From the NCBI RefSeq assembly GCF_025370775.1, contig NZ_JAMXEX010000011.1, positions 62,001 through 126,000 on the forward strand: 64,000 nucleotides of DNA, read 5' to 3'. The DNA comes from Ancylothrix sp. D3o. Its GTDB lineage: Bacteria > Cyanobacteriota > Cyanobacteriia > Cyanobacteriales > Oscillatoriaceae. Below the pieces are notes generated by a model. The model was not told the origin of the DNA and did no database searches. It worked only from the letters and a program-made list of their open reading frames with translations. Positions 1 to 64,000 of the stretch are shown piece after piece; within the stretch, counting starts at the first letter, position 1; every line of letters starts with the position of its first letter. A program made the translations under genes and the position numbers.

Positions 1-1953
1 GAAGGAATGACGATTCAACGGGGGAGTTTAAGGATTAGTGAATGGAAGCGAGAAATTATTGCCAATAATTTATATGGGGTGGATATTAAGCCAGAGGCGA
101 TTGAGATTTCTAAGTTAAGAATGTGGTTGTCTTTGGTGGTTGATATTCCTAAAATTGAGGATGTGGAACCTCTGCCAAATTTGGATTATAAGTTGATGTG
201 TGGCGATTCTTTGATTAGTACGATTAATGGCGAGGTTTTGATTCCAGATCCGACTAAGGATGTTCAACAGTTGTCGTTGTTGGTGACGCCGGTTCAACAG
301 GCTATTCAGCCTTTGTTGGAGTTACAAAGGCAATATTTTGAGGCAGATTCGAGTTTGAGGAATGAGATTCGTGGGCAAATTTTGACGGCGGAAAAGGAGG
401 TTTTTAAAACTGCGATTGCGGATAGAATGAAATATTGGGTGGAGGAAAAGCGGCAAATTGAGGAGAATATTAAGCGGCTGAAAAAAAGCAGTAAAATACA
501 GGAGAAACGGGTAGGAGAAATTGCGGGTAAAATTGCGGAGTTGGAAAGCTTTGCTTTGGCGGTGGAAGGTGGAGAAAGGGCTGTTAATTTCTTTCAATAT
601 TATCTACATTTTCGGGATGTTTTCGAGGAAAAAGGCGGTTTTGATGTGGTGATTGGTAATCCGCCTTATGTGCGACAGGAGGCGATTAAGGATTTGAAAC
701 CGGCCCTACAATTAGAGTATGATTGTTATACCGGCGTGGCTGATTTGTATGTTTATTTCTATGAACGTGGTTTCAATTTATTGAGGAATGGCGGTTATTT
801 AAGTTATATTTCTTCTAATAAGTATTTCCGGGCCGGTTATGGGGAAAAGTTGCGGAAATTGTTGGCAGAAAAGGCAAAAATTGAGTATTTGATTGATTTT
901 GGGGATGCAGCGGTTTTTGAGGCAATTGCTTATCCAAGTATTATTTTGGTGAGGAATGATTCACCAGAAAATCATCGGGTTAAGGTGTTGAATTGGCAGG
1001 AAGATAAATCAATTGCTGATTTTAATAAAGTATTTTTGCAAGATTGTTTTGAGATGGAACAATCGCAGTTAACGGCGGATGGTTGGCGTTTGGAATCTTC
1101 TGCGGTTTTAAATTTGTTGGATAAGTTACGCAAGAATGGAACGCCTTTAGGGGAGTATGTAAATGGCCGGTTTTATCGGGGAATTTTAACTGGTTTTAAT
1201 GAGGCGTTTGTGGTGGATAGGGAGACGAGAGATGGTTTAATTGCTGAAGATTCTTCCTCTGCTGATGTTTTGAAGCCGTTTTTACGCGGACGGGATGTGA
1301 AAAGGTGGTGTGTTGATTATAAAGATTTATGGTTGCTATTTATTCCTTGGCATTTTCCATTACATAATGATAGTTCAATACAAGGTGCTTCTTTAGCTGC
1401 GGAAACAGCGTTTAAAAAGCAATATCCAGCGATATACAAGCATCTTTTGAAATTTAAGGATCAGCTTTCATCACGCAATCAAGCTGAAACTGGAGTTAGA
1501 TACGAATGGTACGCTTTACAAAGATGTGCTGCAAGTTATTGGCAAGAATTTGAGGAACAGAAAATTTTTATACCCGCAATTACTCAAAATGTTGAATATG
1601 CAGCCGATTATATTGGTTATTTTGGCAATGATAAAACCTCCATTTGTGTAACTGATAACGTAAAATTTTTACTTGGTTTACTGAATTCAAAAATCTTAGG
1701 CTGGTTTATTCGTCAGATAGCCCCTACTAAACAAGGTGGTTTTTATGAATTTAAGCCTACTTATGTGACGCAAATTCCCATTCCCACCGCCTCTGAATCT
1801 GAGAAACAAAAGATTGAGAGTTTAGTGCAAAAATGCCTGGATGCGAAAGGGCAAGGGGTGGTAGAATGGGAGGCAGAAATTGATGAGATAGTGGCCGGTT
1901 TGTATGGGTTGACGGAGGAGGAGATGAGGATTATTTGGGAGATAAATAAATGA
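1..1953 (+). CDS. Eco57I-type DNA adenine methylase / type IIG-like restriction-modification protein (5' end outside window)
   Basis: The frame is open from base 1, so the ATG at 7 is probably internal. This is the C-terminal part of an N6-adenine DNA methyltransferase. The start resembles the part of Eco57I-like enzymes after motif I (NLYGVDIKPEAIEISKLR). The catalytic NPPY tetrapeptide is at residues 218-221, counted from base 7. Between them is a charged helical insert (about 95-190). The C-terminal half looks like a target-recognition region (about 380-600), with a TaqI-like ending that includes FIRQIAPTKQGGFYEFKP. The SAM-binding DPACGSG-type motif should lie upstream of the window. The stop overlaps the next start (ATGA). 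With the helicase at 3129 it may form a defence or restriction module (inference). It could instead be a solitary methylase; no nuclease motif is visible in this part. Confidence 0.85.
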   Translation, partial: EGMTIQRGSLRISEWKREIIANNLYGVDIKPEAIEISKLRMWLSLVVDIPKIEDVEPLPNLDYKLMCGDSLISTINGEVLIPDPTKDVQQLSLLVTPVQQAIQPLLELQRQYFEADSSLRNEIRGQILTAEKEVFKTAIADRMKYWVEEKRQIEENIKRLKKSSKIQEKRVGEIAGKIAELESFALAVEGGERAVNFFQYYLHFRDVFEEKGGFDVVIGNPPYVRQEAIKDLKPALQLEYDCYTGVADLYVYFYERGFNLLRNGGYLSYISSNKYFRAGYGEKLRKLLAEKAKIEYLIDFGDAAVFEAIAYPSIILVRNDSPENHRVKVLNWQEDKSIADFNKVFLQDCFEMEQSQLTADGWRLESSAVLNLLDKLRKNGTPLGEYVNGRFYRGILTGFNEAFVVDRETRDGLIAEDSSSADVLKPFLRGRDVKRWCVDYKDLWLLFIPWHFPLHNDSSIQGASLAAETAFKKQYPAIYKHLLKFKDQLSSRNQAETGVRYEWYALQRCAASYWQEFEEQKIFIPAITQNVEYAADYIGYFGNDKTSICVTDNVKFLLGLLNSKILGWFIRQIAPTKQGGFYEFKPTYVTQIPIPTASESEKQKIESLVQKCLDAKGQGVVEWEAEIDEIVAGLYGLTEEEMRIIWEINK

Positions 1954-2123
1954 AACTGGGAGTCCACAAAGAAGATGATGCTCTCTATTTGCGATTAGAT
2001 GATTCGGCGATTGTGGAATCTGAGAAAGTCAGCAATGGCATTATTTTAGATTACAATCTTGAGGGTAAAATTGTGGGGGTGGAGGTGCTGTATATAAGTA
2101 AAAAATGGCCCAAAAAGCAGTAG
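1950..2123 (+). CDS. DUF2283 family small protein
   Basis: A 57-codon gene starting MKLGVHKEDDALYLRLDD and ending in a lysine-rich tail. The acidic DDALYLRL start and the later GIILDYNLEGKIVGVEVL stretch are the DUF2283 signature, a compact beta-rich protein of unknown function. Its ATG overlaps the methylase stop by ATGA, so translation is probably coupled. DUF2283 genes commonly sit beside toxin-antitoxin or DUF4258-type genes (family knowledge), which fits the TA genes just downstream. No DUF4258 partner is seen here, so it may be an orphan. Confidence 0.75.
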   Translation: MKLGVHKEDDALYLRLDDSAIVESEKVSNGIILDYNLEGKIVGVEVLYISKKWPKKQ

Positions 2124-2176
2124 ATGAATGATATAATTAGACAAGAAAAATTGATAAGAAGAGGAAAGAAAAACCA

Positions 2177-2461
2177 ATGACACTAAAACTTAACCTCACA
2201 CCAGAATTAGAATCCTGCTTAATAAAACAAGCAGAAATAGAAGGCGTTTCCGTAGAATCTTATGCCGTAGAAATTTTAACCAAGCATCTTTTCGCAGATG
2301 AGCGTCGAGAAAAACTGGTTGATTTACTGCAAAATTGGATAGAAGAAACAGAACCCCAAGAGCAACAGGAAACAGGAGAATATTTAATCAAGGCTTTAGA
2401 TAATGATCGCTTAAGCGATAGACAATTATTTCCAGATGAACTAAAGGGGGTAACTTGGTAA
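2177..2461 (+). CDS. VapB-like antitoxin (ribbon-helix-helix type)
   Basis: A 94-residue protein. Its first 40 residues (LKLNLTPELESCLIKQAEIEGVSVESYAVEIL) have the pattern of RHH/CopG antitoxins that pair with PIN-domain toxins: a short beta strand, then two helices. The rest is acidic and would wrap the toxin. A preceding AAGAGGAAAG provides a purine-rich ribosome-binding site. A truncated PIN-toxin reading frame overlaps its 3' end (see 2455-2568), so this antitoxin seems to have lost its toxin. It could still act as a DNA-binding repressor or cross-antidote (inference). Confidence 0.6.
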   Translation: MTLKLNLTPELESCLIKQAEIEGVSVESYAVEILTKHLFADERREKLVDLLQNWIEETEPQEQQETGEYLIKALDNDRLSDRQLFPDELKGVTW

Positions 2462-2568
2462 CTCAAATTATCTTACTAGATGCCGGCCCTCTGGGGATAG
2501 TCACCAACCCCAAACTAAAGCGAAACCAAACTCTAATAGCAAACAGTTATTACAGGAAAAAACCATGA
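2455..2568 (+). pseudogene. Truncated VapC PIN-domain toxin remnant
   Basis: Reading from a TTG that overlaps the antitoxin's last codons gives LVTQIILLDAGPLGIVTNPK, then unrelated residues and a stop after 37 codons. The LLDAGPLGIVTNP segment is the classic first strand of VapC-type PIN ribonucleases and contains the first catalytic Asp. The remaining roughly 100 residues, with the other acidic residues, are missing. The position directly behind a VapB-like antitoxin, in the overlapping arrangement usual for vapBC, supports a toxin inactivated by deletion. The frame ends inside the start of the next antitoxin gene (ATGA-like overlap at 2565). Confidence 0.65.
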
Positions 2569-2792
2569 ATCACATTACTGAAAAAACTTCCAATTTTGCG
2601 GAAGCGTTAGAAGTGATAGAAACTCTCTCATTGCCAGAACAACAAACCTTGATAGAAATTATCCAAAAACGGATATCTCTTAAACGTCGAGGGGAAATAG
2701 CTGCGAGTATTGCAGAGGCGCATGAGGAATACAAAGCAGGGAAAACGAGACGAGTTACAGTAGACGAATTGATGGCAGAATTAGAAGAATGA
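2565..2792 (+). CDS. Antitoxin of a RelE-type toxin-antitoxin pair
   Basis: A 75-residue acidic protein (LPEQQTLIEIIQKRI, then a helical EEYKAGKTRRVTVDELMAELEE tail). This layout is common in cyanobacterial antitoxins: a short N-terminal dimerisation or DNA-binding part and a C-terminal toxin-binding helix with the VDELMAEL motif. It ends in ATGA, overlapping the toxin start at 2789, which is typical of TA operons and ensures coupled synthesis. Its exact antitoxin family (RelB- or Phd-like) cannot be assigned by eye. Confidence 0.75.
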   Translation: MNHITEKTSNFAEALEVIETLSLPEQQTLIEIIQKRISLKRRGEIAASIAEAHEEYKAGKTRRVTVDELMAELEE

Positions 2793-3070
2793 ACTTAGTT
2801 TTATCTACATCTTATCTTCGTGCTTTAAAATCAATAGTGAAAAAAAATCCCTCACTAAAAGAGGCCATTCAGGAACGCTTAAAAATACTAGAAAGTGATC
2901 CGTTTAATCCTGTATTGCGAAGTCATAAGTTAAAAGGCGAATTAGCCGGTGCATGGTCATGTACAGTAGCTTATGATTGTCGGATTGTTTTTAATTTTGT
3001 AATGAATGAGGAAACAGGAGAAGAGGAAATATTGCTGATTAATATTGGCACCCATGATGAGGTGTATTAG
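2789..3070 (+). CDS. RelE/ParE-superfamily toxin (mRNA interferase type)
   Basis: A 93-residue toxin of the RelE/YafQ-like family, predicted to bind the ribosome and cleave mRNA. The markers are FNPVLRSHKLKGELAGAWSCTVAYDCRIVF in the centre (the SHKLKG...WS...YRIVF signature) and IGTHDEVY at the end, where His and Tyr are often functional. Length is normal for the family and the gene looks intact. It overlaps the antitoxin by 4 bases. Nearest alternatives are a ParE-like gyrase inhibitor or HigB-like toxin. The GTHDEVY ending favours the RelE/YafQ mRNA interferase branch. Confidence 0.85.
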   Translation: MNLVLSTSYLRALKSIVKKNPSLKEAIQERLKILESDPFNPVLRSHKLKGELAGAWSCTVAYDCRIVFNFVMNEETGEEEILLINIGTHDEVY

Positions 3071-3128
3071 GAATAAACCCGGTTTCTGAATTCGACCGTT
3101 AATATCCATCCTACAAACAAATAAAAAA

Positions 3129-6100
3129 ATGCCCCTCCCCGACTACATAGACAACTCGCAGCACAAACTCGAAAACCTGCTTAACATCCTCATAGAAGAC
3201 GAAAAACAAGACAGCCTAGATATCGCCACCGGCTTTTTTCGCATCGAAGCCTGGTTACGCCTAGAAACCGCTATGAATCAACTTAAAAGCCTGCGGTTAC
3301 TGATAGGAAGAGATCCCGCCATACGCCCCGCCGAACCGGCCAACATCGACCTCATCAAACACTTTCGCCACGACATCCAACAACAACTAGAAACCCAAGA
3401 ATTCAACGCCAAATACAAACAACAAATTGACCGCATCATCACCTACCTTTTGCAAGATAATATCCACGTCCGCCTTTTTGGCGCACAGGGAAATACCCCC
3501 CAATTTCTTCACGCCAAAGCCTACATATTTGACCACTATAGCATCGTTGGTTCCAGCAACTTCACCCCCGCCGGCATTAATGGCAATACCGAGCTAAATT
3601 TGCTTAACAAAATCGCCGCTGTAGCCCACGACTTGCGATATAATTGGTTTGAAAAATTCTGGAATCACCCAAGCGTAGACCTAGACTACAAAGCCAAATT
3701 AATTGACACCTTAAACGCCTCAAAATTTGGCAGCAAAGCCTACACACCCCACCAAGTATTTCTCAAAGCACTTTACGAACTCTTCAAAGATGACACCCTC
3801 ACCGCCGAAGCCGAACGCACATCTTTAGAACTTGCAAGTTTTCAACAAGAAGGCTTTGCCAGAGCAGTAAAACTCATCGAAAAACACAATGGTTGTATTG
3901 TAGCAGATGCGGTAGGACTCGGAAAAACTTTCATCGGATTACGCCTACTTGACTATTATTTAATCCGCGAAAAACGCCCCGGTAAAATTCCCCGTGCTCT
4001 TGTACTTTGTCCCGCCCAACTACGCGATTTAGTCTGGATAAAAAAACTCGATGAATTTGGCATCAAAGCCGACATTATTTCCCACGAAGAAATTAGCCGG
4101 CAAACCTTTAATATCCAAAAATATAACAACTATGACATCATCATTGTTGATGAAGCCCACAACTTCCGAAACAGCGCCACAAACCGCTATCAAAACCTCC
4201 TCAAATTAGTTAGCACCGGCAAACGAACTAAACGCCTCGCCCTCCTAACCGCCACACCCATTAATAATAGCATTTATGATATTTATCATCAAGTTTTACT
4301 ACTAACTCGTGGCAATGAAACTTACTACCACGACTGGGGAATATCTAACTTAAAAACCTATTTTAAAGCCCTCGATAAAGGCGGTGTAGAAATCACAGAA
4401 TTGTTAATGGAAACAATGGTAAGACGCAGCCGGCAAGACGTGATTAGAAGACAACAAGCCGGTGAGGAAATTCGCATCAATGGCAAAATCATCAAATTTC
4501 CTAAACGCCAACTCGAACAATTTACCTATAACTTTGAAGAAACTTTTAGCGGTTTATATTCTAACCTTGGCGAACTCATAGATCAACTTAATTTATCTCC
4601 CTATAACATCAAAGCCTTTAAAAAAAGCCCAGAAAAACAAGATAACAACGAAATCAAACGAAATCAAGCCTTAACCGCCTTACAAAAAACCTTATACTTC
4701 AAACGTTTTGAAAGTTCCCTCATAGCATTTAAACGCAGCATCCAAATGCAGCGAGACTTCCAAGAAAAATTTTATCAAATTCTCAGCAAAGAAAACAAAC
4801 TTTTAGACAGCAAAAACTTTCGCAAGCTAATCATAGCCGCCGCTGACGAACAAGAAGAAAATACCTCTATTGATGAGATTATTAACACCCTGACAGAAGT
4901 TGACCCCAAAGACTATGATATCAACCAAATCAAAGAGCAAATTCAAGCTGATTTAACTCTTTTAAACAACATCCTTACCACCTTAAACAAAATCGAATCC
5001 TCAGCCACCGACTGCAAATTAGTAAAATTTAAAAACCTGCTTAAAACAGAATTAACAGGCCAAAAGCTTATCATATTTACCTATTTTAAAGACACCGCTG
5101 ATTATCTCTATAACCAACTGATACAAGATTCCGAATTTATCAGCCAAGTTTCTACAATTGACAAAATCACCGGCGACACATCCCCCAAACAAAGGGAAGA
5201 AAAAGTTAAACGTTTTGCCCCAAAAGCCAACGCCCAAAGTGCAGAAGAGTTAAGCCAACTTCAACAAAAACCCATCGATATTTTAATTTGTACAGATGTC
5301 TTATCCGAAGGTCAAAACTTACAAGATGCCGGCATTTTAATTAACTACGATTTACACTGGAACCCCGTTAGAATGATTCAAAGGGCCGGTAGAATTGACC
5401 GTTTAGGCACAGATTACAATGAACTATTAATTTATAACTGCTTTCCTGAACAAGGCTTAGACGACTTATTAGGATTAGTAAAAAGACTGCAACAACGCAT
5501 CGCCACCATTGACCGCGAAGTTGGATTAGATGGTAGCGTATTAGGGGAAATAATCTCAGAAAAATCTCTCGAAGAACTCTATAAACTCAAACACGCTGAC
5601 AGCGATGCCGAAAAACAAGCCATCCTTGACGAATTAGAACAAACCGCCGAATTAGTTTCTTTAGATGAGCTCAGACTCCCCCTCTTAGAATTTCTCCAAA
5701 ACGACAACAAACAAATTATCGAAGATATCCCCTTTGGTATTCATAGCACTTGGCAAAAAACAATTTATCACCCTCACCAAAATGTAACAGAAGGCGGAAT
5801 TTTCCTTGCATTTCGAGCCAGAGATAGACACTTTTGGCATTTTTACCCGTGTATTGATGGCTTTATTTCTCTTGATGCCAAAAATTTAATCACAGACAAA
5901 CGCATGATTTTTAATTGGCTAAAATGCAAAGCCTCGGATTTTCCCCCACCCGACACATTAAGGCCGGTGGAATTTGATTACCGCATTTTTTCGGTTTTAG
6001 AAACAGCCGTAAGCAACCTCTTAAACATCTTGCAAAAACAACAAACCGGCAAAAGCGTAAAACCGTCAATGACAAAATTACTCCAAAAAATCAACTACGC

Positions 6101-6398
6101 ACTTATTCAACCGAATTTATTTCAACAAAACCCAATTCTGGATGAAGACGCCAAACAACGAGTATTAAAAATCCTCACTACTGTTAACTCCCGTAGCTAT
6201 GAACGAGATATTAAATTAATTTGGGAAGCATTTACTAACCACAAAAACCTTAGCTTACTGCTAACAAAACTTGATGAATACTTTTTAGAAACGGGCCACT
6301 ACTCAGAACTAGACGAACCAACAGAAACTAGGCCGGTGCAACAAAGCATCAAAAAACAAGACATCCAACTCATTTGTTATCAATGGTTTAAACCTTAA
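3129..6398 (+). CDS. PLD-family nuclease fused to SNF2-type DEAH helicase
   Basis: A 1089-residue protein. Residues about 1-190 form a phospholipase-D/HKD nuclease-like domain: the HxK motif starts at H128 (HAKAYIFDHYSIVGSSNFT) and only one HKD motif is present. Residues about 235-780 are an SNF2 helicase core: Walker A GLGKT at 263-267, DEAH at 341-344, LLTATPINN, the motif V region LSEGQNLQDA, and motif VI QRAGRIDR from about 750. The C-terminal 300 residues are uncharacterised. Fusions of N-terminal HKD nucleases to Snf2-like helicases are a known but uncharacterised family. The upstream methylase suggests a restriction or phage-defence role (inference). Walker A, DEAH and the single HKD motif all look intact. 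Confidence 0.85.
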   Translation: MPLPDYIDNSQHKLENLLNILIEDEKQDSLDIATGFFRIEAWLRLETAMNQLKSLRLLIGRDPAIRPAEPANIDLIKHFRHDIQQQLETQEFNAKYKQQIDRIITYLLQDNIHVRLFGAQGNTPQFLHAKAYIFDHYSIVGSSNFTPAGINGNTELNLLNKIAAVAHDLRYNWFEKFWNHPSVDLDYKAKLIDTLNASKFGSKAYTPHQVFLKALYELFKDDTLTAEAERTSLELASFQQEGFARAVKLIEKHNGCIVADAVGLGKTFIGLRLLDYYLIREKRPGKIPRALVLCPAQLRDLVWIKKLDEFGIKADIISHEEISRQTFNIQKYNNYDIIIVDEAHNFRNSATNRYQNLLKLVSTGKRTKRLALLTATPINNSIYDIYHQVLLLTRGNETYYHDWGISNLKTYFKALDKGGVEITELLMETMVRRSRQDVIRRQQAGEEIRINGKIIKFPKRQLEQFTYNFEETFSGLYSNLGELIDQLNLSPYNIKAFKKSPEKQDNNEIKRNQALTALQKTLYFKRFESSLIAFKRSIQMQRDFQEKFYQILSKENKLLDSKNFRKLIIAAADEQEENTSIDEIINTLTEVDPKDYDINQIKEQIQADLTLLNNILTTLNKIESSATDCKLVKFKNLLKTELTGQKLIIFTYFKDTADYLYNQLIQDSEFISQVSTIDKITGDTSPKQREEKVKRFAPKANAQSAEELSQLQQKPIDILICTDVLSEGQNLQDAGILINYDLHWNPVRMIQRAGRIDRLGTDYNELLIYNCFPEQGLDDLLGLVKRLQQRIATIDREVGLDGSVLGEIISEKSLEELYKLKHADSDAEKQAILDELEQTAELVSLDELRLPLLEFLQNDNKQIIEDIPFGIHSTWQKTIYHPHQNVTEGGIFLAFRARDRHFWHFYPCIDGFISLDAKNLITDKRMIFNWLKCKASDFPPPDTLRPVEFDYRIFSVLETAVSNLLNILQKQQTGKSVKPSMTKLLQKINYALIQPNLFQQNPILDEDAKQRVLKILTTVNSRSYERDIKLIWEAFTNHKNLSLLLTKLDEYFLETGHYSELDEPTETRPVQQSIKKQDIQLICYQWFKP

Positions 6399-6478
6399 AA
6401 AAGCCGGTTTTGTGCTTAGTTAGCCGGTTTCTCTAACAACCCTTAATATTTATCCCCAAATCCTATAAAATAGAACCT

Positions 6479-7339
6479 ATGAAACTTTTATCCGCTGAAA
6501 ACGAAGAAAAAATTCGCCGCATCATCCGAGACGCCGGCCAGATCGCCGCCAAAATGGCGACCGAACAATTCCAAGTGTCGCAAAAAGGCCCAGGCGACTA
6601 CGTTACCAGCATAGACCGCTGGCTTGACCGCTATCTTTCCAGCGCATTTAGCGAATTATTTCCCAACGATGGCATCATCACCGAAGAAAACGAACAGTCC
6701 CGCCAAGCATTCCACGCCGAATATAACCGCTTGTGGTTTATTGATCCCCTCGACGGCACCGAAGACTTCATCAAAGGCGAACCCCACTACTCTTTAATGG
6801 TAGGATTACTCTGCTCTGATCAACCCCAAGCCGGTTGGATTTATTCACCATCTCAAGACAAACTTTATTATGGGGGTAACGACTGGGGATTATTTGTTTC
6901 CACCGGCACCCAAACACCCGAAAACTTGCCCGTCAAACAACCACCACCCCCCTCAAAATCATTTTGTCCTCTCATTATTGGCACCAAAGATGAGCAAAAC
7001 TTTGGCCAAGCGATCTTGCAACTTATCCCCGAAGCTCAATTTTACTCTCTGGGAAGTTTTGGCCTCAAAGTATTAGAAGTTATCCAAGGACGCGCCGGCA
7101 TTTATGTTTATTTCAACGGTCGCGTTAAACTGTGGGATACCACCGGCCCCCTCGCTCTTGCTCAGACTGCCGGTTTGACTTGTTGCGACTTGCAAGGCCG
7201 GCCTCTCAGCTTTCACCCCAAAGCCATCCATCCTGATACATTGATTCATAACCAATCAATTATCATAGGCTGGCCGGACTATGTAGAAGCCTTGTTACCA
7301 AAGCTGCAAACAGCTATTCTTCATACATCCAAGGCTTAA
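6479..7339 (+). CDS. cysQ: 3'(2'),5'-bisphosphate nucleotidase CysQ / inositol monophosphatase family
   Basis: A 286-residue Mg-dependent phosphatase. The metal-binding signature DPLDGTEDF begins at D89, the upstream EEN supplies another metal ligand, and the C-terminal WDTTGP motif starts at W219. CysQ removes the 3'-phosphate from PAP formed in sulfate assimilation. Related family members act on inositol phosphate or fructose-bisphosphate. The 3'-end motif and overall length fit CysQ best, but substrate is not certain from sequence. It sits 80 bases after the helicase gene and has no obvious operon partner. Confidence 0.85.
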   Translation: MKLLSAENEEKIRRIIRDAGQIAAKMATEQFQVSQKGPGDYVTSIDRWLDRYLSSAFSELFPNDGIITEENEQSRQAFHAEYNRLWFIDPLDGTEDFIKGEPHYSLMVGLLCSDQPQAGWIYSPSQDKLYYGGNDWGLFVSTGTQTPENLPVKQPPPPSKSFCPLIIGTKDEQNFGQAILQLIPEAQFYSLGSFGLKVLEVIQGRAGIYVYFNGRVKLWDTTGPLALAQTAGLTCCDLQGRPLSFHPKAIHPDTLIHNQSIIIGWPDYVEALLPKLQTAILHTSKA

Positions 7340-7611
7340 AAACCCTCTCAACTCAACGGAACTTTTAAATAACTTTGTAGCAATGAAGCCCAACCATCAC
7401 TATATAACTATCTAGCATATAAAGCGAAAGAACTCTGCTAAGAGCAAGTAAAAAGTCGGTGTTGTAGCCGGTAGCAGAGATAAATTTTTGTATCAAAAAC
7501 TAAGAGACAAAGTTAAATTTACCGATCACAAAGGTAACGGCAACACTATCATCAATAAAAGAGGGAACTGTGACAGCCCCTCCTACAGAATTATTACCTT
7601 AACGCGCCCTC

Positions 7612-8295
7612 ATGCAAACAGAAGCTTTTAGAGAGCTTTTCCCCCTTTTTAGCTCAGCAAACCCAGAAACCCTAGAGTGGTTATTAGCAGTTTCCGATCA
7701 ACACGAGTATCCCTCAAACCGAGCCGTGTTGATGGAGGATGCTTGGGGAAATGCGGTTTATTTTTTGGTATCTGGATGGGTGAAAGTCCGTCGGCTATCA
7801 GGCGACAATGTTTTTACCTTGGCTATTTTGGGACGCGGTGATTTTTTTGGAGAAATGGCAATTCTCGATGAGTCCCCCCGTTCTACTGATGTTATCGCAC
7901 TCTCGCCGGTGCAACTGCTCAGCGTTTCCGCACAAAGGTTCATCCAAACCTTGTTTAAAGATTCCCAGTTGCATCATCGAATGTTGCAATTAATGGTGAG
8001 ACGTTTGCGCCAAACAAACTTTCGTTTTCAACTGCAAAACCGGCCCCCCGCAGTCAAACTAGCCAACACCTTAGTCACCCTAGCCCAAAACTACGGTCAA
8101 GCAACCGAAAAGGGTACAATAATTTATAACATCCCCTTTAAAGACTTAGCAGATTTGACAGATATTAGTACCGAAGATACGAGGAAAATTATGCAAAAAC
8201 TCCACGAAAAAGGCTGGCTAAAAATTGACGCAACCAAGCAACTTATGTACTTAACTAATCTCAAGCATTTAACGCATTTAGCTGGACATCAATAG
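7612..8295 (+). CDS. Crp/Fnr-family transcriptional regulator
   Basis: A 227-residue regulator. Residues about 15-125 form a cyclic-nucleotide-type beta roll. The phosphate-binding cassette FFGEMAILDESPRSTDV keeps Gly-Glu and Arg, so cNMP binding is possible. A long dimerisation helix follows (about 125-150). The C-terminal winged helix-turn-helix (about 160-215) contains DLADLTDISTEDTRKIMQKL as recognition region. No cysteines suggest an FeS cluster, so an Fnr-type oxygen sensor is unlikely. A 272-base leader with no other gene lies upstream. It stands alone, and its targets cannot be read from the window. Confidence 0.85.
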   Translation: MQTEAFRELFPLFSSANPETLEWLLAVSDQHEYPSNRAVLMEDAWGNAVYFLVSGWVKVRRLSGDNVFTLAILGRGDFFGEMAILDESPRSTDVIALSPVQLLSVSAQRFIQTLFKDSQLHHRMLQLMVRRLRQTNFRFQLQNRPPAVKLANTLVTLAQNYGQATEKGTIIYNIPFKDLADLTDISTEDTRKIMQKLHEKGWLKIDATKQLMYLTNLKHLTHLAGHQ

Positions 8296-8337
8296 GTATT
8301 TTTGAAGGAGGAAGAGGAGAAAGATTTAATTAATTTT

Positions 8338-8412
8338 TAATTCCCAACTTCCACCTTTCAATTTTCAATTTTCCACTTTCCACTTTCAATTACCAACTAC
8401 CAATTACCAACC
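8338..8412 (+). repeat. Degenerate short tandem repeats in the M61 peptidase leader
   Basis: The 75 bases ending at the peptidase start are almost purine-poor and made of degenerate 7-9-base units such as CAATTTT, CCACTTT and CCAATTA repeated head to tail. There is no purine-rich Shine-Dalgarno sequence before the ATG at 8413. Similar short tandem repeats are frequent in intergenic DNA of filamentous cyanobacteria. Confidence 0.7.
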
Positions 8413-10197
8413 ATGACAGAAGCAACTCAAATTTCACCCACGCGGATCGCCCAAACAACACCGGCCATACATTATTTCGTGGCCATGTCTCAGCCAGAAA
8501 CCCATTTATTTGAAATAACCCTGGAAATAACTGGCTGGAAAAAGCCGATTTTAGATTTAAAAATGCCGGTGTGGACACCAGGCTCTTATTTAGTGCGAGA
8601 ATATAGCAAACACCTGCAAAACTTCACCGCACAAACAAGCAATGAAACCCCCCTAGAAGCCCAAAAAATCAGTAAAAATCACTGGCAAATTCAAACCAGC
8701 GGCACATCAGAAATCACCATCAAATATTGGATCTATGCCAACGAATTAAGCGTTCGTACCAACCACCTCGATCATACACACGGATACTTTAACGGTGCCG
8801 CCTTATTTTTCTATATTCCGGGGTTAGAAAAACACCCCCTCCGCGTCACAATTCAACCGCCGCAAAATTGGCAAGTCACCACCGCTTTACCACCAATTGC
8901 CGGTCAGCAAAACACCTTTCTTTTCCCCGACTTTGATACCCTCGTAGACACTCCCTTTGAAATTGGAACCCATCGCTGCTATACCTTTGAAGTCTTAGGA
9001 AAACCTCACGAATTAGCCATTTGGGGACAAGGCAACGACAACCCAGAAAAAATTATTGACCATACCGCAAAAATCATCCGCTTTGAAGCAGAAATGTTTG
9101 GCGGTTTGCCCTACGAACGCTATCTCTTTTTGCTGCATCTTTCGGCAAGCGGTTTTGGCGGTTTAGAACACAAAGATAGCTGCACTTTAAACTATAACCG
9201 GTTTGGATTTCGCGCCAAAGATAAATACGAACGTTTCATGCAATTAGTAGCCCATGAATTTTTCCATTTGTGGAACGTGAAACGTATTCGTCCCAAAGCT
9301 TTAGAAGTCTTTGATTACGAAAACGAAAATTACACAACTTCTTTGTGGTTTTCGGAAGGAACAACAAGTTTTTATGATTTGATTATTCCGTTTCGGGCCG
9401 GTATTTATGATGCCAAAACTTATTTAGAAAACCTCAGCAAAGAAATTACCCGCCTGCAAACAACCCCCGGACGAAACGTACAACCGGCCTCCGAATCAAG
9501 TTTTGATGCTTGGATTAAACTTTATCGACCCGATGCTAATACCAACAACTCGCAAATTTCCTATTATTTAAAAGGGGAAATGGTATCGTTGTTGCTAGAC
9601 TTACTAATTCGCAACCGGCACAACAACAGCCGCAGCCTTGATGATGTAATGCGCCTGATGTGGGAAAACTTTGGAAAAGCCGAAATAGGGTTTACACCGG
9701 CCCAATTAAAAGAAACCATTGAAACTGTCGCAAATACCGATTTAAGCGATTTCTTTAAACGCTACGTTGATGGTACCGAAGAATTGCCCTTTGATGAATA
9801 TTTGCAATTTTTTGGGCTGAAATTAATTAGCGGTGAAAATAACGCTTTAGTCCCCTTTACAGGATTGACAGTTAAGGCAGAAAATGGTAAAGAAATGATC
9901 AAATTTGTCGAAGCCAATTCACCGGCCCAAAAAGCAAGTATCAATCCGGGGGATGAACTTTTAGCCATCAACCAAATCCGAGTAACCGCAGAAACTTTAA
10001 ACGACCGTTTAAAAGACTATCAACCAGGAGATAGCATTGAAATAACAGTGTTTCATCAAGATGAATTACGAACAGTGCCAGTGATTTTAGCATTACCGCG
10101 TCCTTCACGTTTTACTGTTGTGCCGGTGGAAAATCCAACGCCAGAACAGGAAACAAAATTTGCCGGTTGGCTAGGAATTCCTTTGTCAAAACTGTAA
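8413..10197 (+). CDS. M61-family metallopeptidase with PDZ domain (glycyl aminopeptidase-like)
   Basis: A 594-residue zinc peptidase. The N-terminal beta-rich domain (about 20-200) is the M61 N domain. The catalytic HEFFH motif begins at H281, followed by LWNVKRIRP and then WFSEGTTSFY, whose Glu is the expected third zinc ligand. A PDZ domain lies near the C-terminus (about 490-570, GLTVKAENGKEMIKFVEANSPAQKASINPGDELLAIN). No signal peptide is seen, so it is probably cytoplasmic. M61 enzymes release N-terminal Gly or Ala from peptides. A hairpin with a T-run follows 30 bases after the stop. Confidence 0.92.
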   Translation: MTEATQISPTRIAQTTPAIHYFVAMSQPETHLFEITLEITGWKKPILDLKMPVWTPGSYLVREYSKHLQNFTAQTSNETPLEAQKISKNHWQIQTSGTSEITIKYWIYANELSVRTNHLDHTHGYFNGAALFFYIPGLEKHPLRVTIQPPQNWQVTTALPPIAGQQNTFLFPDFDTLVDTPFEIGTHRCYTFEVLGKPHELAIWGQGNDNPEKIIDHTAKIIRFEAEMFGGLPYERYLFLLHLSASGFGGLEHKDSCTLNYNRFGFRAKDKYERFMQLVAHEFFHLWNVKRIRPKALEVFDYENENYTTSLWFSEGTTSFYDLIIPFRAGIYDAKTYLENLSKEITRLQTTPGRNVQPASESSFDAWIKLYRPDANTNNSQISYYLKGEMVSLLLDLLIRNRHNNSRSLDDVMRLMWENFGKAEIGFTPAQLKETIETVANTDLSDFFKRYVDGTEELPFDEYLQFFGLKLISGENNALVPFTGLTVKAENGKEMIKFVEANSPAQKASINPGDELLAINQIRVTAETLNDRLKDYQPGDSIEITVFHQDELRTVPVILALPRPSRFTVVPVENPTPEQETKFAGWLGIPLSKL

Positions 10198-10226
10198 AAC
10201 ATTGTTTTGAGAGTCAAAAAACCTAA

Positions 10227-10264
10227 CCCCCTACCTGAGAAGGCAAGGGGGAAGACTCTTTTTT
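10227..10264 (+). terminator. Rho-independent terminator of the M61 gene
   Basis: CCCCCT (10227-10232) pairs with AGGGGG (10246-10251), with extra CC/GG pairing inside the loop. A short spacer and TTTTTT at 10259-10264 follow. It lies 30 bases after the stop codon. Confidence 0.6.
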
Positions 10265-10353
10265 AGCTCACAGTTTGGGGAAGATGAAAACCTAACAATT
10301 TTTTAATTTAATTTTGGCGGCTATAACTTAAAACAAAGATAAAATCAAAAAAT

Positions 10354-10372
10354 AACCGCCTTCGGTGGTTTT
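10354..10372 (+). other. Small hairpin in the leader of the TerB-like gene
   Basis: AACCGCC, loop TTC, GGTGGTT forms a 7-bp stem (one G-T pair) 40 bases before the next start, with only TTTT after it. It could be a weak terminator for upstream transcription or a leader structure. Confidence 0.35.
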
Positions 10373-10411
10373 AAAAAGCGAAAATCCCAAATAGCAAATC
10401 CAAAATCCTAT

Positions 10412-10894
10412 ATGATTCAACCACCCCCACCCCCATCTATTACCCCCCATCAAATGAATTTGTTACGAGTTGTAACATCTATGGCTTGGGCTGATGGCGA
10501 ACTAGCTCAAGAAGAAGTTGATTTAATGCTCGACCGGCTCAGTGGGTTATTTGCCAAAGAATCGACTCAAAAAGAAGCCCTCAGCCAAGAATTGCGGGAT
10601 TATTTAATGCAGAATATCCCCCCAGAAGAATCGATAGCAAAATTAGTAAGCCAAGAAGAAAAAGAACTGGTTTTGCAGTTAGGCTATGAAGTAATTGCCG
10701 CTTCTGCACGCACACCAGACGAACCAAAGATTAACGCGGAAGAAGCCGAAGCTTATAAAAAACTGGTGAAACTGTTAAACTTGCCAGAAGAAGCCGTGAA
10801 ACGAGTTGAAAAACAAGGAAAAGCCGGGGAAAATTCAGACACCAGCCTGGTTGATAAATTAACTGAAAAAATGGAGAAATTTATGGGAGGTTAA
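10412..10894 (+). CDS. TerB-like (tellurite-resistance domain) protein
   Basis: A 160-residue, mostly helical protein that starts with a proline tract. The segment MNLLRVVTSMAWADGELAQEEVDLMLDRL is the TerB/DjlA-type repeat: a helix, a MAWADGE acidic turn, then a helix. The turn's Asp and Glu are typical metal-binding residues. A second such half (about 75-110) follows. Despite the name, single TerB proteins in cyanobacteria are not known to confer tellurite resistance; a stress or membrane-associated role is only suggested. It is followed directly by a strong terminator. Confidence 0.75.
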   Translation: MIQPPPPPSITPHQMNLLRVVTSMAWADGELAQEEVDLMLDRLSGLFAKESTQKEALSQELRDYLMQNIPPEESIAKLVSQEEKELVLQLGYEVIAASARTPDEPKINAEEAEAYKKLVKLLNLPEEAVKRVEKQGKAGENSDTSLVDKLTEKMEKFMGG

Positions 10895-10900
10895 GACTGT

Positions 10901-10930
10901 TTGGTGGGCAAAGCCCACCAAGATTTTTTT
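10901..10930 (+). terminator. Strong rho-independent terminator after the TerB-like gene
   Basis: TTGGTGGGC, loop AAA, GCCCACCAA is a perfect 9-bp stem 6 bases after the stop. It is followed by GA and seven T residues (10924-10930). The GGTGGGC/GCCCACC core recurs at 15374 and 47780, so the terminator appears to be built from an interspersed palindrome. Confidence 0.9.
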
Positions 10931-10970
10931 ATATTATAAATTTAACTTTATTGACGCAAATTATAAACTA

Positions 10971-11678
10971 ATGAAAATTTTATTAGTAGATGATGAAGTA
11001 GAATTAACCGAGCCTGTGAGTCGAGTTTTGAAACGAGAAGGCTATCAGGTTGATGTTGCGTATGATGGAGAAAAAGGCAGTGAATTAGCGGCAAAAACCG
11101 AGTATAATTTATTGATTTTAGATTGGATGCTGCCTAAACAAACCGGGCTAGAAGTTTGCCAAAAATTACGAGCCGAAGGGCGCTTAACGCCGGTGTTATT
11201 TTTAACAGCAAAAGATACAATTGATGACCGAGTGCGGGGTTTAGATGCGGGGGCTGATGATTATTTAGTAAAACCGTTTGAATTGCGGGAATTATTAGCA
11301 AGAGTTCGGGCTTTGTTGCGGCGGGGGATGGTGTTAGAGTCGGGGATTTTAACGGAGACAGAAAAGCCGGTGTTGTTGCGGGTGGGAGATTTGGAATTAG
11401 ATACAGAAAATAAATTAGCGTATCGTCAAGGCCGGTTAATTCAACTGTCAGAAAAAGAAAGTCAATTACTCGAATATTTAATGCGCCACCCCGGACAATT
11501 ATTATCACATACGCAAATTTATAAGCATTTGTGGGGAACCGATGAAGAACCGCCTAGCAGTAATGTTTTAGCTGCACAAATACGACTTTTGCGGCGCAAA
11601 ATTGAAGCCGAAGGCGATGCGCCTTTGATTCATAGTGTGTATGGTAAAGGTTATCGCTTTGCCGGTGTGGGGGAATAA
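10971..11678 (+). CDS. OmpR/PhoB-family response regulator
   Basis: A 235-residue two-component regulator. The receiver (1-118) has the DDE acidic cluster at 7-9, phospho-acceptor D51 in LLILDWMLP, a conserved T in FLTAKD, and the K-P pair in LVKPF. The C-terminal winged-helix DNA-binding domain (about 140-232) contains LSEKESQLLEYLMRHPGQLL and ends VYGKGYRFAG. It is the only phospho-receiver with a DNA-binding output in the window. It has no adjacent kinase, so its partner is elsewhere. It resembles cyanobacterial RppA-type regulators, but I would not assign that name from this alone. Confidence 0.92.
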   Translation: MKILLVDDEVELTEPVSRVLKREGYQVDVAYDGEKGSELAAKTEYNLLILDWMLPKQTGLEVCQKLRAEGRLTPVLFLTAKDTIDDRVRGLDAGADDYLVKPFELRELLARVRALLRRGMVLESGILTETEKPVLLRVGDLELDTENKLAYRQGRLIQLSEKESQLLEYLMRHPGQLLSHTQIYKHLWGTDEEPPSSNVLAAQIRLLRRKIEAEGDAPLIHSVYGKGYRFAGVGE

Positions 11679-11705
11679 GGGTAGCAACCGCAGGTGTCCC
11701 AGTGG

Positions 11706-11724
11706 CGCAGGCGTCTCGCCTGCG
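11706..11724. repeat. Perfect palindrome, intergenic
   Basis: CGCAGGCG, spacer TCT, CGCCTGCG. No T-run follows on either strand. It lies in a mosaic of short repeat-like pieces between the OmpR regulator and the tRNA gene, including a GGGATTGCCCCTACA piece at about 11767-11781. Confidence 0.8.
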
Positions 11725-11802
11725 ATGAGCGATCACCGGCCCCCACAAAGCGGGAAAACTACAGAGGGATTGCCCCTACAAGATGATTATTATGTTTTAA
11801 AA

Positions 11803-11887
11803 CGGAGAGGGTGGGATTTGAACCCACGGAACCTTTCGGTTCACTCGGTTTCAAGCCGAGCGCATTCGACCACTCTGCCACCTCTCC
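11803..11887 (-). tRNA. tRNA-Ser (anticodon UGA)
   Basis: Read on the - strand, the acceptor stem GGAGAGG (5') pairs with CCTCTCC (3'), with discriminator G. The anticodon stem CTCGG/CCGAG encloses loop CTTGAAA, with anticodon TGA at 11851-11853. A long variable arm (GAACCGAAAGGTTC) marks a class II tRNA, as expected for serine. The T loop GGTTCAAATCC is canonical. The gene is 85 bases without encoded CCA. Confidence 0.95.
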
Positions 11888-11928
11888 ACCGGCGCACAGT
11901 ATCATCATAACCGGCACCTGCCATTTTG

Positions 11929-12891
11929 TTAATAGCTTTCACCAAAACCGGCCCCTACCACAGCACCGCTACCCCCATAAAGCACCTCCGACGACACCAC
12001 CCCCAAATTATCCGCCACCCAAACCAGCGTAATTTCTGCAACCACACCCCCACACAGCGTCACTATCGAAAAATTCCGCCGGCACTCTGTCTGAGTTTTG
12101 ATAATACGCGGAACTCTAGCAGCATTCAAATACACCGTCCCCAACTGATCCAGATGAGTTGCTCGCCGCAACCGCACTCCTGTATGACGCAAGTTGTGGT
12201 GCATATGACCAAAAGCCACCAAGCAAACCTGTTTTCCCATCGCTTGCGTTTCCATGATCGCTTCTTGAAAATCTGGATCGCCATAGTCGCCACCGATGGG
12301 TTTCCAATCTTTCCCACAGGGATCTTCTGGTAAATCTCCCAGGCCGGTTGGCCCATTATGTCCCAAAAAAATCACCGTTTCATAGCTTGTCCGCCGAGCC
12401 GCCGCCACAATTCGACGAGCCGAAGTTTCAAAACCACTGACTCCAAACCGGCGATAAAAATCTGCATATTTCCACACCGGCCCGCCCCAACTAAAAGGCC
12501 GGCTACCCACCACACTCAACCCTAGTTTGGGGAAATCTAACTTGCCATAACCGACATGAGTATCTCCCAACAAATCTAACTGTTCTTGCAGCCAGTCTTC
12601 AGTTTCCCGGTTATAAGGACACTTGCTGCGCCCCCAATCAGTCGCCGTGTACCAGCCATCGTGATTTCCCAAAATCACAGCCTTCGGGATATCTAAACCG
12701 GCAATTTGTCGCACCACCGGCACCGACTCATTACCCAAATCTCCCACAAACAAAACCAAATCTACACCCAGTTGCTTGAGAGCCAAGCCGTCGGCCTCTT
12801 CCCATTGATCATGGACATCGCCAACAACCGCTACTTTAATCAAATTTTCCTTACTATTCTCAGTGATAATCATGCCCACTATCCTTTCCAT
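11929..12891 (-). CDS. TIGR04168-type metallophosphoesterase
   Basis: A calcineurin-like phosphoesterase. Motifs in order are VVGDVHDQW (metal ligands), [23 protein letters not shown] and a late GHMHHNL. It matches the cyanobacterial and plant TIGR04168 family, whose substrate is unknown. I start it at 12891 (MERIVGMII), where GGAG lies 5 bases upstream. The open frame extends to 12960 but those extra residues do not look like the family, and a later Met at 12873 is also possible. It is convergent with the OmpR/tRNA side and divergent from nadA. Confidence 0.88.
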
Positions 12892-13045
12892 CTTTCTCCA
12901 GCATAGGAGGCTCTGGGCCGGTTGTGGTAGGAATTTGCGATGGCTGCGGGGGTAGGACACACAGCACCCCCTGACATTTTTGGTAAAAACTACTATAATT
13001 TTTTCTACCCATACAGTTTATCCCCGATTCAGGAAAGGCTGACCT

Positions 13046-14008
13046 GTGTTTACGACTACCTTAAAACCCCGCCCAACCAACCGCACCCATGATTTGTTTT
13101 CGGCGATTAATGAACTTAAAAAGAAATTAAACGCTGTTGTTCTAGCGCATTATTACCAAGACGGCGATATTCAAGATATAGCTGACTATATCGGCGATTC
13201 TCTTGAACTATCTCGCAAAGCCGCCACAACCAGCGCGGATGTGATCGTATTTGCGGGCGTCCACTTTATGGCGGAAACTGCCAAAATTCTCAACCCAGAT
13301 AAATTGGTACTTTTACCAGATTTAGATGCCGGTTGCTCATTGGCGGATAGCTGTCCCCCCGATCAGTTTGCTGCTTTTAAAGCGGCTCACCCCGGTCATT
13401 TGGTGGTCTCTTATATCAATTGTTCTGCCGAAATTAAAGCCCTCAGCGATATCATTTGCACGAGTTCCAATGCAGTCAAAATTATTAACCAAATCCCAGA
13501 AACTCAACCAATAATTTTTGCACCAGACCGCAATTTAGGCCGCTATGTAAGTGAACAAACCGGCAGAAATCTTGTGCTGTGGCAAGGTAGCTGTATGGTT
13601 CACGAAAACTTCTCGGAAAAGAAACTTGTCGAGCTAAAAATTCAACACCCCACAGCCGAAATAATTGCTCACCCAGAATGCGAACCGGCGGTTTTACGCC
13701 ATGCTGATTTTATTGGCTCAACGAGTGCATTGCTAAACTATACCCAAAATAGCAGCAATCAAAAATTTATTGTGGCAACAGAACCGGGAATTATTCACCA
13801 AATGCAAAAGCGAGTGCCAAATAAAATTTTTATTCCTGCACCGCCGGTGAATAATTGTGCTTGCAATGAATGCCCGCACATGAGGCTAAATACCCTGGAA
13901 AAACTCTATCTAGCTATGGAAAATCGCGCCCCCGAAATTACCATGTCTGAAGAAATTCGGGTGGCGGCGCTTAAACCAATTCAGCGGATGTTGGAAATGA
14001 GCATTTAG
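13046..14008 (+). CDS. nadA: Quinolinate synthase A
   Basis: A 320-residue enzyme that condenses iminoaspartate with dihydroxyacetone phosphate to quinolinate in NAD synthesis. [27 protein letters not shown] is the NadA N-terminal signature. The three cysteines expected to hold the 4Fe-4S cluster sit in CTSSNA, HPEC and the C-terminal CNECPHM. The start is GTG at 13046; AGGAAAGG lies about 10 bases upstream. Length is normal. It is apparently monocistronic, ended by the hairpin at 14033. Confidence 0.96.
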
Positions 14009-14032
14009 GGTCAAAACAGCCGTTTTTTTAAG

Positions 14033-14083
14033 GCAGAGTAACACAAAGGAAATTCCCCGCTGCGTTACTCTGCGGAATTTTTT
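14033..14083 (+). terminator. Rho-independent terminator of nadA
   Basis: GCAGAGTAAC (14033-14042) and GTTACTCTGC (14064-14073) form a perfect 10-bp stem with a 21-base loop. It is followed by GGAATTTTTT (T-run 14078-14083). Confidence 0.85.
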
Positions 14084-14155
14084 GCGATCTCTAGGTTGGA
14101 AAAAAAGCCGGTGCTGGTATAATTAGGGCCGGCCTGATTATTTGCTTAAATTTTT

Positions 14156-14800
14156 ATGCTTACTGTTGCACTGCCAAAAGGCGCTCTGCTAAAAGATTGT
14201 ATTAAATTGTTCCAATCTGTAGGGCTTGATTTTAGTGCCTTTTTGGATTCGTCAAACCGGCAATTACAAATTACTGACCCTACCAATACGGCGCAAGCGC
14301 TTTTGGTTCGCACCCATGATGTGCCGGTTTATGTGGAATATGGGCAGGCTCAACTTGGTGTGGCCGGCTATGATGTGCTGAGAGAGAAGAACCCAAAGGT
14401 CGCTCATTTAGTGGATTTGGGGTTTGGCCGGTGTCGGATGTCGGTAGCGGTGAAGGAGTCGAGCCCCTATCAGCGGGCGGTGGAATTGCCGGCTCATGGG
14501 CGAGTTGCTTCTAAGTTTGTTAATTGTGCGCGAGAGTATTTTGATAGTTTAGATTTGCCGGTGGAAATTGTGCCGCTTTATGGTTCGGTAGAGTTGGGCC
14601 CGATTACAGGAATGTCTGAGGCGATTGTGGATTTGGTATCAACAGGCCGCACTCTCAAAGAAAATGGTTTAGTTGAAATTGAGGTACTTTATGAAAGTAC
14701 GGCTCGTTTAATTGCTCATCCTTTAAGTTATCGTCTTAATTCTGATAATTTGGATGAGATTATTTCTCAGATTAGAAATACGAGTTTGGCGGCGATTTAG
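14156..14800 (+). CDS. hisG: ATP phosphoribosyltransferase, short form
   Basis: A 214-residue catalytic subunit for the first step of histidine synthesis (ATP + PRPP). [25 protein letters not shown] at the start and [32 protein letters not shown] near the PRPP loop are diagnostic. The regulatory ACT-like C-terminal domain of long-form HisG is absent, so activity should need a HisZ partner (family knowledge). No hisZ or other his gene is in the window. Confidence 0.96.
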
Positions 14801-14802
14801 GG

Positions 14803-15330
14803 TTATATGTTTGGATATTTTTCTTGAAATTTGGCACGAGAAAGGGCATAATAAACAACATTTGTGTTATAATAAAAGGCTTCTTTCTCGTATTTCATGC
14901 CGAGTTTTTCCATGACGTGCCGGGAGGCGGTGTTTTCGGGGTGGGTGATAGCAACAACTCGCTCAAGGTTCACAATTTCAAAGCCATATTTTAAACAGGC
15001 TAAACCGGCTTCGGTTGCATACCCTTGGCCCCAAAATTCTTTAAAAAAAGTGTAGCCAAGTTCAACTTCTGGGGTGTTATCGAGATAAATTAACCCACAC
15101 CGGCCTAACAATTGCTGATCGCTTTTACGAATAACTGCCCAGAAACTAAAACCATGTTGGCAGTGGTCGATCATTTGCGATAATCTTTGTTCTGTTGCTT
15201 GACGGGTTCTGACTCCACCCATATAGTGCATGACGTCTGGATCGTTGAATAATCGATAAAGTTCTTCTATGTCTTGGGGGGTAAATTTTCGCAAAACTAA
15301 GCGCTGGGTTTGTATCTGGTTCATAATCAC
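14803..15330 (-). CDS. GNAT-family N-acetyltransferase (RimJ/RimL-like)
   Basis: A 175-residue acetyltransferase. It starts QTQRLVLRKFTPQDIEELYRLFNDPDVMHYMGG, the RimJ/RimL-type opening. The acetyl-CoA-binding part is LGYTFFKEFWGQGYATEAGLACLKYGFE, with a QGYAT pyrophosphate loop, then HPENTASRHVMEKLGM. The substrate may be a protein N-terminus or a small molecule; the sequence does not decide. It converges on hisG with 2 bases between stops and is divergent from the ABC exporter. Confidence 0.9.
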   Translation of the reverse strand: MIMNQIQTQRLVLRKFTPQDIEELYRLFNDPDVMHYMGGVRTRQATEQRLSQMIDHCQHGFSFWAVIRKSDQQLLGRCGLIYLDNTPEVELGYTFFKEFWGQGYATEAGLACLKYGFEIVNLERVVAITHPENTASRHVMEKLGMKYEKEAFYYNTNVVYYALSRAKFQEKYPNI

Positions 15331-15373
15331 AGGGTATTGGTGAAATTTTATAATCTAAACTCTATTATCGTAG

Positions 15374-15390
15374 GGTGGGCTATGCTCACC
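15374..15390. repeat. Imperfect copy of the GGTGGGC palindrome
   Basis: GGTGGGC, TAT, GCTCACC, with one mismatch from the copies at 10901 and 47780. It lies between the divergent GNAT and ABC genes. Reading through it as protein would add an artificial N-terminus to the ABC transporter. Confidence 0.65.
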
Positions 15391-15428
15391 GGCCTTTTAA
15401 TATTGGCGAAAGCCCAACATACTCATCA

Positions 15429-17276
15429 ATGACTGCAATTTCTCCAGAGCCTAAAACAACGCGCCAGCGTGAAAATGACTGGCGACTTTTCCTGAAGTTA
15501 GTTCCCTATGCTCGCCGTAGTGGCAAGCTGTTGGCAGTTTCTATTTTGTTGTTGATACCGCTTTCGATAGCCGGTGCAATTCAGCCGGTGGTGATTGGAC
15601 AAGCTATCTCTCGCATTCGTTCGGAAGCGGGTACCTATGAATTTTTGATGAACCGGTCTGTCGGGGAGGCTTTAAATTTTTTAGCCGGTTTGTTGTTTTT
15701 AACAGTGGCTATTCGGTTAGGTTTAGAGTCTACCCAAAGTTTTTTAGTGCAGAAAGTTGGTCAGCGCATTACTGCGGATATTCGCAATGATTTATTTGAT
15801 CATGTTACGTCGTTGGCGGTGCGTTTTTTTGATAGAACTCCTGTGGGCCGGTTGATTACTCGCCTGACAAGTGATGTGGAAGCTTTGGGAGAAGTTTTTT
15901 CTACCGGCGCTATTGGTATTGTCAGCGATTTATTCTCGATAGTGGTGATTTTAATTACCATGTTTTTGCTGAAATGGCAACTGGCATTAATGCTTTTATT
16001 AATGTTGGTGCCGGTGGCGGCGGTGGTGATTTATTTTCAGCAACAATACCGCAAGGCTAATTATGAGGCGCGAGAAGAACTTTCCGCCTTGAATTCTAAT
16101 TTGCAAGAAAATATCACCGGCATTGGTGTTGTGCAATTGTTCCGCCGCGAGAATTTTAATTCCGAATTGTTCCGCACGATTAACCAACGCTATATCGAAG
16201 AAGTTGATAAAACAATTTTCCACGATTCTGCTGTTTCGGCAACTTTGGAATGGATTGCTTTAGTGGCAATTGGGGGGGTTTTGTGGTTAGGTGGCGGGGC
16301 GGTTTTGCAGGGAGATATGGATTTTGGCAAGTTATCTTCTTTTATTTTGTTTGCTCAACGATTGTTTGACCCTTTGCGACAATTTGCTGAGAAATTTACG
16401 GCCCTGCAAGCCGGTTTTACTGCCGTTGAAAGAATTAGCGATTTGTTAAATGAGCCGGTGGAAATCCGAGATCCAGAAGTTTCTAAGAATGAGAAAAAGC
16501 AGAGTCTCTTGTTAGATTCTGTGGCTGAGGCTGGGAACGAGGGGAAAGGGGAGATTATTTTTGAGGATGTCTGGTTTGCCTACAAAAATGATGATTATGT
16601 GATTCAAGGTTTGAGTTTTAAAATTAAACCAGGCGAAAAAATTGCTTTGGTTGGGCCCACCGGCGCGGGGAAAAGTTCAATTATTCGTTTATTGTGCCGG
16701 CTTTATGAACCGACAAAAGGGCGAATTTTAATTGATGGCGTTGATATTCGCCAAATGCGACAAGCGGAATTACGCCGGCATCTAAGCGTTATTTTGCAAG
16801 ATGGATTTTTGTTTGTTGGTGATGTGAAAAGTAATATCACTTTAGGCGATGATTATTCTTTGGAAGAAATTAAAGAAGCGGCTGAAAGCACAAATGTAGC
16901 GAGTTTTATTGAACAGTTACCCCAAGGTTATGATACTTCTTTGCGAGAACGGGGAACGAATTTGTCGGGGGGACAAAAACAATTGCTGGCGTTTGCGAGG
17001 GCGGCGATTCGCAATTCTCAAATTTTAGTTTTGGATGAAGCAACTGCAAGTTTAGATGTGGGAACAGAGGCTTTAATTCAAGATGCTTTAGACCGGCTTT
17101 TGGTTGGACGGACAGCGATTATTATTGCTCACCGGCTTTCGACGATTAGAAATGTTGACCGCATTTTTGTTTTAAAACGTGGGCAACTTATTGAGTCGGG
17201 TAGCCATGAAGAATTGCTGCAACAAGAAGGGCTTTATGCGAGTTTCTATAAGTTGCAAATGTTGGGGACTCGCTAA
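15429..17276 (+). CDS. ABC exporter half-transporter (permease-ATPase fusion, MsbA-like)
   Basis: An MsbA/MDR-type half exporter of 615 residues from the chosen start. The N-terminal transmembrane domain (about 30-320) has six predicted helices. The C-terminal nucleotide-binding domain has Walker A GPTGAGKSS from about 409, a Q-loop ILQDG, signature LSGGQ, Walker B LVLDEATASLD and switch AHRLST. An open frame begins at 15375, but its first 18 codons run through an intergenic palindrome, so the ATG at 15429 (TAISPEPKTTRQREND) is preferred. Substrate is unknown; lipids or peptides are usual in this family. A terminator follows at 17287. Confidence 0.9.
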   Translation: MTAISPEPKTTRQRENDWRLFLKLVPYARRSGKLLAVSILLLIPLSIAGAIQPVVIGQAISRIRSEAGTYEFLMNRSVGEALNFLAGLLFLTVAIRLGLESTQSFLVQKVGQRITADIRNDLFDHVTSLAVRFFDRTPVGRLITRLTSDVEALGEVFSTGAIGIVSDLFSIVVILITMFLLKWQLALMLLLMLVPVAAVVIYFQQQYRKANYEAREELSALNSNLQENITGIGVVQLFRRENFNSELFRTINQRYIEEVDKTIFHDSAVSATLEWIALVAIGGVLWLGGGAVLQGDMDFGKLSSFILFAQRLFDPLRQFAEKFTALQAGFTAVERISDLLNEPVEIRDPEVSKNEKKQSLLLDSVAEAGNEGKGEIIFEDVWFAYKNDDYVIQGLSFKIKPGEKIALVGPTGAGKSSIIRLLCRLYEPTKGRILIDGVDIRQMRQAELRRHLSVILQDGFLFVGDVKSNITLGDDYSLEEIKEAAESTNVASFIEQLPQGYDTSLRERGTNLSGGQKQLLAFARAAIRNSQILVLDEATASLDVGTEALIQDALDRLLVGRTAIIIAHRLSTIRNVDRIFVLKRGQLIESGSHEELLQQEGLYASFYKLQMLGTR

Positions 17277-17286
17277 GCGGAAAACT

Positions 17287-17321
17287 CTTCCCAGTGACAC
17301 CGGCACCATTGGGAAGGTTTT
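17287..17321 (+). terminator. Terminator of the ABC exporter gene
   Basis: CTTCCCAGTG (17287-17296) pairs with CATTGGGAAG (17307-17316), one G-T pair, followed by GTTTT. It lies between convergent genes. Confidence 0.75.
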
Positions 17322-17338
17322 ATGCCGGGATTCGCCAA

Positions 17339-19861
17339 TTACTGCTTTTGTTGCAGCGGAATTTTGATAATAAATTCGGCACCTTTTCCTGGGGATGAAA
17401 TACAGCGGATATTGCCTTTGTGTTTTTCGACAACAATTTGATAGCTGATGGCTAATCCTAAGCCTGTTCCTTTGCCCACCGGCTTTGTGGTAAAAAATGG
17501 GTCAAATAACCTCGTTCGCACGCCTTCAGGCATTCCGCTACCATTATCTGCAATGCGAATCACGGCACAATCTAAAGCGGAACAAAGTTTAGTTTCTATA
17601 GTTATAATTCGCGGTTTTGGCTGATTTTCAATTGCATCAATTGCATTGGTAATCAAGTTCATAAACACTTGGTTGAGGGAGCCGGCGTAACATTCCACTT
17701 CCGGCAATTTACCATAATTTTTAATAACTTGAATTTCGGGATTTCCTGCTGTCTCTTTGAGCCGGTTTTGCAAAATCATTAGGGTGTTATCTATGCCTTC
17801 GTGAAGGTTAACCGGCTTCATTTCTGCTTCATCTAGGCGCGAAAAATTCCGCAAACTCAGAACAATTTCTTTAATTCTTTGAGCGCCCATTCTCATAGAA
17901 GCAAGCAGTTTGGGTAAATCTTCCATGACAAAATCTACATCGATTTGGTCGGCAAATTTTTCTATTTCTGTAGTTGGTTTGGGATAGTTTTTTTGATAAA
18001 GTTCTATCAGCGTTAGCAATTCTTGAATATAATCTGAGGCCGGTTGAATATTGCCATAAATAAAGCTAACGGGGTTATTAATTTCGTGGGCTACACCGGC
18101 CACCAACTGACCAAGAGATGACATTTTTTCGCTTTGAATTAATTGGGTTTGGGTTTGTTGGAGTTGGCGCAATGTTTGCTCAAGTTGTTGAGTTTGTAGG
18201 CGCAGTTGTGCTTCTGAGTTGCGTAATTCTTCTTCGGCTTGTTTGCGGTCGTCAATATCGACGCAGACGCCCACCCATTCACGGATGCTACCATCTTCTG
18301 CCACCACCGGCACCCCACGAACGCTGAAAAATCGGTAAGTACCATCAGCGGCGCGGATACGATACTCGATGTCAAAAAGAGTTTTGTTGCGAACGGCCTC
18401 TGCCCAAACGAGGGCAGTGCGCTCGCGGTCGTCTGGGTGGACAGCATTTAACCAGCCCAGTCCGCGCAGTTCTTCAAGGGTTTGGCCGGTGTAGGTTCGC
18501 CAAGCAGGGATATCAATGGTTTGTCCATTAGCATCAGTTATCCACACCATTTGTGAAGTAGCTTGCACGAGAGAGCGATAGCGTTCTTCACTTTCTTGGA
18601 TGGTTTTTTCTGCCTGTTTACTATCAGTAATATCCCGACAAATACCGATTAAACCGATAATATTTCCGTTGGCATCTAGCCAGGGATATTTTCTTGTTTG
18701 TATGGTTCGTAGTATTTGGTTATCAGGAATATTTTCTTCATAAACAAGCAATTTGCCGGCGTTGATTACAGTTTCATCGCCTTGAATAATTTGTTGAGCA
18801 ATGGGGGCTGGCCACAATTGGTTGTCGTGTTTGCCAACAATTTCAGAGAGGGGTTTTTTTAGCCAGTTAGCGACAGCCAAATTTCCCAGCACATAGCGTC
18901 CTTGAGTATCTTTGACAAATACTACATCAGGGGTAGTATCAATCACCGAACGCAAAATAAGATGGTTTTTTGAAAGTTCTTCTTCGGTGCGCTTGCGCTC
19001 TGTAATATCTTCTATTAAGCACAGCAAATATTGGGCTTCACCGGCTTCGTTGTAAATGGGTACTTTTTTGGTGTGAAGAATTCTTAAACCTTTGTGTGAG
19101 GTTTGCATGGTTTCTTCGGGAATGTCTATGAGTTGGTTGTGGGCAAGGGCTTCTCGGTCTTTGCCTGTAAAAAATTCCGCTTCTTCGCGGCTAAACAAAT
19201 CAAAATCTGTTTTTCCTTTGACTTGTTGTTCGCTAACACCGCTGATTTCTTCTAGAGCTTTGTTCCAAAACGAAATACTCAAGTCTTTTGCTTCTTTGAG
19301 ACAAACACCGATAGGCATATTTTCTAAAATTGAATTGAGCAAAATTTGCGTTTTTTTTAATTTTTGATCCGCTTGTTTTCGCTCGGCAATTTCGGTTTTT
19401 AAACGCTCAATCATGTTTTTTAATTCCGCGTTGCGCTGTTCCACATCAGTCATATCTTGAACCAGGGCAACTAAAGTATATTTTTTACCTTGGTGGATAA
19501 GCTGCCAGCGAATTTTTACGGGATAAATGCTGCCATCTGCTCGCCGCTGTTGTGTTTGAAGTTCAATTTTTTCTTGGGGATTTTTCTGTAAAAAATCAAT
19601 TATTTGCCGAAAGTATTTTTCATCGAGTTCGGGCTGCATAGCAAAAAGTGTCATGTTCCGCATTTGCTCGCAAGAATAACCCAAATTGCGTAGGGCTTCG
19701 GCGCTGGCATAATTGCAACAAAGGGTTTCCGTATCAAAAAGATATAATTCGCTTAATTCGGCTTCAATTAAATTGAGTAATTGCAAGCGCTTACCTTTGA
19801 GAATTTTCTCGTGTTTACTATCAAATTTTAGGTTACTTGTTTTTGGGGATTGGCTGGTCAT
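17339..19861 (-). CDS. PAS-rich sensor histidine kinase (4 PAS)
   Basis: An 840-residue soluble kinase. Four PAS domains lie at about 30-145, 170-290, 298-415 and 425-545, most ending in the DITERK/DITDSK-type linker. A glutamine-rich coiled coil (about 545-575) leads to the H box, with phospho-acceptor H592 in [11 protein letters not shown]. The catalytic domain has the N box NLITNAIDAIE, G1 DNGSGMP, F box [17 protein letters not shown] and G2 GKGAEF. An insert of about 55 residues separates the two DHp helices, as in the neighbouring paralogues. No membrane segment and no receiver are present; the partner is unknown. It is the last of four tandem kinases on this strand and converges on the ABC gene. 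Confidence 0.93.
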   Translation of the reverse strand: MTSQSPKTSNLKFDSKHEKILKGKRLQLLNLIEAELSELYLFDTETLCCNYASAEALRNLGYSCEQMRNMTLFAMQPELDEKYFRQIIDFLQKNPQEKIELQTQQRRADGSIYPVKIRWQLIHQGKKYTLVALVQDMTDVEQRNAELKNMIERLKTEIAERKQADQKLKKTQILLNSILENMPIGVCLKEAKDLSISFWNKALEEISGVSEQQVKGKTDFDLFSREEAEFFTGKDREALAHNQLIDIPEETMQTSHKGLRILHTKKVPIYNEAGEAQYLLCLIEDITERKRTEEELSKNHLILRSVIDTTPDVVFVKDTQGRYVLGNLAVANWLKKPLSEIVGKHDNQLWPAPIAQQIIQGDETVINAGKLLVYEENIPDNQILRTIQTRKYPWLDANGNIIGLIGICRDITDSKQAEKTIQESEERYRSLVQATSQMVWITDANGQTIDIPAWRTYTGQTLEELRGLGWLNAVHPDDRERTALVWAEAVRNKTLFDIEYRIRAADGTYRFFSVRGVPVVAEDGSIREWVGVCVDIDDRKQAEEELRNSEAQLRLQTQQLEQTLRQLQQTQTQLIQSEKMSSLGQLVAGVAHEINNPVSFIYGNIQPASDYIQELLTLIELYQKNYPKPTTEIEKFADQIDVDFVMEDLPKLLASMRMGAQRIKEIVLSLRNFSRLDEAEMKPVNLHEGIDNTLMILQNRLKETAGNPEIQVIKNYGKLPEVECYAGSLNQVFMNLITNAIDAIENQPKPRIITIETKLCSALDCAVIRIADNGSGMPEGVRTRLFDPFFTTKPVGKGTGLGLAISYQIVVEKHKGNIRCISSPGKGAEFIIKIPLQQKQ

Positions 19862-20451
19862 TTTAGTATTTTCCGTATTTTTTAAGGGACAGCATCCGCA
19901 ACTTTGTTATGTGGGTAGCGGTGCCGTTGCCTGCATTTTATAGATTTAACCGGCTATCTTATGAGGGCAACCTTAAAAGCTGACCCTGTTTAAAAGTTTT
20001 TTCCAACTTGCCAAAGTTGGGTACTTTTCGCAGATAAGAATACCACAAAAAGTGCTGTCTCACTTCTTCTAGTTATTGGTAAGTTAGCCGATTAAATGGC
20101 TGTTTTTTATCTTAGGTTATAAAATAATCTTTTTTGACGAAAAAAGTTAAAGATTAGTAATTTTTTTCTAAAGTTTGTGTAAAAAAGCAAGTTTCCTTAT
20201 AAAAATCGCTTGTTTTTATGAGTGTAGAGACACTTAAACCCAAGCTGATGTTTATGGAAAAGTCAATTCTAAGCAGGGGATCGAGTTGACCCTTAACAAA
20301 GTAGATTATCTATGGGAAGAAGGGCAAGGAAAATGTATAACAAAATACAAAATTTTGCCAGAATTAAAAAATATATAAAACCGCCAAAAAAGCAGGCCGT
20401 TGGATTGATCTAAAAAATAAATTTTTTTAAATAAAAGACGGCCTAAATTTT
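19862..20451. other. Gene-free spacer between two kinases
   Basis: A 590-base AT-rich stretch with no credible coding frame. It should hold the promoter of the 19861 kinase and the terminator of the 24264 kinase (20384-20444). No other structure was recognised. Confidence 0.6.
20384..20444 (-). terminator. Probable terminator of the six-PAS kinase gene
   Basis: On the - strand, AGGCCGT and ACGGCCT form a 7-bp GC-rich stem around a long AT-rich loop that is itself partly self-complementary. A GC and six T residues follow. It begins 8 bases after the stop codon. Confidence 0.6.
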
Positions 20452-23400
20452 TTAGACAGAGCCATAAACTTGGCGTTGGGGAATTTCGATAATAAACTCT
20501 GAACCTTGTCCGGGCGTTGAAAAAGCCCGCAGTTTGCCTTGGTGTTTTTCTACAACAATTTGATAGCAAATAGCTAATCCTAAACCGGTGCCTTTGCCTA
20601 CCGGTTTAGTCGTAAAAAACGGGTCAAAAATCCGCTTGCAAACCTCATCGCTCATCCCTGGCCCATTATCAATAATAGACACCGCCAACCAGGGGAGATG
20701 CTGAGGATAATTCAAATAATTTAAAAGAGGACAAGAAACCTCACCAGAGCAAGGCTGCATTTTCAAATAAGTGCGAATAGTAATCCGGCTAGGATTAGCT
20801 ATAATTTCTTCAGGAGAGCGGCTTAAATTAAGCTCATCAAGCGCATCAATTGAATTAGAAAGCAAATTCATAAACACTTGATTGAGCGAACCGGCATAGC
20901 ATTCTACAAGGGGCAACTCGGCAAATTCTTTAACAAGTTCAATCGCCGGATGACCAGGTTTTTCTTTGAGCCGGTTTTGCAAAATAAGCAGCGTACTCTC
21001 AATACCCTCATGGATATCCACCGGCTTCATTTCCGCCTCATCCAAGCGCGAAAAATTCCGCAGAGATGCGACAATTTGACAAATACGATCAGCCCCCACC
21101 TGCATTGAACGTAACAACTTCGGCAAATCTTCGATCAAAAAATCTAAATCTATCTCCTCCTTTGCCTCTTGAATTTCGTCAGGCGGTTGAGGATAATACC
21201 TTTGGTAAATATCAACCAAATGCAATAAATCTCGTGTGTAGTCGTTGGCGTAAATCAAATTGCCATAAATAAAATTAACCGGATTATTAATTTCATGGGC
21301 AACTCCCGCCACCAACTGCCCCAAGCTAGACATTTTTTCTGTTTGCACCAGTTGGGCTTGAGTTTTTTGCAATTGATAAAGAGTTTTTTCTAATTGAGTG
21401 GCTTTTTCGCCCAAATCTTTTTGCGATTTCCGCAAAGCTTCTTCTGATTTTTTCCGCTCATTAATATCCCGCACAATACAAACCAAACCACCATTTGCAA
21501 AAGCAGAAAGAGAAACCTCTTGCGAAAATGTCGTACCATCCCGTCGCTTACCCAGAGCTTCCCCTCGCCAGTGTCCCAAACTCGCAAAAACCGGCATAAT
21601 TTCTGTGGCAAAACGATTTAATTCTTCGCTACTGTACAGCATTTCCCAATGTTGACCGAGCAATTCTTGGGCGGTGTTGTACCCGTAAATTTTAGCGTGA
21701 GCGTCATTGACGTAAATGTAAGTTTGATTTGCATCTAAAATTGCAATGCCATCCATCGTTGCAGCAATAGCGGCTGACTGTTTTCGCAGGGTGGCTTCGA
21801 CTCGCTGGCGCTCAATAGCAATCCCCGCCAGGTGCGTTGCTTTTCCGATTAGTTGCAAGTCGCTTTCTGTCGGTGTTTGAATGCGGTCATAATACATCGC
21901 AAATGTACCCAAAACCGCTTGATCTGAACTGAAAATTGGTGCAGACCAACAGGCTTTTAAATCATATTTAAGCGCCAAATCTCGAAACGCTGCCCAGCGC
22001 GGATCGCTGGCAATATCTGACACAATGGCTGCTTGTTTTGTGTAAGCAGCGGTGCCACAAGAACCCACAGCAGGCCCAATAGCAATGCCGTCAATAGCGT
22101 TGTTATAAGCCTCTGGTAAACTCGGTGCAGCCCCAAAAAGTAAATGTTTACCTTGTTCATCAAGCAGCAAAAAAGAACAGCGCATTCCCACAGATTGGGC
22201 TTCAATATAGTGAGCAATTGTATTTAAAATATCTTCCAAACAAGCGCCTTTAGCAATTAATTCCAGCACTTGATTTTGGCTTTCTAAAAGAGCAGAAGTT
22301 CGTTTGCGTTCGGTTACATCCACGCCAATAGCCCAGCTTTGCCAACCGACAATCGGAAAACGATGAGAAATATTTGACCAAGCAATAGTTTTAATGCTGC
22401 CATCTTTGGCCTTTAAATCAATTTCCCAGTTGCGAAAGTTATTGCCGTGAGCTTGCCATTGTTCAGCCTCATGCAGCCCCGGATTGTTGAGTTCCCATAC
22501 TTGGGAATTCCCCACAAGTTCTGTGGCGCTGTAACCAGTCACTTGTTCGCATTCTCGATTCCAAACGGCGATGTTTCCATCGGGCCCAATGGCTTTAAGC
22601 ATCACCGGCATATTTTCTAAAACACTTCGCAGCCGGCGTTCGCTGTTTTGCAGTTCTATTTCTGTTTTTTTCTGTTGACTAATATCTCTGCAAATTGTCG
22701 AGAGAAATTCTACTTCTCCCCCTGCTGATTTATGAGAAAGAATAACTTGCGATACAGGAATTTCTGGCTGGTTGCCGTACTGCAAACTAGATTCGCCGCT
22801 CCACACTCCCTCTGTGATGGCTGTTTCCAGCATTTGAGGCAACTGAGTTGAGGAAAAAGGCGAGCCGATAAAATCTCTAATAGATAGTGGAGTGATATCT
22901 TCCTTTTCCCCTATTCCTAACATTTTGCGACCGGCTTTATTCATGTAAATCGGGTGGCCGCTCATATCAGAAATTCCCACCAAATCCGTCGTGTTTTCTA
23001 AAATTTCCCTCAGTCTTGCCCCTGCGGATTCAGCGATTTTTCGCTGGGTGATATCCGTGCCGGTGCTGATGATTCCTATCACTTCTTGGCTGCTATCTCG
23101 CAAAAGCGAAAGCGAAATATACACCCAAATTTCTTTGCCGGTTTTGCTGCGAGTTTGAATTTCTATTTGGTGCGTCCCTTTGGCTAACACTTCCGAAATT
23201 AGCTGCTCTTCAAAAAAATCAGGCTGATTTGCACCATAAATAAAGTTAAGATTCTCACCGAAAGCTTCATCTGCTAAATAACCAAATAATCGCTCCGCTC
23301 CTTTATTCCAGCCGATCACCATTCCTGTTAGATCAGTGGTGATAAGAGCGGCGTTTACTTGATTAATAATTTGGGCAGAAGTCCGCAAAGTTTCTTCAGC

Positions 23401-24264
23401 TTGTTTGGCAAGGGTGATGTTTTGCGACATTGCCAAACCGGCATAAATTTCGCCTTTTCCGTTTTTTACCGGCAATGTATGTAGCTGATAAACATAACCA
23501 TTCATGGCAACTTCAGACGCACTAGCAGTTCCCGCCAAAGCCGCCCTATACATCGGTTCCAGCGTCTTACAAACTTCTGGAGAAAAAACTTCATGCAGAG
23601 TTTTTCCTTCGAGCATTTCTTTAGAAAGACCAACTTTTTTTAATTCTGTCCCTTCAAAAATCAAATACCGCAATTCACTGTCAAATAATGCTACACTCCC
23701 GTTAGGAAAATTGCTGGCTAGGGTTCTATAAAGTTTTTGTTGCTTTTTAAAAAATTCTACTAATTGCTGTTGGGAAGCCACCTTTTCTTCAAGCTTTTTG
23801 CGCTCTTCAATATCCTCAAAAACCGCCAGTAAATATTTTGGTGTCGAAAAAGTGCCATCGGGAACGGCTGAAAGCGTTAAATTCACCCACACAGGCTTTT
23901 CATTTGCACCCCCCAGCAATTTTTCAAGGCTCAGCGTCGGAATTTCCCCAGCGAGGAGGCGTTGATATTCCCCCACATTAAAGTCTGCTCCGCTGGCTGC
24001 CAACATCTCAGAAAATGACCGACACAGCAGTTCTTTTTTGTTAGATCCTAACAGCCGGCAGAGTTGCTCATTAACTTCCAACCAACGGCAATCAACAGTT
24101 AAATAAGCCATCGCTACACCCGCCCGCTCAAAGCTCAGGCGGAAAAAATCTTCTCTATTTTCTGAACTCGCTTGATAATTGTTGTCACGCTTAGATGTGT
24201 GAGTAAAATTACTTAATTTTAGAGGCTCTTTGTTCGGGTTGGGTTCAGGTTTTAAATCAGCCAC
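20452..24264 (-). CDS. PAS/GAF multi-sensor histidine kinase (6 PAS + 1 GAF)
   Basis: A 1270-residue soluble kinase. PAS domains lie at about 35-155, 170-290, 300-410, 420-540 and 545-660. A GAF domain follows (about 670-820, [25 protein letters not shown]), then a sixth PAS (825-945), a coiled coil, and a kinase core with H990 in [19 protein letters not shown]. The ATP domain has N box [15 protein letters not shown]1 DNGPGMS and [17 protein letters not shown]. This GAF is of the common non-bilin type: no Cys-His pair at the bilin position. The kinase core is nearly identical in layout to those at 17339, 24490, 26908 and 49015, so these are paralogues with different sensor arrays. Signals are unknown. 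Confidence 0.93.
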
Positions 24265-24376
24265 GCTTTGATTACCTTTAAATATTTTTACATCTCAACA
24301 TATACTTTCAATTTTAATCAATCAACCGTGATATTGCTGATTTTCGCACCTCCCCTACCAAACAAACCTCAAGAAC

Positions 24377-24421
24377 AAAAAAATACCGTCCTACCCCCCC
24401 CAGGCGAGAGGGGTAGGGCGG
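24377..24421 (-). terminator. Terminator of the three-PAS kinase gene
   Basis: On the - strand, CCG-CCCTACCCC pairs with GGGGTAGG-CGG (24386-24397 with 24410-24421). It is followed by TA and a run of seven T residues (24377-24383). It lies about 70 bases after the stop at 24490, so the tandem kinases are probably not all one transcript. Confidence 0.8.
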
Positions 24422-24489
24422 CAAAGTGAGATCAGCCTACATACAAAAACGAGAACCCCCCATCTCCATAACACCCTAATTTAATTGTT

Positions 24490-26766
24490 TTAAGATTTGC
24501 AAATGGGAATTTCAACGGAAAACTCTGTTCCCTCACCTGGTGTCGAATTACAAATTAAATTACCGCCATGTTTATCAACAATAATTTGATAACTAATCGA
24601 CAAACCTAAGCCTGTGCCTTTCCCCACCGGCTTCGTTGTAAAAAACGGATCAAATAAACGCTTTTTAACGTTTTCAGGAATTCCAGGGCCGTTATCTTTA
24701 ATACGAATAATAACCGAGGGAGTGGCAAGCATTTGTTCTTTTTGCACAATTTCCCCCCGCTGAGTTTGAATAATAATCTGACGAGGGAGCGGTTGTTTTT
24801 CAATAGCATCTATCGCATTGGTAAGAATATTCATAAACACTTGATTGAGCGAACCGGCATCACACTCAACTTTCGGTAGATCCCCATAATCTTTGATAAC
24901 TTCAATTCCCGCTTGTCCGTTTTTTGGTTTGATGCGGTGTTGCAAAATTAATAATGTGCTATCCAGGCCGGCGTGAATATCCACCGGTTTTTTTTCTGCT
25001 TCATCCAACCGCGAAAAATTCCGCAGCGATAACACAATTTCCCGAATTCGCTCAGCCCCCACTTGCATAGAATGTAAAAGTTTCGGCAAATCAATCATTA
25101 AAAATTCTAAATCTATCGCCTCACATTCTTCTTGAATTTCCGCAGAAGGCTCAGGATAATTTTTTTGATAAAGATTAACTAAATTCATTAACTCTTCAAT
25201 GTATTGAGTTGCGTAGGTCAAATTTCCATAAATAAAATTAACGGGATTATTAATTTCGTGGGCTACCCCAGCCACCAACTGTCCCAAACTAGACATTTTT
25301 TCCGTTTGCACCAGTTGAGTTTGAGTTGCTTTGAGAGAGCGCAAAGCTGCTTCTAATTGAGCAGTTTGTTCGCGCAAACGTCCTTCCGATTTTCGCAGCG
25401 CTTCTTCTGCTTCTTGACGTTCCGTAATATCTTCAGAAGTTAGCAAAATTCCTACCACATTACCCTCCCCATCATGCAGAGGAATGCGATTTTTATCTAG
25501 CCAAACTCGCTGACCATCCGCTTGAAATTGACTTTCAATAATATGATATTCAGGCAGATTAGTTTCCATAACCCGGTGGTCAGAATTCCTTAAATAATCA
25601 GCCTCCTGAGATTCCCAACCCAACTGGGAATCTGTTTTGCCGATAATTTCTTCAGGACAAGACAACCCAGCCACCCGCGCCATACTTTGATTACAACCCA
25701 AATAAACAGAATTGCGGTCTTTCCAAGCAATTAACTGCGGAATATTATCCATCACCAATTGCAGCATTTCTTGAGAATTTCGCAACTTTTCTTCTATTTG
25801 TTTGCGCTCAGCAATTTCGCTGTGCAATTGAGCAATTGCGTGACGAAAAGCAGCCGTTCGAGCTTCCACACGCATCTCTAATTCTTCGTTAGCTTGTAGC
25901 AGCGAATCTTGAGCAGTCCGGCGAATAGTAATATCGCGGATCGTGCCGGTCATGTGGAGCGGGTGGCCGGTGGCATCGCGTAAAACTTCACCACTACACG
26001 CAACCCAGCAAATACTCCCATCAGGTCGCAAAATACGGTGTTCAATTTTTAACTGTTCTTTAGCCTCAACCGCCCTCGCCATCGCCAACATTACCCGACT
26101 GCGATCTTCAGGATGAATCAAATTAATATAGGCATAATAACTCCGGGGTAACTGAGTCATCGACTGACAGAAAACTAACTCAACCGCCTCTGACCAAGTG
26201 ATTTTTCCCGATAAAATATCCCAGTCCCAAATTCCGATCCCCGCCACTTTCAGCGCCATTTTCAGCCGCGAAAAATTATCTCTCAACGCCACCATTAACT
26301 CAGTACCATGTGGCGATTCTCCCCTCCAAACGCTTGTTTCTTCTATTTCCAATTGCTGCGTTTCACCGGCAATAACATCATTATTTTGCACTTGAGCAAC
26401 GGCGTAAATTAATTGCTCTTCAGGCACCGCCTTTGCATTCCACCGCAGAGTTTTATAAGTACCAGTTGCAGTCCGAAACCGATGTTCAAAACAAATTGTT
26501 TCGGAAATATTGGCGTTGATAAGTTTTTCCAGCGCAGTTTGTGTGCTGTGACAATCTTGCAGATGCACAAATTCCAACACACTTTTACCCAGCAATTGCT
26601 CGGTTGTCAAACAAAGAATTTTTTCCCAGATTGGATTAAGCTGCTTAAAGGTGCCATCAAATCCAATCGCAGCAAGCATCTCATGGGAGAGACTGAAAAA
26701 ATGATTTGGCCCGTTCGTTGTCTTGAAATTGTGCAGAATGGCTGTTTCTATTGTTTGCATTTTCAA
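24490..26766 (-). CDS. PAS sensor histidine kinase (3 PAS)
   Basis: A 758-residue soluble kinase. PAS domains lie at about 20-130, 170-290 (WDWDILSGKITWS, PAS_3 type) and 330-450. A coiled coil (EELEMRVEARTAAFRHAIAQL) sits between the second and third. The kinase core has H503 in [19 protein letters not shown], the extended [19 protein letters not shown] segment, N box NILTNAIDAIE, G1 DNGPGIP and [17 protein letters not shown]. It lacks a receiver or output domain, so it must phosphorylate a separate regulator. Its own terminator at 24377 separates it from the next kinase. Confidence 0.93.
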   Translation of the reverse strand: MKMQTIETAILHNFKTTNGPNHFFSLSHEMLAAIGFDGTFKQLNPIWEKILCLTTEQLLGKSVLEFVHLQDCHSTQTALEKLINANISETICFEHRFRTATGTYKTLRWNAKAVPEEQLIYAVAQVQNNDVIAGETQQLEIEETSVWRGESPHGTELMVALRDNFSRLKMALKVAGIGIWDWDILSGKITWSEAVELVFCQSMTQLPRSYYAYINLIHPEDRSRVMLAMARAVEAKEQLKIEHRILRPDGSICWVACSGEVLRDATGHPLHMTGTIRDITIRRTAQDSLLQANEELEMRVEARTAAFRHAIAQLHSEIAERKQIEEKLRNSQEMLQLVMDNIPQLIAWKDRNSVYLGCNQSMARVAGLSCPEEIIGKTDSQLGWESQEADYLRNSDHRVMETNLPEYHIIESQFQADGQRVWLDKNRIPLHDGEGNVVGILLTSEDITERQEAEEALRKSEGRLREQTAQLEAALRSLKATQTQLVQTEKMSSLGQLVAGVAHEINNPVNFIYGNLTYATQYIEELMNLVNLYQKNYPEPSAEIQEECEAIDLEFLMIDLPKLLHSMQVGAERIREIVLSLRNFSRLDEAEKKPVDIHAGLDSTLLILQHRIKPKNGQAGIEVIKDYGDLPKVECDAGSLNQVFMNILTNAIDAIEKQPLPRQIIIQTQRGEIVQKEQMLATPSVIIRIKDNGPGIPENVKKRLFDPFFTTKPVGKGTGLGLSISYQIIVDKHGGNLICNSTPGEGTEFSVEIPICKS

Positions 26767-26907
26767 GTTTTACACACCTGATTTTACCACATCGACAGCC
26801 TACCATCTCTGCCATCTGTCTTGCTCCGTGACGCAGACAGCAAAAAATATCCCCCACTGTGCCCCAAGCTGCGCTCGGCTACTCAAAAAAACCCTTTCCC
26901 AAGTCAT

Positions 26908-28719
26908 TCAGACAGAAGTGCTTAAACCACAAGGCTGCAAAGGAATTTCAATCACAAATTCCGCACCTTTTCCGGGTTCGGAAATACAGCTAATTTGACC
27001 GCCGTGTTGTTCGACAACAATTTGATGAGAAATAGACAAACCCAAGCCGGTGCCACTACCCACCGGCTTAGTCGTAAAAAACGGATCAAATAAACGCTTT
27101 AACACATCCTCGCTCATACCCTGGCCGGTGTCTTTAATACTAATAATAACCTGAGAGTTTGACTCCTCCCCAGTTTTCTCCCTCAAAAAAGTCCGGATCG
27201 TAATAATGCGTTTTTTGCCCCAATTTTCCAAAGCCTCAATAGCATTTGTAAGAATATTCATAAACACTTGATTTAAAGACCCCGCATAACATTGAACTTT
27301 AGGCAACTTGCCAAAATTCTTAACTACTTCAATGCCACTCCAATTTGCTTGAGGTTGCAGCCGGTGTTGCAAAATCAACAGTGCACTTTCAATACCTTCG
27401 TGAATATTCACCGACTTTAACTCCGCCTCATCATGCCGAGAAAAATTGCGTAAGGAAAGAACAATTTGCCGAATCCGATCAGCCCCCTGTTTCATAGAAG
27501 CCAGCAGTTTCGGAGCATCCGCCCTAATGAACTCAATATCAATTTCTTCGCAAGCTTTTTGAATTTCTGGCAGCGGTTGCGGATAGTGAAATTGATACAT
27601 TTTTAGCAATTCTAGCATATCGTGCATATAATAACCGGCATGATCCAAATTCCCAAAAATAAAGCCAATGGGATTATTAATTTCGTGAGCAATTCCCGCC
27701 ACCAACTGACCCAAACCCGACATTTTTTCTGAATGTACCAATTGAGCCTGAGTTGAGCGCAACTCGTGCAAAGTTTTTTCGAGTTGACTTGTTTTTTGCC
27801 TGAGCGCCTCCTCAGCTTGTTTGCGCTCCGTAATATCTTCCACCACCGAAATAAAATACTTTGGTTCCCCAGAAGGCCGGCGTACCAAAGAAACCGTTAA
27901 AGTCGCCCAAACCACACTACCATTTTTGCGAATATACCGTTTTTCCATCGAGTAATTTAACAAATTACCCGCCAACATTTGCCCTTTGGAATGCAAATCA
28001 GCCTCAAGATCATCAGGATGAGTAATATCTTGAAACCTACTTGCCAGCATTTCTTCCCGACTGTAGCCAACAATATCACACAAACGCTGATTAACTAACA
28101 ACCAGCGCCCATCCGTTGCCACTTGCGAAATACCCACAGCAGCTTGATCAAAAATACCCCGCAAACGCTCTTCACTTTCGCGCAATTGCATTTCAACTTC
28201 CTGGCGAAAAACAATTTCAGCTTTTAACTTATGAATAACATTTTTAAGCCGAGCCGTTCGCTCTTGCACTCGCAATTCTAAAACCTCATTCGCCTGACGC
28301 AAAGCCGCCTCTGCCTGCTTGCGTTCCGTGACATCACGAGTCACCTTAGCAAAACCCCGCAATTCCCCGCATTCATTTCGTAAAGCAGTCACCGTCACAT
28401 TTGCCCAAAAACGAGATCCATCCGCACGAACTCGCCAACCTTCCCCCTCAAACCGGCCCTCTGATGCCGCCTGTTGTAACTCCAATTCGGGCAACTTTTC
28501 CTCAATGGCTTCGGCAGTAAAAAAACAAGAAAAATGCCGGCCAATAATATCCTGCGCGCCATAGCCTTTAATACGTTCTGCACCGGCATTCCAACTCACC
28601 ACTAGCCCCTGAATATCCAGCATATAAATAGCATAATCTTCGACACTTTCAACCAACAGCCGAAAGCTTTCTTCATTTTGGCAAAGATGCCCAATTGAAG
28701 CTTTAATATCTGATGCCAT
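26908..28719 (-). CDS. PAS sensor histidine kinase (2 PAS)
   Basis: A 603-residue soluble kinase, the first of the tandem set in transcription order. PAS domains lie at about 10-130 and 185-300, joined by a coiled coil ([19 protein letters not shown]). H345 is the phospho-acceptor in [19 protein letters not shown]. The ATP-binding core has [18 protein letters not shown] in place of the more usual DNGxG, and [17 protein letters not shown]. The same roughly 55-residue DHp insert ([23 protein letters not shown]) marks it as a paralogue of its neighbours. Signals and partner regulator are unknown. Confidence 0.93.
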
Positions 28720-29369
28720 AAATCCACCTCAGTGAAGAACCCTAGAAAGATGTTTTGTTGAAAAAGCAACTAAGAAAATACAAGTAGCCGACCCGCTAAG
28801 TAAGTCAACTTAATTAAACTCTGGATGTAATGTAGGTTGGGTAGAGGAACGAAACCCAACAGAGGCTTTGATGGGTTTTGCTTACGCTCTACCCATCCTA
28901 CAAATAATTAAGTGCTTCTACTTAACAACCGGCATCCATTTTTTTAGTTAGCCAAAAAAACCTCAATTTTTTACGATAAAAAAACTTAGATTACTCCCCC
29001 TTACCAACCTCTAAACTTGCCAACCATCAATAGACAAAAACCTATTGTTGTTATCAATAGATGCAGGGTTCACAAAACTGCCTTTCTATCCATTGGAGAA
29101 GTCTTAGGTCAAGGATAATTAAGGTTAGTATCAGTATTATGAAATATTTTTGATCTTTTTTTTTCAAATTATGCTTAAATTTTGTTAATGAGACAGTTTT
29201 AAAAATCCCCTACATTCCCTTATCCCACCTTCGGGTTGCTGTCGGCAAGAACCATCTCTACCCCAGATAGAAAACCCTACTAAGCAGTTAGCATCTTGAG
29301 AGTCCACCAGTAAGGTATGCTAGAAAGCTGCGGCTTACCGCGTGACTATAGCCAAAAGTTTTAAATAAA
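28720..29369. other. Divergent intergenic region between kinase array and chlD
   Basis: 650 bases with no credible gene. It contains the long imperfect hairpin at 28831-28902 and otherwise AT-rich sequence. Promoters for chlD (+) and the kinase at 28719 (-) must be here, but I cannot place -10/-35 boxes with confidence. Confidence 0.6.
28831..28902. repeat. Long imperfect inverted repeat (intergenic element)
   Basis: TGTAGGTTGGGTAGAG (28831-28846) and CTCTACCCATCCTACA (28887-28902) match as inverted repeats with one mismatch. The inner arms (AAACCCA / TGGGTTT) also pair partly. The whole would fold into one 72-base hairpin, as miniature interspersed elements in cyanobacteria do. Confidence 0.75.
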
Positions 29370-31397
29370 ATGCCCGTACCTGTTAGCCCCATGAGCCAAA
29401 CGGCCTTTCCCCTCAGCGCCGTAGTCGGACAAGAAGCCATCAAACTTGCCCTATTGCTGGCATCAGTCGATCCAGGTTTAGGAGGAGTAGCCATAGCCGG
29501 CCGGCGCGGCACAGCAAAATCTGTCATGGCGCGAGCCATCCACTCTTTACTCCCTCCCATCGAAGTTGTCAAAGGCAGCATCGCCAACGAATCCCCCCTT
29601 GAATGGCAACAACACACACCTAACGAAACCCCCACCCCCGAAATAATCCCTGCACCTTTTGTGCAAATTCCCTTGGGAGTCACTGAAGACCGGCTCGTAG
29701 GTTCCGTTGATGTTGAACAATCCGTTAAACGCGGTGAAACTGTCTTCCAGCCGGGATTACTCGCCGAAGCCCACCGGGGAGTCTTATACGTCGATGAAAT
29801 CAACCTCCTCGACGACAACATCGCTAATTTGCTTTTAACAGTCCTGACCGAAGGCCGTAATCGCGTTGAGCGCGAAGGCATCAGCATCGAGCATCCTTGC
29901 AAACCCCTGCTCATTGCCACCTACAACCCCGAAGAAGGGCCCCTCCGTGAACATTTACTCGACCGCATCGCCATCGCTTTATCAGCAGATGGAGTCTTGG
30001 GATTAGATGACCGCGTGCAAGCTGTCGAACAAGCCCTTGGTTATTCCAACTCGCCCCAAACTTTTTTAGAGCAATATTCCGAAGACATCGAAAACCTCCA
30101 AACCCAGATAATTTTGGCTCGTGAATGGCTCAAAGATGTCCAAATATCTAAGGAACAAATCAGCTATCTGGTAGAGGAAGCGATTCGCGGTGTGGTTCAA
30201 GGCCACCGGGCTGAGCTTTTTGCTGTGCGCGTTGCAAAAGCCGCCGCTGCTTTGGATGGCCGCACGGCTGTCAATGCAGATGACTTGCGCCGTGCGGTGG
30301 AATTGGTGATTGTGCCCCGCGCAACGGTAATCACTACGCCACCGGATCAACCGCCGCCGCCACCGCCGCCGCCACCGCCACCGGCAGATGAGCAATCGGA
30401 ACAGGAACAAGAGGAAGAAGAGGAACAAGAGGAAAATCCCAATCCCCCGGAAGAGGAAGAAATGAGCGTCCCGGAGGAGTTTATGTTTGACCCTGAAGGC
30501 GTTTTGATGGACCCGTCCGTGTTGTTTTTTGCTCAGATGGCGCAACGACGCGGTAAGTCGGGTAGTCGAAGTTTGATTTTTTCTAAAGATCGTGGCCGGT
30601 ATGTGAAGCCGGTTTTGCCTAAAGGTCAAGTCCGCCGTATTGCTGTGGATGCTACGCTGCGCGCTGCTGCACCCTATCAACGTTCACGCCGTGCCCGAAA
30701 TCCCCTACAGGGGCAAGCTGAACAACTAGAGGCGGATCGTCGCGTATTTGTAGAACAGGCGGATATTCGGGAAAAGCGCTTAGTACGAAAGGCCGGTGCT
30801 TTGGTGGTTTTTGTGGTGGATGCTTCTGGTTCAATGGCTCTCAACCGGATGCAGTCGGCAAAGGGTGCGGTGATGACTCTTTTAACAGAGGCTTATCAAA
30901 ATCGGGATCAGGTTTCTTTGATTCCTTTTCGTGGTGAGGCGGCGGAGGTTTTGTTACCGCCTACTCGTTCTATTACTACTGCTCGCCGGCGTTTGGAAAG
31001 ATTGCCTTGTGGTGGTGGTTCGCCGCTGGCACACGGGCTGACTCAGGCTGTGCGGGTGGGGGTGAATGCTCAGCAGTCTGGAGATATTGGTCAAGTGGTG
31101 ATTGTGGCTATTACTGATGGTCGTGGTAATGTGCCGCTGGCTCGTTCGTTGGGTGAGCCGATGGAACCGGGGGAAAAGCCGGATATTAAGGCGGAGTTGT
31201 TGGACATTGCCGGCAAAGTTCGGATGTTGGGGATTCAGTTGTTGGTAATTGATACGGAGAATAAGTTTATTTCTACCGGCTTTGCTAAGGAGTTAGCAAC
31301 AACGGCGGGCGGCAAGTATTATCATTTGCCAAAGGCTACTGATCAGGCTATTGCTTCGGTGGCTATGGGCGCTATTGCTGATATGAAGTCTCGCTAG
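29370..31397 (+). CDS. chlD: Magnesium chelatase ATPase subunit D
   Basis: A 675-residue subunit of the ChlHID magnesium chelatase, which inserts Mg into protoporphyrin IX at the first committed step of chlorophyll synthesis. The N-terminal AAA-type domain (about 10-320) shows [32 protein letters not shown] and [20 protein letters not shown] linker follows with about 11 prolines (about 330-340) and a long Glu/Gln-rich acidic stretch (about 345-370). The C-terminal von Willebrand A domain has the MIDAS DASGSM from D484. Length fits cyanobacterial ChlD. No other chelatase subunit is adjacent. The hairpin at 31610 may terminate it. Confidence 0.97.
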
Positions 31398-31609
31398 GTC
31401 GGTTGTTAGCTGTTGGGAGCACTGGGGGCCGGCATACAGGCGGGACTTCTGCGCCAAAGAACGGCACGGCCCCTACATTTCTTGGTTAATATTTTTTCAC
31501 CTCTTGAAGGGAAAAATTATGATGGAAGACTTGGAAACAAAACAAGTTAAAGGCAAGAGTTAATCTTGATATTTAGTAATTCACTGAAGATGATTTTCCT
31601 TAAAATCAG

Positions 31610-31661
31610 GCCGGTGTCGAAAGTATCTGATGATGGATACTTGCTTTTGGGTGACACCGGC
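31610..31661. repeat. Extended hairpin between convergent genes chlD and DUF4168
   Basis: GCCGGTGTC (31610-31618) pairs perfectly with GACACCGGC (31653-31661). Inside it, AAGTATC (31621-31627) pairs with GATACTT (31636-31642). It lies 11 bases from the DUF4168 stop and has no clean T-run. It may serve as a bidirectional transcription stop or be a repeat element. Confidence 0.7.
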
Positions 31662-31672
31662 AGCAGGGAAAA

Positions 31673-32146
31673 TTATTTTACAAATTTAGTTAAGGCTTTT
31701 TGCAACCTCGTAATTTCATCTTGAATGCGCTTTTGCAGAGCGGGATTATTTTGTTGGCTGGCTGTAATCGCATTAAATTTAGTAGAAGTTAAGCCATTTG
31801 TTTCGACAATTTGTTTTGAGGAGTTGCAATAATTGATCGCAATAGGACGAACCTCAGCGTTTAAAGCATTGAGTGTTTCGGCTTGATTGCAAACAATATT
31901 TGGGATATCTCCAGAGCCAATTTTTTGCTTAATATCATCATAGGCTTGTAAACGGACTTGTTCTAACTTCAATACAGTACGAGCGTAACTGGTAATTTCC
32001 TGGTCGCTAAAATTTTGGGCAACAGCCACGCCGACGCCTAGAAGCGGCTGTTTTTCAAGAAAACTCGGCACTGCACCGGCACCCACACCGACACCGGCCA
32101 GCAGACAAATCAACACAGGTTTTGATAGCCACTGGTTAAGTTTCAT
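31673..32146 (-). CDS. DUF4168 exported protein
   Basis: A 157-residue protein from the chosen start MKLNQWLSKPVLICLLAGVGVG. An N-terminal hydrophobic segment with VAVAQNFSD is a likely signal peptide. The rest is the helical DUF4168 domain (FSDQEITSYARTVLKLEQVR ... LQKRIQDEITRLQKAL), found widely in cyanobacteria and of unknown function, presumably periplasmic. The frame is open to 32176, but the extra ten residues precede the signal peptide awkwardly, so the ATG at 32146 is preferred. Two cysteines (in CNQAE and NYCNSS) could form a disulfide. Confidence 0.85.
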   Translation of the reverse strand: MKLNQWLSKPVLICLLAGVGVGAGAVPSFLEKQPLLGVGVAVAQNFSDQEITSYARTVLKLEQVRLQAYDDIKQKIGSGDIPNIVCNQAETLNALNAEVRPIAINYCNSSKQIVETNGLTSTKFNAITASQQNNPALQKRIQDEITRLQKALTKFVK

Positions 32147-32402
32147 TTTTGACTCACAAGCAACAAGTCTCATCATAACTCACCCACACAAAGAATAAAA
32201 TTAAAGGTTTCAATTGTTGAGAACAATTTTATAATAACTAAGTTCCAAAGTCGCCACCGACTGCATAATAACTCAGCATTAGTTGGGATCTATTTCATAG
32301 AAACCTCCTGAAAGGCCGGTTTATGCCTCGTATAAAAACTATCTATGTTTCTTGATAATTTTTCTTATCTGATTTTGAGACTAGCGCAGTTGTGATTTTT
32401 GC

Positions 32403-33389
32403 TTAAGTAAGCACTTGACAAAGTTTAATCACTGCTGTTTGCAAAGCTGGTAAATCTTCTGCACCACGCTTGAGACTCACCTCCAACTCTAACAACAGCG
32501 GCAGCACCCTCAACAATTTCTGAGTTGATAAATGACGAACTTCTTGCTTTAAAATATAAACTCGTTTGGGATTTCTCAACTCCACCGCTTGCGCGATACG
32601 GTCTTCGCGTTCGCCGGCTTCTAGTAACATTTTTACCCATAACCACAAGCGAAATTGCCCCACCAAAGTCGCCACAATTCGCAAAGCCGGCTCATTGCGA
32701 GCAATTAAATCAGACACCAACCCCACAGCCTCTTGCACCTTTCTGTCTCGAATTGCCTCCGCAAGCTGGAGACTGTTTTGAGTATTGCCACCCACCAAAG
32801 CATTCACATCTTGCTCATTCAGCGTCCGTCCGCCGTTGCCGGTTGCATAAATTTGTAATTTTGTCAACTCTGCATCAAGGGCGCGGGAATTATTTCCAAG
32901 GGATTGAGCCAAAACAGCAACAGCCATTTCAGTCAAGCGAAGCTGTTTTTGTTGAGCCACCTCGCGGACGCGATCAATCAAGTCCTCGGTTTTCCAAGGA
33001 GGAATAGCGGCAAATTCGCGGAAATTTTCACCGGCATACTTTTGTAACAACTTGGTGGATTTGAGCCTGCCATCCGGTTTAGAACGAGTGGTTAACAACA
33101 AAACCGACTCTGAGGGAATAACCGGCAAAGTGCGTTCCAACTCTTCAATAACAGCAGGGGGACAAGAGGAGCAAATGGCAGTATCTGCAAGCCAAACTAA
33201 ACGACTACCGGCACCGAAAGGAGGAGTCATGGCTTGATTGAGGGCAAAAATCAGGCCATCGGGTTGATCGGGCTGTATTTTATCATAATTGAAACTCTCC
33301 CAAGCTGAATCTAGGAAATGATCCCGCAAAGAAGTAACCGCCGCCGAAATTGCAAAGTCATCGTCACCCCAATAGAGGTAAATTGGCAT
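32403..33389 (-). CDS. holA: DNA polymerase III subunit delta
   Basis: A 328-residue clamp-loader subunit that opens the beta clamp. MPIYLYWGDDDFAISAAVTSLRDHFLD at the start and the C-terminal three-helix collar region (LVSDLIARNEPALRIVATLVGQFRLWLWVKMLLEAGEREDRIAQAVELRNPKRV, abridged in the middle) are characteristic. I chose the ATG at 33389, preceded by AGGTG, over the one at 33419. It is divergent from the 2H phosphoesterase, with only 37 bases between the starts, so the two promoters must overlap or lie in the partner gene. Confidence 0.93.
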   Translation of the reverse strand: MPIYLYWGDDDFAISAAVTSLRDHFLDSAWESFNYDKIQPDQPDGLIFALNQAMTPPFGAGSRLVWLADTAICSSCPPAVIEELERTLPVIPSESVLLLTTRSKPDGRLKSTKLLQKYAGENFREFAAIPPWKTEDLIDRVREVAQQKQLRLTEMAVAVLAQSLGNNSRALDAELTKLQIYATGNGGRTLNEQDVNALVGGNTQNSLQLAEAIRDRKVQEAVGLVSDLIARNEPALRIVATLVGQFRLWLWVKMLLEAGEREDRIAQAVELRNPKRVYILKQEVRHLSTQKLLRVLPLLLELEVSLKRGAEDLPALQTAVIKLCQVLT

Positions 33390-33426
33390 AAAGAACACCT
33401 GCTTGAAAATACGAGGCAATTGACAA

Positions 33427-34212
33427 TTGGACGATAATTATCAGGTTTACTTAAATCGCGTAGCAAGGCTGACCCTGCTGGAAGCTTATCAGTCTGGCGT
33501 GCAACACATACAAGAATCACCCAAATTTAAGCCTAATGCCAGCGGCATCAGAGAGCCGGTACCTTTTCCGGGTTATACCATCATTACCCCGCCTTGGGAG
33601 GAAGATACAAACAACCATCGATTTTATAAAAATTTACAAGACTGTCAGCAGGAACTTGTCAAAAAATTAGAACCTGAGTTATTAGTGCCGGTGACGCCTG
33701 AAAGCTTTCACGTCACGTTAGCCGATTTAATTTGGGATGATGGCTACCGGCACGCTCAGGAAAAACCCGATTTTGATGAGTTACTTCGCAATCAAATTGC
33801 TCAAAGTTTTGAGGTGTGCCGGTCAAATTTAACCAGCCACAAACCGATTCGCTGGCAATTGCTGGGACTGATAGTAAGGACTCGTGCGCTGGGGGTTTGT
33901 TTAGCTCCCAAAGATGAGGAATCTTACGAGCAAATTGTGCAATTGCGGCGAGCGATTTATCAAAATCACGGCTTAATGGGCTTAGGAATTGAACAGCACT
34001 ATCATTTTACAGCCCATGTGACGTTGGGTTATTTTGGTGAAATTAAACCGGATCTCGATGGCCAACGTCTCAGTCAAACTTTGTATGATTTTAATTTGCG
34101 CTGGGTGGATGCTGAACCGCAAGAGTTAATCATTCAAAGAGCCGAATTGCGATTTTTTGAGGATATGACCAAGTATCTGCGAGGCGATAACTGGCCGGTT
34201 GTGGAGTTTTAA
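33427..34212 (+). CDS. DUF1868 / 2H phosphoesterase superfamily protein
   Basis: A 261-residue protein with two HxT motifs, FHVTLADLI (about residue 97) and HVTLGYF (about 197), as in 2H phosphoesterases, which often act on 2',3'-cyclic or 2'-5' RNA phosphates. The layout matches DUF1868. It has no signal peptide or membrane segment. The start is TTG at 33427 with GAGG about 11 bases upstream; no better start is in frame. Its true substrate is unknown. It diverges from holA and converges on the island at 34477. Confidence 0.82.
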   Translation: MDDNYQVYLNRVARLTLLEAYQSGVQHIQESPKFKPNASGIREPVPFPGYTIITPPWEEDTNNHRFYKNLQDCQQELVKKLEPELLVPVTPESFHVTLADLIWDDGYRHAQEKPDFDELLRNQIAQSFEVCRSNLTSHKPIRWQLLGLIVRTRALGVCLAPKDEESYEQIVQLRRAIYQNHGLMGLGIEQHYHFTAHVTLGYFGEIKPDLDGQRLSQTLYDFNLRWVDAEPQELIIQRAELRFFEDMTKYLRGDNWPVVEF

Positions 34213-34380
34213 GCAGGGGATAGGGGATTGATGGTTGGAAGGTGAATATTTTCTGCTTCTACCTATTTTCTTTTATCGGTTTTGTCAGGGTGATTATTTA
34301 TTCCCCGTTCCCTAGTTTCCTTGTTTATTTTGGCATCGTTTAAAGGTTGGTAATTCTCCGGGTTGCCCACATTCCTAGAT

Positions 34381-34429
34381 CCCCCTTACTCCCCGTCAAT
34401 TGGCGGGAGGAAAGGGGGGTAAATTTTTT
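34381..34429 (+). terminator. Inverted repeat with T-run, possible terminator
   Basis: CCCCCTT (34381-34387) pairs with AAGGGGG (34412-34418). Inside, CTCCC pairs with GGGAG. Six T residues follow at 34424-34429. It is 170 bases after the 2H phosphoesterase stop, so it may be a repeat element acting as a terminator between convergent genes. Confidence 0.55.
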
Positions 34430-34476
34430 GTGGCAATGCTTATTTTTGATAGCTTTGTTCCACAGTTTCCAGAGAT

Positions 34477-37400
34477 TTAATAGTTTCGGTTTTGCCGCTC
34501 GGCAGCGCGTTTGATAGCGTTTAATAATTTGGGTAAGTCTTCAATGATGTAATCGAGGTTGAAGTGGTCGTAATAATCGAGAATGGCTGGCGGCGGTTCG
34601 GGAAAATATTGTTGATAAAGTTGAATTAAATTCAGTAAATCATCACAATAGGAGATGGCTGGGGAAAGATTGGCGGAGATAAAATTAAGGGGGTTCTTAA
34701 TTTCGCTGCTAACATCTGTTCCCTCATTATCGACGCTATCGAGACTTACCCACTGTTTGATAGGGGCTATTTGTTTAGTTTGTAAAAGTTTGGCTTGGGC
34801 TTTGTGTAAGTTGTTGAGGGCGATTTCTAATTGCAGGGTTTGGGAACGCAGCCGGGTTTCAGATTCTCGCAAGGCGGCTTCGGCTTGTTTGCGTTCTATA
34901 ATTTCGGTTTTGGCTTTTTCAAAAAGTAGTGATTGTTGTAAGGAAATGGCAATTTGGATGCTAATTTTTTGCAAGCATTCTATTTGACTGGCTTGCCAGT
35001 TTCGGGCGGCGGTGCAGTCTTGGGCGATTAATAATCCCCAGAGTTTTTCACCTTGCAAGATGGGGACTGATAAGTTGGCTTTGACTTGCAATTGGGCGAG
35101 TAAGTTTTTGTAAGATTCATTCACTGAAGAATCGTTAATGTCTTCAATTGCGATGATTTTTCCTTTTCGATAGAGGGGGAGATAATTGTCTTTACACCCA
35201 TTTATTTGAAGGTTTAAACCTACTATGGGGAAGGTGTTATGGCCTATGGATTCAACTACGACTAAGCCACTGAAGTCGGAGTTAAAGCGATAAATTAGGG
35301 TGCGGTCTGTTTGTAAAAATTCTCGGACTTGTTGGACGGCGGTGGTGAGGACTTCTTCGAGGTTAAGAGAGCAGCCAATGCGCTCAAACATTTTGCCGAT
35401 AATTCGCTTTTCAGCAAGTTCTTGATGAAGGGCAATTTCTGCTTGTTTGCTCTCTGTAATGTCTTTGTGGGTGCCGGTCATACGCAGGGGGTTGTTTTGG
35501 GTGTCCCACTCACATACTTTGCCTTGGGCTAATATCCATTTCCATTCGCCTGTTTTGGTTTTCATGCGAAATTCACGTTGATAAAGGTCGGTCATACCGG
35601 CTAAGTGATCTTGAATGGCTTCAACGGCTTTGGGGAGGTCTTCGGGGTGAACTAATTTTGCCCAAGATTCAAAGTGGTTTTCGATTTCTTCTATTTGGTA
35701 GCCGAGCATTTTTTTCCACTGTGGGTCATAGTAGGTTTCGCCGGTGGCTATGTTCCAATCGCATAGTCCGAGGTCGCTGCCTTCGAGGGCAAGTTGCAGC
35801 CGTTTTTGACTGATTTGTAGTTCCAATTCGGCTTTTTTTTGTTCGGTGATGTCGCGGGCTACGGCGTAGGCGCAGCCTTCTTCTGCGTAGGGTACGGATA
35901 CCCAAGATAGCCATTTATAGGTTCCGTCTTTGCATAAGCAGCGGTTTTCAAAGTAGGTGATGTTTTCCCCGCTTCGGAGTTTTTTGGCGGCTTTTATGGT
36001 GTTTTCTTGGTCGTCTGGATGAATTAATTCTATTAGGGGTTTGCTTTGCAGTTCTTGTTCTGTGTAGCCAAAGATTTTTTGACAGGCTGGGTTTAGGCGT
36101 AATACAGTTCCGTCCAAGTCGGCGATGCAAAGTAGGTCTAAGGATAGGGTAAAAAATCTATCGCGGTCGGCTTGGGTTTGTTTTAATTCGGTGATGTCTA
36201 TGATTAAGCCGTCCCATAAAATATCGCCGTTGGGTTGGGTTTGGGGGCGGGAGGCTGCTTTTGTCCAAATGTGTTTTCCGGTGGGGGTGATGTGTCGCCA
36301 TTCGTATTGCCAGGGTTGCTGGGTGGTGGCAGATTGAATGATGGAGTTTTCTAGGCCGGGCCGGTCTTCTGGGTGGATTCCTTGAAAGAGTGTTTCTGCG
36401 TCTTGGATGATTTCTTCGGGTTCGAGTCCATACAGTTCTCTGCTGCTGGGGGAAACGTAGGGAAATGATTTTTTGCCTTCGGTTGTTAGGCGGAATTGAT
36501 AAAGCATTCCGGGGGCGTTGGCGGCGAGTTTTTGAAATTTTTGTTCGCTGTTTTCTAGGGCTGCTAGGGTCTGTTTATAGTGGGTGATGTCTCGCATGAT
36601 GCCGACGATCATTTTACTGCCGTCTGGGTTGATGAAAAGGGTTTTTTTTGTGGAGACTATGCGCTGGTTTCCCTGGGTGTCGGTGATGATTTCTTCGTTT
36701 TCGTTTTCGATGCCGGTTGTTAATACGAGTTCGTCTTTTTCCCAGAATATATCTGCTTGTTGTTTGGGTAAAAAGTGGTGGTCTGTTTTTGAAAGGATTT
36801 CTGTGCGTGGTTGACCTAGCAGTTGACAAAAGGCATCGTTGACTTTTATCCAGCGGTGTTGTGCGTCTTTGACGAAAAGGGGGTCACTGATGGCGTTGAG
36901 GATGTGGTTAAGGAAGTCTTTGGAGGCTTTGATTTTTTCGTTGGCGATGACTTGGGTGGTGATGTCGCTGAGGGTGCCGGTTGTGCCGGTGAGGGTGTTG
37001 TCTAGGCTGTGGGTTTGGCGCACTTGTACTTCTAGCCACCGATAATTACCGGTTTTTGTTCGGTAGCGGGTGGAAAACCGGCATTGTTGTTTTTTGTTTT
37101 GAATTAAGGCTTGAAAGTTTTCTCGGTTTTTTGCTTGGTCTTCTGGATGGATGTAGGTTAAAAATTCTGTTCCTAAGCTTTCGGCAACGCTAAAGTTGGT
37201 GATTTCGCTCCAGGCTGGGTTTAAAAATGTCCAGTGGCCGGTGCAGTCGGTTTGAAAGACGATTTCTTTTATATGATCTAGGGCTGAGCGATATTTTTCT
37301 TCGCTTTGTCTATTGGTTGTTTGGAGTTTTTGTCTTTCGATAGCGCAGCGCAGGGTTCGTTTTAATAGGGGGCTGTTGATTTCTTCTTTGCTGAGGTAAT

Positions 37401-37743
37401 CTTGGGCACCGGCAGCGATGATTTGAACGGCTATTTCTTCTGTTATCTGGCTGATTAAGATGATTAGGGGGATGTTTAAATAGTGTTCTTTTATTCTGGC
37501 TATTGTGTCTGTGCCTTGGCTATCTGGCAAGGTAAGTTCTAATAAAATTACATCAAAATTTTGACTGCCTAAAAGGTTGAGGGCTTCGCTGAGGCCACCG
37601 GCTTTAAATACGGAAAAGTTGAAGTTTTCTGTGTTATTTTCTAAAATTAATTTTTCTATTAAATTTGCTTCGCTGAGGTTGTTTTCTACTAAAAGAACTT
37701 TTAAGCTAGTGCGGGTCAGCGGGGAGCTAAAAACTGTTGTCAT
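34477..37743 (-). CDS. REC-PAS-GAF sensor protein with truncated, His-less kinase core
   Basis: A 1088-residue protein. The receiver (about 12-130) includes the acceptor region VILLELTLPDSQG, in which Glu stands where Asp is usual (VILLELTLP versus LILLDxxMP), so it may not be phosphorylated. Five PAS domains lie at about 145-265, 270-390, 395-520, 520-640 and 645-770. A phytochrome-like GAF (about 775-935) lacks the bilin Cys-His (it has Ser-Tyr). The DHp-like region reads SSEIKNPLNFISANL with S1013 at the acceptor-His position, and the protein stops about 75 residues later, before any ATPase domain. It is therefore a catalytically dead kinase relative, either a decaying gene or a sensory scaffold. 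Confidence 0.9.
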   Translation of the reverse strand: MTTVFSSPLTRTSLKVLLVENNLSEANLIEKLILENNTENFNFSVFKAGGLSEALNLLGSQNFDVILLELTLPDSQGTDTIARIKEHYLNIPLIILISQITEEIAVQIIAAGAQDYLSKEEINSPLLKRTLRCAIERQKLQTTNRQSEEKYRSALDHIKEIVFQTDCTGHWTFLNPAWSEITNFSVAESLGTEFLTYIHPEDQAKNRENFQALIQNKKQQCRFSTRYRTKTGNYRWLEVQVRQTHSLDNTLTGTTGTLSDITTQVIANEKIKASKDFLNHILNAISDPLFVKDAQHRWIKVNDAFCQLLGQPRTEILSKTDHHFLPKQQADIFWEKDELVLTTGIENENEEIITDTQGNQRIVSTKKTLFINPDGSKMIVGIMRDITHYKQTLAALENSEQKFQKLAANAPGMLYQFRLTTEGKKSFPYVSPSSRELYGLEPEEIIQDAETLFQGIHPEDRPGLENSIIQSATTQQPWQYEWRHITPTGKHIWTKAASRPQTQPNGDILWDGLIIDITELKQTQADRDRFFTLSLDLLCIADLDGTVLRLNPACQKIFGYTEQELQSKPLIELIHPDDQENTIKAAKKLRSGENITYFENRCLCKDGTYKWLSWVSVPYAEEGCAYAVARDITEQKKAELELQISQKRLQLALEGSDLGLCDWNIATGETYYDPQWKKMLGYQIEEIENHFESWAKLVHPEDLPKAVEAIQDHLAGMTDLYQREFRMKTKTGEWKWILAQGKVCEWDTQNNPLRMTGTHKDITESKQAEIALHQELAEKRIIGKMFERIGCSLNLEEVLTTAVQQVREFLQTDRTLIYRFNSDFSGLVVVESIGHNTFPIVGLNLQINGCKDNYLPLYRKGKIIAIEDINDSSVNESYKNLLAQLQVKANLSVPILQGEKLWGLLIAQDCTAARNWQASQIECLQKISIQIAISLQQSLLFEKAKTEIIERKQAEAALRESETRLRSQTLQLEIALNNLHKAQAKLLQTKQIAPIKQWVSLDSVDNEGTDVSSEIKNPLNFISANLSPAISYCDDLLNLIQLYQQYFPEPPPAILDYYDHFNLDYIIEDLPKLLNAIKRAAERQNRNY

Positions 37744-38184
37744 TGGGCCGCCTCTCTATAAGTTATTTTTAAGTTAGCGCATGGGGGAGGGCAAACCCAA
37801 GCCGGATATTATTGTGTTTGTATCTTAGGTTTGCGGTGGTGTTTCGGGGCTTTGGGTGTGGGTGTGGGTTGGGTAGTGCCTCCAGCTTGATTTGCCCCTG
37901 CTGATGCTCGGATGTTGTTTCTATTTTAGGGTAATTTTGTTATTTTGGTAGAGTTTTTATAAAATTTTTTTGGCTTTTTTTCTGGCTGATAGGGGAGAAT
38001 ATTTTTTTGTTTAGAAAGGAAAAAAAATCAATTATTTACTGGTTTAAATGGGGCGATCCTAAATAAAGGTTTTCCCTAAAATGCGCTTTGTTCGTGTTTT
38101 GTGAGGGAAATATTATTGCGGAGTATGATGGGGGTGTGGTGGAAAGATGCCGGTTGAGGTTTGTATTTTTCAATCTAAGTTGGG
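37744..38184. other. Gene-free spacer
   Basis: 440 bases between two - strand signalling genes with no credible coding frame. It probably holds the promoter of the 37743 gene. No structure recognised. Confidence 0.5.
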
Positions 38185-38664
38185 TTAATCTTCTGGCAGT
38201 GGGGGAAGGATGACGGTTTGAAACCAATATTGACATATCCTTTTGAGAAATTCAACTAATGTGTCAAAGCTGAGGGGTAAATTAATGAAGGAGTTGGCTC
38301 CTGCACCGTAGCAGTGTGAAAGGTCTCCGTCTTGTTGGGATGTTGTCAAGATGAGAACAGGAATTTGTCTCAATGTTGAATCTGATTTAATTTCTAGGAG
38401 GGCTTCGCGCCCATCTTTGCGGGGCATATTTAAGTCGAGTAATATGAGGTTGGGGCGCGGGGAAGTTTCGGGAGATTTGTAGTGATTGCGCCTGTATAAA
38501 TAATCCACCAATTCTTCGCCATCTTTTACACAGAAAAGCTGAAGGGAAAGGGGAACTTCTGTGAGGGCTTCTTCTATCAAAAATTGAACTTCTTTGCGGT
38601 CATTAGCAAGCAAAATTTTATAGGTGTTTATTTTAGGATTCATGGGAGTTGTTTTCCCCGTCAA
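38185..38664 (-). CDS. Single-domain response regulator, Rcp1-like, with altered active site
   Basis: A 159-residue receiver of the Rcp1 type that often pairs with phytochromes or PAS kinases. Phospho-acceptor D77 in LILLDLNMP is kept and so is VLILTTS. Two active-site changes are visible. The acidic pair near the start is Asn-Asp (LLANDRKE) instead of Glu-Asp or Asp-Asp. The invariant Lys of the K-P pair is Leu129 (INLPLSF). Mg binding and phospho-signalling may be impaired. No output domain is present. GGGG lies upstream of the start. It sits between the dead sensor at 34477 and the kinase fragment at 39021. Confidence 0.88.
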   Translation of the reverse strand: MTGKTTPMNPKINTYKILLANDRKEVQFLIEEALTEVPLSLQLFCVKDGEELVDYLYRRNHYKSPETSPRPNLILLDLNMPRKDGREALLEIKSDSTLRQIPVLILTTSQQDGDLSHCYGAGANSFINLPLSFDTLVEFLKRICQYWFQTVILPPLPED

Positions 38665-39020
38665 AGTGTTAGTAATTTGGTGCTGAGGTTCGCAGATGGG
38701 GAGGGTTTGCTGGTAAACAGGTATCCGATCCGAAGTTTGGGAAGCCTCTCGATTAAATACGGCGGTTAAGTTTATTATGATGGAAAGGGTGCTTTAAGTC
38801 ATCCGCTAAAGGGCTTAAATGTATCTGGAAAGCGGGCGGGAATACATGAGCGAGTGGGGTAAGATCTTTTGTTTAAGAAGAGGTAGATTATAACATATGG
38901 GCGGAAAATTTTCTTAGTAAATTTTCAATTGAAGGATGAGGATGGGCGATTGAGGAGGGGGGGTTTGATAGTTAGGCAAAGGATGGGGAAATGTGTAGAT
39001 GTGAGGTTTTTAGCTGATTT
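38665..39020. other. Gene-free spacer
   Basis: About 355 bases with no credible coding frame, between the Rcp1-like gene and the kinase remnant. It should contain the promoter of the Rcp1-like gene. No terminator recognised. Confidence 0.5.
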
Positions 39021-39128
39021 TTATGAGGAATTTTGGGGGTGGGTGAAGTAAAAGGTTGAGCCTGGATCGGGTTGGGAGTTTACGCAAATTTGGCCGCCAT
39101 GATGTTCGATGATTTTTTTACAAATGCG
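39021..39128 (-). pseudogene. C-terminal fragment of a histidine-kinase ATPase domain
   Basis: Translating the - strand gives [19 protein letters not shown], then [16 protein letters not shown] and a stop. This matches the last 35 residues of a HATPase_c domain (compare ICKKIVERHQGRIWVESQ...GEGSTFYFTLP of the kinase at 47802). No start codon and no N, G1 or F box precede it. It is the relic of a lost kinase gene, most similar to the 47802 type. Confidence 0.8.
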
Positions 39129-39158
39129 GTTACAGGGTTTGATTTTAGATTAAGTTCT

Positions 39159-39208
39159 TTAGTAAGGGGTTTTTTAAGGTGAAGATCATCCCTAAATGGG
39201 CTTACTAA
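39159..39208. repeat. Inverted repeat beside the kinase remnant
   Basis: TTAGTAAG (39159-39166) and CTTACTAA (39201-39208) are exact inverted repeats 34 bases apart, each followed by GGGG on the + strand. They lie between the remnant and the intact kinase at 39253. This may be a terminator-like fold or a miniature element. Confidence 0.5.
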
Positions 39209-39252
39209 GGGGAATTTTATTAAGAATAATTGGGGGGTATGGATATTAGCTT

Positions 39253-41157
39253 TTACCAGGAGTCTATGGTTGTTTTAGTTAGGCGAACGAGGATGTCTAG
39301 GCGGAAGTCTTCAAGGAGTTCTTTTAAGGCTTCTGCCAGAATTTGGGCGGTTTTTGGAATTTGGTTGATTAGTTGGGCTATAAGGTCTTCGTTGACTTCG
39401 TTGGCTGCTTGATAAAGTTGCTTTACCCAAGGTTGGGGCATTTGGGCGAGAAGGGGTAAGAAAAAGCTGTCGGGGCGTTGGGTGGTGCTGTTGCGTTTTT
39501 TAACACCGGCTCCTCTAAATTGAGGTAATTCTTGGTAGATATAGCGGATATCTAAATATTGGGCAATTTTTTCAAAAATGATGTCTTCAATGAAGGGTTT
39601 GCGGATAAAATCATTGCACCCTGCTGCTAAAATTTGGGGGTGATGTTCTTCAAAGGCGCTGGCGGTGAGGGCGATGATGGTGGTGTAAAATTTTGTTTGT
39701 TTTTCTTTGAGACGAATTTCTCTGGTTGCTTGGGTGCCACTCATCACCGGCATTCTTGTATCCATCCAAATTAAATGGGGTTGCCATGTTTCCCAAATGC
39801 TGATGGCTTGAGATCCGTTTTCTGCTTCTTTGACTTCAAAGCCGACGGGTTGAAGTAGTTTGAGGAGGAGAAGGCGGTTTTCTTGGCTGTCATCAACTAC
39901 TAATATTCGATAGGTGCTGCCGGTGGGTTCTATGCCGATGACGCGCCGCTGTATTTGATTAGTAATTTCGCGTGGGTTTGCTTCTTGGAGGGGGATATAA
40001 AATTTAAAGGTTGTGCCTTTTTTTATGCTGCTATTGACGGTGATTTGTCCGCCGATGATTTCGATAAATTTACGAGTAATTGTTAAACCGAGGCCGGTTC
40101 CTTCGGCGGCTTTTTGGCCTGATTCTGTTTGGACAAAGGCTTGAAATAAGTTAGCCATTTCTGCGGGGGCAATGCCGGTGCCGGTGTCTTGTATTTCAAA
40201 GCTGAGGATATGGTTATTTGGGGCGAGGGTTTCTTTTGAGACTCGGAGGGTTACGCTGCCGGTATGGGTAAATTTGATGGCGTTTCCTAACAAGTTTATG
40301 AGGCTGGCTCGGAGTTTTTTTTCGTCGGTTTTTATGTATTGGGGAACGTGGGAATCAAGGATGAAGTTAAGGTGTAGTTGTTTTTTTTCGGCTTGGAGTT
40401 GAAACATTTCTTCTAGGTTATCGGTGAGCCGGTAGAGGTCAAAACTGGTTTCATAAAGTCCGATGATGCCGGCTTCGATTTTGGAAAGATCGAGGATGTC
40501 GTTAATTAATTCGAGTAAATGTTCGCCGCTGCGGTTAATGATTCGGAGATATTCTAGCTGATCGTTGGTGAGGGAAGATTCACGAATTAAAACTTGGGCA
40601 AAACCCAAAATGGAGTTGAGTGGGGTTCGCAATTCGTGGCTCATGTTGGCGAGGAATTGGGTTTTGGCAGTTGAGGCGGCGAAGGCTGCTTGTTCTGCTT
40701 TTTTGCGTTCGATTATTTCTTGTTCGAGTTGTTGGTTTTGGGTGAGGAGTTGCTGTTGTAATCGGCGGATGGTTAGTTGGTGCTCGACGCGAGCAATTAC
40801 TTCTTCGATTTGAAAGGGTTTTGTGATGTAATCTACGCCGCCTTTACCAAAGGCTTGTACTTTGTCGAAGACTTCATCGGAGGCGCTAATAAAGATGACG
40901 GGAATTTTTTCGGTTTGGGGATCGGCTTTGAGTTGTTGACAGACTTCGTAGCCGTTCATTTCGGGCATTCGGATGTCTAGTAATATGAGGTCTGGTGGGG
41001 AGTGATGGATGGCTCTGAGGGCCATTTTGCCGTTAGTTATGCCGCGAACTTTGTAGCCACATTCGTTGAGGGTGGCTGATAATACTTGTATGTTTTCTGG
41101 GGTGTCATCGACGATTAATATATTGCCGTTATTTTTATTATTTTGATGGTCTGACAT
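39253..41157 (-). CDS. Hybrid histidine kinase REC-HisKA-HATPase-REC with C-terminal helical module
   Basis: A 634-residue hybrid kinase. The first receiver (about 12-130) has ILIVDDTPENIQVL, acceptor Asp in LILLDIRMPEMNG and K-P in TKPF. A coiled coil leads to the DHp with H174 in MSHELRTPLNSILGF. The ATPase has DTGTGIAP and a TGLGLTITRKF G2 region. The second receiver (about 415-540) has DDSQENRLLL, DTRMPVMSG and RKPF. The last 65 residues (LPQPWVKQLYQAANEVNED ... EDFRLDILVRL) form a helical module also seen in 41303 and 52425. It has no conserved His, so it is not a standard HPt. No DNA-binding output is present. Confidence 0.93.
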   Translation of the reverse strand: MSDHQNNKNNGNILIVDDTPENIQVLSATLNECGYKVRGITNGKMALRAIHHSPPDLILLDIRMPEMNGYEVCQQLKADPQTEKIPVIFISASDEVFDKVQAFGKGGVDYITKPFQIEEVIARVEHQLTIRRLQQQLLTQNQQLEQEIIERKKAEQAAFAASTAKTQFLANMSHELRTPLNSILGFAQVLIRESSLTNDQLEYLRIINRSGEHLLELINDILDLSKIEAGIIGLYETSFDLYRLTDNLEEMFQLQAEKKQLHLNFILDSHVPQYIKTDEKKLRASLINLLGNAIKFTHTGSVTLRVSKETLAPNNHILSFEIQDTGTGIAPAEMANLFQAFVQTESGQKAAEGTGLGLTITRKFIEIIGGQITVNSSIKKGTTFKFYIPLQEANPREITNQIQRRVIGIEPTGSTYRILVVDDSQENRLLLLKLLQPVGFEVKEAENGSQAISIWETWQPHLIWMDTRMPVMSGTQATREIRLKEKQTKFYTTIIALTASAFEEHHPQILAAGCNDFIRKPFIEDIIFEKIAQYLDIRYIYQELPQFRGAGVKKRNSTTQRPDSFFLPLLAQMPQPWVKQLYQAANEVNEDLIAQLINQIPKTAQILAEALKELLEDFRLDILVRLTKTTIDSW

Positions 41158-41302
41158 GGTTTTGTTGATAGTGGTGGGGGTTTAACCTCTCGATCCCACA
41201 TCCAACCTAGCGGGGCAAGCACTGGGAGGCGGGCGGTTTTTTAAGGGTTATTAGGTTTGTTTGTTCTCCGTGCAATCGAAGGCGAAAAAGAGGCTCGGCT
41301 GG

Positions 41303-43648
41303 TTAGGTTGGTGATAGGGGTTGGGAGTTTTTATATTCTTCTATTAAATCAAGAATTTGGTCGCAACGAAAGTTTTCAACTAAGTTTGTGATGGCTGTGG
41401 CAAGAGGTGTGTGGTGGGGGGGAAGTTCGCTGAGGAGTTCAATAATTTTTTCGTCGTCTATGGAGAGGGCGGCGTTATAAAGTTCGTCGATCCATTGTTC
41501 GGGGATGTTGTTTAAGGAGGAGGCTTGGAGGGTAAATGAGGTGTTGGTGGTTTGGGTTTGGGTGTTTGGTTGTGTGGTGTTTTGTGGGGCGTTGGTTGGG
41601 GTTGGTTGTTGATAGGTGTATTGAACTCCGAGATATTTTGTCATTTTTTCGAGGATGACTTCTTCTCTGAAGGGTTTGGCGACAAAATCTTGGCAGCCGG
41701 CGGATAGTACGATGGATTTTTCTTCTTCAAAGGCGCTGGCGGTGAGGGCGATGATGACGGTGGCTTGTCCTTTTAAATGACTTTTGATTTGTTTGGTGGC
41801 TTCGTAACCGTCCATGACTGGCATTCTCATGTCCATCCAAATTAAATGGGGTTCCCATTCTGACCAAATTTCGATGGCTTTGAGGCCGTTTTCTGCTTCT
41901 TTGGCTTTAAATCCGAGGCTTTCTAATAGTTTGACGAGTAAGAGGCGACTTTCGAGGCGGTCGTCTACGACTAGGATGCGATATTCTGGTTGGTTTGGGG
42001 CGATGCTGATGGCTCGTTGTTTGGTTGTGGTGGCTTGAATTTCGATGGAGTGTACTGGTTCTGTTTGGATGTGAAATTTGAATATTGTGCCTTGATTAAG
42101 GATGCTGCTGACGGATATATCGCCGTTCATTAGTTTAATAAATTGGCGGCTGATGGGTAATCCGAGGCCGGTTCCTTCTTGGGATTTTCTGCCGCTTTCG
42201 GTTTGGATGAATGGTGTAAATAGTTCTGTGATTTCGTCGGTGGCGATGCCGGGGCCGCTGTCTTCTATTTCAAATAATATGGTTAGTAACTCGGCATAAT
42301 TTTGGGGGGATGATTGTTTTTTGGCGCGGAGTATTACGCCGCCTTCTGTGGTGAATTTGATGGCGTTTCCTAATAGGTTGAGGAGGATTTGGCGGAGTTT
42401 GCTTTCGTCGGTGTTTATGTATTGGGGGAGGTCGGGGGAGAGGTCAAAGATTAGCTGGAGGTGTTTTTTTTGGGCTTGTAAGCGGAGCATTTCTTCGAGG
42501 GTTTTGAGGAGTTGGTAGAGGTCGAAGGGGTTTTTATCTAGTGTGATTAACCCAACTTCTATTTTTGACATTTGGAGGATGTTGTTGATGAGGTTGAGGA
42601 GGTGTTCTCCGCTACGGCTGATGATTTCTAGTTGTTGTTGGTGTTCGGGTTTGAGGGTGGTGTCGCGGGTTAAAAGTTGGGTGAATCCTAAAATTGCGTT
42701 GAGGGGGGTTCGCAATTCGTGGCTCATGTTTGAGAGGAATTGGCTTTTGGCGCGGTTGGCTTTGTCGGCTTCTTCTTTTGCTTTTTGAAGGGCGATTTCT
42801 GTGATTTTTCTTTGGGTGATATCTTGGCTAACGGAAATGACGCAGGTTTCACCGGCTATTTCGATGATTTCTGCGGAGAGTAGGCCGGTTTTTATTTGGC
42901 CGTTTTTGGTGCGAAAGTCGAATTCATAGTTATGAATGGAGCCGTTTTTTTGTAAGGCTTGAAAAAGACCTATACGGTCTTTTAAGTTGACCCAAAAGCC
43001 TAGTTCAAGGGCTGTGTGACCGATGAGTTCTTGGGGGGTATAACCGAGGTTTTGGCAAAAGGCGTCGTTGACTTCTAAATGACAGCCATCGCTGAGGCGG
43101 GTAATGGTAATTGGGTTGGGGGAGTTTTTGAAGGCTTTGGCAAATTTTTCTTCGGAAAGACGGAGGTCTGCTGTGCGTTGTTCGACTAGGTTTTCTAGTT
43201 GTTGATTGAGCCGTTGGAGGGTGAGGTTTTGTTGGGCTATTTGCTTTTCTTGGGCGTAGCTGCGGAGGGCTTCTTTGACGGTTAGGGAGAGGTCTTCGGG
43301 TTGCCAGGGTTTGGGGATGTAGCGGTATAGTTTGGCGTATTTGATGGCGTTGCTGACGGCGGCGAGATCGGCTTGGCCGGTGAGTAAGATTTTGAGGGTT
43401 TGGGGGGAGCAATTGTGGACTTGTTTTAAGAATTCATCTCCTTTGATTCCGGGCATGAGATAGTCGGAAATGATGACGGGAATTTCTCGCTTTTCTTGCA
43501 GGAGTTCTTCGAGCAAGTCTAGGGCGTCTTGGCCGGTTTCGCAGGTTTCTATAAAGTAGTTTTCTGAGAGGTTTTTTTTGAGTTCTATTTTTAAGCTTTG
43601 TAAGATGGTGGGTTCGTCGTCTACGCAGATAATTATGGGTTTGTTCAT
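41303..43648 (-). CDS. Hybrid histidine kinase REC-PAS-HisKA-HATPase-REC with C-terminal helical module
   Basis: A 781-residue hybrid. The N-terminal receiver (1-130) is the RpfG-like type (IICVDDEPTILQSL, VIISDYLMPGIKGDEFL, LTGQAD, PKPW). A PAS follows (about 165-285), then DHp H310 in MSHELRTPLNAILGF, the ATPase (DSGPGIATD, EGTGLGLPISR), a second receiver (DDRLESRLLL, DMRMPVMDG, AKPF), a Thr/Pro/Asn/Gln-rich linker (about 695-720) and the C-terminal module (IPEQWIDELYNAALSIDDE). Its ATG overlaps the stop of the lone receiver gene (ATGA), and both start with the same receiver type, suggesting a phosphorelay pair made by duplication. Confidence 0.93.
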   Translation of the reverse strand: MNKPIIICVDDEPTILQSLKIELKKNLSENYFIETCETGQDALDLLEELLQEKREIPVIISDYLMPGIKGDEFLKQVHNCSPQTLKILLTGQADLAAVSNAIKYAKLYRYIPKPWQPEDLSLTVKEALRSYAQEKQIAQQNLTLQRLNQQLENLVEQRTADLRLSEEKFAKAFKNSPNPITITRLSDGCHLEVNDAFCQNLGYTPQELIGHTALELGFWVNLKDRIGLFQALQKNGSIHNYEFDFRTKNGQIKTGLLSAEIIEIAGETCVISVSQDITQRKITEIALQKAKEEADKANRAKSQFLSNMSHELRTPLNAILGFTQLLTRDTTLKPEHQQQLEIISRSGEHLLNLINNILQMSKIEVGLITLDKNPFDLYQLLKTLEEMLRLQAQKKHLQLIFDLSPDLPQYINTDESKLRQILLNLLGNAIKFTTEGGVILRAKKQSSPQNYAELLTILFEIEDSGPGIATDEITELFTPFIQTESGRKSQEGTGLGLPISRQFIKLMNGDISVSSILNQGTIFKFHIQTEPVHSIEIQATTTKQRAISIAPNQPEYRILVVDDRLESRLLLVKLLESLGFKAKEAENGLKAIEIWSEWEPHLIWMDMRMPVMDGYEATKQIKSHLKGQATVIIALTASAFEEEKSIVLSAGCQDFVAKPFREEVILEKMTKYLGVQYTYQQPTPTNAPQNTTQPNTQTQTTNTSFTLQASSLNNIPEQWIDELYNAALSIDDEKIIELLSELPPHHTPLATAITNLVENFRCDQILDLIEEYKNSQPLSPT

Positions 43649-44040
43649 GGTTTTTCTAGGCCGTTTTTTATGGTGTTGACTAATACTTGGTTGTCCCAGG
43701 GCTTATGCAGGCAGGCGTAGAGGTTTGCTTGTTCTTTTACTCTTTGAATGGCGCTTTCGTCGGCTTGGCCGGTGAGCATTACTTTGATGATGTTGGGATA
43801 TTTTTCGTGAACTTTTATTAGAAATTCGTCGCCTTTTATTCCGGGCATTAACCAGTCGGAAACGATGACGAGGATATCGGTTTGGTCTTGTTTGAGTTCT
43901 TCGATGATTTCTAGGGCTTCGTCGGCGCTTTCGGCGACTTCGTAGAGGTAGGCGTTGCCGAATTCTTTTTTGAGTTGGATTTTCAGGCTATTGAGAATGA
44001 CTGTTTCATCATCGACGCAGAGGATGGCAGGTTTGGGCAT
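43645..44040 (-). CDS. Single-domain receiver (RpfG-like type)
   Basis: A 131-residue stand-alone receiver (ILCVDDETVILNSLKIQLKK, acceptor Asp in VIVSDWLMPGIKGDEFL, MLTGQAD, conserved Lys in HKPW). All active-site residues are present. It has no output domain. It closely resembles the first 125 residues of the hybrid kinase encoded by the overlapping downstream gene (ATGA at 43645-43648). It lies 123 bases after the Cache kinase at 44164, so it is a plausible acceptor for that kinase (inference). Confidence 0.92.
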   Translation of the reverse strand: MPKPAILCVDDETVILNSLKIQLKKEFGNAYLYEVAESADEALEIIEELKQDQTDILVIVSDWLMPGIKGDEFLIKVHEKYPNIIKVMLTGQADESAIQRVKEQANLYACLHKPWDNQVLVNTIKNGLEKP

Positions 44041-44163
44041 CGTTTTTGTGAGTGCAGTGTTAAGGGGGTTGGCTCGGTTTTTTGGTTTAAGGAGATTTTA
44101 GCAAATGGTTGGAAAATAAAGGGTTTTGTGGGATAGTTTTTTTGTTTTGCTGCTTAACGGGGG

Positions 44164-46704
44164 TTAGATGGGCAACCAAATGGTAAATGTGGTTTGGCCT
44201 GGTTGACTTTCGACGGTGATTTTTCCGCTGTGTTTTTCGATAATTTTGCTAACAATATCTAATCCTAAACCTGTGCCTTCACCGGCCGGTTTTGTAGTGA
44301 AAAATGGCTGAAAAATTTTCGGCATAATTTCTGGGGGAATTCCGGGGCCATTATCGGTAAAGCTGATGGCTATATTTTGGGCTTGTTTTTGGATAGCAAT
44401 TTCCAAGACTCCTTTATAGTCCATTGCTTGAATAGCATTGTGAATTAAGTTTGTCCAAACTTGATTTAGTTCGTCAGGGTAACACAAAATTGGCGGCAAA
44501 TTTGGTTCATAGTTTCGGATCAGTTCTACTCCTTTTTTTAGGTAGTTGGAATATAATGTCAAGACTGTTTCTATGCCTTCGCTAACAGGGATGAGGGTTT
44601 TTTCTTCGGAAGAAGAAGAACGGCTATAAGTTTTTAAAGCAAAGACTATTTTGGCGGCTTTGTCTGTGGCTAAAAGAATTGTATCTGTGCTTTTTTGTAA
44701 GGTTGATATTTCATAAATTTTTTGTAAAATTTCTGGGCTTTCAGGTTGCTGTAAAAAAGGCAAAAATGAGTCTAGTTTGTCATAACAATTGAGGTCTACG
44801 AGGGTATCGGCAACGATGTCTGAGTTGGGGATGCTGTGGTCTTCAAGGCGGGAGATTAAAGCTTTTCTGAGTTGGCGTTTTTCTTTGGTAGAAAGCGGTG
44901 GCGAGATTTGGCGAGATTGTTCTAGGATAGCTGAGAAGTAATATAAATTTTCTGATGTTATCTCTTGAAAAAATTCGGGCAATTTCAAGGAATTTTTTTG
45001 AAAGAAATCATCAATATTTTGGGCGGAGGATCGAATTGCTCCCAAGGGTGTATTGACTTCATGGGCGACACCGGCCACAACTTGACCAAGGGCTGCCATT
45101 TTTTCTGATTGAATTAGTTCTTGTTGGGTTGTTTGCAAGTTTTCTAGGGCTTGGGATAATTCTTGGGTTCGTTCTGCAACTTGCTGTTCTAAAATACGGT
45201 TATATTCTGCTAATAATTTTTCGGCTTTTTTGCGAAGGGTGATGTCTGTAAATGCGGCAATGGCATATAAAACTTCGCCTTGTTCATCACAAATCGGAGT
45301 GGCCCAAACTTCAAGGGGAATACTTTGATTTTTTTGGCGAATTTCCATATCTTCAATGCGTGTACATTGTCCTTTTAAGGCACAAAAAAGGGGGTCGTTT
45401 TCTTGGGGATAAATTTCTCCTGTTTCAATATGATAGGCTTGATAAATCTCTCGTAAGTGGTCATAATTCTCGTCTTTGGTAATGCCTCGACCGAGTAATT
45501 CTGTAGAGCGAGAGTTAGCGTAGTAGGGATTGCCGTGTTTATCAATAATAAAGATGCCTATCGGCAAGGCTTCTAAAAATTGCCTGATTTTCTGTTCGCT
45601 TTGTTGTAATTCGTTAAAAGACTCTTGTAGGCGTTTTGCCATTTCGTTAAAAGAATCGCCAAGGGTTCCCAGTTCATTTTTTTTGCGAATTTGGACGCGA
45701 GTATTCAATTGCCCGCTACTCATTTGGGAGGCTGCTTTTGTTAAAAATTGGAGGGGAATTATAATAGATTTAGCAAAAGCCAGGCTGACAAAAACTGCTA
45801 ATAATGTGCTAAAGCCGGTAGCGCTAACCATCACTAAAATCATTCTTATAACCGGCTCATAAGCTTCTTTTGTGGGTAACTCTACGACAACTAACCACTG
45901 CATCCGCCGTACTAGGGTTGCACTTCCCAAAACTTGTTTACCATTTAATCCTTGATAAATTATTGGGGGTTGATTGGTTGCAGAAACGGCAGTTTGAAAT
46001 AAGGTTTTAACAAAAGGTTGATCTTTTAAAGTTTGGGTTTTAAAGTTGTTGAGATTGGTGTCTTTTTTTGCGATCAATACGGCGCGGTTATCGAGAATGT
46101 ATGTGTAGCCGGTTTTGCCGACAAGGGTTCGAGAAAGAATATGATCAAGAAAATTGAGATTTATTTTGCCAAACAAAACGCCGGCAATTTGGGAATTGCG
46201 GTTGCGGATAGGAACGGCTAAGGTTACAGTTGTTAGGTTAGTTTTTGGATCAAATTCTACAGGACTGATGTAGTTTTGGCCTTTAGTAAAGGTCAGATTA
46301 AATAACTTTGAATCTGATAAAATTTTAGTAATTTCTGGACTTGCTAAAGACAATGGCTCATAGGGCGACATGGCCTCAATAATTTGATTTTTTTCGTTTA
46401 AAATTCCCGCCATTTCATAAGCGCTATTGCTATTTACTAAGCCTTCTAAAATCCTGCGTTGGGTGTCTTCATCAAACTCTGCCAGCCCATTCAACTCTGA
46501 TAAATAATTAAGTTGACGTTGTAATCTATCCAAATAAGCTCTAATTTCTCCGGCGGCTTTTTCTACGGAGGTTTGTTGCAACAGTTTTGTTTGTTCCGCC
46601 TGTTGTTGCCATGAGAGATATGTCAGCGCACCTCCTACCAAAAGCACGCTAAAAACTGTGAGGGATACTAAACCATAACGCAATTGATTGGTAATGGAGC
46701 GCAT
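44164..46704 (-). CDS. Membrane sensor kinase: dCache-HAMP-PAS-HisKA-HATPase
   Basis: An 846-residue membrane kinase. A transmembrane helix (about 10-30), a double-Cache periplasmic domain (about 35-280, including GKTGYTYILDN), a second transmembrane helix (about 285-310), HAMP (312-365), PAS (375-490), a coiled coil, then DHp H548 in VAGVAHEVNTP. Between the two DHp helices is an insert of about 100 residues (about 565-665). The ATPase has NLIHNAIQAMD, DNGPGIPPE and QPFFTTKPAGEGTGLGL. Cache domains bind small ligands such as amino or carboxylic acids. Directly upstream (41 bases) is a substrate-binding-protein gene, which may deliver the ligand (inference). Confidence 0.93.
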   Translation of the reverse strand: MRSITNQLRYGLVSLTVFSVLLVGGALTYLSWQQQAEQTKLLQQTSVEKAAGEIRAYLDRLQRQLNYLSELNGLAEFDEDTQRRILEGLVNSNSAYEMAGILNEKNQIIEAMSPYEPLSLASPEITKILSDSKLFNLTFTKGQNYISPVEFDPKTNLTTVTLAVPIRNRNSQIAGVLFGKINLNFLDHILSRTLVGKTGYTYILDNRAVLIAKKDTNLNNFKTQTLKDQPFVKTLFQTAVSATNQPPIIYQGLNGKQVLGSATLVRRMQWLVVVELPTKEAYEPVIRMILVMVSATGFSTLLAVFVSLAFAKSIIIPLQFLTKAASQMSSGQLNTRVQIRKKNELGTLGDSFNEMAKRLQESFNELQQSEQKIRQFLEALPIGIFIIDKHGNPYYANSRSTELLGRGITKDENYDHLREIYQAYHIETGEIYPQENDPLFCALKGQCTRIEDMEIRQKNQSIPLEVWATPICDEQGEVLYAIAAFTDITLRKKAEKLLAEYNRILEQQVAERTQELSQALENLQTTQQELIQSEKMAALGQVVAGVAHEVNTPLGAIRSSAQNIDDFFQKNSLKLPEFFQEITSENLYYFSAILEQSRQISPPLSTKEKRQLRKALISRLEDHSIPNSDIVADTLVDLNCYDKLDSFLPFLQQPESPEILQKIYEISTLQKSTDTILLATDKAAKIVFALKTYSRSSSSEEKTLIPVSEGIETVLTLYSNYLKKGVELIRNYEPNLPPILCYPDELNQVWTNLIHNAIQAMDYKGVLEIAIQKQAQNIAISFTDNGPGIPPEIMPKIFQPFFTTKPAGEGTGLGLDIVSKIIEKHSGKITVESQPGQTTFTIWLPI

Positions 46705-46745
46705 TTGATTTAACCTGTTTTTTAAAATTTTTGCTGGATTTATTG

Positions 46746-47750
46746 TTACTCACCCCAATTATTTAATGTTTGCTTCCACACGGCATCTTCAACCCAAATT
46801 CGCTTAGGTAAGAACCCCAAACGATAAAAGGTTTCGGCAATGCGTTGCTGCTCTTCGACGGCGCGATATTCCATCGGTAAGGCTTCAAATCGACGAGCTT
46901 TTGTTAATTTTAATGCAATATTCGGTTCAATCTTAGCGTTGCTGCTGAGAACTTCTGCTGCGGCTTCTGGCTGTTCGGTGGCCCACTGGCCAACTTGGCG
47001 CGATTCTTCCATAATAATTCTGATGAGTTGACTTTGGTTTTCTGCAAAAGATCGGCTGGCTAAATAAAAGTTTTTGTCATTCATCAATCCTTGAGAATTG
47101 GTTAGCAAACGCACCGGCATGGTGTCTTGTAATTCTCCTAAAAAAGGGTGCCAGCCAATCCAAGCATCAACCTTGCCTTGTTTAAAAGCTTCTTGGCCTT
47201 GCAGCGGTGGTAAATCTACAAAATTAACATCATTTAAACTTAAATCGGCTTTAAGTAAGGCGCGAATTAATAAATAATGACTCGCAGTTTTTGCGGGGGC
47301 TGTAATTTTTTTGCCTTTGAGATCGGCTAAGGTTTGAATAGGAGAATTTTGGCGGACTAAAATCCCAATACTATCGGGCAAAGACGGATCGTAACCGATA
47401 TAAACTAAGGGAATATCGTTAGCTTGAGCAAAAATTGCTGGCACAACACCGGCATACCCCATATCAATTTTTCCCTCTCCCAAGGCTGCCAAAATCGGCG
47501 GGCCGGCGGCAAATTCTGTCCATTCCACAGAATAACCCAATCGGGAAAGACGTTTTTCTAAATTGTGGCTGATTTTTAAATACAAAAAAGTGCCGTGTGG
47601 TTGATGACCAATACGGACAACTTTCGTGAGTGCCGGTGAGTTGCTAGGGGTTGTTTTAGAGTGATTTTGCTGGAAAATTTTGGGAATAAAAATCAAGCTG
47701 AAAGAAAGAGAAACTCCAACAACAAAGGCAATAAACCGTCGTTTTTTCAT
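46746..47750 (-). CDS. Substrate-binding protein, SsuA/TauA/NMT1-like, orphan
   Basis: A 334-residue periplasmic binding protein of the sulfonate/taurine/nitrate/thiamine-precursor type: VVRIGHQPHGTFLYLKI, GEGKIDMGYAGVVPAIFA, LADLKGKKITAPAKTASHYLL, QGKVDAWIGWHPFLGEL. The N-terminal hydrophobic helix (about 6-24) has neither a lipobox Cys nor a clear AxA cleavage site, so it may stay membrane-anchored. No ABC permease or ATPase lies nearby. It stands between signalling genes, 41 bases before the Cache kinase, so a sensing rather than uptake role is likely (inference). The ligand cannot be named. Confidence 0.87.
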   Translation of the reverse strand: MKKRRFIAFVVGVSLSFSLIFIPKIFQQNHSKTTPSNSPALTKVVRIGHQPHGTFLYLKISHNLEKRLSRLGYSVEWTEFAAGPPILAALGEGKIDMGYAGVVPAIFAQANDIPLVYIGYDPSLPDSIGILVRQNSPIQTLADLKGKKITAPAKTASHYLLIRALLKADLSLNDVNFVDLPPLQGQEAFKQGKVDAWIGWHPFLGELQDTMPVRLLTNSQGLMNDKNFYLASRSFAENQSQLIRIIMEESRQVGQWATEQPEAAAEVLSSNAKIEPNIALKLTKARRFEALPMEYRAVEEQQRIAETFYRLGFLPKRIWVEDAVWKQTLNNWGE

Positions 47751-47779
47751 ATAAAAACACTTAAAAATTATGCGTTTTT

Positions 47780-47796
47780 GGTGGGCCTAGCCCACC
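47780..47796. repeat. GGTGGGC-CTA-GCCCACC palindrome
   Basis: A perfect 7-bp inverted repeat between the binding-protein and REC-kinase genes. On the - strand it has no T-run after it, so it may attenuate rather than end transcription. Same core as 10901 and 15374. Confidence 0.8.
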
Positions 47797-47801
47797 CTAA
47801 T

Positions 47802-48998
47802 TTATCCCGGCAGGGTGAAATAAAAAGTTGAGCCTTCACCTACTTGAGATTCTACCCAAATGCGACCTTGATGGCGTTCGACAATTTTCTTACAAATTGT
47901 CATACCGATGCCGGTGCCGGGATACTCATCATAATTGTGCAAGCGCTGGAAAAGTTCAAAAATTTTATCAAAGTTTTGAGTTTCAATGCCAATGCCATTA
48001 TCGTGAATGCAAAACACCCACTCGCTTTGTTTTTGTTCTGCCGATATTTTGATTTTTGGAGAAACATCAGGCCGGTGAAACTTAATACCATTGCCAATTA
48101 AATTTTGAAATAACCGCAGCAATTGAGTTTTATCAGCCATCAAAACCGGCAATTCCGAATAATCAATAACCGCTTGATTACCCGCAATTTCTTCCTGCAA
48201 ATTCTCCAAAACTTCTTGCAAAACCTGAAGACAATCTGTTGGCTCAAACTCTGATTTACCTTTGCCAACCCGCGAATAAGCAAGCAAATCTTCAATAAGC
48301 TGTTTCATCCGCATACCGGCAGCAACAATTTGATTGATATAACGCGAACCTTTATCCCCTAAAATTTCACCATATTTCCATTCCAACATATCCGCATTGC
48401 CCACAATCACTTGCAAAGGCGACTGCAAATCATGGGAAGCAATATAAGCAAATTGTTCTAACTCAGCATTAGAGCGTTTTAACTCCTCATTCGCTTGCAA
48501 CAATTCCTGCTGAGCTTTTTTGCGGGCATTAATTTCTTGTAAAAGTTGTAAATTTTGCTGCATCAATTGCATATTTTGTTGACTAATGCGCTGTTGTTGG
48601 CGTTGAATGGTGAGTTGGTTTTCAACTCGTGCCAAAACTTCTTGAAGATGAAAAGGCTTTGTAATATAATCCACCCCTCCAACTTCAAAAGCTTTTACCT
48701 TATCCATCGCCGTATCAAGAGCGCTCAAAAAAATCACTGGAATTTGGCGAGTTTTCGCATCCGCTTTCAGCTTTTCACACACCTCATAGCCGCTAAGATC
48801 CGGCATCATAATATCAAGTAAAATTAAATCCGGTGGATGAGAAGAAGCTGCCGTAAGTGCCAGTTTGCCATTAATTGATTTTCGCACCTGATAGCCTTGC
48901 TCGGTGAGCATTGTTGATAAAAGCCGCAGGTTATCGGGGGTATCATCTACCACTAAAATATCTGCTTTAGCAGTGAGGTCAGAAAGATATTCACTCAT
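47802..48998 (-). CDS. REC-histidine kinase of the phytochrome-kinase type
   Basis: A 398-residue protein. The receiver (about 12-130) has ILVVDDTPDNLRLL, LILLDIMMPDLSG and TKPF. A coiled coil leads to the DHp with H189 in IASHDLQSPLQVIVG, the variant shared with phytochrome-associated kinases. The ATPase has NLIGNGIKFH, DNGIGIE, PGTGIGMTICKKIV. I start at MSEYLSDLTAK (48998), preceded by GGGA, 16 bases after the upstream stop. The longer frame to 49037 would overlap the preceding gene. With no sensor domain, the receiver is the likely input, as in phosphorelay intermediates. Confidence 0.92.
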   Translation of the reverse strand: MSEYLSDLTAKADILVVDDTPDNLRLLSTMLTEQGYQVRKSINGKLALTAASSHPPDLILLDIMMPDLSGYEVCEKLKADAKTRQIPVIFLSALDTAMDKVKAFEVGGVDYITKPFHLQEVLARVENQLTIQRQQQRISQQNMQLMQQNLQLLQEINARKKAQQELLQANEELKRSNAELEQFAYIASHDLQSPLQVIVGNADMLEWKYGEILGDKGSRYINQIVAAGMRMKQLIEDLLAYSRVGKGKSEFEPTDCLQVLQEVLENLQEEIAGNQAVIDYSELPVLMADKTQLLRLFQNLIGNGIKFHRPDVSPKIKISAEQKQSEWVFCIHDNGIGIETQNFDKIFELFQRLHNYDEYPGTGIGMTICKKIVERHQGRIWVESQVGEGSTFYFTLPG

Positions 48999-49014
48999 TT
49001 TTTTTCCCAAGAAT

Positions 49015-50379
49015 TTATTTGATAAGTTTGTCCACATTCAAAGGAAGAGCGATTTTAAACTCTGCCCCTTGTCCGGGTATTGAAAAACAGTTTAACTGAC
49101 CGCCATGAGCTTCCACAACAATTGAATAGCTAATAGACAGCCCCAAGCCGGTGCCACGCCCTACAGGCTTTGTAGTAAAAAAAGGGTTAAAAATTTGGTT
49201 TTTTACCTCCTCACTTATTCCCATACCATTATCAGAAATATTTACCACAACTAAATCATTTTCCTCCAACTTAGTACAAACTGTAATCAGGGGGTTTTTA
49301 TCCACAAAAAAGCCCTTTTGTATTGCTTCTTCCAGGGCATCAATAGCATTAGCTAAAATATTCATAAACACTTGGTTAATTTCCGCCGGATAGCAAGTAA
49401 TTCGGGGTAGTTCAGCAAAACGCTTAACGACCTGAATTTTGGATTTTCCCGACTCATTAATCAGGCGACTTTGCAGCAAAATTAAAGTGCTATCAATTCC
49501 CTCATGGAGATCCACCGGCTTCACCTGCGCCTGATCCAGCCGCGAAAAATTTTGTAGTGATCGAATAATATTGCGGATGCGTTCTACCCCGACTTTCATT
49601 GATTCAATTATCTTTTCCAAATCTCCCTTCACATAAGCTAAATCTAGCAATTCCAAAGCTTCCTCAATGGCTGGAGTTTGGTGCGGATATTCCACCTGGT
49701 AAAGCCCAATCAAATCCATCAAATCTTGCATATATTGATAAGCATGGTTAATATTACCCCCAATAAACGTAACCGGATTATTAATTTCGTGAGCCAGTCC
49801 CGCCACCAACTGTCCCAAAGACGACATTTTTTCAGTTTGTACCAATTGCGACTGAGTGCGTTTTAGTTCTTGTAAAGCTTCCTGAAATTTCTCTCTTTGA
49901 GCTTTTAACAAAAGCTCGGTTTCCTGGCGTTCTTGAATTTCTTTTTGCAGCCAAATGTTTTGCGCTTTTAATTGTTTTTTTTGTTGCAAAATCGTCAATT
50001 GATTTTCCACCCGTGCCATCACTTCTTTAACTTGAAAAGGTTTAGTGATATAGTCAGCCCCACCGCAATCAAAAGCTTTCATCTTATCAGCCACATCATC
50101 CAAAGCACTTAAAAAAATCACTGGAACGTCACAAGTAATCGGCGAAGCCTTCAACTGCTGGCAAACCTCATAGCCATCCATTTCTGGCATCATAATATCC
50201 AGCAAAATTAAATCTGGAGGATGAGAAGCAGCCGCCAGCAAAGCTAATTTACCACTAATCGCTTTCCGCACTTCATAGCCCCGCTCATTCAACAAATTGG
50301 ACAACAAACGCAGATTAATCGGCGTATCATCTACAACTAAAATATCCATTTTGTCCGCATTTACTTGATTATTAATCAT
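49015..50379 (-). CDS. REC-histidine kinase (HEINNP type)
   Basis: A 454-residue protein. The receiver (about 8-128) has ILVVDDTPINLRLL, LILLDIMMPEMDG and TKPF. A coiled coil precedes H197 in [19 protein letters not shown]. The ATPase has NILANAIDALE, DNGMGISEE and [17 protein letters not shown]. The kinase core belongs to the same family as the four tandem kinases at 17-29 kb, including the roughly 55-residue DHp insert (YPHQTPAIEEALELLDLAY), but here it is fused to a receiver. Spacing is 45 bases from the diguanylate cyclase gene and 16 to the next kinase, so it is in an operon. Confidence 0.93.
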   Translation of the reverse strand: MINNQVNADKMDILVVDDTPINLRLLSNLLNERGYEVRKAISGKLALLAAASHPPDLILLDIMMPEMDGYEVCQQLKASPITCDVPVIFLSALDDVADKMKAFDCGGADYITKPFQVKEVMARVENQLTILQQKKQLKAQNIWLQKEIQERQETELLLKAQREKFQEALQELKRTQSQLVQTEKMSSLGQLVAGLAHEINNPVTFIGGNINHAYQYMQDLMDLIGLYQVEYPHQTPAIEEALELLDLAYVKGDLEKIIESMKVGVERIRNIIRSLQNFSRLDQAQVKPVDLHEGIDSTLILLQSRLINESGKSKIQVVKRFAELPRITCYPAEINQVFMNILANAIDALEEAIQKGFFVDKNPLITVCTKLEENDLVVVNISDNGMGISEEVKNQIFNPFFTTKPVGRGTGLGLSISYSIVVEAHGGQLNCFSIPGQGAEFKIALPLNVDKLIK

Positions 50380-50424
50380 AAGCTTTATTGTATTAAAATT
50401 TTATCAAAATAAGGTCATAAAAAA

Positions 50425-52428
50425 CTATCCAGCATCGGGGGTAAATTCGATAGCTATCACTTGATTGCGCCCCTGTTGTTTAGCCCGATAAAGCGTCCGA
50501 TCAGCAACTTCTATTAACTCAGTTAAATTGCCTTGCGGCTGAGGAATCGTCGTCGCAACACCCACAGAAATTGTCACATATTCGCAAACAGAGGAATCAG
50601 GATGAACAATCATCAAACCCCTAACGTGAGCATGAATTTTTTTAGCCACCTCTAACGCTTCCGGCAACTCAAACGGCAAAATCACCGCAAATTCTTCGCC
50701 GCCAATTCGCGCCGCTAAACCCTCCGGTTTGTGCGCTGCATCAATTGCCCCGGCAATATTTTGCAAACACTCATCTCCCGCCTGATGACCATAGGAATCG
50801 TTATAACGTTTAAAAAAATCCACATCGCATAAAATCAAAGACAGCGCCTTTTGATTAAGTGTTTGTCGCAACCATTCACTGGCCAAATATTCATCAAACC
50901 GGCGTCTATTTGCCAAGCCGGTTAAACCATCCAAATTAGAAAGACGCTGCAACTCAAAATTAGCCGCCTCAAGCTGCCCCAACAACTCAGCTTGCTCAAT
51001 TGCAATCCCCACCTGATCCGAAAGAGCACAAAGAAACTCAATTTCCCAAGGTTGCCAATTTCGCTTTGTTTCGCACTGTTGAGCCACCAGTAACCCCCAT
51101 AAAAAACAACTCGGCACCACCTCAGAATTTTCTTGCCAAAATTTAAGTTTTCTTTGAGAGCAAGCTACCTCCGCTTGACTCTGCCGCGCAAAAGCAATCG
51201 GAATCGCAAGCTGAGATTGTACCTCCCACTCTTCCAACCAACTTTTTACCCCCCCCGATAGCCCGGCAATGTTAACATCTTCAATCGCTCTAATATCCAG
51301 CGAACAGCAATTTTCTAAGCACCCCGCCATCTCGATCAACAACGATTGATTTACCGACGTTCCTAACATTTTTATTGCATCATTAGAGCTTGCTTCCACA
51401 ACAACTTTATAAAGCTCTTTCCCATGCTTTCGATAAATTAGCACGCGGTTTGTTCTGAGAAACTGACGAACTTTTGTCACCGTCGTATGCAGAATATCCT
51501 CTAAACGTAAAGACTGACGAATTTGCTTAACAATCGAACTAAGTAAACGCTCTTGTTCATTTTGCAACCACAAATTTTGCTCCGCCACCAAACGCTCAGT
51601 AATATCCGTTGCCACCCCCAATACACCGTCTGGTTTTCCGTCCAGCGACAACAGCGGTTTTTTGATAATTTGAAACCAGCGAACTTCGCCGGTGATAGAA
51701 GTAAGCGGCTGTTTATAAATTATTTTTGGTTCCGTCATTTCGCTCACTTCTAAATCCTCTTCAACCAACCATTCCAAACACGGTTTATTAACCTTTAAAT
51801 CAGCATCCGTTTTGCCGACAAATTCTGCAACCTTCATTCCATAAAAATTTGCTAATGCTAGATTCACCAGGCTGTATATCCCCTCATTATTTTTTACGAA
51901 AATTAAATTTGGATTCGTATCAATAACCGCCGCCAAAAACTCCTGATTTCTGTGCAAGGCAGACTCAGCATTTTGCCGCGCTAAAATTTCCTCTTGAAGC
52001 CGCGCATTTCGCTCACTCAATATATTTTTTTGACGCACTATCGTTAACTGTGTTTCAATTCGGGCTATCACTTCTTCAACCTGAAAAGGCTTTGTAATAT
52101 AATCTACGCCACCAACTTGAAAGCCTTTAATTTTATCAACAACATCATCCAAAGCACTCAAAAAAATTACCGGAATTTCCGAAGTATCGGGCGAAGATTT
52201 TAGCTTTTCACAAACCTCATAACCACTAATATCCGGCATCATAATATCTAGCAAAATTAAATCGGGCGGTGCAGAATGAGCAGCACTCAACGCCATTTTG
52301 CCATTTGTCACCCGGCGTAATCGATAGCCGCGACTCTGCAAGATGCTCGCAAGTAAACGCAAATTTTCTGGCACATCATCTACCACTAAAATATCCGGTT
52401 TCTTGACATTCCCTGAATTATTGTTCAT
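50425..52428 (-). CDS. Response-regulator diguanylate cyclase REC-PAS-GAF-GGDEF
   Basis: A 667-residue protein making c-di-GMP. The receiver (about 8-130) has ILVVDDVPENLRLL, LILLDIMMPDISG and TKPF. A PAS domain follows (about 160-285), then a phytochrome-like GAF (about 300-490) with an insertion and without the bilin Cys-His. The GGDEF domain (about 505-660) has DVDFFKRYNDSYGH and the active-site GGEEF at 576-580. The RxxD product-inhibition site is absent (KPEG at that place), so feedback inhibition is unlikely. Its ATG overlaps the giant kinase stop (ATGA). The giant kinase is thus the obvious phosphodonor (inference). It is the only clear output domain in the island. Confidence 0.94.
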   Translation of the reverse strand: MNNNSGNVKKPDILVVDDVPENLRLLASILQSRGYRLRRVTNGKMALSAAHSAPPDLILLDIMMPDISGYEVCEKLKSSPDTSEIPVIFLSALDDVVDKIKGFQVGGVDYITKPFQVEEVIARIETQLTIVRQKNILSERNARLQEEILARQNAESALHRNQEFLAAVIDTNPNLIFVKNNEGIYSLVNLALANFYGMKVAEFVGKTDADLKVNKPCLEWLVEEDLEVSEMTEPKIIYKQPLTSITGEVRWFQIIKKPLLSLDGKPDGVLGVATDITERLVAEQNLWLQNEQERLLSSIVKQIRQSLRLEDILHTTVTKVRQFLRTNRVLIYRKHGKELYKVVVEASSNDAIKMLGTSVNQSLLIEMAGCLENCCSLDIRAIEDVNIAGLSGGVKSWLEEWEVQSQLAIPIAFARQSQAEVACSQRKLKFWQENSEVVPSCFLWGLLVAQQCETKRNWQPWEIEFLCALSDQVGIAIEQAELLGQLEAANFELQRLSNLDGLTGLANRRRFDEYLASEWLRQTLNQKALSLILCDVDFFKRYNDSYGHQAGDECLQNIAGAIDAAHKPEGLAARIGGEEFAVILPFELPEALEVAKKIHAHVRGLMIVHPDSSVCEYVTISVGVATTIPQPQGNLTELIEVADRTLYRAKQQGRNQVIAIEFTPDAG

Positions 52429-55400
52429 AACACTCGTGGTCTAGTTAAATCTATAATTGTATCCAAGCGAAAATTATTTACCAAATCCATGAGACTTTCC
52501 GCAAGGTAGGAATGTTCTTTCGGGATTTGCTCAAGAAGCACAAAAATTTGCTTTTCAAACGCTGATTCTGCAAAGGCGTGCAATTGTGCCAACCACTCCG
52601 CCGGCATCACTGCCAAATCCTGCTCAGTCAGAGAGCGGACGCATTCAGAATTAGCCCCATCAGAGTGATTCACCTCCTCATAGATATAGCGTACCCCTAA
52701 GTGATGGCGTAACTTGTCAAAAATTATTTCAGAACGAAAAGGTTTACTAACAAAATCATCACAGCCTGCCGCTAAAATCAAAGAGCGATCCTCTTCAAAG
52801 GCATCCGCCGTCAAAGCAATAATCACCGTCGCCTCACCCGCCGCCGTTGCCTTAATTTTTTTAGTCGCCTCATAGCCATTCATCACCGGCATCCGCATAT
52901 CCATCCAAATCAAATGCGGCTGCAAGCTTTTTGCCAACGAAACAGCCTCAACACCATTGCTCGCCTCACACACCTCAAAGCCGACATCCGCCAACAAATT
53001 CCTCAACAAATACCGACTTTCAAAACCATCATCCACCACCAAAATCCGATACAGGGGCTGATCTTTAGCCAAACTAATAACTTGACGCGGCACACTCTTT
53101 TCTTCAATCTCTACCTTATCTGCCGGAGAAAACGGGATATAAAACTTAAAAATTGTTCCCACACCCTCCTGGCTACTAACCATAATATCCCCTTTCATTA
53201 ACTGCAAAAACTTGCGGCTAATTGCCAAACCCAACCCAGTACCCTGCTGCGATTTTCGACCGGCTTCTGTTTGTCCAAATGGTTGAAACAACAAAGGTAA
53301 TTCCTCTGCCGCAATTCCGGGGCCGGTGTCTTCTACTTCAAACCATATTTTGTCACCAGCATTAGGCGATTGCCCCCCGCTCAAAACATCATTTTTTGTC
53401 TCAATTCTTACCCGTAAAATTACTTCCCCTTCTGCCGTAAACTTAATCGCATTCCCCAACAAATTTAGCAAGATTTGCCGTAACTTTGCCTCATCGCTCT
53501 GCACATATTCCGGCAGGCATTCCTGGCAATTAAAAATTAAATTCAACTTCTTATTAGATGCTTTTATCCTCAAAAATTCATGCAAATTAGTTAACACTTC
53601 ATTTAAATTGAAACTTGTCAAATTTAACGTAATTTTACCCGCTTCAATTTTCGACATCTCCAAAATATCATTAATTAGCTCCAACAAATACTCACCGGCC
53701 CGATTAATAATTTGTAATTTTTCTTGATGTTCTGCCCCCAAACTAACATCCCGGTTCATCAATTGTGTAAATCCCAAAATCGCATTCAGAGGCGTTCGCA
53801 ATTCATGGCTCATATTCGCCAAAAACTCACTTTTAGCCCGATTTGCCACCTCAGCCGCTTCTTTCGCCACCGTCAATTCCTGGGCCTGAATTTGCGTTTG
53901 TTTTAACAATTCCGCCTGCTGCAAAGCCACCCCCAACTGAGCGCTAACATAACCCAGCCACTTCACCTCATTTTTTGTCCACTGGCGAGTCTTCGTATTT
54001 TGAAAAGCACTCAACAAACCCCACAACTTATCCCCCTGAAAAATACTAAACACCGCCAAAGACTTAACACCAAACTTCTCTAAAACCTGCCTGTGACAGT
54101 CACTAAAACTAGCTTGCTCAATATCATCAACAATCAGAGATTCCCCAAACCGAAATCGACCACCTTTTAGAGCCTTTAAATAACTATCTTCCCAACTACT
54201 CCCCAGCAGAGTCGGCCATCCTTCCGCACGAGATTCAAAAATAAAATCCCCTGAAAAATCAGGGCGAAACTTATAAATCGTCACCCGCTCTACCCCCAAC
54301 ACCAAACGAACCTCATTCACCGCCGTAGAAAAAATAGTTTCCACATCCAAAGAAGCGCGAATCTTCTCAATCACTTCGGTAATAGCGTGTTCCCACTGTA
54401 AGGTTTCCCGCAAAGCCTCTTCTGCTTCCTTGCGAGCCGTAATATCCGTCCAATACCCAATACACTCAATAGCATTACCGGCCTGATCGTAAATCAATTT
54501 AACTTGATCATAAACCCATCTATAGTTGCCATCTTGATGCAAAAACCGATACTCATTAGAAACATATCCTTCCTCAAACAAAACTCCTAACTTTTCAAAC
54601 ACATTCCCCACATCATCCGCATGAATATTACGCTTCCAAAACCAGGAATTTTCTACAAATTCTCGCGCTTCATAGCCCATCAAACCCTTAACATTATCAC
54701 TAATAAACGTCGCCCCAAAATCCCCCCCAGTTTCACAGGTATAAATCACCGCAGGGCTTGCCGTCAGCAAATATTGCAACCGTTCTTTTGCCACCAAAAG
54801 CTCCAACTCCACCTTTTTGCGCTCAGTTATATCGACATGAGTACCCACCGCGCGCACAATTTTCCCCTGATCATTCCAAATTCCAAAACCCCGGCTGAGA
54901 ATCCAAATATACTCCCCATTTTTGTGTCGCATTCGGAAGGTCGCCTCATATTTCGGAATTTTTTTATTAAAATATTGCCAAATCCCACGCAAAATTTGCG
55001 GGCGGTCTTCCGGATGAATTAAATCTAACCAAGCCTCAATCCCCGTCCCAATTTCCCCCTCTTCATAGCCCACCATTTCACTATTACGGGGCGAAGAATA
55101 AACAGAGTCGGTTTCCAAATTCCAATCCCACAAACCATCATTTGCCCCTTGCATCGCCAGCTTAAAACGTTCCTTACTACTTTTCAATTCTTCTTCAATG
55201 CGTTGCCGTTCCAATTCCGCACCGGCCCGCGCCGCAAAAATTTTTAAAATTTCCTCAAACCCCTGCTGCCACCATATCGGTTTGACATCCAAAACCGCCA
55301 AAATCCCCAAAGTTTTCCCCTCGGAATTTACCAGCGGAATCCCTAAATAACTTTGAGCATTTAACTTAGACGCTCCTAGACTATCGGGAAATAAACTTTG

Positions 55401-58262
55401 CATAGTATCAGCACAATGAAGAATCCCCCCCTCGTTGACAACTTTTTCACAAGGACTTCCCTTCAAGTCATACTCAAAATACTCTCCCCACGTTTCCCCT
55501 TGCCAAAACGCTAAACTTTTAAGTAGCTGCGGATTGTCTTCGGCTATTTCCACAATTAAAGCATAGCGAACGCCCATAATTTCTGCTAAAAACCGCACAC
55601 AAGACCGCATAAAATTATCACCAATCGCGCTTGCCGTTCCCTCGACAATTAACTTTAGCGCTTGTTCTCTTTGTTTGCGTTCACTAATATCCATAATAGT
55701 GCCAAACAATTTAACCGGCACTTTTGCCTTATTTAAAATTGCTTCTAAGCGCGTTTCAATATGCCGCACTTCCCCACCCCTGACAATTTTTACATCAAAT
55801 TCCAAAGGTTTCCCATCCTCAAATGCTTTTTGAAACATGGTTTGCCACAAAAGCCGATCCGAAGGGTGAATAAACTCTTCTAATTGAGTCGGAGTTGGTT
55901 CGCTCTCGTTACTATCCAGCCCAAAAACATGAAACACTTCTTTTGACCAACAAATTTTGTTTGTTTGGCGATCAAATTCCCAATTACCAATATGAGCAAC
56001 TCGTTGAGCCGCTGCCAGCGAAGCCTCACTTTTTTGCAAAGATGCAATTAATTTTGCCTTTTCTTGTTCCGCAACTTTCAGATGCGTAATGTCACGGGAA
56101 ATCACCAAAACAGACTCGACTAAATTATTTGCTCCCCATTCGGGAACCGAGCGAGAAGAATAGAAACAAACCCCAAATCCCGACTTCAATTCATACTCGA
56201 TCACCTGCTCAGTGCCGGTGTCAAAAACTTTTTGAAGCGTCGTTTCCCACATCTCCACTAAACTCAGCGCTATGCCTACCTCTCTAGTCGTTTTACCAAT
56301 TATTTCTTGTCCAGAAAAACCCGTAATTTTTTCAAAAGCTGGGTTGACATAAAGATAGCGATATTGCCGGTCAAACCGCATAATCAAATCCGGCACATTT
56401 TCTACCAAAGTGCAGAATTCTTGTCTTTGCCGGAGTAGGGCAACTTCTGCAAGTTTCCGCTCCGTAATATCGCCCACAGAGCCAACCATCCGCACCGCAA
56501 CCCCAAATTCATCCCACAAGGCTTGAGCCCGCAACCGCACCCAAATATAATCTCCCTTTTTCCTTTGAATGCGGTGTTCTGTACTAAAATAAGGCGTTAA
56601 TTTCTCTAAATGTGCTTGCAAACTCGCCATCACCCCCTCAACATCTTCGGGATGAATGCGATTCTTCCATTCCAGTTGTTGATTCGTCCATTCGCCCTCT
56701 GCATAGCCCAACATTTCTAACCACCGGCCAGAAAAAAACATTTTTCCTGTGGTAATATTCCAATCCCAAATTCCCTCATTCGTTCCCCTCAAAGCTAACT
56801 GCCAGCGCTCCTCACTTTCCTGCAAGGCTTTTTCCGTTTCTTTGCGTTCTGTAATATCCTTTGCTGTCACAAATAAACACTTATTTTCATCAACTAAAAT
56901 CGGTTCGGTTGACAGCAAAGCCGTTCTAATTTCCTTGGAGCCACTACATACATCAACTTCATAGTTGCGTAAAACTTTGTTGGTTCGCAAATTCTTGGCA
57001 ATTTTTCCCCAGTCTTGCACATTTGCTAACAGTTTTAATTTCCTGCCAGTGAAACCAATCACCTCACTGCGCTGATATCCAAAATACTGACAAAAACTAT
57101 CATTCACTTCTAAAATTTTCCCTTGAGGAAACGTAAGAATAACGATAGGATCAGGAGCAACGCGAAAGGCAGAAGCAAGTTTTTGTTCTGAAGATTGTTG
57201 TGCAGCTTGGGCGACTTTTCGCTCTCGTGCTTCCAGAGCTAAAGACACCAAATCTGCCACCGAACGGGCAAAGTTTTGATCGGCGGCGCTCCAGTGGCGC
57301 AGGTTGCCGGTGTGTTCTAAACACAAAACGCCCACCGTTTTTCCAGCCAATCTCAAGGGAGTATCAAGCAGAGAAGTGATGCCGGTGGGGAGCAAATAAC
57401 AATCTGTAAATTCTCGTGTTCTTACATCTTTACAAGCATCATCGGCAGCAATGAGTTTTTCTTTTTGCAAAGCTTGAAAATAGGTAGGAAAATCCGCAGC
57501 TTGCAGTTCCATGCCTTGGCTGTGCCGGTGGGGCGTTTTCTCAAATAAATCTAAGCATTGTATTTTTGTTTGAGCGTTGTCATAAAGCCACACACTAGCG
57601 CGTTCAACTTCAATATTTTGTGCCGTTGTTTCTGTAATTTCCCAAAGTGCTGATTTTAAATTTCCTTGGTTGAGAGCCGGATTTTTAGCAAGTTTTATTA
57701 AAATGGAATTTTGTTTAAGCAGTCGTCGGGCGCTAAAGCGAAGTGCTTTTTCGGCTTGGATGCGTTCTTGAATTTGCTGCTGCAAACGAGCATTTTCTGC
57801 TGCCAATTGTTTTTGCAAGCGCACCCGCTGCAATTGATTTTCAACTCGCGCCACTATTTCTTCCGGTTCAAAAGGTTTGGTTATATAATCGGCTCCACCC
57901 ATCGAAAAAGCTTTAACTTTGTCAAAAATTTCTATTAAACCGCTGATAAAAATCACTGGAATTTCTCGCGTCTGCGGGTTGGCTTTCAGGTGTTGGCAAA
58001 CTTCAAAACCATCCATTTCTGGCATCATTATATCCAGCAAAATCACGTCTGGAGAGTTTGACTGAGCTATGGTCAATGCTTCTTTGCCGCTGGCTGCTAT
58101 GTGGAGTTTATATGCTGTTGGCGATAAAATTGCCCTTAAAAGTTCTAAATTGTCGGGTATATCATCTACAACTAAAACAGTTTCTTGGGATTGGGTGTTC
58201 GGCTCATCAGTCATTTTAATTTCTCGCTTGTTTATGATAGAGTTACTTGGAGGATGAGACAT
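52425..58262 (-). CDS. Giant hybrid histidine kinase (REC, 3 GAF, 6 PAS, HisKA, HATPase, REC, C-terminal module)
   Basis: A 1945-residue soluble hybrid kinase, first gene of the island. Order: REC (about 28-145), GAF (190-355), PAS (365-485, 490-610, 615-735, 750-875), GAF (880-1035), PAS (1040-1165, 1170-1290), GAF (1300-1450), DHp H1486 in MSHELRTPLNAILGF, ATPase ([21 protein letters not shown]), REC (about 1740-1860, DMRMPVMNG, SKPF), and the helical C-terminal module (MPAEWLAQLHAFAESAFE). The third GAF carries C1389-H1390 in SDCHRQVLEKFGVKS, the bilin-attachment position of phytochrome-like GAFs. The Met at 58214 is an alternative start with GAG upstream. It is ATGA-coupled to the diguanylate cyclase. 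Confidence 0.94.
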   Translation of the reverse strand: MSHPPSNSIINKREIKMTDEPNTQSQETVLVVDDIPDNLELLRAILSPTAYKLHIAASGKEALTIAQSNSPDVILLDIMMPEMDGFEVCQHLKANPQTREIPVIFISGLIEIFDKVKAFSMGGADYITKPFEPEEIVARVENQLQRVRLQKQLAAENARLQQQIQERIQAEKALRFSARRLLKQNSILIKLAKNPALNQGNLKSALWEITETTAQNIEVERASVWLYDNAQTKIQCLDLFEKTPHRHSQGMELQAADFPTYFQALQKEKLIAADDACKDVRTREFTDCYLLPTGITSLLDTPLRLAGKTVGVLCLEHTGNLRHWSAADQNFARSVADLVSLALEARERKVAQAAQQSSEQKLASAFRVAPDPIVILTFPQGKILEVNDSFCQYFGYQRSEVIGFTGRKLKLLANVQDWGKIAKNLRTNKVLRNYEVDVCSGSKEIRTALLSTEPILVDENKCLFVTAKDITERKETEKALQESEERWQLALRGTNEGIWDWNITTGKMFFSGRWLEMLGYAEGEWTNQQLEWKNRIHPEDVEGVMASLQAHLEKLTPYFSTEHRIQRKKGDYIWVRLRAQALWDEFGVAVRMVGSVGDITERKLAEVALLRQRQEFCTLVENVPDLIMRFDRQYRYLYVNPAFEKITGFSGQEIIGKTTREVGIALSLVEMWETTLQKVFDTGTEQVIEYELKSGFGVCFYSSRSVPEWGANNLVESVLVISRDITHLKVAEQEKAKLIASLQKSEASLAAAQRVAHIGNWEFDRQTNKICWSKEVFHVFGLDSNESEPTPTQLEEFIHPSDRLLWQTMFQKAFEDGKPLEFDVKIVRGGEVRHIETRLEAILNKAKVPVKLFGTIMDISERKQREQALKLIVEGTASAIGDNFMRSCVRFLAEIMGVRYALIVEIAEDNPQLLKSLAFWQGETWGEYFEYDLKGSPCEKVVNEGGILHCADTMQSLFPDSLGASKLNAQSYLGIPLVNSEGKTLGILAVLDVKPIWWQQGFEEILKIFAARAGAELERQRIEEELKSSKERFKLAMQGANDGLWDWNLETDSVYSSPRNSEMVGYEEGEIGTGIEAWLDLIHPEDRPQILRGIWQYFNKKIPKYEATFRMRHKNGEYIWILSRGFGIWNDQGKIVRAVGTHVDITERKKVELELLVAKERLQYLLTASPAVIYTCETGGDFGATFISDNVKGLMGYEAREFVENSWFWKRNIHADDVGNVFEKLGVLFEEGYVSNEYRFLHQDGNYRWVYDQVKLIYDQAGNAIECIGYWTDITARKEAEEALRETLQWEHAITEVIEKIRASLDVETIFSTAVNEVRLVLGVERVTIYKFRPDFSGDFIFESRAEGWPTLLGSSWEDSYLKALKGGRFRFGESLIVDDIEQASFSDCHRQVLEKFGVKSLAVFSIFQGDKLWGLLSAFQNTKTRQWTKNEVKWLGYVSAQLGVALQQAELLKQTQIQAQELTVAKEAAEVANRAKSEFLANMSHELRTPLNAILGFTQLMNRDVSLGAEHQEKLQIINRAGEYLLELINDILEMSKIEAGKITLNLTSFNLNEVLTNLHEFLRIKASNKKLNLIFNCQECLPEYVQSDEAKLRQILLNLLGNAIKFTAEGEVILRVRIETKNDVLSGGQSPNAGDKIWFEVEDTGPGIAAEELPLLFQPFGQTEAGRKSQQGTGLGLAISRKFLQLMKGDIMVSSQEGVGTIFKFYIPFSPADKVEIEEKSVPRQVISLAKDQPLYRILVVDDGFESRYLLRNLLADVGFEVCEASNGVEAVSLAKSLQPHLIWMDMRMPVMNGYEATKKIKATAAGEATVIIALTADAFEEDRSLILAAGCDDFVSKPFRSEIIFDKLRHHLGVRYIYEEVNHSDGANSECVRSLTEQDLAVMPAEWLAQLHAFAESAFEKQIFVLLEQIPKEHSYLAESLMDLVNNFRLDTIIDLTRPRVL

Positions 58263-58876
58263 TTATGTGAAGTTTATTTGTCAACTCTGTTGTTTTGCCG
58301 GCCCGTCGTGTTGTTAACGGGCAAGGCTAGGGGGATAGGGCTCATTAATTCCTCGCTCGTCAGGATGGCAGAGTAAGCCATAAAACATTTTTTATTGTTA
58401 CGGGCTGTCTTTGGGATGGGGCAAATAGCACGGACAAGCCAAAGAGCAAAGCAATTTCATCCAGGGGCTCGAAGATGCCTTAGAGCCTTGGTAGCTTTGA
58501 AAACGTCATAAAACATAGGGCTAGTTTAGATTGGGCCTGTCTTTGTAAAAGATATCTGTTTTTATAAAAAGTTTACCAATCTTAGAGAGAAGAGGGTTGT
58601 TGAGATGGTTTTCTGTTACGTTCAACAGCGCCGGTCGCTTCTCAACTGATGCCTGTTGTTTAAATTCGTAATTTCTTTGACAAAATTCTTTCTCTAGGGG
58701 GATGGGTTTTGACTTACTATATTACTACTTCGGCAATGGCCATCGCAGTCTATATCGTTAGATATTTTTTGGCGTCAAAAAATGGCCGGTTGTTTGCCTT
58801 GGGAATTGAGTTTTTGACACTCTTGAGGTCGGGGGTTGATGGTGTTGTGTGGGAGTTGTGAATTAAAAGAACGCCG
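58263..58876. other. Divergent intergenic region between signalling island and cobL
   Basis: 614 bases, AT-rich on the kinase side. It must contain the island's main promoter (-) and that of cobL (+). The only possible gene is the small frame at 58736-58861. No clear promoter boxes or tRNA seen. Confidence 0.55.
58736..58861 (+). CDS. Possible small membrane peptide upstream of cobL
   Basis: A 41-codon frame (MAIAVYIVRYFLASKNGRLF, then ALGIEFLTLLRSGVDGVVWEL) ends 15 bases before the cobL start. It is hydrophobic with a basic break, as in a short membrane peptide. A TTG at 58709 preceded by GGGGGATGGG would give a longer form. I do not recognise it. It may be a leader peptide, a small protein or chance. 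Confidence 0.3.
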   Translation: MAIAVYIVRYFLASKNGRLFALGIEFLTLLRSGVDGVVWEL

Positions 58877-60235
58877 ATGAGTGCAGTACATATTGTGGGT
58901 ATTGGGTTAGATGGGCCGGCAGGACTAACAAAGCCGGTGCTTTTGCTGGTGGAAATGGCAACGCTTTTAGTAGGGAGCGAGTCTCACTTAAGTTATTTTC
59001 CAAATCACCCAGCACAGCGTGTGATTCTGGGAGAGATCAGCGAGGCAATTGGGGTGATACGCCCATTGCTTTCTAATCAGCCGGCACTTGAAGAGATGCA
59101 GGTGGAACCACCGCAAGAATTGATTGTGGTGTTTGTTTCGGGAGATCCGTTGTTTTTTGGCTTGGGGCGTTTGTTGCGAGCGGAGTTACCCCCAGAGAAA
59201 CTTACGTTTCACCCGCATTTAAGTTGGCTGCAACTGGCGTTTAACCGCATTAAGGTGCCTTGGCAAGATGTTCGCACGATCAGCGCGACTGGTGGAGAGG
59301 TGCAGGAGTTACAGGAGGCGTTGCGCGGCAAAGCGGACAAAATTGCGGTGCTTACAAATCGCAATTGCGGGCCCCAGGCTATTGCACGGTTGCTTTTGTC
59401 TTTGGATTTGCCTTGGGTTTATGAGTTTTGGGTGTGTGAAAATTTAGGCGGTACGAAAGAGCGAGTACAGTCTTGGTTGATGTCTGACCGGCAGGCGGTG
59501 AGTGATTTGTTGGCGCGGACGTTTGATGAGTTGAGTGTGGTGGTTTTGCTGCGCCGGCCTGGGGTTTCTCCTGTTTTAGATTTGTCAAAGTTGCCGGTGT
59601 TGGGATTAGCTGATAGCACGTTTGGTGTGGAAAGCGATAGCAAAGAAAGCGACTGGCCCAAATTACGCTCAACTACCGGCGGGGCGAAGCCATTGCCGCG
59701 AGAGGTGCGACTTTTAGTGCTGCTGGAGTTGGCACCTAGTCCCGCTCAAGTTATTTGGAATGTTGGGGCCGGCACGGGGGATCTCGCTATTGAAGTCGCG
59801 CGTTTATGTCCGTCTTCGCAAGTGTATGCCATTGAAAAAACGGCAACTGCGACGGTGTTAATTGAGGAAAATTGCCGCCGCTTAAAAGTCAGCAATGTGG
59901 TTTCGATTAATGGCACCGCACCGGAGATTTTATACCGTTTACCGGCCCCCGACCGAATTTTTATCGGCGGCACCGGCGGCCAGTTGCGGTCTATTTTGGG
60001 CGTTTGCGGTTCCCAGTTAAAAACCGGCGGGGTGTTGGTGATGGCCACTGAGACGCTGGAGCGTCTTAATGATGCTTTGATTTGGGTAAACGAGCGTTCG
60101 CGGCGCTTGCCTAGTTGGAGTTACCGGCTCTTGCAAGTTAATTTATCGCGTTCTTTGCCGGTGACGGGGCAGACCCGCTATTTGCCACTTAATCCGGTCA
60201 CGATTTTAACGGTTGTCCAGGGCAGTGCTTCTTGA
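58877..60235 (+). CDS. cobL: Precorrin-6Y C5,15-methyltransferase (CbiE-CbiT fusion)
   Basis: A 452-residue bifunctional enzyme of the corrin ring pathway. The N-terminal CbiE-type methylase (about 1-215) has VHIVGIGLDGPAGLT, VFVSGDPLFFGLGR and VLTNRNCGPQAIARLL. The C-terminal CbiT domain (about 270-450) has the SAM-binding WNVGAGTGDLAIEVARL and FIGGTGGQL. Together they methylate C5 and C15 and decarboxylate the C12 acetate. A less conserved linker of about 45 residues joins them. Cyanobacteria make pseudocobalamin by this pathway (general knowledge). No other cob/cbi gene is adjacent. Confidence 0.93.
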   Translation: MSAVHIVGIGLDGPAGLTKPVLLLVEMATLLVGSESHLSYFPNHPAQRVILGEISEAIGVIRPLLSNQPALEEMQVEPPQELIVVFVSGDPLFFGLGRLLRAELPPEKLTFHPHLSWLQLAFNRIKVPWQDVRTISATGGEVQELQEALRGKADKIAVLTNRNCGPQAIARLLLSLDLPWVYEFWVCENLGGTKERVQSWLMSDRQAVSDLLARTFDELSVVVLLRRPGVSPVLDLSKLPVLGLADSTFGVESDSKESDWPKLRSTTGGAKPLPREVRLLVLLELAPSPAQVIWNVGAGTGDLAIEVARLCPSSQVYAIEKTATATVLIEENCRRLKVSNVVSINGTAPEILYRLPAPDRIFIGGTGGQLRSILGVCGSQLKTGGVLVMATETLERLNDALIWVNERSRRLPSWSYRLLQVNLSRSLPVTGQTRYLPLNPVTILTVVQGSAS

Positions 60236-60833
60236 GGTTTTCCGTTGCAGTTTTAAAGTATAAATTTTTTTCTGTTTCCCTTTCGGGTAGGCCGGTATCC
60301 CCATCTCCAGCTTTTCTGTTTCCGGCAAAAAGTGAATTATTCCGTTTTTTAAAGATTTTTTTGGTGATATTTTCGGGCGGCTGGTTCAGGAGGAAAGCTG
60401 TTTTGCTGGTTTTAGTCTTGCTCCTCCTGTCTTTTAAAAAAATCCGCCTTTGTTTCACTTGTGCAACTTCCGCACCATGTTCAGTTTTAAAATTGCGCTT
60501 GCAGCACTCAAGCATAGGGTAGAGTCAGAGGCAACCACCCTACTCTTTAGGTGATGAAAAACCCAGTCACCTTTACAGATGCGGTTGCCTCTGCCAATCC
60601 TTATATAATTGCTCGCTCAAGGCTTGCGGACACGCCGCCACTTCGAGTAATCCTCATTGTAATTCTTAACAACTAACCGGCTTAAAATTTTTTAGCTTTT
60701 TTTGGCCTTTACAAAAGCATTCTTATCTGGCTCTCAAGCATTAACTGAGCGGCCAATTCCGGGGTAAAAAGTCAGCAATCAAGGAAATTTCCCCCCGGCC
60801 AGAGCGCCTTAGAGGTGCCGGTTAGGCAAATAA
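60236..60833. other. Intergenic region between convergent cobL and cyAbrB
   Basis: About 600 bases without a credible gene. A 96-codon + frame and a 105-codon - frame overlap here, but neither has a plausible protein composition. The structured inverted repeat at 60527-60592 is the only distinct element. Confidence 0.6.
60527..60592. other. Nested inverted repeats, candidate structured RNA
   Basis: AGAGGCAACC (60527-60536) and GGTTGCCTCT (60583-60592) form a perfect 10-bp outer stem. Inside, AGGTGA (60549-60554) and TCACCT (60567-60572) form a 6-bp stem with a 12-base loop. No T-run follows directly. It could be a small RNA, an mRNA 3' element or a repeat. No known family recognised. Confidence 0.5.
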
Positions 60834-61268
60834 TTACTCTTCGTCTTCCTCTTCTTCGTCTTCGTCTTCGTCATCAAACTCTGCTTTGGAGCCATTGCGG
60901 GTACCATCGACCTGGATCAGGTGAATGTGCTTATAGCCGAGCTTAATTTCAAATTCATCACCGGCTTTTAATCCCATTGCCTCGGTGTAGGTAGAACCAA
61001 TGACAATTTGCCCGTTCTTGTGAACGCTCACTCGATACGTTGGTTCTCGACCCCGGCCATCTTTTGCGCCTTCTGGGCTCAGAGGAATACCACGAGCAGC
61101 CAGCACCGCATCATAAAAATCGGTGAGATTAACGCGGGTTTGACCGCCTTTTGTACTGGTATAGTAACCACAGCGCTTTGCGGTTTCTCGGCGGGGTAGG
61201 TGCGAGAGTTCTTTTACCTTTTGAAGGAGCGCTTTACCTACAAGGGGAGCGCTTGCTGTTTCTGTCAT
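60834..61268 (-). CDS. cyAbrB-family transcriptional regulator (cyAbrB2-like)
   Basis: A 144-residue cyanobacterial AbrB-like DNA-binding protein. The N-terminal half (LVGKALLQKVKELSHLPRRETAKRCGYYT, TRVNLTDFYDAVLAARGIPLSPEG) resembles cyAbrB2 rather than cyAbrB1. The C-terminal AbrB-type part (YRVSVHKNGQIVIGSTYTEAMGLKAGDEFEIKLGYKHIHLIQ) binds DNA. cyAbrB proteins act broadly on nitrogen, carbon and hydrogenase genes (family knowledge). It ends in about 15 Asp/Glu residues (FDDEDEDEEEEDEE), an unusual acidic tail that could modulate DNA or polymerase contact. A roughly 1.1-kb gene-free leader region precedes it. Confidence 0.9.
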   Translation of the reverse strand: MTETASAPLVGKALLQKVKELSHLPRRETAKRCGYYTSTKGGQTRVNLTDFYDAVLAARGIPLSPEGAKDGRGREPTYRVSVHKNGQIVIGSTYTEAMGLKAGDEFEIKLGYKHIHLIQVDGTRNGSKAEFDDEDEDEEEEDEE

Positions 61269-62347
61269 GGCCTTAATTTTTCCTAATGAACTTTACATTG
61301 ACTTCATAGAGTCTGGGGTTAATGTTTGACCCTATAAAAAATATATCCTTAAATCTCTGTTTTGTAAAAATAATTTTTTTAAAGAGTGTCTTTTGACTGC
61401 TTCTGTTAATCAGGGGGCCGTGATGTACGATTAAAGGCTGCCTTGATTTCTGACAAAACCGGCCTTGCCGCAGACATAAAAAGCCCAATTTCGCACCTTT
61501 GAGCCTCTTTGGATGGCCGGTCTTTGGGAATTTTTGTAGATATTGAAAGTAAATTCCCTCGCCAACACTACCGGCAGTTTAAACAGGAAAAGTTAAGGGA
61601 AAGACACATTGGCCGGTTTATGGGGGCCGTCAAGTTTTCTCTGTTCTAGTTGCTGAAGAGAAAATTTAACTACTTGTCATCCCTCTCTAGGAAGGTGAAG
61701 GTCAACACTTGCCCTATAAGCCAAAGTTGATTTCTCCGACAATTGTGTGGTGGGGGTAGCTTTGAGGAGCTTTTATAGGGGGGAATTTTAGCTGCTGGGG
61801 GAAGGGCTGGATTTGAGATTTTAGATGCCCCCATAGCACGATTTTCAAAGTCTTTCCCCTTTTGGGTTTTGGTAAATGGCTCTGTACTTGATTGCCGCAG
61901 AAATGTTATTATGACTTTCTTTTTTGCTTTGGGCCAATCAATGTTTGTTTTTAAATTGCCGATAAGGGTTGAAATTTTCCAACTATAGGGGAGAGGGGGG
62001 CGAAATTCAGCGCTCCTATTAATAAGGATACTGCCAGACTTTTTTGCCCCACACCGGCCCGCATTTTTGGAAATTTCATGCCTACTTAAGGGTTTTGATC
62101 ACGGGCACTCAAAAATGGCCCTCGCCTCTCACTTGATTACCGGCTATGGCTTTGAGGGTTTTTTTCTCACAACCTGCATTGAGAATTTTTAGCGCGACGA
62201 TGAGGGCGTAAGTGCTTTCAATTAAGGCAATTAGGCTCAAGAAAATCTCCTCATCCAAAGGCCCACTTTACCCCCTACCACCCACAAGGTCTGGACGGGT
62301 CGCTCGTAGGGGAATTGTTAAAACTCTCTGATATTTTTGGAGCCGAC
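61269..62347. other. 1.1-kb gene-free region upstream of cyAbrB
   Basis: No coding frame of plausible composition on either strand; a 71-codon frame just upstream of cyAbrB looks spurious. At about 62119-62166 a CCCTC...GAGGG pair is followed by seven T residues on the + strand, a possible terminator for an unseen transcript. The region may contain a long cyAbrB leader or a non-coding RNA. I recognise no known RNA family. Confidence 0.5.
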
Positions 62348-63406
62348 TTAGGGATCGCCGGCTTTATTTTTAAACTGACGCTGAAGTTGCTTAAGAGATT
62401 CATAAATTTCTGGCAGGCGGCTGGTAACTGCGGATACCTTAAGAAATTGTTTGTGGGGTAAGGCGGGAGTTCCTGAGACAATCTCTCCGGGGGCAATGTC
62501 GTTATGAATTCCTGCTTTGGCTGAGGCAATTGCTCTATCCCCGATTTTGGCTTGATTGGCAATCCCTACTTGACCGGCCAAAATAACATTGTTGCCAATT
62601 TTTACGCCGCCGGCTAATCCTACTTGGGCAGCAAATGCACAGTTTGAGCCAATTTTACACCCGTGACCAATTTGTACTAAATTGTCAATTTTTGTGTTGT
62701 GTCCGACGCGGGTTTCTCCGACTGCGGGCCGGTCAATTGTAGTATTACAACCGACTTCTACTCTGTCTTCTAATACTGTGCGTCCCGATTGCTGCATTTT
62801 GTACCATCCTGTCGCTGTTGGCACAAAACCAAACCCTTCTGCTCCTATCACGGCTCCACTATGAATGACGCAATCTGATCCAATGCTTGTACGTTCGTGA
62901 ATTGTGCAGTTGGCGTGTAAAATTGTCCGCTCTCCTATTTCTACATCGGGATAAATCACGACGTTGGGATGGATGCACACACCGCTGCCAATTTTTACTC
63001 CAGATTCTATGACAACACCGGCCCCAATAGATACTTTTTCGCCAATTTCTGCACTCGGATGAATTTCTGCACTCGGATGAATTTTTGGGGCTGGGTGGTA
63101 AGGTTGATAAAACAATCTAATTGCTTTGGCAAATAATAATCTCGGATCACCTGTACTTATCCACGCAATGCCCCGCTCGGTCGCTGCGGCTATCAGTTGT
63201 TGATCTTTTGGCAAAATTAATGCTGTTGCTGATGTTGTGGCTAATTGCTTTCCAAATTTTGAGCCTTCTATATAACTAAGGGTGCCGGTGTGCGCTTCGT
63301 CAACTGCTGTCACCCCTGTAATTTCTGGGTCTCCTATTGCGGTGCTACTCAAGCTATTATTGTGGGCACTTTCGCCAAGTTTTTCTATGATATAGCTAAA
63401 TTTCAT
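62348..63406 (-). CDS. lpxD: UDP-3-O-acylglucosamine N-acyltransferase
   Basis: A 352-residue enzyme of lipid A synthesis that adds the N-linked acyl chain. The N-terminal uridine-binding domain (about 1-100) is followed by a left-handed beta-helix of hexapeptide repeats (about 105-310: IHPSAEIGEKVSIGAGVVIESG ...). The catalytic His is expected in DNLVQIGHGCKIG. The C-terminal helix (about 325-350) follows. The repeat HPSAEI occurs twice in a row, with an exact DNA direct repeat near 63055-63090. No other lpx gene is adjacent. Confidence 0.95.
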   Translation of the reverse strand: MKFSYIIEKLGESAHNNSLSSTAIGDPEITGVTAVDEAHTGTLSYIEGSKFGKQLATTSATALILPKDQQLIAAATERGIAWISTGDPRLLFAKAIRLFYQPYHPAPKIHPSAEIHPSAEIGEKVSIGAGVVIESGVKIGSGVCIHPNVVIYPDVEIGERTILHANCTIHERTSIGSDCVIHSGAVIGAEGFGFVPTATGWYKMQQSGRTVLEDRVEVGCNTTIDRPAVGETRVGHNTKIDNLVQIGHGCKIGSNCAFAAQVGLAGGVKIGNNVILAGQVGIANQAKIGDRAIASAKAGIHNDIAPGEIVSGTPALPHKQFLKVSAVTSRLPEIYESLKQLQRQFKNKAGDP

Positions 63407-64000
63407 GGGCAGACGTTAAGCGGTGGGCCTAATAAGGGGGAAATCGTTATCGGGATTTTTATTAAATGTGATGCCGGTGTAGCGCTTTTAAAACGCTTCC
63501 GCTGCAATGGTATTTTTTAAAGTACCACTTTTTCCTCTATTAGCATACGGGAGAGGCTATTTTATTTTTTTAAAAAATTAGTTGTGTTGGAATTGCAGGC
63601 AAAGGCTGTCGTCTCCGTTTGCCTCTTTGCGTTCTCGTTTACGTTTTCAGGGGCTTTTTCAAGACGCACCGGCCCCTCTGTTTTTTGATTTTGCTTTACA
63701 CTCACCTGCAAACCTGGGTTGATTTTTGATTGTAGATTCAAGCTTAGAAACTTTCACAACTTCTGTGCATCCCCCCAAACTCATCCCCGGTGTCGCCCAG
63801 ACAATTTCCAGCTTTTTATAAAATTTCTTACTATTCTGGCAACAGCATTAACAAAAAACTATCACAAAAGCATAAAAATGTTTTAACTATAAAGATGCAA
63901 CAAATTAGACTCGGCTTTGTTGAGGTTGGGTGCTTTTAAGTCTGATGCTGGGAAATTTTAACTAAAAAGCTGCTACATATCGCCCCTGTCACCGGCATTC
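63407..64000. other. Intergenic region at the window's right edge
   Basis: About 590 bases with no credible gene. AT-rich sequence near 63540-63590 and GCCGGT-type hexamers are seen. The lpxD promoter should be at the left end. A gene may begin beyond the window. Confidence 0.5.

Follow-up and report, generated by a model that had tools for sequence, protein, structure and literature searches.

A methylase and an HKD-SNF2 nuclease-helicase of Ancylothrix as a probable modular restriction-type system, with sigma-70 fusions as partners in related loci

Background

Among described systems, the type-2 BREX-Related (BR) systems come close to the locus analyzed here; they combine a fusion of an N-terminal HKD nuclease and an SNF2 helicase with an N6-methylase, and also hold genes for a DUF499 ATPase and DUF3780 (PMC12839542). 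The placement of the HKD nuclease at the N-terminus of the SNF2 helicase is common to BR and to the protein encoded in the window (the whole 64,000-nt stretch analyzed, G000:C11:62001-126000 in the assembly), but the BR gene for DUF499 is absent at the window locus and among the neighbors of the pair described below, with only weak partial matches genome-wide, on contigs C41 and C48. No Pfam match to DUF3780 was found among the window's slot and partner genes.

DISARM class 1 likewise shares an SNF2 helicase, an adenine methylase and a PLD domain with the window pair, which the sequence-only reading had taken as a possible compact relative. That assignment was dropped: PLD and SNF2 form one protein here, no drmA, drmB or drmC occurs in the 16 kb upstream or among the downstream genes, and the HKD-SNF2 protein scores 166 bits against DrmD (NCBIfam NF038317), for which the cut-off is 610. 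The genome has two DUF1998 matches, both away from C11, on C37 and C18.

Type IIG enzymes of the Eco57I kind share the methylase core and TaqI-like specificity domain, but the window methylase has no N-terminal nuclease motif, and a separate motor protein carries the nuclease. The type I, III and ISP systems are alike by inference, an SF2 motor and nuclease acting with a methylase and target-recognition domain (TRD), though here an HKD nuclease stands in place of PD-(D/E)XK, the motor is of SNF2 type, and the N-terminal domain (NTD) of the methylase is not known from these systems. The best catalogue match of the HKD-SNF2 protein is PADLOC C3a139 'HKD+Snf2' (PDLC01075, E 3e-69), which is the same protein family as the putative effector; the model is a single-protein one with no methylase or sigma partner attached. 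Clade C relatives match it across almost their full length (E 1e-135).

The methylase and HKD-SNF2 genes

Both the adenine methylase and the HKD-nuclease/helicase fusion named in the sequence-only reading are present, with Pfam domains and motifs in each (Table 1). The HKD-SNF2 protein matches PLDc_2 (E 8e-11), SNF2-rel_dom (E 3e-19) and Helicase_C (E 2e-19), and its gene is intact, keeping HxKx4D, GLGKT, DEAH and QRAGRIDR; its predicted structure, at a mean pLDDT of 60, was too poor for use. The methylase frame, which matches Eco57I (E 1e-44) and TaqI_C (E 2e-15), is open at the window start. Extension upstream, as had been advised, recovered the full Eco57I/TaqI-type protein of 1143 aa (C11:60522-63953), starting 1479 bp before the window, and no drmA or drmB. 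The first ~185 aa, the NTD, lie outside the window. DPAVGSGAF is at residue 467 and NPPY at 713.

Table 1. Predicted features of the locus, in window coordinates
Feature	Position	Strand	Basis
N6-adenine methylase / putative specificity subunit, C-terminal 650 aa	1..1953	+	Pfam Eco57I + TaqI_C
NPPY catalytic motif of methylase, residues 713-716	658..669	+	
DUF2283 gene	1950..2123	+	Pfam
94-aa gene without family match	2177..2461	+	
75-aa putative antitoxin	2565..2792	+	position only, overlaps toxin gene
YafQ/RelE-family toxin, slot cargo	2789..3070	+	Pfam
HKD(PLD)-SNF2 nuclease-helicase, 1089 aa, conserved putative effector subunit	3129..6398	+	Pfam, PADLOC
HKD motif HAKAYIFD, residues 128-135	3510..3533	+	
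Walker A GLGKT of SNF2 motor, residues 263-267	3915..3929	+	
DEAH box, residues 341-344	4149..4160	+	

Methylase and specificity domains in one chain are a type IIG feature, and it had been allowed that the methylase might prove to be an unrelated type IIG enzyme. The D...ExK nuclease motif is absent, however, from the NTD of the window methylase and of 12 paired relatives (0/13), and was seen in only 2 of 39 paired methylases in a further set, as against 7 of 8 unpaired relatives. With no PD-(D/E)XK nuclease in the methylase chain, the type IIG assignment was dropped.

Pairing across genomes

The proposal that the two genes belong to one system is supported by their conserved adjacency. In a survey of 386 cyanobacterial genomes, in which 21 HKD-SNF2 loci were examined, 20 of the 21 HKD-SNF2 genes have a partner or its remnant as neighbor: the partner is a methylase in 11 loci and an NTD fused to a sigma-70 factor (NTD-sigma) in 8, while one holds remnants of both and one neither. 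A wider set, the best 80 HKD-SNF2 relatives in genome_contigs, spans many phyla, and a partner adjoins in about 70 of them. Within 3 kb downstream, these best 80 show an NTD-methylase in 49 cases and an NTD-sigma in 2; another 12 have an NTD/DUF4391-like gene alone and in 6 the NTD is cut by a contig end. The gap between HKD-SNF2 and partner is under 50 bp in 29 of 51 cases in this set. There are exceptions, such as L033, where HKD-SNF2 goes with a STAND protein but lacks a recognition partner.

Motor, nuclease, methylase and target-recognition domain are thus encoded together, a gene content like that of type I and III systems, and methylase plus HKD-SNF2 are best read, on sequence grounds, as one restriction-type pair, the two subunits of an ATP-dependent restriction-modification system. 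The pair is very widespread, yet the catalogues hold only the single 'HKD+Snf2' protein.

Sigma-70 fusions in related loci

At 22 of the 28 loci found, the NTD-sigma fusion is the neighbor of HKD-SNF2, or is one as well. The Ancylothrix genome itself has a second HKD-SNF2 locus, outside the window, that is of the NTD-sigma type, and one Planktothrix plasmid (p4, L160) carries all three genes together, with NTD-sigma between methylase and HKD-SNF2. Three genomes of one genus have an NTD-sigma without HKD-SNF2 (L176, L178, L179). The idea that the fusion is an assembly error was dropped, as it is seen in independent genomes and in finished plasmids.

Most of the fusions hold all four sigma-70 regions (1.2, 2, 3 and 4), with the core-binding and most of the promoter-reading residues retained; the exceptions are L042a, with an altered region 4.2, L105, with WW changed to LL, and L037, whose gene is broken by a stop. 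Compared with cyanobacterial SigA, the sigma portion of L043 gives an E of 3e-120. The fusions have originated at least three times, a housekeeping-type sigma having apparently been captured each time at the same docking position on the nuclease-motor and exchanged for, or set beside, the methylase.

The only published sigma-containing defense system we found in the openly licensed PMC literature is Mza (mzaABCDE), whose mzaA is a sigma factor (PMC9523054). MzaA matches L113 only in its sigma part. The partners in Mza are of the MutL, Z1 and AIPR types, which are absent here. No description of NTD-sigma fusions, of a function for DUF4391 or of the two-gene pair was found in the same literature.

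The N-terminal domain

Pairwise NTD identity follows HKD-SNF2 identity, with a partial rho of 0.82 for the methylases and 0.78 for the sigma fusions, as compared with 0.39 and 0.00, respectively, against the recognition module. An example is the pair L031 and L043, with identities of 54% for sigma and 61% for STAND but only 21% for the NTD and 32% for HKD-SNF2. Divergence of the NTD thus tracks HKD-SNF2 rather than the fused module, which suggests a docking domain through which methylase and sigma would join as interchangeable recognition subunits. The docking could not be very strict, because the HKD-SNF2 proteins of L167 (NTD-methylase) and L180 (NTD-sigma) are 94% identical while their NTDs share 31%. 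Within clade A alone, moreover, unlike partners show a weak correlation of NTD with HKD-SNF2 (rho 0.15), so the co-divergence signal owes much to the deep split between the clades.

The NTD structure predicted from a 49-row alignment has a mean pLDDT of 90, and neither Foldseek nor VIA-align found a significant match among solved structures; the best-scoring structure is a mitoribosomal protein at Z 5.3, and DpnI, HsdR and RecU score weakly, at about Z 3. The clade C NTD resembles stand-alone DUF4391 (PF14335; hhalign 95.7%, E 9e-9), a similarity that profile comparison did not detect for the clade A NTD, the window's own. As hhalign detected no homology between the NTDs of clades A and C, we do not claim them as one family. 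By tblastn, the clade A NTD is found in eight cyanobacterial plasmids, and the clade C NTD had no plasmid match.

Proposed mechanism and alternatives

The pair in the window is probably the methylase form of a restriction-type system that is modular and ATP-dependent, and in which HKD-SNF2 would accept different recognizing subunits by way of the NTD. From gene content, motifs, adjacency and co-divergence we infer a complex in which the TaqI-like domain of the methylase would read a DNA site, the adenine there being methylated in the host, while the NTD, apparently no longer a nuclease, would dock onto HKD-SNF2. On meeting an unmodified site, HKD-SNF2 would be loaded, move along the DNA with ATP and cut by means of its HKD nuclease, much as R subunits do in type I and III systems. 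In the related loci, where the NTD sits on a complete sigma-70, beside or instead of the methylase, HKD-SNF2 may take either a methylase/TRD or a promoter-reading sigma through the NTD.

What the sigma form would target is a more tentative matter. One possibility, toward which we are doubtful, is sigma-guided restriction: the NTD-sigma would replace the methylase/TRD, recruit RNA polymerase and bring HKD-SNF2 to the promoters or transcription complexes of an invader. Instead of DNA methylation, such a system would read promoter use or the state of the polymerase, and in some forms STAND-type ATPase or pentapeptide-repeat extensions might act as gates. The closest solved SNF2 relative by sequence is RapA, an RNA-polymerase-associated motor, though it has no HKD domain and no dedicated sigma factor as partner. 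Since RapA-type SNF2 motors already work with RNA polymerase, a link between sigma and HKD-SNF2 is mechanistically plausible. If real, it would mean a new choice of target, transcription in place of methylation, or else a new control of a restriction nuclease.

The latter would apply if NTD-sigma were a controller instead of a targeting subunit, which is conceivable though on balance unlikely: free, it would drive transcription of the operon, and bound to HKD-SNF2 it would be silent, so that the cell would sense the amount of nuclease. C proteins, which time restriction genes, offer a parallel. Such a role agrees with retention of the core-binding residues and of most promoter-reading ones, with the intermediate position of NTD-sigma in L160 and with clade A, where NTD-sigma lies directly upstream of HKD-SNF2 in genes that overlap or nearly so (L172, L177, L180, L181); in clade C, however, it lies downstream. 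In the genomes of sigma-only loci (e.g. L031, L041, L043, L170), furthermore, no NTD-methylase was found anywhere, which would leave the nuclease with no recognition subunit, and the giant STAND extensions of L031, L043, L105, L162 and L170 go beyond the needs of a simple controller.

We consider it quite improbable that methylase and HKD-SNF2 are independent, the one a type IIG-like methylase, degenerate or acting alone, and the other a modification-dependent, type IV-like PLD-helicase of the SauUSI kind, linked only by a shared island. SauUSI, a single-protein PLD-helicase restriction enzyme (PMC7913695), is a precedent, and L033 and L034 keep HKD-SNF2 without an intact partner, but the tight and mostly uninterrupted pairing over many phyla and the NTD divergence that follows HKD-SNF2 argue otherwise, and a swap of partners with the NTD kept would be unexpected for separate enzymes. 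A cut-down DISARM or BREX-related system, its other genes acting from elsewhere in the genome, is very improbable, for although the DrmD, DrmMI and BREX PglX models match weakly and the DUF1998 (MZB) and partial DUF499 matches lie on other contigs, both proteins fall far under the family cut-offs and no drmA/B/C or DUF499 gene was recognized near the pair or among the relatives' neighbors.

The slot and its surroundings

The pair had been described as bracketing a cluster of toxin-antitoxin genes, as in a defense island. The YafQ-family toxin stands, at 31.8 bits against a Pfam cut-off of 30, with NCBIfam models matched below their own cut-offs, and the overlapping 75-aa gene before it is a likely antitoxin by position alone; the DUF2283 and 94-aa genes have no toxin or antitoxin assignment. 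The island itself did not hold up, the genes in the 16 kb upstream and those downstream being housekeeping: rlmN, lgt, a group-2-like sigma factor, PrsW and AAA/DUF1257 genes on the one side, and inositol phosphatase, Crp-like and M61 peptidase genes on the other. The sigma factor that lies 7 kb upstream on C11 is of the ordinary kind, with no NTD, and was dropped as a part of the system. The toxin-antitoxin genes were likewise dropped as candidate subunits, since the cargo of the slot differs between relatives; they do not belong to the system. A DUF2283 gene is found in the slot of relative L035 too.

The methylase and HKD-SNF2 genes as a conserved pair

The window corresponds to G000:C11:62001-126000 of an assembly 6.57 Mb in size, and its relatives are cyanobacteria. 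The methylase (1143 aa in full) starts 493 codons ahead of the window, and the motifs of HKD-SNF2, a PLD(HKD) nuclease fused to an SNF2 motor, are intact (HAKAYIFD, GLGKT, DEAH, QRAGRIDR). When 386 cyanobacterial genomes were searched twice independently, with one query per protein, HKD-SNF2 was found in 21 and the methylase in 49. Among the 21 mapped loci HKD-SNF2 is adjoined by the methylase in 11 and, in 8, by the methylase's N-terminal domain (NTD) fused to a sigma-70 factor (NTD-sigma); one locus (L034) carries remnants of both and one (L033) neither. A wider sample, 80 genome_contigs loci from a scan with an HKD-SNF2 profile of clade C (the window belongs to the other deep group, clade A), spans Proteobacteria, Chloroflexota, Verrucomicrobia, Planctomycetes, Firmicutes, Bacteroidetes and other groups. 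Within 3 kb downstream of HKD-SNF2 lies an NTD-bearing methylase in 49 of these and NTD-sigma in 2; an NTD/DUF4391-like gene stands alone in 12, and the NTD is broken off at the contig end in 6. HKD-SNF2 and its partner are less than 50 bp apart in 29 of 51 measured cases. The sequence-only reading proposed that the methylase and the PLD-SNF2 protein may form one system, to be supported by frequent co-occurrence, and the adjacency counts in both samples thus support it.

Its suggestion of a compact DISARM relative is not supported. No drmA, drmB or DUF499 gene occurs in the 16 kb upstream or among the downstream genes, and since these flanking genes are ordinary, the locus is no island of that kind. 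The genome's DUF1998 matches and weak DUF499 matches are on other contigs. For each of DISARM, type-2 BR and type IIG, a tested defining feature is lacking from the window pair. PADLOC lists the HKD-SNF2 family (C3a139) without any partner, and no openly licensed paper was found on the pair or on NTD-sigma fusions.

DUF1257 precedes the window methylase, with no small helix-turn-helix regulator gene there; on the cyanobacterial plasmids of L159, L161, L164 and L165 such a gene lies directly ahead of the methylase or its remnant, a position resembling that of controller genes of restriction systems.

Proposed division of labor between the subunits

Of 8 unpaired methylase relatives, 7 have a nuclease motif (e.g. 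DLVIHNGKESRDSVGVILEVK) close to the N-terminus, and the eighth (L005) has, as judged by eye, a comparable motif whose spacing is wider. The motif is absent from all 13 paired methylases, which speaks against the alternative of an unrelated type IIG enzyme; the two matches among 39 paired methylases of a wider set may be due to chance. This distribution argues that the paired methylase is not self-sufficient and that its nuclease comes from HKD-SNF2.

The NTD is probably the docking domain for HKD-SNF2, because its divergence follows that of HKD-SNF2 and hardly that of the fused module: the partial rho is 0.82 (methylases) and 0.78 (sigma fusions) with HKD-SNF2, versus 0.39 and 0.00 with the fused module, though pairs are non-independent and the deep clade A/C split carries much of the signal. 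Within clade A alone, among unlike partners, the NTD/HKD-SNF2 correlation is weak (rho 0.15). Between the clades, identity can reach 54-61% in the sigma, STAND-type ATPase and methylase cores where the NTD and HKD-SNF2 show 18-34%. The NTD of clade C is related to DUF4391 (hhalign E 9e-9); no link to DUF4391 or the clade C NTD was detected for the clade A NTD, and the predicted NTD fold (pLDDT 90) had no clear match among solved structures.

The window form would be an ATP-dependent restriction-modification system of two subunits: the methylase/TRD subunit would read the DNA site and protect the host, and HKD-SNF2 would translocate and cut where the site is unmodified.

Features of the window locus and related loci
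Locus	Feature	Position
Window	Methylase, last 650 aa (Eco57I + TaqI_C)	1-1953
Window	Intervening genes: DUF2283, 94-aa orphan, 75-aa probable antitoxin, YafQ-type toxin	
Window	HKD-SNF2, 1089 aa (PLD(HKD) + SNF2)	3129-6398 (+)
L036	Intact NTD-sigma	7619-9835
L036	SNF2 gene, HKD domain lost	9968-12784
L042	Tandem NTD-sigma genes	1253-3529; 3577-5157
L176	NTD-sigma, no HKD-SNF2	8952-10403
L178	NTD-sigma, no HKD-SNF2	2925-4370
L179	NTD-sigma, no HKD-SNF2	10117-11562
L163	SMODS nucleotidyltransferase + SLATT_4 effector	11551-13018
L029	418-439-aa gene	10255-11574
L160	418-439-aa gene	11656-12960
L164	418-439-aa gene	13058-14320
L165	418-439-aa gene	6354-7610
L160	Small C-terminal repeat gene	11443-11634
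L163	Small C-terminal repeat gene	11380-11547

Sigma-factor fusions

Several relatives have, next to HKD-SNF2, a gene that opens with a methylase-type NTD (~185 aa in clade A, about 215 aa in clade C) followed by sigma-70 regions 1.2, 2, 3 and 4, with core-binding (DLIQEG) and promoter-reading residues (FSTYAxWWIRQ; TRERIRQIE) largely retained; for the L043 sigma part, SigA of cyanobacteria is the nearest match (E 3e-120). A STAND-type ATPase continues the protein in L031, L043, L044, L105, L162 and L170, and pentapeptide repeats end it in L036 (G000:C8:116000-135900), a second, sigma-type copy in the window's own genome. NTD-sigma adjoins HKD-SNF2 or its remnant in 22 of 28 loci (clade A: L031, L032, L034, L036, L037, L160, L162, L170-L175, L177, L180, L181; clade C: L041-L044, L105, L113); L149, L159 (cut by insertion sequences), L176, L178 and L179 have no HKD-SNF2, and L166 stops at a contig edge. 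The last three HKD-SNF2-free loci come from three genomes of one genus and possibly represent a domesticated sigma factor. The two tandem genes of L042, from a Vampirovibrionia-like genome, adjoin a single HKD-SNF2 gene.

On plasmid p4 of Planktothrix agardhii (L160) one run of genes comprises an NTD-methylase, a 434-aa gene, NTD-sigma and HKD-SNF2, the NTD-methylase and NTD-sigma both being intact, and methylase or NTD remnants lie beside NTD-sigma in L032, L034, L159, L173 and L174; in clade A, therefore, methylase and NTD-sigma once coexisted and either one was then lost. Partners switch at least 7 times on the HKD-SNF2 tree, the NTD tree shows three origins of the sigma fusion (one in clade A, two in clade C), and the HKD-SNF2 proteins of L167 (methylase partner) and L180 (sigma partner) are 94% identical.

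The sigma form has two readings, both unproved. Restriction directed by promoter or polymerase is favored by the sensor-like extensions and by at least 10 genomes that carry NTD-sigma beside HKD-SNF2 and in which no NTD-methylase was found genome-wide; feedback control of the nuclease gene is favored by the placement of NTD-sigma just ahead of HKD-SNF2. Sigma-guided restriction, if true, would be categorically new. The only sigma factor found in published defence systems is mzaA (PMC9523054), whose profile matches solely the sigma part of L113.

A stand-alone DUF4391 gene follows HKD-SNF2 in L132, L133, L140, L143 and L145-L148. Wherever such a locus could be followed to its end, as in L132 (identified by profile), type III Mod and Res genes come next, possibly a third form of the system that has a PD-(D/E)XK restriction subunit of its own in addition to HKD-SNF2.

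The variable slot

The sequence-only reading also had the pair bracketing a toxin-antitoxin cluster; a probable antitoxin and a YafQ-type toxin do lie between the two genes, but the content of this slot differs among relatives, and the toxin-antitoxin genes are hence its cargo. L035 has DUF2283 and Xre/RES there, and L163 (Microcystis plasmid p1) a CBASS-like pair in place of the window's toxin-antitoxin genes. A 418-439-aa gene, grouped by position and size rather than by homology, lies between the methylase and NTD-sigma or HKD-SNF2 in several loci; three scanned (L029, L160, L165) had no Pfam match. After the methylase in L160 and L163, a small gene duplicates the methylase's C-terminal ~50 aa and is more identical to the window methylase than is the L160 or L163 methylase itself, a probable leftover of specificity-region replacement.
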